Assembly: GCA_025774865.1 (NCBI GenBank)
Contig: JALGZO010000377.1
Span: 1-17,591 of the forward strand
Length of the DNA stretch: 17,591 bases
From: a bacterium
GTDB taxonomy: Bacteria > ARS69
Reading direction: 5' to 3'
Within the stretch, counting starts at the first letter, position 1. The number at the start of each line of letters is the position of its first letter. Positions 1 to 17,591 of the stretch are shown piece by piece. Under the pieces are notes generated by a model. The model did no database searches and was not told where the DNA came from. It saw only the letters and a list, made by a program, of their open reading frames with translations. The translations under genes and the position numbers were made by a program.

Positions 1-1325
1 TCGTTCGGGTGGTTGCGCAGGATCTTCCCCACCACTTCCTCTTTGAGCGGATTCTCCGCGGCCACGCGGTACTTGCGACGCTTCTCCGCCGCCGCGTACG
101 TGGGGCGGAGCTCGGGCGGGAAGGGAACCCGGACCTCGCAGCAGTGGGCTTCCGCGATCCACCCCTTCGACTCGAGGTCACGCCACGGAAGCTCGTACCG
201 CTTGGGGCCGATCAGACTGAACACCTCGGTCTCGCGACCATCTTCTCGTACGAGGGTCGCGGTGAGCCCGAGCCGACGTCGCGACTGGATCTCCGACGTG
301 GCCCGGAATACCGGCGCCGGCAGGACATGCACCTCGTCGTAGATCACGAGACCCCAGTTCTCGCGCCGGAAGACGTCCATGTGCGGGAAACGGCCGTCCC
401 GTTGCCGGCGGTAGATGAGGATCTGGTACGTCGCCACCGTGACGGGGCGGATTTCCTTCGCCGTGCCGTCGTACTCGCCGACCTGATCGGGAGTGAGCCC
501 CGTCTTGTCGATGATCTCGCGGATCCACTGCCTCGCCGCGACCGTGTTCGTGACCAGAATGAGCGTCTTTGCCCCCGTTCGGGCCATCGCACCGAGGCCG
601 ACCATGGTCTTCCCGGCGCCGCAGGGCAGCACGATGACTCCCTGACCGCCTTCCGGGCTTCCGTTCTGGTAGTACGCTTCGACCGCGGCCTTCTGGTATC
701 CGCGCAGATGGAAGGGCTGTCCGTGGCCGAACGTCTTCGCCAGACCGATCGCCAGAGGCTCCCCCTCGTCGTAACCGACGAGGTCGCGCGCCGGGAATCC
801 GATGTCCGTCAGAGCGATCTTGATCTCGCCGCGGTCCTTCGCCCGGATCCGCCGCTTCTGCGGATCTCCGTTCGTTTCGTCCAGGAGGAAGGGCCTTATC
901 GACGGGTTCAGGAACACCTCCTCGGCGCACGCGGCGTCGAGGACGGCCACGACGAGGTGGCTCTTGTTTCCCGGAAGCAGCTCCACGAGCCCGTAGCGTT
1001 GCATCTGGCTCCGGATCTCGAGAACGAGGTTGGGCGGCAAGGGATAGCGGCTGTGGTCACTGAGGCGTTCCAACACCTCCTCCGCCTCCATTCCCGAGGC
1101 CGACGCGTTCCAGAGGGACAGCGGTGTGATCCGGTAAGTGTGGACGTGCTCCGGTGACTTCAGCAGATCGGTAAAGGGCAGGATGGCCTCACGAGCCTCT
1201 TCCGCCGAAGAGTGGTTCACTTCGAGGAGGATCGTATGGTCCGACTGCACGACGAGTGGCTTGTCGTGAGCGTGCGTCAAAGGGGCAGCCTCGTCCAGGT
1301 GGGTCGGGACATTTCCTACGTCCAA
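1..1325 (-). CDS. XPB-type DNA repair helicase, superfamily 2 (partial, C-terminus outside window)
   Basis: Predicted ATP-dependent 3'-5' DNA helicase of the XPB/Rad25 family, involved in DNA opening and repair. Reading the minus strand from a TTG at 1325 gives 441 residues with no stop before the window edge. Residues 22-75 match the XPB N-terminal region (PLVVQSDHTILLEV, then SPEHVHTYRITPLSLWNA). Walker A is GAGKT at 236-240, the DEVH box is at 330-333, motif III reads GLTATLV, and the XPB-diagnostic RED triplet is at 360-362. The second helicase lobe begins near residue 420 (ENPLKEEVV) and is truncated. The reading frame has an in-frame TAA at about 1344 and no ATG before the conserved region, so the start must be TTG 1325, CTG 1331 or a later TTG. 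The family call is firm; the start is not. A promoter-like sequence lies just upstream, suggesting transcription separate from the MFS gene. Confidence 0.93.
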   Translation of the reverse strand, partial: MDVGNVPTHLDEAAPLTHAHDKPLVVQSDHTILLEVNHSSAEEAREAILPFTDLLKSPEHVHTYRITPLSLWNASASGMEAEEVLERLSDHSRYPLPPNLVLEIRSQMQRYGLVELLPGNKSHLVVAVLDAACAEEVFLNPSIRPFLLDETNGDPQKRRIRAKDRGEIKIALTDIGFPARDLVGYDEGEPLAIGLAKTFGHGQPFHLRGYQKAAVEAYYQNGSPEGGQGVIVLPCGAGKTMVGLGAMARTGAKTLILVTNTVAARQWIREIIDKTGLTPDQVGEYDGTAKEIRPVTVATYQILIYRRQRDGRFPHMDVFRRENWGLVIYDEVHVLPAPVFRATSEIQSRRRLGLTATLVREDGRETEVFSLIGPKRYELPWRDLESKGWIAEAHCCEVRVPFPPELRPTYAAAEKRRKYRVAAENPLKEEVVGKILRNHPN

Positions 1326-1345
1326 AACCAGTGTGGCAATTTAAC

Positions 1346-1375
1346 AGGCTACGATTCCGGCCCGCACCAAGTCAA
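1346..1375 (-). promoter_or_regulatory. Candidate sigma70-type promoter for the XPB helicase
   Basis: On the minus strand TTGACT (1375-1370) is followed after 18 bp by TAGCCT (1351-1346). Transcription would start near 1339, leaving a leader of only about 14 nt before TTG 1325. The E1 gene has a similar arrangement (TTGATC, 18 bp, TAGCTT). The rest of the 216-bp gap between the MFS stop and the helicase (1326-1541) shows no terminator-like hairpin with a T-run and no convincing small gene. Confidence 0.4.
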
Positions 1376-1541
1376 GCACGGGCGTACCTTCGTGCCACCC
1401 TCCGGAATCTCGAACAACTGCTGCGATCTCCGAAAGTGTTGAGACCCCTCACGTTCCGGCAGCTCTTGATCAATCGACGCGACCATTTCCGCTGATCGGA
1501 GCGGCGAAGAGAACGCCGCGGGAGCTCGAGGGCGCGGCAGC

Positions 1542-2846
1542 TCAATCCTTCTCGTCGGGCGCGGCCTCGAATACCTCCGGGGCGACCCCGAGCGGTGGGT
1601 GGACCACGCCCTCTTCGTCGAAGGAGGCGGTCTGGCGGCGACGCCTCGACATCAGGAATCCGCCCCAGACGAAGAACGGCACGAAGAGCAGACAGCCGGA
1701 GATCGTCGCGATCTCGCTCGGCCCGAGCGGTGAAACATCGAGGCCCAACCCCGCTGCCCACGCGGTCGCCGAGACGACGAGCGTCATCGTTCCGAACTCG
1801 ACCGAGAATATCCGTCCGAGGAACCTGGGGTCGCCCTCGCGTTGCAGGAGGGTCCCGGACATCACCCAGATGGCACCGCTCGCGATCGCGGCCACGAAGA
1901 ACCAAAGGGCCGCCGCCGAGAGGCTACTGGCTTGACCGAGCAGTACGTAGGCGAGACCGGCCACCGGAAACGCCCCCAGGATCACGTGCCGCATGGTGCG
2001 GCTCCGCTCGCCGAAGATCCGGATGAGCACGACCGATCCGACCAGAGCACCGAGGCCGCGCGCACAGTAGAGAGCTCCGACCCACGCCGGGCCGTCCCTC
2101 CCCGGGAACACCGTCGTCCCGAACACCGGAATCAGGAGCAGCGCGCCTCCGCCGAGCGCCATCATCGGTTTCAAGGTCGCGAGCGTGAGCGTACCTCGGT
2201 GGCGCGCAAGGTGTCGGAGCCCGGCCAGGAACGAGCGGTCATGGTGTGCTTCGGCTCCGGGAGCCGGCAGCGACGGCAGGAAGAGCAACAGCACCGCCGA
2301 CGCCAGAAACGTGGTGGAGTCGAGCGCGAGCGACACGTCGCTCCCCACCGCGGCCGTGACCCACCCGCCGAGCGCGGCGCCGAGCGCGAGCATCACCGAC
2401 CACGTTCCCCCCGAGAGGGCGTTCGCCGTTCCGAGCTCCTCCTTCGTGACGAGCTGCGGGATCGCGGCGCTCCGAGCCGGGAAGAACAAGCCGGTCATCG
2501 CCACCATGAGCACGTGACACGCATAGAGCGCGGGAAGGCTGCCGGCCCGGTGCGCGAAGATCAATCCGATCGCGAGGACCGCGCGCAGAACGTCGGAGAC
2601 GACGAGCAGCGTCCGCCGGTTCAGCCGATCGACGAGAGGACCCGCGAGCGGCGCGACGAGAAAGACCGGCAGAGTCTTCCCCACCAGGATCCCGGCGACC
2701 GCGCGACCACTCCCGGACAACTCGTGGACGATCGTGTACAGCGCGATCGTGTTGAACCAGTCACCGAGGAAACTGACGATCTCGCCGAACCACAGGTACC
2801 GGAAGTTGCGGTTTCTCCGTAGGAGCGTCCGATAGCCGACGTTCAA
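1542..2846 (-). CDS. MFS transporter, EntS/MFS_3-like
   Basis: Inner-membrane major facilitator superfamily permease of 434 residues, about the usual length for a 12-helix carrier. The N-terminus (NFRYLWFGEIVSFLGDWF) is typical of the MFS group related to the EntS enterobactin exporter and many uncharacterised exporters. The cytoplasmic loop 2-3 motif appears as GPLVDRLNRR at residues 69-78. Hydrophobic segments recur along the protein to about residue 400, followed by a polar, acidic tail. The start is TTG, forming a TTGA overlap with the stop of the EamA gene, so translation is probably coupled. The substrate cannot be told from sequence; the neighbouring peptidases and second transporter suggest export of amino acids, peptides or drugs, but this is inference. 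Confidence 0.9.
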   Translation of the reverse strand: MNVGYRTLLRRNRNFRYLWFGEIVSFLGDWFNTIALYTIVHELSGSGRAVAGILVGKTLPVFLVAPLAGPLVDRLNRRTLLVVSDVLRAVLAIGLIFAHRAGSLPALYACHVLMVAMTGLFFPARSAAIPQLVTKEELGTANALSGGTWSVMLALGAALGGWVTAAVGSDVSLALDSTTFLASAVLLLFLPSLPAPGAEAHHDRSFLAGLRHLARHRGTLTLATLKPMMALGGGALLLIPVFGTTVFPGRDGPAWVGALYCARGLGALVGSVVLIRIFGERSRTMRHVILGAFPVAGLAYVLLGQASSLSAAALWFFVAAIASGAIWVMSGTLLQREGDPRFLGRIFSVEFGTMTLVVSATAWAAGLGLDVSPLGPSEIATISGCLLFVPFFVWGGFLMSRRRRQTASFDEEGVVHPPLGVAPEVFEAAPDEKD

Positions 2847-3772
2847 GTCGCCTCCCGTTGAGCGGCTACCACCCGCGTCGGCGTCACGGGCGTCCCCAGA
2901 TCCTGGGTCGCGAAGAGCACGCCGAGGAACACGAGGGCGGAGCTGACGATCAGACGCGTCGTGATCACCTCGCCCAGCAGCATCACGGACAGGCTCGAGG
3001 CGATGATCGGTTGCAAGTAGACGAACAGCGCGACGTGCGACGATTTCACTCGGGCCAGCGCCCAGAAGTTCAGGAAGTAAGCGAGAACCGTCGGGAAGAT
3101 CACGACTCCCGCCGCGAGTAGCCAGATCTCCGGTGGCACCGCCGCAGGATCAAGCCTCGTCACCGCCGGTCCCCCGTAGATGGCCGCCCCCAGGGAGCCG
3201 AAGCAGAGAATACCCGCGGTCGCCGTCGTGGGACCGACACGCTGAACCAGATCCTTGGAGATCACGAGGAAGAGCGCGTAGGAGGCTCCGTTGATCTGCG
3301 TGAGAACGTCGCCGAGCAGCCACTCGCTCCGTAGCTCGAGATCATCGACCCGCAACAGCACGAACACCCCGGCCATCGAGAGCAGGATGCCCGCGACGCC
3401 GGATCGCCGCAGCCGCTCGCGGCCGAGGACGACCGCGAAGAAGATCGTCGCCACCGGGATGGTCGTCATGATTAGCGACGAGTGGGACGGTGTGGTGCGG
3501 GCGAGCCCCTCGATGAAGCAGATCTGATTCAAGACGACGCCGAAGAACGAGAACGCCGCGAGGCGCAGAAGATCTCCGCGGGCGATGCGCACGGGCTCTC
3601 TCGCAGCGAAGATCGCCAGGAAGACGACGGCCGCGCCGGTGATGCGCAATGCCGCCCAGGCCGCGGGCTCGATGACGGCGACCAGCACCTTCGTCGCCAG
3701 GTAGTGGAGCCCGAAGATGACCTGAACGAGCAGAAGGGCGGCGACGACTCTCGTCCGCTCGGGTTCCTCCAC
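2843..3772 (-). CDS. EamA/DMT-superfamily transporter
   Basis: Inner-membrane protein of 309 residues with the duplicated EamA (drug/metabolite transporter) architecture: about ten hydrophobic helices in two halves, roughly residues 10-140 and 155-290. Family members export amino acids, nucleosides or other small metabolites; the substrate here is unknown. The second-half signature resembles other EamA proteins (AYFLNFWALARVKSS, then FVYLQPIIASSLSVMLLGE). The GTG start at 3772 follows the TGA stop of the M3 peptidase with no intervening base, and the stop overlaps the next gene's TTG by four bases. This makes a tight M3-EamA-MFS translational unit. No separate Shine-Dalgarno is seen before the GTG, which fits coupling. 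Confidence 0.92.
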   Translation of the reverse strand: MEEPERTRVVAALLLVQVIFGLHYLATKVLVAVIEPAAWAALRITGAAVVFLAIFAAREPVRIARGDLLRLAAFSFFGVVLNQICFIEGLARTTPSHSSLIMTTIPVATIFFAVVLGRERLRRSGVAGILLSMAGVFVLLRVDDLELRSEWLLGDVLTQINGASYALFLVISKDLVQRVGPTTATAGILCFGSLGAAIYGGPAVTRLDPAAVPPEIWLLAAGVVIFPTVLAYFLNFWALARVKSSHVALFVYLQPIIASSLSVMLLGEVITTRLIVSSALVFLGVLFATQDLGTPVTPTRVVAAQREAT

Positions 3773-5629
3773 TCAGGCCGTCGCGCCGGTCGACGCCTGG
3801 GGCCTGCTTTCGAGAATCCACGAGCGAAACGCTCGGGCGACTTCGAGCGGCGGCGCGCCCTCCGGCACGACGGCCTCCGCTCCGTGGATGACGGAGAGCC
3901 GAAGATCGAGCTCGGGTTCGCCCGTGTCCCGCGGTTCCGGCATCCGTTCCACTTCCTCACGCGCGCGGCGGACGGCGTCCTCCGTCGAGAGTGACGCCTC
4001 CCGGACGAGCGCGTCCGCGGAAAACGGCTTGCCCGTCATCTTCTTCACGAGCGTGAGGAAGCTCTCGCTGTTGCCCGGCCGCCAGTAGGTCTCCGCCAGG
4101 TCGTGACCGATGCGCGGATCGTCGAGAAGCGCGCCGTACTTTGCCCGGAAGTGGTCACGCGTCTGATACACCGCCATCTGCGCGAGGACGTATCCGTGGT
4201 AGTACGCCGACGCCTCCCAGGAGAGCAGGTGCGGCACGGCGAGAGTGGGCCGCGGATTGCCACCCGGCAGCAGCGAGATCCGGGTCTCCACGTCCCGCAA
4301 CGTCGCAAGGACCCGCTCCGGAGTGAGCTCGTCGTCGGGGGTCTCGTAGATCGCCTTCTCCGCGTAGCACACGACCAACATGTTACGCACGTTCTGGGCG
4401 AAGAACGGATGTGTGAGACGGACGTCCCTCTCGATCAGCTCGAAGGGAATCGAAACGCCGTGCTCGTCCTTCGCGTAGCGGGTCTGCCAGTCCGCATCCG
4501 ACAGAATGCTGTCGCAGAACATCGACTGCGTTTCGGCGAACGCCACGGAGGTCGGTGCGTACTCCTGCGAGAAGCAGGGTGCCCCCATGACGATGTTCGA
4601 GAAATGCGCGGCATGTCCGCCTTCGTGGAACAGCGTTTGGATCGCGCGAGACCCGCTGCCGACCTCGCCGGGCAGGGCGTTCGCGGTGAAGTTGATCTCG
4701 GCCGGGAGCCACGCGCCGCGTCGAACGAACGCGGGCACCGGTCCATGCATGAAGCCGTTTTCGTACTTGCCTTTCCGGTCGACGAGATCGAGCGTGATCT
4801 TCGCGTTGCGGAACCGAATGCCCATCGCGCCGAAGCTTCGGACCCAGCGCTCCAGCGCGTCTTCGAAACGGAAATAGGGATCGCGCTCCCTCTGCAGGTC
4901 ACCACCCCAGGTGTGGTATGCCACGTTCCAGGGCTCGATCGCTTCGTCGCCATGTTCGGACCGAAGGCGATCGATCTCGGACTGCGCCTTCTCGCGTGTG
5001 CGCACTTCGAGCTCGTCCAGGAAACCGAACAAGGTCTTCTTGTCGAAACCTTCCGCCCACTGGACTTTATATTCGTAGTAATCCTCGTATCCGAGCTTCT
5101 TGGCGAACCGGTTGCGGAGCTTCACGATCTCCACCCATCCGTTCGCGAGCGCGAAGCTCTCGATCGAGCGCAGCCCCTCGAAGGCGGCCCGGCGCACGCT
5201 CGCGTCCGGGTTCGTGCGAACCGCATTCCCCAGTGCGACCGAAGAGGCCGGAACGAAGCCCTCGGGACCCTCGTACCCGAGCTTCAGGTTTCCGCGCGCG
5301 CGGCTCAGCGCACCCTCTCGGGCGACGATGTCTCGAAGGAGAGTGCGAGCCCCGGGGTCCTCGACCTGGTTGCGCGAGAACATGAGAATCCACCCGCTGA
5401 GCACCTCGTTCTGCTCGGCGGTTCCGTCGCTCGACTCCCGCAAGCCCCGGAGCTCGCCGAGGCGCTCCGCGTCTCCGAGGAACTCCCGGAGCGCCAGATC
5501 CGCCTCGCCGAGCTCCCGCTGGCGGTCGGCGAGCCCCATCCGGGTCTCCCAGAAAGCCGTTTCCTTTCGGCGATGAAGCTCGAGATACGTTTCGTTCAGA
5601 TCGTCGAGGTAGGTCGCAAGGTCGTTCAT
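3773..5629 (-). CDS. M3-family zinc oligopeptidase (PepF/thimet oligopeptidase-like)
   Basis: Predicted cytoplasmic metallopeptidase of 618 residues, in the normal range for M3 enzymes, which cut short peptides inside a closed channel. The zinc-binding HEGGH motif is at residues 335-339, with E336 as the catalytic base and E366 (in FAETQSMFCD) as the probable third ligand. The N-terminal half is helical (about 1-200, with a DYYEYKVQW segment), and a GYVLAQMAVYQTRDHF stretch near the C-terminus matches the M3 substrate-channel region. No signal peptide is present. The ATG at 5629 is preceded by a weak AGGA. The stop directly abuts the EamA start. The upstream 111-bp gap to the M29 gene contains a TAGAAT hexamer but no acceptable -35 partner. 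Exact subfamily is uncertain. Confidence 0.93.
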   Translation of the reverse strand: MNDLATYLDDLNETYLELHRRKETAFWETRMGLADRQRELGEADLALREFLGDAERLGELRGLRESSDGTAEQNEVLSGWILMFSRNQVEDPGARTLLRDIVAREGALSRARGNLKLGYEGPEGFVPASSVALGNAVRTNPDASVRRAAFEGLRSIESFALANGWVEIVKLRNRFAKKLGYEDYYEYKVQWAEGFDKKTLFGFLDELEVRTREKAQSEIDRLRSEHGDEAIEPWNVAYHTWGGDLQRERDPYFRFEDALERWVRSFGAMGIRFRNAKITLDLVDRKGKYENGFMHGPVPAFVRRGAWLPAEINFTANALPGEVGSGSRAIQTLFHEGGHAAHFSNIVMGAPCFSQEYAPTSVAFAETQSMFCDSILSDADWQTRYAKDEHGVSIPFELIERDVRLTHPFFAQNVRNMLVVCYAEKAIYETPDDELTPERVLATLRDVETRISLLPGGNPRPTLAVPHLLSWEASAYYHGYVLAQMAVYQTRDHFRAKYGALLDDPRIGHDLAETYWRPGNSESFLTLVKKMTGKPFSADALVREASLSTEDAVRRAREEVERMPEPRDTGEPELDLRLSVIHGAEAVVPEGAPPLEVARAFRSWILESRPQASTGATA

Positions 5630-5740
5630 GGGTCCTGTCTCGCTCTTAGAGGTCGACGGTTCGATTCGGGGGACCGGATTCTATCATCGACGGGAGTGAT
5701 CAGGGAGTGAAAGCCGGCGGATCGAGCTGACGGGTCCGCG

Positions 5741-6898
5741 TCACGCGACGGGCGCGGGCTCCCGTTCTTCGTTTCCCGTCAGCGCCTCGATCGAGAGGCA
5801 GTCGCGCAGCTCGGGGTGGACCCAGTGGCCGTTCCGGCGCACGAGCTCGTCGTCGAACCACACCTCTCCCCCGCCGTACTCCTCGGTCTGGAGGCACACG
5901 AGGTCCCAGTGCACGGCGGAGTCGTTTCCGTTCGCCGCGGTCTCGTAACACTGGCCGAGCGCGGTGTGGAAGGAACCGTAGATCTTCTCGTCGAAGAGCG
6001 TGTCCCTGATCGCGTGGTGGAGGTGCGGGTGCAGCCCGAATGAGAACTCCCCGAGGTACGATGCGCCGGCGTCCGTCGCGATGGTCCGCTCGACCTTCTC
6101 GACGTCGTTCGATGCCTCGACCCGCACGACTTTACCTTCCTCGAACGTCAGGCGGATCCAGTCGTGTGTGGTTCCGCCGTAGAGAGCGCCCGCGTTGTAC
6201 GTGATGACTCCCTGGACCGAATCACGGACCGGCGCCGTGAACACCTCGCCGTCGGGCAGATTCATGTGGCCGTCGCACTTCACGACGCCGATGTCCCGGA
6301 TGGACAGCGAGACATCGGTGTCTCGAGCCGTGAGCCGGACACGATCCGTCTCTTGCATGAGGGCCTTGAGCCGATCCATCGCGAGCGACATGCTCGCGTA
6401 GTCGAAGTTGCAGACTTTGTAGTAGAGGTCGGCAAAGGCCTCGCGGCTCATACGGGCCTGCTGCGACATCGAGTTGCCGGGGTAGCGCAGGACGACCCAT
6501 TTCTTCTGTGGTACCCGGAGCTTGAGGTGCACGCGGCTCATGTAATGCTCCCGCTCCCACCGCCGCGCGTCCTCCGACAGCTCCGCCGTGTCGAACGGAT
6601 TGTCCGTGCCGTTGACCCTGACGTAACAATCCATCTCGCGCATCAGGGTCTCGTGGACCGCGCCCCACGACTCGATCTGTTCCTCCCGGGCCGCCCGCAG
6701 GAACCGGGTGGAGATCGAGTCGTCACCGAAGAGCGGGAACGGCACCCCGCCCGCCTCGGTCACCGCCGTGACGGTCTCTCGGAGCAGGCTCACCGTCGCG
6801 ACGCCCCGGAAGTCGAGCATCACCCGCTCCCCGGGCTTCACCCCCAGCGAGTAGTTCACGATGGTGTGCGCGAGCTTCTGATCTCTCGGGTCCGTCAC
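5741..6898 (-). CDS. M29-family aminopeptidase (AmpS/aminopeptidase T-like)
   Basis: Predicted cytoplasmic metal-dependent aminopeptidase, 385 residues, releasing N-terminal amino acids from peptides. The M29 metal site can be read as E218 (in DGEVFTAP), E284 (LGEFSFGL), H311 (GSFHTALG), and H330/D332 (AVHWDLV), the expected set in the expected order. The N-terminal domain begins with LAHTIVNYSLGVKPGERV, typical of the family. The GTG start at 6898 has a GGGAG Shine-Dalgarno seven bases upstream. It lies between a small TPR gene and the M3 oligopeptidase, so the two peptidases could act in series on short peptides. A perfect 16-bp palindrome sits just before the start and may be an operator. 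Confidence 0.95.
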   Translation of the reverse strand: MTDPRDQKLAHTIVNYSLGVKPGERVMLDFRGVATVSLLRETVTAVTEAGGVPFPLFGDDSISTRFLRAAREEQIESWGAVHETLMREMDCYVRVNGTDNPFDTAELSEDARRWEREHYMSRVHLKLRVPQKKWVVLRYPGNSMSQQARMSREAFADLYYKVCNFDYASMSLAMDRLKALMQETDRVRLTARDTDVSLSIRDIGVVKCDGHMNLPDGEVFTAPVRDSVQGVITYNAGALYGGTTHDWIRLTFEEGKVVRVEASNDVEKVERTIATDAGASYLGEFSFGLHPHLHHAIRDTLFDEKIYGSFHTALGQCYETAANGNDSAVHWDLVCLQTEEYGGGEVWFDDELVRRNGHWVHPELRDCLSIEALTGNEEREPAPVA

Positions 6899-6918
6899 GA
6901 GCGCGCTCCCGGTCGAAG

Positions 6919-6934
6919 GCGGCTGGCCAGCCGC
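6919..6934. promoter_or_regulatory. Perfect 16-bp palindrome upstream of the M29 aminopeptidase
   Basis: GCGGCTGGCCAGCCGC equals its own reverse complement. It lies 20 bp before the GTG start of the aminopeptidase and directly downstream (minus-strand sense) of TACGAT (6940-6935), a possible -10 box without a clear -35. The position fits a dimeric-repressor operator or a leader hairpin. There is no T-run, so it is unlikely to be a terminator. Confidence 0.3.
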
Positions 6935-6965
6935 ATCGTAGCACGAAGCCGCGCGTTCGAGACTC

Positions 6966-7361
6966 TCAGAGTCGGAACACGGGGCGCTCGCCCCGCTCGA
7001 CCTTGTCCCGGAGAGCGTTCGCAGCCGACGCCAGTCGCGGATCCAACCGGACGACCTCGGCCCCGGCCGTGCCGACGTCGGCGCGGCGACCCTGGATCGC
7101 GGCCGCGTGGGCGGTCAGGAGATTCACGTAGGCGCGAACGCTCGTCCCGAGGGCGCGAGCCCCGGTGAGGATCGCCTCGAAGCACTCAGCCGCCTTGGGA
7201 CCATCCCCCAGGGCGAGGTAAGCCTTGCCCAGCGCGAGTTGCACCTCGAACGGAGAGTCGTCGCAAAGGGCGCCTTCGAGCCGCTCGACGGCCTTCTCGG
7301 GCTCTCCCTGCACGAGGCAATCGACGCCGTCCCGGTACGCCGCTCGAGTCTCCGAAACCAT
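6966..7361 (-). CDS. Small TPR-repeat protein
   Basis: A 131-residue soluble protein with tetratricopeptide-like helical pairs: residues about 8-33 (YRDGVDCLVQGEPEKAVERL), 40-64 (VQLALGKAYLALGDGPKAAE) and a looser third pair at 75-110. The frame stays open far upstream, but that extension overlaps the membrane-protein gene in another frame and is arginine-rich. The ATG at 7361 is chosen because a very strong Shine-Dalgarno precedes it. No signal peptide or catalytic motif is seen. It probably serves as a protein-protein adaptor; the partner is unknown. It lies 77 bp downstream of the outer-membrane protein gene on the same strand, so the two may be cotranscribed. Confidence 0.8.
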   Translation of the reverse strand: MVSETRAAYRDGVDCLVQGEPEKAVERLEGALCDDSPFEVQLALGKAYLALGDGPKAAECFEAILTGARALGTSVRAYVNLLTAHAAAIQGRRADVGTAGAEVVRLDPRLASAANALRDKVERGERPVFRL

Positions 7362-7362
7362 G

Positions 7363-7375
7363 CTCCCCCTCCTCC
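7363..7375 (-). promoter_or_regulatory. Strong ribosome binding site fixing the TPR protein start
   Basis: In minus-strand sense the bases before ATG 7361 read GGAGGAGGGGGAG, containing a full GGAGG nine bases from the start codon and a second GGGGGAG closer in. This supports ATG 7361 over the long upstream extension of the same frame. Confidence 0.75.
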
Positions 7376-7438
7376 CGGGGAGCTTCGGCGCCGGCGTCCA
7401 CTCGCTTGAGGGAGATCGGGACGGGTAGGGGTTGGGCC

Positions 7439-8146
7439 TCAGATCCGGTAGGTGACACCGACGGTGAAGGTGCTCAGGTCCTTCGTCCCGGGCGGGGCGT
7501 CCAGGACCTCGAAGGAGAAGCTCCCATCGGCGGCGAAGCGCTCCCCGAGGAAATACTCCAACCCGACGCGTCCGAAGACGCCCCAGTTGTTGTCGGAGAT
7601 CGTGCCGGGATCGATCTCGACGAACCCGCCACCCTCCACCGGGACGAAGTAGGACTCCGGAGGCTTGCCGTCGACCGTGTCGATCGTGGCGTCGACCAAC
7701 GAGTACAGACCGCCCGCGATGGCATACACCTGGAACTTCCAATCCTCTACGCGGTACGCGTCGACGCGAACGGCGCCGCGGAAACGCTGACTCTTGACGT
7801 TGCCGGAGACGTTCCCCGATCTCGTGTCCCCGCGGACGTAGACGTCGAGCAGCTGGGTGATCTGCCCGTTGACGTCCGACGTGTGCCACGCGTAGCCGCC
7901 GTAAACCGAGAGGCTTCCCAACACGCGGTACGAGAGCCCCGCCTCGAACCCCGGTCCGGCCTCCGTCTTGGGCACCTCGGATCCGCTCAGGCCGCCGTAC
8001 GAGGCGCCGATGTGAATGGCAAACCGGTGAACGTTGTGACCGAGATCTCCGACTTGCGCCTCCCACGGCGCCGCCCCGACCCGTGGGGCGAGCAGCAAGA
8101 CGAGAACGACGCACACCGGCGACGTGCAGCGGGAACGGTGCTTCAT
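7439..8146 (-). CDS. Secreted outer-membrane beta-barrel-like protein
   Basis: A 235-residue protein with a Sec signal peptide: positively charged start (MKHRSR), hydrophobic core about 11-20, and probable cleavage after A25 or A26. The mature part alternates polar and aromatic/hydrophobic residues with glycine-rich turns, as in small outer-membrane barrels (FAIHIGASYGGLSG, SLSVYGGYAWHTSD, FGRVGLEYFLGERF), and ends in a strand FTVGVTYRI. It lacks the usual terminal aromatic residue. A GGAG Shine-Dalgarno lies seven bases before ATG 8146. Function is unknown; it could be a porin-like or OmpA/OmpW-like structural protein. It is transcribed divergently from the E1 gene, and the intervening region holds two palindromes. 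Confidence 0.8.
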   Translation of the reverse strand: MKHRSRCTSPVCVVLVLLLAPRVGAAPWEAQVGDLGHNVHRFAIHIGASYGGLSGSEVPKTEAGPGFEAGLSYRVLGSLSVYGGYAWHTSDVNGQITQLLDVYVRGDTRSGNVSGNVKSQRFRGAVRVDAYRVEDWKFQVYAIAGGLYSLVDATIDTVDGKPPESYFVPVEGGGFVEIDPGTISDNNWGVFGRVGLEYFLGERFAADGSFSFEVLDAPPGTKDLSTFTVGVTYRI

Positions 8147-8169
8147 CGATCGTCTCCGAGGGCGAAGAG

Positions 8170-8192
8170 CGGGTGAGTTGCACTGTCACCCG
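8170..8192. promoter_or_regulatory. Inverted repeat CGGGTGA-N9-TCACCCG in the leader of the outer-membrane protein gene
   Basis: Perfect 7-bp arms separated by 9 bp, ending 24 bp before ATG 8146. It could be an operator for a dimeric regulator or a 5'-UTR hairpin near the ribosome binding site. No T-run follows on either strand, so it is not a classical terminator. Confidence 0.35.
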
Positions 8193-8208
8193 AAAAAGGG
8201 CGCGGCCA

Positions 8209-8236
8209 CCTTAACACCGGACCTGAGGACCGGCAA
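8209..8236 (-). promoter_or_regulatory. Weak candidate promoter with embedded palindrome for the outer-membrane protein gene
   Basis: Minus-strand TTGCCG (8236-8231) and TTAAGG (8214-8209) are 16 bp apart. Between and partly overlapping them lies the imperfect palindrome CCGGACCTGAGGACCGG (8217-8233), where only the fifth position from each end fails to pair. An operator between the -35 and -10 boxes would be a plausible repression site. The hexamers are poor matches, so confidence is low. Confidence 0.22.
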
Positions 8237-8249
8237 GCAGGGCCGGGCG

Positions 8250-8279
8250 TTGATCGTTCGTTCGTCCACGTGGTAGCTT
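8250..8279 (+). promoter_or_regulatory. Candidate promoter for the fused E1 dehydrogenase gene
   Basis: TTGATC (8250-8255) and TAGCTT (8274-8279) are separated by 18 bp, about 44 bp upstream of the ATG at 8323. The spacing and hexamers resemble the candidate promoter of the XPB gene. Confidence 0.4.
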
Positions 8280-8322
8280 CGCAGCGGCGATTCGTGCCGA
8301 GCCCCCGCAGATCGGAGTGAAT

Positions 8323-10410
8323 ATGGCGGTCCAGGACCCGGAAATCGCGGAGATCGGACTGACTCGGGACGACCTGCTCGCCTTCTACCGGAACATGGTT
8401 CTCTCGCGTCGCCTCGACGACGAGGAGATCACACTCAAGCGCAAGAACCTCATCTTCTTTCAGATCTCCGGAGCCGGTCACGAAGCCGCCCTCACCGCGG
8501 TGGGGCACGAGATGCGGCCCAGTCACGACTGGTTCTATCCGTACTACCGGGACCGTGCCCTGTGCCTGGCGCTGGGAATGACGCCCACCGAGATGCTGAT
8601 GAGCGCCGTCGGCGCGGTCGCCGACCCGAACTCGCACGCCCGCCAGATGCCCAGCCACTGGGGCCACAAAGAGCTCAACATCGTCTCGCAGTCCAGCCCG
8701 ACCGGCACGCAGCTCCTGCAGGCGGTCGGGTGCGCGGAGGCGGGATCGCTCTATCGCCGGATCCGAGAGATCCCGGACCGGACCTCTCGATTCCGCGACG
8801 ACGAAGTCGTCTACGTTTCCCTCGGCGACGGTACGTCCAGCCAGGGCGAGTTCTGGGAAGCGGTGTTGTTCCACCTCGAGGACAACGGGTACGCGATCTC
8901 GGTGCCGGTCGAGCAGCAGACACCGGGCGGCAGCGTGTCCGACCTGCTGCGGACCTTTCCGGGGCTCAAGATCGTGGTGTGTGACGGCACCGATCCGATC
9001 GACAGCCTCCAGGCCACGCGCCAAGCCCTCGCGCACTGTCGCACCGGCCAGGGTCCGGCGCTCCTCCACAGTCGGGTCACTCGCCCCTATTCGCATTCGC
9101 TGTCGGATGATCACCGCACCTACCGGACCCCGGAGGAGCTGGCGGAAGAGGAAGCGCGAGATTGCAACAAGACGTTCCCACGCTTCCTCGTCGAGCAGGA
9201 GTACGCGACGGAAGGCGAGCTCGAGGAGATACGGGCCAGCGTCGATCGCGAGGTGAAGGAAGCTTCCGAGGCCGCGCAGGCGGCACCCAAGCCGCCCGCC
9301 ACCCAGGCGGAGGCGGAGTCGTTCGTCTATTCCACCAGCGTGGATCCGACCGGCCCCGACTTCGATCGGCCGCCGACCGAAGAGGGCGACCCGGACTCAG
9401 TCGTGGGGATGATCAACACTTGTCTCCGCGAGGAGATGGCTCGTGAGCCGAGGATCGTGGTGTTCGGCGAGGACGTCGCCGACGCCACCCGCGAAGACGC
9501 GCTCTCGGAGGTTCCGGGCAAGGGCGGCGTGTTCAAAGTGACGCACAAGCTGCAGCGCGAGTTCGGCCACGATCGCGTGTTCAACTCGCCGCTCGCGGAG
9601 GCGAACATCGTCGGGCGTGCGATCGGGATGGCGACGCGAGGACTGAAGCCCGTCGTGGAAGTCCAGTTCTTCGACTACATCTGGCCGGCCATGATGCAGA
9701 TCCGGAACGAGCTGACGATGATGCGCTGGCGGAGCCGCGGTGATTTCGCCTGTCCGTTCGTCATTCGCGCGCCGATCGGGGGCTACCTGCAAGGCGGCGC
9801 GGTCTACCATTCGCAATCGGGCGAGAGCATCTTCGCGCACTGCCCGGGAATCCGCATCGTCATGCCGTCGAACGCCCTCGACGCCAACGGGCTCCTGCGC
9901 ACGGCCATCCGGTGCGACGACCCGGTGCTCTTCCTCGAACACAAGCATCTCTACCGGCAACCGTACGCGAAAGGGCCCTACCCCGGTCCGGATCACATGA
10001 TTCCCTTCGGGAAGGCTCGCCTCCACCGACGCGGCTCGGATCTGACCATCGTCACGTACGGCGCGCTCGTCCGCCGGAGCGAAATGGCGGCGAAGCAACT
10101 CGCCGAGGCCGGTGTCGACGTGGAGATTCTCGACCTTCGCTCCGTTTCGCCGTGGGATTTCGAGGCGGTCGCGGAATCCGTGAAGCGCACGAATCGTTGC
10201 CTCGTCGTCCACGAAGACCACGTGTCGTTCGGGTTCGGGGCGGAGGTCGCGGCTCGCGTCGCGGACGAGCTCTTCCCGTGGCTCGACGCGCCCGTGCAGC
10301 GAGTCGCGGGCCTGGACACGCCCGTCGCGTACTCGCCCGTTGTCGAGAACATCACTCTTCCCCAGGTCGCGGACGTAGTCGCCGGCGCCAGGAAGCTCGC
10401 AGCGTACTAG
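8323..10410 (+). CDS. Fused alpha/beta thiamine-diphosphate 2-oxoacid dehydrogenase E1 component
   Basis: Predicted decarboxylating E1 of a pyruvate or branched-chain 2-oxoacid dehydrogenase-type complex, with both E1 subunits in one 695-residue chain. The alpha part (about 1-315) contains the ThDP motif start GDG at 168-170 and [10 protein letters not shown] at 186-195. A low-complexity linker rich in A, P and E follows (about 315-335). The beta part (about 355-695) has [24 protein letters not shown] and the C-terminal transketolase-like domain ([31 protein letters not shown]). Odd: only 17 residues separate GDG from the conserved N, against the usual 25-30. This looks like an in-frame loss of about 10 residues after WEA. 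ATG 8323 is preferred over GTG 8317 because GGAG (8314-8317) lies five bases before it. No E2 or E3 gene is in the window. Confidence 0.93.
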
Positions 10411-10465
10411 TGTTCCGTCTGGATGGTCATGATCAGTTCCGAGATCTCGCAGCCGCCTCGTGCGC

Positions 10466-10587
10466 CCGAGCTTCGCGAGGTCGGGGGGCACCCTCGCCCG
10501 CCGTTGCTGCTCGGCTCGCGGAACATCGAAGCGAGCCTGCGCTGCGCTGACGCGTTCGAGAATGCCCCCCGACCTCGCAAAGCTCGG
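10466..10587 (+). repeat. Palindromic dispersed element, copy A (122 bp)
   Basis: Bounded by 25-bp terminal inverted repeats (10466-10490 and 10563-10587) that pair at 24 of 25 positions; the left arm begins CCGAGCTTCGCGAGG and the right arm ends CCTCGCAAAGCTCGG. The interior holds two blocks shared exactly with copy B, 10491-10519 (29 bp) and 10535-10560 (26 bp). They flank a central piece that differs between copies. An inner inverted repeat GGCTCGC/GCGAGCC surrounds that central piece in this copy. No transposase and no clear target-site duplication are seen. It could be a non-autonomous mobile element (MITE- or REPIN-like) or a structured RNA; I do not recognise the family. Confidence 0.8.
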
Positions 10588-10727
10588 CTCCTCCGGATGG
10601 CGACCTGAACTCGCTCACGCCGGCCGGCAACGGCGCTCCGGAGGCCGTGGAACCGTGGCGGCACCACGGCGGCGAAGAAGTGACGCTCGTCCACGGGGAC
10701 ACCGAAACCTGGTTCCCGGCCCGAAGA

Positions 10728-10859
10728 AGCCCGGAGCGGCGCGAGGCCGGGGGACCCCCTCGAACGCGTCAGCGCAGCGCAGGCGAGCTACAATCCTCTT
10801 TGCGAGCCGAGCAGCAACGGCGGGCGAGGGGGTACCCCGGCCTCGCGCCGCTCCGGGCT
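10728..10859 (-). repeat. Palindromic dispersed element, copy B (132 bp, inverted relative to copy A)
   Basis: Bounded by 35-bp terminal inverted repeats (10728-10762 and 10825-10859) pairing at 34 of 35 positions. Its reverse complement aligns with copy A over its whole length: the conserved blocks are identical (the 26-bp block is at 10759-10784), the arms are similar, and the central piece differs. Arm differences from copy A are matched by complementary differences in the opposite arm. It ends 63 bp before the TPR-protein ATG, so if transcribed it would lie in that gene's leader. Confidence 0.8.
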
Positions 10860-10922
10860 AGCCTGCGGAAAAGGAAGCAGGACTTCCGCGACGACTTGCT
10901 AGCGGCCCACCGGACAGCCCGT

Positions 10923-12767
10923 ATGCGCGCACTCTTCGTCCCCGGAGCCGCCTGGCTCGCCGTCGCGATCTGGACGGCGCCGCTCCACGCCGGCGGCCCC
11001 CTCGATCCCGCCTCCCTCGAGGACGCGCGCCGCGGGCTCGAGCATCTCTACCACGCGCGCCCCATTCAGGCGGCGGCCGCCTTCGAGCAGATCCGCGCCC
11101 GTCTCCCCGAGAGCCCCGCAGCCGACTTCCTGCACGGTGCGATCGAGTGGCATCGCGTCACGACCGGCCCGCAGGGCATGACGGCGGGGGGGGATCCCGA
11201 GAGGGCCTTCTTCGCGAGGATGAACGCCGCGATCGAGCTCGGAGAGAAGGCGATCGAGAAGGACCCGGGAGACCTGTCGGCCCGGTTCTTCCTCGGTGGC
11301 GCGTACGGCTACGAGGCACGCTACCTGGCCCTCCAGGAAAACTGGTGGACCGCGTACCGCACGGGGAAGAAGGGAGTAGGTCACCTCGAGAAGGTCGTCG
11401 AGGCCGACCCGACGTTCGGTGACGCATACCTCGGACTGGGGATCTATCACTACTACGCGGACGTCCTCCCCAAGGTGCTGAAGATCTTCGGAGCGCTCGT
11501 GGGTCTCCGGGGTGATCGCGAGAAGGGTCTCGAGGAGATCCGGCGCGCCCGGCGCGACGGGGCACTCGTCGAGGAGGAGTGCCGGTTCTTTCTCGCCGAG
11601 ATCGAGTCGACCTTCGAGCAGAACCACTGGAGAGCGCTCGCCTACTCGCGCAGCCTCCGCGACGAGTACCCGGAGAACGAACTGTTCACATGGATCAACG
11701 CCCGGATCCTCGACGAGTTGCACCTCACGGATCTCTCGATCGCGGAATGGACCGCGCTTCGGGGCCAGGCGAAGGGGCGACGCCTGACGGGTTTCATCGA
11801 GTACCGGCTCGCGAGATCGCTTCTCTTCGCCGGCGACTTCGAAGGCGCCGCCGCGAGGCTCGACGAGCTCCTGAAGCTCGGACGCCTCGGCAGCCGGAGG
11901 ATCACGATGTGGGGGCGGCTCCGCTACGGAGTCGCGCTCGACTTTCTCGGACGGCACGAGGAGGCGCTGAGACAGTACGAGATCGCCAAGGAGCTCGATG
12001 CTTCGGACCTCGCGAGGGAACGGGCGGCGGCGCGAATCCACGCGGGCCGTCGCGACCCGGCGGTGGTGTCGCTGGAAGAGCTCGCGGAGACCGCGCGGAT
12101 TCTGAAGGAGACCGGCCGTCGCACGGAGACCGAGCTCCGGCGCGTCGAACACCTCGTGGTCGACCCGCCCCGCGGACGATCGAAGCGGGTGCGACTGGAC
12201 TCCTTCCGGATCCTCGAGGATCTCGTCGAGGCCCGCCTGCGGGACGGACGCCCCGCGGATTGCGTCGCGGCGGTCGCCCGCGCTCTCGAGCTGTCGCCGG
12301 GGCCACTCGCCGAATCACGCGCGCGACTGCTGGCGATCCGGGCCCGGGCGCACCAACGCATGGGCCGCACCGAGAAAGCGATCGCGGACTTGAGCCGGGC
12401 CCACGAACGTGCGTCGGGGGACGACCGGCGACGAATCGGGCGGGATCGCGATCTCGTCGAGCGCCTCGCGGACATGGTGCGCCCCACTCCCACAGCCGCG
12501 GCCGCCTTCACGTTCCGCGCGAGAGACCGAGGCGAACTCCTCTTGGAAGTGGAGTTTCCGGATCGGAGGGTACCCATGGAGCTCGCCGATGGGGTCTGGA
12601 CGGTGACGACCGGTGGGGCGGGCCGCGACCCCCTTCGGTACCGGTTCGTCGCGGACGGCGAATTCCGGCGACTGGACCCGCACGCGCCGCGCGTGAAGCT
12701 CATCGACGACGAGGCCTGGAGCTTCGTCCCTCAACCGAAGCAGACGAACTCCTCGCCCTCCCGGTAG
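10923..12767 (+). CDS. Secreted TPR protein with C-terminal CBM48/AMPK-beta-like domain
   Basis: A 614-residue exported protein. Residues 1-23 form a Sec signal peptide with probable cleavage after LHA (A23). Residues about 30-460 contain degenerate and clear TPR units (GLEHLYHARPIQAAAAFEQI, FGDAYLGLGIYHYYAD, YGVALDFLGRHEEALRQYEI, IRARAHQRMGRTEKAIADLS near 490). The last ~85 residues resemble the immunoglobulin-like glycogen-binding module seen in isoamylase/AMPK-beta proteins: PMELADGVWTVTT, then LRYRFVADGEFRRLDPHAPR. The aromatic sugar-binding residues of true CBM48 are not clearly present. ATG 10923 is chosen because of the signal peptide; the frame is open further upstream through repeat B, and no strong Shine-Dalgarno is visible. 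Its end overlaps the convergent glycosyltransferase gene by 37 bp. Function is unknown, probably periplasmic scaffolding. Confidence 0.85.
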   Translation: MRALFVPGAAWLAVAIWTAPLHAGGPLDPASLEDARRGLEHLYHARPIQAAAAFEQIRARLPESPAADFLHGAIEWHRVTTGPQGMTAGGDPERAFFARMNAAIELGEKAIEKDPGDLSARFFLGGAYGYEARYLALQENWWTAYRTGKKGVGHLEKVVEADPTFGDAYLGLGIYHYYADVLPKVLKIFGALVGLRGDREKGLEEIRRARRDGALVEEECRFFLAEIESTFEQNHWRALAYSRSLRDEYPENELFTWINARILDELHLTDLSIAEWTALRGQAKGRRLTGFIEYRLARSLLFAGDFEGAAARLDELLKLGRLGSRRITMWGRLRYGVALDFLGRHEEALRQYEIAKELDASDLARERAAARIHAGRRDPAVVSLEELAETARILKETGRRTETELRRVEHLVVDPPRGRSKRVRLDSFRILEDLVEARLRDGRPADCVAAVARALELSPGPLAESRARLLAIRARAHQRMGRTEKAIADLSRAHERASGDDRRRIGRDRDLVERLADMVRPTPTAAAAFTFRARDRGELLLEVEFPDRRVPMELADGVWTVTTGGAGRDPLRYRFVADGEFRRLDPHAPRVKLIDDEAWSFVPQPKQTNSSPSR

Positions 12768-13729
12768 CCCCAGCCGGCCAGAGTCTCTCGGATTTCCGCA
12801 CGAGCCCCCTTCACGCCCACCGACACCACGAGGAAACATCCGGGCTTCTCGCGGAGCGTCTCGGAGGTTCGAACCTCCACCCCGATCATCCTTCGCCCGA
12901 TCTTCGTCGGTGCGATGTCGACGAGATGGCGCAGCGCCACGCCGCGCCCACGCAGTGCTTTCGCCGTGCGCTTTCCGTCGCGACCCGCCCCCCACACGAT
13001 CACCTCGCGGCCCGCGAGACCCACGGCGCCGACGAGATGGTCTGCCTTGCACTCCAGGAACGCCCGAGCCGTGTAACGCGGGTCGGTGCGCGTGAGACGG
13101 TCGGAGTGGTCGCGGATCCGGACGAGCGTGCGCGGGACCTTCGCGAACGTCCAACCGGCCCGCCAAGCGCGCAACCACAGGTCGTAGTCCTCGGGCTGGT
13201 CGAGATCGCGGTAGCCGCCGAGCGCCCGTAGCGACGACGTCCGAACGGTAACCGACGGGTGCGCCAGCGGCGACTCGACAAAGAGATCCCGCACGATCTC
13301 GTCGTGCGTGACGACCGAGTTCATCCAGTCCTCGTACGCCCGCAGGTTGGGCGACACGTCGCCGAAGAACTGCACCCGACACGACACGACGTCTACCTCC
13401 GGCCGCGCGTTCAGGAGTTCCACCTGCCGGGCGAGTCGCTCTTCGTCCATGACGTCGTCGGCGTCGAGCCTCGCGACGAAGGGAGCCTCGACCCGCGAGA
13501 GTCCGTCGTTGAGGGTCGCGACGATTCCGCGCGGGGGACACCGGAGGACGACGAAGCGCGGATCGTCGCGGGCGGCCGCCGCCGCGATCGCGGGGGAGTC
13601 GTCCTGGGAGCCGTCGTCGAGCACGAGGCAGCGGAAATCCGGGAAGGACTGGCGGCAAATGCTGCGGAGGGTCTCGGACAGGGTGGTGGCGGCGTCGCGA
13701 ACGGGCAGCAGGACGTCGACCGCGCTCAA
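12731..13729 (-). CDS. GT2-family glycosyltransferase with C-terminal nucleotide-binding-like domain
   Basis: Predicted GT-A fold glycosyltransferase, 332 residues. The N-terminal domain (1 to about 215) has the GT2 start VDVLLPVRDAATTLSETL, VLDDGSQDD at 36-43, the metal-binding DAD at 89-91 (ARLDADDVMDEERL) and QPEDYDLW at 178-185, the usual acceptor-side acidic region. Residues about 240-332 form a second domain beginning REVIVWGAGRDGKRTA with a GxGxxG turn (G247, G249, G252), like a Rossmann-type fold. This is not part of the core GT2 fold. The TTG start overlaps the stop of the PLP-enzyme gene as TTGA, so the genes are translationally coupled. Sugar donor and acceptor cannot be predicted; no membrane segment is seen. 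Confidence 0.92.
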   Translation of the reverse strand: MSAVDVLLPVRDAATTLSETLRSICRQSFPDFRCLVLDDGSQDDSPAIAAAAARDDPRFVVLRCPPRGIVATLNDGLSRVEAPFVARLDADDVMDEERLARQVELLNARPEVDVVSCRVQFFGDVSPNLRAYEDWMNSVVTHDEIVRDLFVESPLAHPSVTVRTSSLRALGGYRDLDQPEDYDLWLRAWRAGWTFAKVPRTLVRIRDHSDRLTRTDPRYTARAFLECKADHLVGAVGLAGREVIVWGAGRDGKRTAKALRGRGVALRHLVDIAPTKIGRRMIGVEVRTSETLREKPGCFLVVSVGVKGARAEIRETLAGWGYREGEEFVCFG

Positions 13730-14697
13730 TCGGACTCCCAGAGAGGCGTGGAGAGATACCGCTCACCGAAATCGCTGAAGATCGTGACGATGATCCCGCG
13801 ACCGGCCTCGCGCCCGGCCCGGAGAACTCCCTCCAGGTAACCGCCCGACGACTGGCCGACGAACAGCCCCCGCAACGCCATTGCCCGCGCGTGTTCGCGC
13901 GCCTCCTCGCTGGAAACGTCGGTCCATTCGTCGACGACTGATTCGTCGAGAATCTCGGGAACGATGTCGCCGGGGTGGCCGAGCGGTTTCAGGCCCTCGA
14001 TGCCCGGGAAGACTTCCGGGCGAACCGAGCAGACCCGGATCCCCCGGTCGTGCTCCTTGAGACGGCGCCCCACGCCCGTGATCGTCCCCCCCGTACCCAC
14101 GCCGGCGACGAAGTGCGTGACGCTTCCCGCCGTCTGCTCGAGGATCTCTTCCGCCGTGGTGTCGTAGTGCGCGCGCCAGTTCCCGTCGTTCGCGTATTGA
14201 TCGCAGAAGAAGTAGCGACCGGGATACGCTTCGGCGAGACGATGCGCCTCGCGGAGCGCTTCGTCGTAGCCTTCGATGGGATCGGTGAACGTGAGCTTCG
14301 CGCCGTGGGCGAGAATGCGCTTCTTCCTCTCGAGACTCGCATTCCCCGGTACGACGAGCTCGACGTCGAACCCGAGCACCCCGCCGATCATCGCGTACGC
14401 GATCCCGGCGTTCCCGGACGACGAGTCGAGCACGGTCTTCCCTTCGCGGAGCCGTCCGTCGAGGACCGCTTCGCTCAACATTCGGAGCACCGGGCGATCC
14501 TTGATGGAGCCGCCGGGGTTGTAGTACTCGATCTTCGCGAACACCTCGACGTCGGGCAGCTCGTCGCGGAACACGTCGAGCCGAACGAGCGGCGTGTTTC
14601 CGATGAGGCGGAGTGGCGGATACCGGTCGACGAGCTCCTGGATCTCCGTCGGCGACGACAAGTGGACTACACGTCCGCCGCTACTGGGCGGCTCCAC
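13726..14697 (-). CDS. PLP-dependent cysteine synthase/cystathionine beta-synthase family enzyme
   Basis: Fold-type II PLP enzyme of 323 residues, about the length of O-acetylserine sulfhydrylases. IGNTPLVRLD occurs at 32-41, the Schiff-base lysine is K66 in NPGGSIKDRP, the substrate loop is SSSGNAG at 92-98, the phosphate-binding loop is GTGGT at 201-205, and GQSSGG at 281-286 supplies the residue near the pyridine nitrogen. It probably performs beta-replacement on an activated serine or homoserine to make cysteine, cystathionine or a related amino acid. The exact substrate is unknown. GTG 14697 overlaps the aldo/keto reductase stop by 31 bp; a downstream TTG at 14661 is an alternative start. 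It is coupled to the glycosyltransferase by a 4-base overlap. Confidence 0.93.
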   Translation of the reverse strand: MEPPSSGGRVVHLSSPTEIQELVDRYPPLRLIGNTPLVRLDVFRDELPDVEVFAKIEYYNPGGSIKDRPVLRMLSEAVLDGRLREGKTVLDSSSGNAGIAYAMIGGVLGFDVELVVPGNASLERKKRILAHGAKLTFTDPIEGYDEALREAHRLAEAYPGRYFFCDQYANDGNWRAHYDTTAEEILEQTAGSVTHFVAGVGTGGTITGVGRRLKEHDRGIRVCSVRPEVFPGIEGLKPLGHPGDIVPEILDESVVDEWTDVSSEEAREHARAMALRGLFVGQSSGGYLEGVLRAGREAGRGIIVTIFSDFGERYLSTPLWESD

Positions 14698-15650
14698 TCC
14701 CGTCCGAGCTCCCGGGCGCGCGCCAACTCGATGTCCGAGAGCAGCGGCAACGAAAGCGCGGCCTCGAGATGCTCCACCTGCTCCTCGTTGCGGAAGCCGG
14801 GGATCGTCACCGAAACCGCCGGGTGGCCGACGACGAACTGCACGGCCGCCTGGGCCAGCGACCGGACGCCGTCACCCGTGAGGAAGCGCAGCTCCTCGAC
14901 CCGCCCGATCCGGGCCGCGATCTCGTCGCGCGTCAGACAGCTTCGCCAATCGTCGCGGGCGAACACGGTCGCGCGCGTGTAGCGCCCGGACAGAAAACCG
15001 TACGCCAAAGGGATCGAAGCGATCACGCCCACCCCGTGCTCACGCGCCTCGTCGAAGAGCTCGGATGCCGCCGCCTGCTGCAAGAGGTTGAAATGGACCT
15101 GAATGGTATCGATGCGTCCCGTGCGGACGAGACGCCGTCCGGCCTCCAAATCGGATCCGACGCTCACGCCGGCGAGCCGAATGATCTCGCGCTCCTTGAG
15201 CCCGTCGAGCGCGTCGAGCGCTTCGTCGGTCTCGGGACCTTCTTCCGGTACCGCGTGTAATTGCAGGAGGTCGAGCCGGTCGAATCCGAGCCGCACCCGG
15301 GAGCGGAGCGCGGCTGCCCGCAGGTGGTCAGCCGAGAGATCCTTCAACCAGCGCTCGGAGCCGTCGGGAACCCAGCCCGCCTTCGTCGCGACGGCGACTT
15401 GCCCGCGGCGGCCGGCGACCGCCTTCCCGAGGATTCGCTCGCTCCGGCCGAGCCCGTAGGAGTCGGACGTGTCGAAGAAGTTGATGCCGAGGTCCAGGGC
15501 GCGCTCGATCGCTCTCGACGCCTCGCTGGGCGGGACATCCCCGTATCCGGTGGGGACGCCACCGAGCAAGATGGATCCGCCGGCCGGCCAGGTGCCCAGG
15601 CCGATTTCGGATACCTGGATTTCGGAACTCCCAAGGTTTCGATACCGCAT
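14667..15650 (-). CDS. Aldo/keto reductase
   Basis: NAD(P)H-dependent oxidoreductase of 327 residues with a TIM-barrel aldo/keto reductase pattern. It starts MRYRNLGSSEIQVSEIGLGT, typical of the family, and carries the catalytic tetrad D60, Y65 (FFDTSDSYGLGRSE), K90 (VATKAG) and H132 (LLQLHA). The C-terminal cofactor region reads SVTIPGFRNEEQVEHLEAA. ATG 15650 is chosen because homology begins there; the frame is open upstream but that part is antisense to lepB and not family-like. No strong Shine-Dalgarno is visible. It heads the three-gene minus-strand operon with the PLP enzyme and glycosyltransferase. The substrate is unknown. Confidence 0.93.
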   Translation of the reverse strand: MRYRNLGSSEIQVSEIGLGTWPAGGSILLGGVPTGYGDVPPSEASRAIERALDLGINFFDTSDSYGLGRSERILGKAVAGRRGQVAVATKAGWVPDGSERWLKDLSADHLRAAALRSRVRLGFDRLDLLQLHAVPEEGPETDEALDALDGLKEREIIRLAGVSVGSDLEAGRRLVRTGRIDTIQVHFNLLQQAAASELFDEAREHGVGVIASIPLAYGFLSGRYTRATVFARDDWRSCLTRDEIAARIGRVEELRFLTGDGVRSLAQAAVQFVVGHPAVSVTIPGFRNEEQVEHLEAALSLPLLSDIELARARELGREWSRPVAADV

Positions 15651-15671
15651 GGCCGAAACAAGATAGCATGT

Positions 15672-15743
15672 GCCTCCGTATCCAGGAACGCCTCGCCGGC
15701 GAATTCGGGGGGCGCTCAGGGGAGCGCAGGAACCTGCGGAGGC
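15672..15743. promoter_or_regulatory. Divergent promoter region with nested inverted repeats between the aldo/keto reductase and lepB
   Basis: Within the 138-bp gap, GCCTCCG (15672-15678) pairs with CGGAGGC (15737-15743). Between them lies a perfect GCGCTC-AGGG-GAGCGC hairpin (15712-15727). TAGACT at 15755-15760 could be a -10 box for lepB, but no -35 match is at 16-18 bp. These repeats may be regulator sites or a leader structure. Confidence 0.25.
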
Positions 15744-15774
15744 CGTTCGTGTTGTAGACTGGACTCCGGAGAAC

Positions 15775-15780
15775 GGGGAG
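15775..15780 (+). promoter_or_regulatory. Ribosome binding site of lepB
   Basis: GGGGAG, eight bases before ATG 15789. It selects this start over the much longer upstream extension of the same frame, which is antisense to the aldo/keto reductase. Confidence 0.7.
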
Positions 15781-15788
15781 ATCGAGCG

Positions 15789-16322
15789 ATGAGACAGTGG
15801 AAGAGCGAGGCGAAGGAGTGGGGCAAGACGCTCCTCTATACGGGCCTCCTCTCGCTCGTGCTGAGGGTCGCGGTCGTCGAGGCGTTCGTCGTCCCCACGG
15901 GTTCCATGCGGCCCACGATCCTCGAAGGGGACCGGCTGCTCGGATCGAAGTTCCACTACTGGTTCTGGCGGCCGCAACGCGGAGACGTCGTCGTGTTCCG
16001 TCCCCCGGAAAGTGCCCAGCAGATCACGGACAAGAATGTGCCGCGCTACGTGAAGCGCGTCATCGCGGTGGCCGGCGACACCGTCGAGGTGAAACGCGGG
16101 CACGTCTTCGTGAACGGCGAGACGATCGACGAGCCCTACGTCGACAAGTCACCGAAATACCGGATCCCGCCGATCGTGGTTCCCGCAGGACAGCTCTTCG
16201 TTCTCGGTGACAACCGCAACGAGTCCTTCGACAGCCACCGTTGGGGATTCCTCGCGCAAGAGTCCCTCATCGCGCACGTCTTCGCCCGCTACTGGCCGCC
16301 GAACCGAATCGGGAGTCTCTGA
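15789..16322 (+). CDS. lepB: Signal peptidase I
   Basis: Membrane-bound serine protease that removes signal peptides from exported proteins; 177 residues, a short single-anchor form. A transmembrane segment spans about residues 14-33, and the active site faces the periplasm. The nucleophile is S39 in VPTGSMRPTI (box B), the general base is K89 in RYVKRVIAVAGD (box D), and box E is GDNRNESFDSHRWGFL at 140-155. The insert between boxes C and D is short. The start ATG 15789 has a GGGGAG site eight bases upstream. The next gene, also exported, begins 27 bp after the stop and may be cotranscribed. A lipoprotein such as that one would need signal peptidase II, not this enzyme. Confidence 0.96.
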   Translation: MRQWKSEAKEWGKTLLYTGLLSLVLRVAVVEAFVVPTGSMRPTILEGDRLLGSKFHYWFWRPQRGDVVVFRPPESAQQITDKNVPRYVKRVIAVAGDTVEVKRGHVFVNGETIDEPYVDKSPKYRIPPIVVPAGQLFVLGDNRNESFDSHRWGFLAQESLIAHVFARYWPPNRIGSL

Positions 16323-16349
16323 GACCCCACCTTCTGTTACCGTGCCGCG

Positions 16350-17591
16350 ATGACCATCCGCCGGCTCGCGATCTTCGGCTTGCTATTGCTCGTCTCGTGT
16401 GACGGAACGTCGACGCCCGGACGGAGCGTTGTCTTCGTCACGATCGACACGACGCGGGCGGACCGGATCGGCGTCTACGGACACCCTCGGGCGAGGACGC
16501 CGGTGCTCGACCGCGTCGCGCGCCGGGGAGCGCTCGTCCGGGACGCGATCGCCGACGTTCCCGTGACCCTCCCGAGTCACGCCACCCTCTTCACCGGCAT
16601 TCCCGCGATCGGCCACGGGGTCCGCTTCAACGCGGACTTCAAGCTCGGCGAGGACGCCGAGACGATCGCGGAGGTCTTCGCGGCCGAAGGGTGGGCGACC
16701 GGCGCCGTGGTCTCCACCCCGGTGCTCGACTCCCAATTCGGAATCGACCAGGGGTTCAAGCACTATGACGACCAGCTCTCCCCCGGCTACGCGAAGCAGG
16801 ACACCACTCGCTTCTTCGGGCAAGAGCATTGGTTGCCGAAGGCCGATCGTCGAGCGGACGAAGCGGTGGATCGGGCGCTCAGTTGGCTCACCCACGCCCC
16901 CGCGCCGTTCTTCTTCTGGCTTCACATCTACGATCCCCATTTCCCCTACGACCCTCCCCCGCCCTGGGGCAACGGACGAGCCGACCTCTATCTGGCCGAG
17001 ATCGAGGCGACCGACCGAGCGCTCGGCCGACTCACGCGGTGGATCGACACGCGCGACGCTCTCGCCGACCCCGTGTTGATCGTGACGTCCGATCACGGAG
17101 AGGGTCTCGACGATCACCGCGAGGATGAGCACGGCATCTTCGTCTACGACGAGACCATCCGGGTACCGCTCGTCGTGCAGGCGCCGGGGATCGGGCCGGC
17201 CGCCGTCGTCGACGGGCAGGTCCGGACGATGGACGTCGCCGCGACCGTGCTCGAGCTCGCCGGATGGTCACGCGAGTTCGGCCTCGGGCGGAGCCTCGTC
17301 CCGCGGCTGACCCGCCCGCGGGCGGAACCCGGGGACGTCGCCTACTGCGAGTCGGTGAAGACGAAGCTCTTCTACGGAGGCAGCGGACTGAAGTCCGTCC
17401 GGACGGCGGACGCGAAGTTCGTCTGGGCGCCCACCCCGGAGCTCTACGACCTCCGGACTGACCCCGGTGAGACCCGGAACCTCTTGAGGGAGAGGTCTGA
17501 GCTCGCGGGCCGATTGCGAGCGACGCTCGAGGATACCGTCCGAGAGATCCTCGCCGCGGATCTCGCCACCGTCGAGGCGGCGAACGCGGAC
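16350..17591 (+). CDS. Sulfatase/alkaline-phosphatase-superfamily lipoprotein (partial, 3' end outside window)
   Basis: Predicted membrane-anchored hydrolase; 414 residues are visible with no stop. A lipoprotein signal peptide ends in the lipobox LVSC, with C17 to be lipidated. The metal-site motif VTIDTTRAD (D33) opens the catalytic domain. VTLPSHATLFTG places T73 where sulfatases carry the Cys or Ser that becomes formylglycine. TSDHGEGL gives D248/H249, H261 follows, and the C-terminal pattern ELYDLRTDPGETRNLL is typical of sulfatase-like proteins. A Thr nucleophile is known in phosphotransfer members such as LtaS, so it may cleave or transfer phosphodiester or phosphoethanolamine groups rather than sulfate; this is inference. 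It lies 27 bp after lepB on the same strand. Confidence 0.9.
   Translation, partial: MTIRRLAIFGLLLLVSCDGTSTPGRSVVFVTIDTTRADRIGVYGHPRARTPVLDRVARRGALVRDAIADVPVTLPSHATLFTGIPAIGHGVRFNADFKLGEDAETIAEVFAAEGWATGAVVSTPVLDSQFGIDQGFKHYDDQLSPGYAKQDTTRFFGQEHWLPKADRRADEAVDRALSWLTHAPAPFFFWLHIYDPHFPYDPPPPWGNGRADLYLAEIEATDRALGRLTRWIDTRDALADPVLIVTSDHGEGLDDHREDEHGIFVYDETIRVPLVVQAPGIGPAAVVDGQVRTMDVAATVLELAGWSREFGLGRSLVPRLTRPRAEPGDVAYCESVKTKLFYGGSGLKSVRTADAKFVWAPTPELYDLRTDPGETRNLLRERSELAGRLRATLEDTVREILAADLATVEAANAD

Follow-up and report, generated by a model that had tools for sequence, protein, structure and literature searches.

A CTAG-ended unit of two head-to-head palindromes forms a dispersed, MITE-like repeat family in one bacterial genome

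The window analyzed here is the 17,591-nt stretch at positions 1-17,591 of contig JALGZO010000377.1 (assembly GCA_025774865.1), from a bacterium of the ARS69 lineage. Within it, a gene for an E1 dehydrogenase and a gene for a TPR protein lie in tandem on the same strand, separated by an intergenic gap (10411-10922) of which nearly all is occupied by a single non-coding element that we call F1 (Table 1). The TAG stop codon of the upstream gene (10408-10410) falls within the left CTAG of the element. The likely ATG start of the downstream gene, picked by eye, sits 20 bp past the other end. The alpha and beta parts of the E1 dehydrogenase are fused into a single gene of 697 aa.

The original prediction placed two palindromes in this gap, and a repeat search of the window found both again. 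Palindrome A has 36-nt arms (10466-10501/10552-10587) that are 86% identical, and palindrome B has 40-nt arms (10728-10767/10820-10859) at 93%. A and B are related in inverted orientation over 55 nt at 87% and over 61 nt at 80%. Folded as single-stranded DNA, each had a z score of -8.2 against dinucleotide shuffles, with 0 of 200 shuffles as stable. An F1 hairpin is built from arms of at least 31 nt around a core of ~60 nt. The shared 26- and 29-bp blocks already picked out in the prediction are the two conserved blocks of this core, its halves on either side of a variable tip. The pair had thus been seen, but the larger unit around it, with CTAG ends and outer terminal inverted repeats (TIRs) of ~22 bp each, degenerate in the window copy, had been missed. 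An ORF in the spacer between the palindromes was not supported.

Table 1. Coordinates of the F1 element and its neighboring genes in the window
Feature	Position	Strand	Basis or remark
Upstream gene, fused E1 dehydrogenase (alpha+beta)	8317..10410	+	Pfam E1_dh, Transket_pyr, Transketolase_C
Whole F1 element, CTAG to CTAG, non-coding	10407..10902 (496 bp)	.	Comparison with ~26 own-genome copies and their ends
Left TIR including CTAG	10407..10428	+	3/22 off consensus CTAGTGTTCCGTCTCGAAAGTC
Palindrome A, long hairpin	10466..10587	+	Repeat search, folding, covariation
A core block 5', CTCGCCCGCCGTTGCTGCTCGGCTCG	10493..10518	+	0 differences from consensus
A core block 3', CCTGCGCTGCGCTGACGCGTTCGAG	10536..10560	+	0 differences from consensus
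Spacer between palindromes A and B	10588..10729	.	~23% pairwise difference among copies
Palindrome B, homologous to A, opposite orientation	10730..10857	-	Repeat search, folding
B core block 3'	10759..10783	-	0 differences from consensus
B core block 5'	10803..10828	-	0 differences from consensus
Right TIR including CTAG, heavily eroded	10881..10902	-	7/22 off consensus CTAGTGTTCCGTCTCGAAAGTC
Downstream TPR protein gene	10923..12767	+	Pfam TPR families on longer ORF 10647-12767

The host genome (G000) is one fragmented, strain-mixed MAG of 4.7 Mb in 785 contigs, 92.65% complete and with 8.3% contamination. Palindrome A had 60 BLAST matches in it at E<=10, with E<=4e-11 at the 26 strongest places, and a covariance model recovered the BLAST set and one further diverged place. 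Full or deleted copies of F1 lie on ~26 contigs, usually as a head-to-head pair; the dispersed, MITE-like repeat that had been predicted was therefore borne out, and the two palindromes in the window are far from being the only copies. Because six contigs (C381, C729, C183, C515, C780, and C660) show the identical head-to-head arrangement, with ~300 nt from core to core except in C660 (228), the pair itself is the repeating unit, and not, as first proposed, two independent copies that share one gap. The copies are multiple, dispersed, and non-coding, and they have common ends, with eroded TIRs of the CTAGTGTTCCGTCTCGAAAGTC type on both sides, the consensus end being CTAG followed by ~19 bp of TIR; the TIR pattern GTGTKCCGTCTCGAAAGTC found 25 matches in the genome at <=3 mismatches versus 0 for the reversed pattern. 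We give almost no credence to a local inverted duplication or an assembly artefact, which would have in its favor nothing but the pair itself and the fragmentation and contamination of the assembly, and which is ruled out by the many copies in different gene contexts. On C713 (L186), at ~343-374, a minimal palindrome, CTAGTGTCCCGTCTCGCGACGGGACACTAG, consists of two TIRs back to back and adjoins the right end of an F1 element.

A second family, F2, was reached from the F1 model via C313 and has members on C313, C160, C697, C72, C28, C477, C779, C216, C509, C549, C566, and C374. Its core, CTCGCTCCGC..GCTCCTCGYC.AACATCCAAG..CTGCGGTGCGCCA.GCGG.TCGAG, resembles that of F1, and the F2 model also matches F1 copies, so the two families are related. 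In F2 hairpins, stems that are long and near-perfect and vary in sequence from copy to copy enclose a core of ~70 nt (C549, C697, C216, C72, C28, C779, and others; L184, L217-L227). Mean arm identity between copies was 46%, self-pairing was 81% ungapped, and on the alignment 88.7% of the pairs were standard. C549 carries an F2 inverted pair like that of the window (13865-13980 on the plus strand and 14172-14279 on the minus strand). Units of ~27 bp (TTGACACCGCTGCGGGCGTACTGCAG) repeat in tandem, in the manner of a minisatellite, between F2 hairpins on C72 (L219) at ~13560-13830. A third palindrome family, F3, has the same design around another core, CATCAAGGGCCCGGGTTCCTC..GTGTGGCATGTTGGAGGGCCCAGCGG, with copies at L242:1117-1227 (C154), at L240:3295-3411 (C130), and near positions 1703 and 1824 of L010 (C704), where a 122-bp unit is duplicated in tandem (97.5%). 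A 470-kb sample of the host genome held only 8 interrupted inverted repeats scoring >=17, 7 of which belonged to F1, F2, or F3, and 400 kb of genome G003 held none at that score.

We looked for these families beyond the host. F1 was not found in four other genomes from the phylum (different genera of the same family), in 55 further genomes, or in plasmid, phage, and viral-contig collections; the viral contigs gave two F2-pattern matches, neither with the F2 hairpin. A 20-nt core searched against contigs of 84,980 species matched 22 stretches, nearly all as single matches, and the F2 model found no match at 10 loci (8 of these 22 stretches and the 2 viral ones). We read the scattered core matches in other species as chance. 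The one outside match to the F2 model, G020:C61:58111-58230 (L289:1501-1620) in a distant genome, is to a GTAGGGGCGG..CCGCCCCTAC palindrome at E 4.7e-5 per genome, a value from a short calibration of the covariance model; it is a candidate likeness only and could instead represent a distinct palindrome type that is common, GTAGGGGC..GCCCCTAC. G002, a relative from the same family, carries a further family of CTAG-ended palindromes (CTAGCCTGCATTTCTCACC..; L335:13743-13822, L347:10893-10972, L330:18582-18636, and L331:14635-14704), which is possibly another CTAG-inserting MITE.

Comparison of the F1 copies revealed a marked difference between the cores and the rest of the element. In the cores, 18 of 1122 positions over 22 units differed from the consensus (1.6%), against 144 of 704 TIR positions (20%, from ungapped best matches and including a few absent ends), so that divergence is ~12-fold higher in the TIRs than in the core. 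Among 12 aligned copies, pairwise differences, which carry alignment noise in the TIR regions, were 0.8-4.6% in the core blocks, 9-23% in the stems, 23% in the spacer, and 11-21% in the tips. Exact CTAG, itself palindromic, was counted by hand at 13 of 32 ends and is present at both ends of several copies. Clean cores are kept even in copies with no recognizable TIR on one side, such as the left end of C729, whose cores are perfect, and this argues against a constraint on transposition alone. Gene conversion centered on the hairpin tip was rejected as the source of core conservation, since the loop between the core blocks varies more than the cores. Judged from sequence comparison, the hairpin cores appear to be under sequence-specific constraint, with a presumed function, and are probably recognized by something.

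Some F1 copies are short, having lost the middle and kept both ends, and the same deletion junction recurs at different, unrelated loci (C703/C235/C217 and C639/C184). The short forms therefore apparently dispersed too; alternatively, the recurrent junctions could reflect repeated deletion at the same microhomology. Other contigs pair up by near-identical host flanks around elements of unlike length: C60/C477, with flanks 99-100% identical, and C122/C780, C501/C639, and C235/C729, with flanks at 96-98.5%. Such pairs are probably strain variants. Since short copies without a core exist, and C477 lacks a hairpin that is present in its near-identical counterpart C60, the core can be dispensed with at some loci. 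These observations bear on F1 as a purely selfish MITE, with young copies and a core conserved only for transposition of the source element, a reading that we consider unlikely, if far from negligible. It would account for the dispersed copies, the TIRs, the deletion derivatives, and the restriction to one lineage, but the TIRs, which a DDE transposase needs most, have eroded far more than the core, the core-less derivatives with common junctions apparently moved without the core, and F2 retains a related core though its stems have lost most of their similarity.

F1 lies mostly between convergent genes. Of 17 resolved loci, 13 were convergent, 3 tandem, and 1 divergent, compared with 41 convergent intervals among 253 in a genome sample (p 7e-8); for F1 and F2 together the count was 18 of 24 (p 3e-10), and the sides of the elements faced gene 3' ends 34 times versus 6 (p 8e-6). 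For these counts, genes were called by a simple GC-frame method and loci were oriented partly by visual inspection; some of the contigs are allelic and were counted unmerged. A TAG stop often falls within the terminal CTAG. CTAG is rare in the host genome (101 in 470 kb) and makes up 33 of 269 called gene ends. An element that seeks CTAG will therefore often insert in a stop codon without destroying it. The convergent enrichment additionally needs selection against insertions that split co-transcribed genes, or a benefit from the hairpin. Repeated TGTTTCACGTGAAACA sites with a parS-like look were seen on C350 (L265) at 8960-9237.

The stems covary strongly. Changes on both sides occurred in 16 of 31 F1 pairs (73 cells versus 24.4 in shuffles; 18 units), every sliding control being far lower, and in 19 of 27 F2 pairs (65 cells versus 20.5). 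G-U intermediates were almost absent, with 5 one-sided G-U cells in F1 and 3 in F2, and the stem mismatches (14 G-T versus 19 A-C) showed no strand bias. Stems can both arise and persist through template switching (PMC8794818). Because double changes are common, one-sided standard pairs are rare, and mismatches have no strand preference, the pattern fits arm-to-arm copying at the DNA level at least as well as selection at the RNA level. A structured RNA, also suggested originally, is a possible alternative. On that reading the hairpin with its conserved apex would be an mRNA 3'-end element (a stabilizer, processing site, or terminator) under RNA-level selection. The compensatory changes, the very stable folds, and the sense orientation at gene 3' ends point that way, but the scarcity of G-U intermediates and the lack of strand bias are not what selection on one RNA strand would leave, and template switching can explain the covariation of the arms without selection. 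Moreover, single hairpins between convergent genes say nothing on orientation, and Rfam gave the hairpins nothing at gathering score, only sub-threshold matches of miRNA type. The window hairpins have no U-tract signature, and an intrinsic terminator of that kind was rejected. Taken as a whole, we regard the structured-RNA reading as decidedly improbable.

By anatomy F1 is MITE-like, and its enzyme is a putative one. The prediction had suggested looking for a RAYT or other transposase gene flanked by the same arms, and no autonomous element with F1 ends was found in the host assembly, an incomplete MAG; such an element may be lost or unassembled. The sole DDE_3 gene of the assembly, on C702, was discarded as a partner because its ends do not match those of F1. 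There was no DDE_Tnp_1 match in the assembly and no Y1_Tnp match, an equivalent search for the latter being positive in 5 of 14 control genomes. A preference of IS630 for TA in CTAG is given in the title of Tenzen and Ohtsubo (1991), as it stands in the reference list of PMC2170065, and the CTAG ends of F1 fit it.

Our preferred reading, which we hold to have about an even chance of being right, is that F1 is a lineage-specific, non-autonomous MITE-like repeat that inserted at CTAG, with constrained cores and arms homogenized at the DNA level, and that was mostly retained between convergent genes. Dispersal would have been by an IS630-like DDE transposase preferring CTAG/TA, which was supplied in trans and has since been lost or is missing from the assembly. 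Each hairpin would stay palindromic, while its sequence drifts, through template switching from one arm to the other. The core would be kept through recognition by a trans-acting factor, which most plausibly reads it within the hairpin at the 3' ends of genes, and the head-to-head layout would give each convergent gene one hairpin in sense orientation.

A bolder idea, which we put forward as a long shot, is that F1, F2, and F3 represent a new class of "core-in-palindrome" elements, in which a ~50-75-nt core, recognized when folded by a dedicated factor, would spread or persist while template switching keeps rewriting the stems or rebuilds them from local sequence. Selection would then act on the stems only through their ability to pair, and on the core only through its sequence. 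An ordinary MITE depends on its ends, and its interior decays. In F1 the internal cores are nearly fixed while decay affects the ends, stems, and spacer, and one genome of a little-studied bacterium holds several families of this design. These families offer many natural replicates in which RNA function and DNA template switching can be tested as sources of the stem covariation, and they point to a putative factor that reads a conserved hairpin-apex sequence at gene 3' ends.

Of the known systems, MITEs of the IS630/Tc1-mariner type share with F1 a non-coding, intergenic character, a length of ~100-500 bp, TIRs, internal deletion derivatives, and ends compatible with the IS630 target preference. 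F1 differs from them in having two long head-to-head internal hairpins, ends less conserved than the internal cores, and no partner transposase found. REP, BIME, and REPIN elements are also palindromes in opposite orientations, mostly downstream of genes or between convergent genes, and the inverted pairs found at the 3' ends of genes are reminiscent of BIMEs (PMC3733652). The REPIN/BIME-like element mobilized by a RAYT (Y1 transposase) that had been proposed is nevertheless largely refuted, save for a RAYT in the unassembled part, and we rate it as very improbable: no Y1 transposase was found, F1 has TIRs and CTAG ends, its hairpins of ~120 nt are far longer than REPs of 20-40 bp, and the GTAG/CGTC tag was not noted in it. 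With respect to build, F1 may also be set beside ERIC/IRU. These and similar intergenic palindromes of ~127 bp are long and imperfect with a conserved center. F1 is likewise a long, imperfect, intergenic palindrome with a conserved center, but here the palindromes are paired in one unit, and the core is kept while the F2 stems are largely unrelated between copies.
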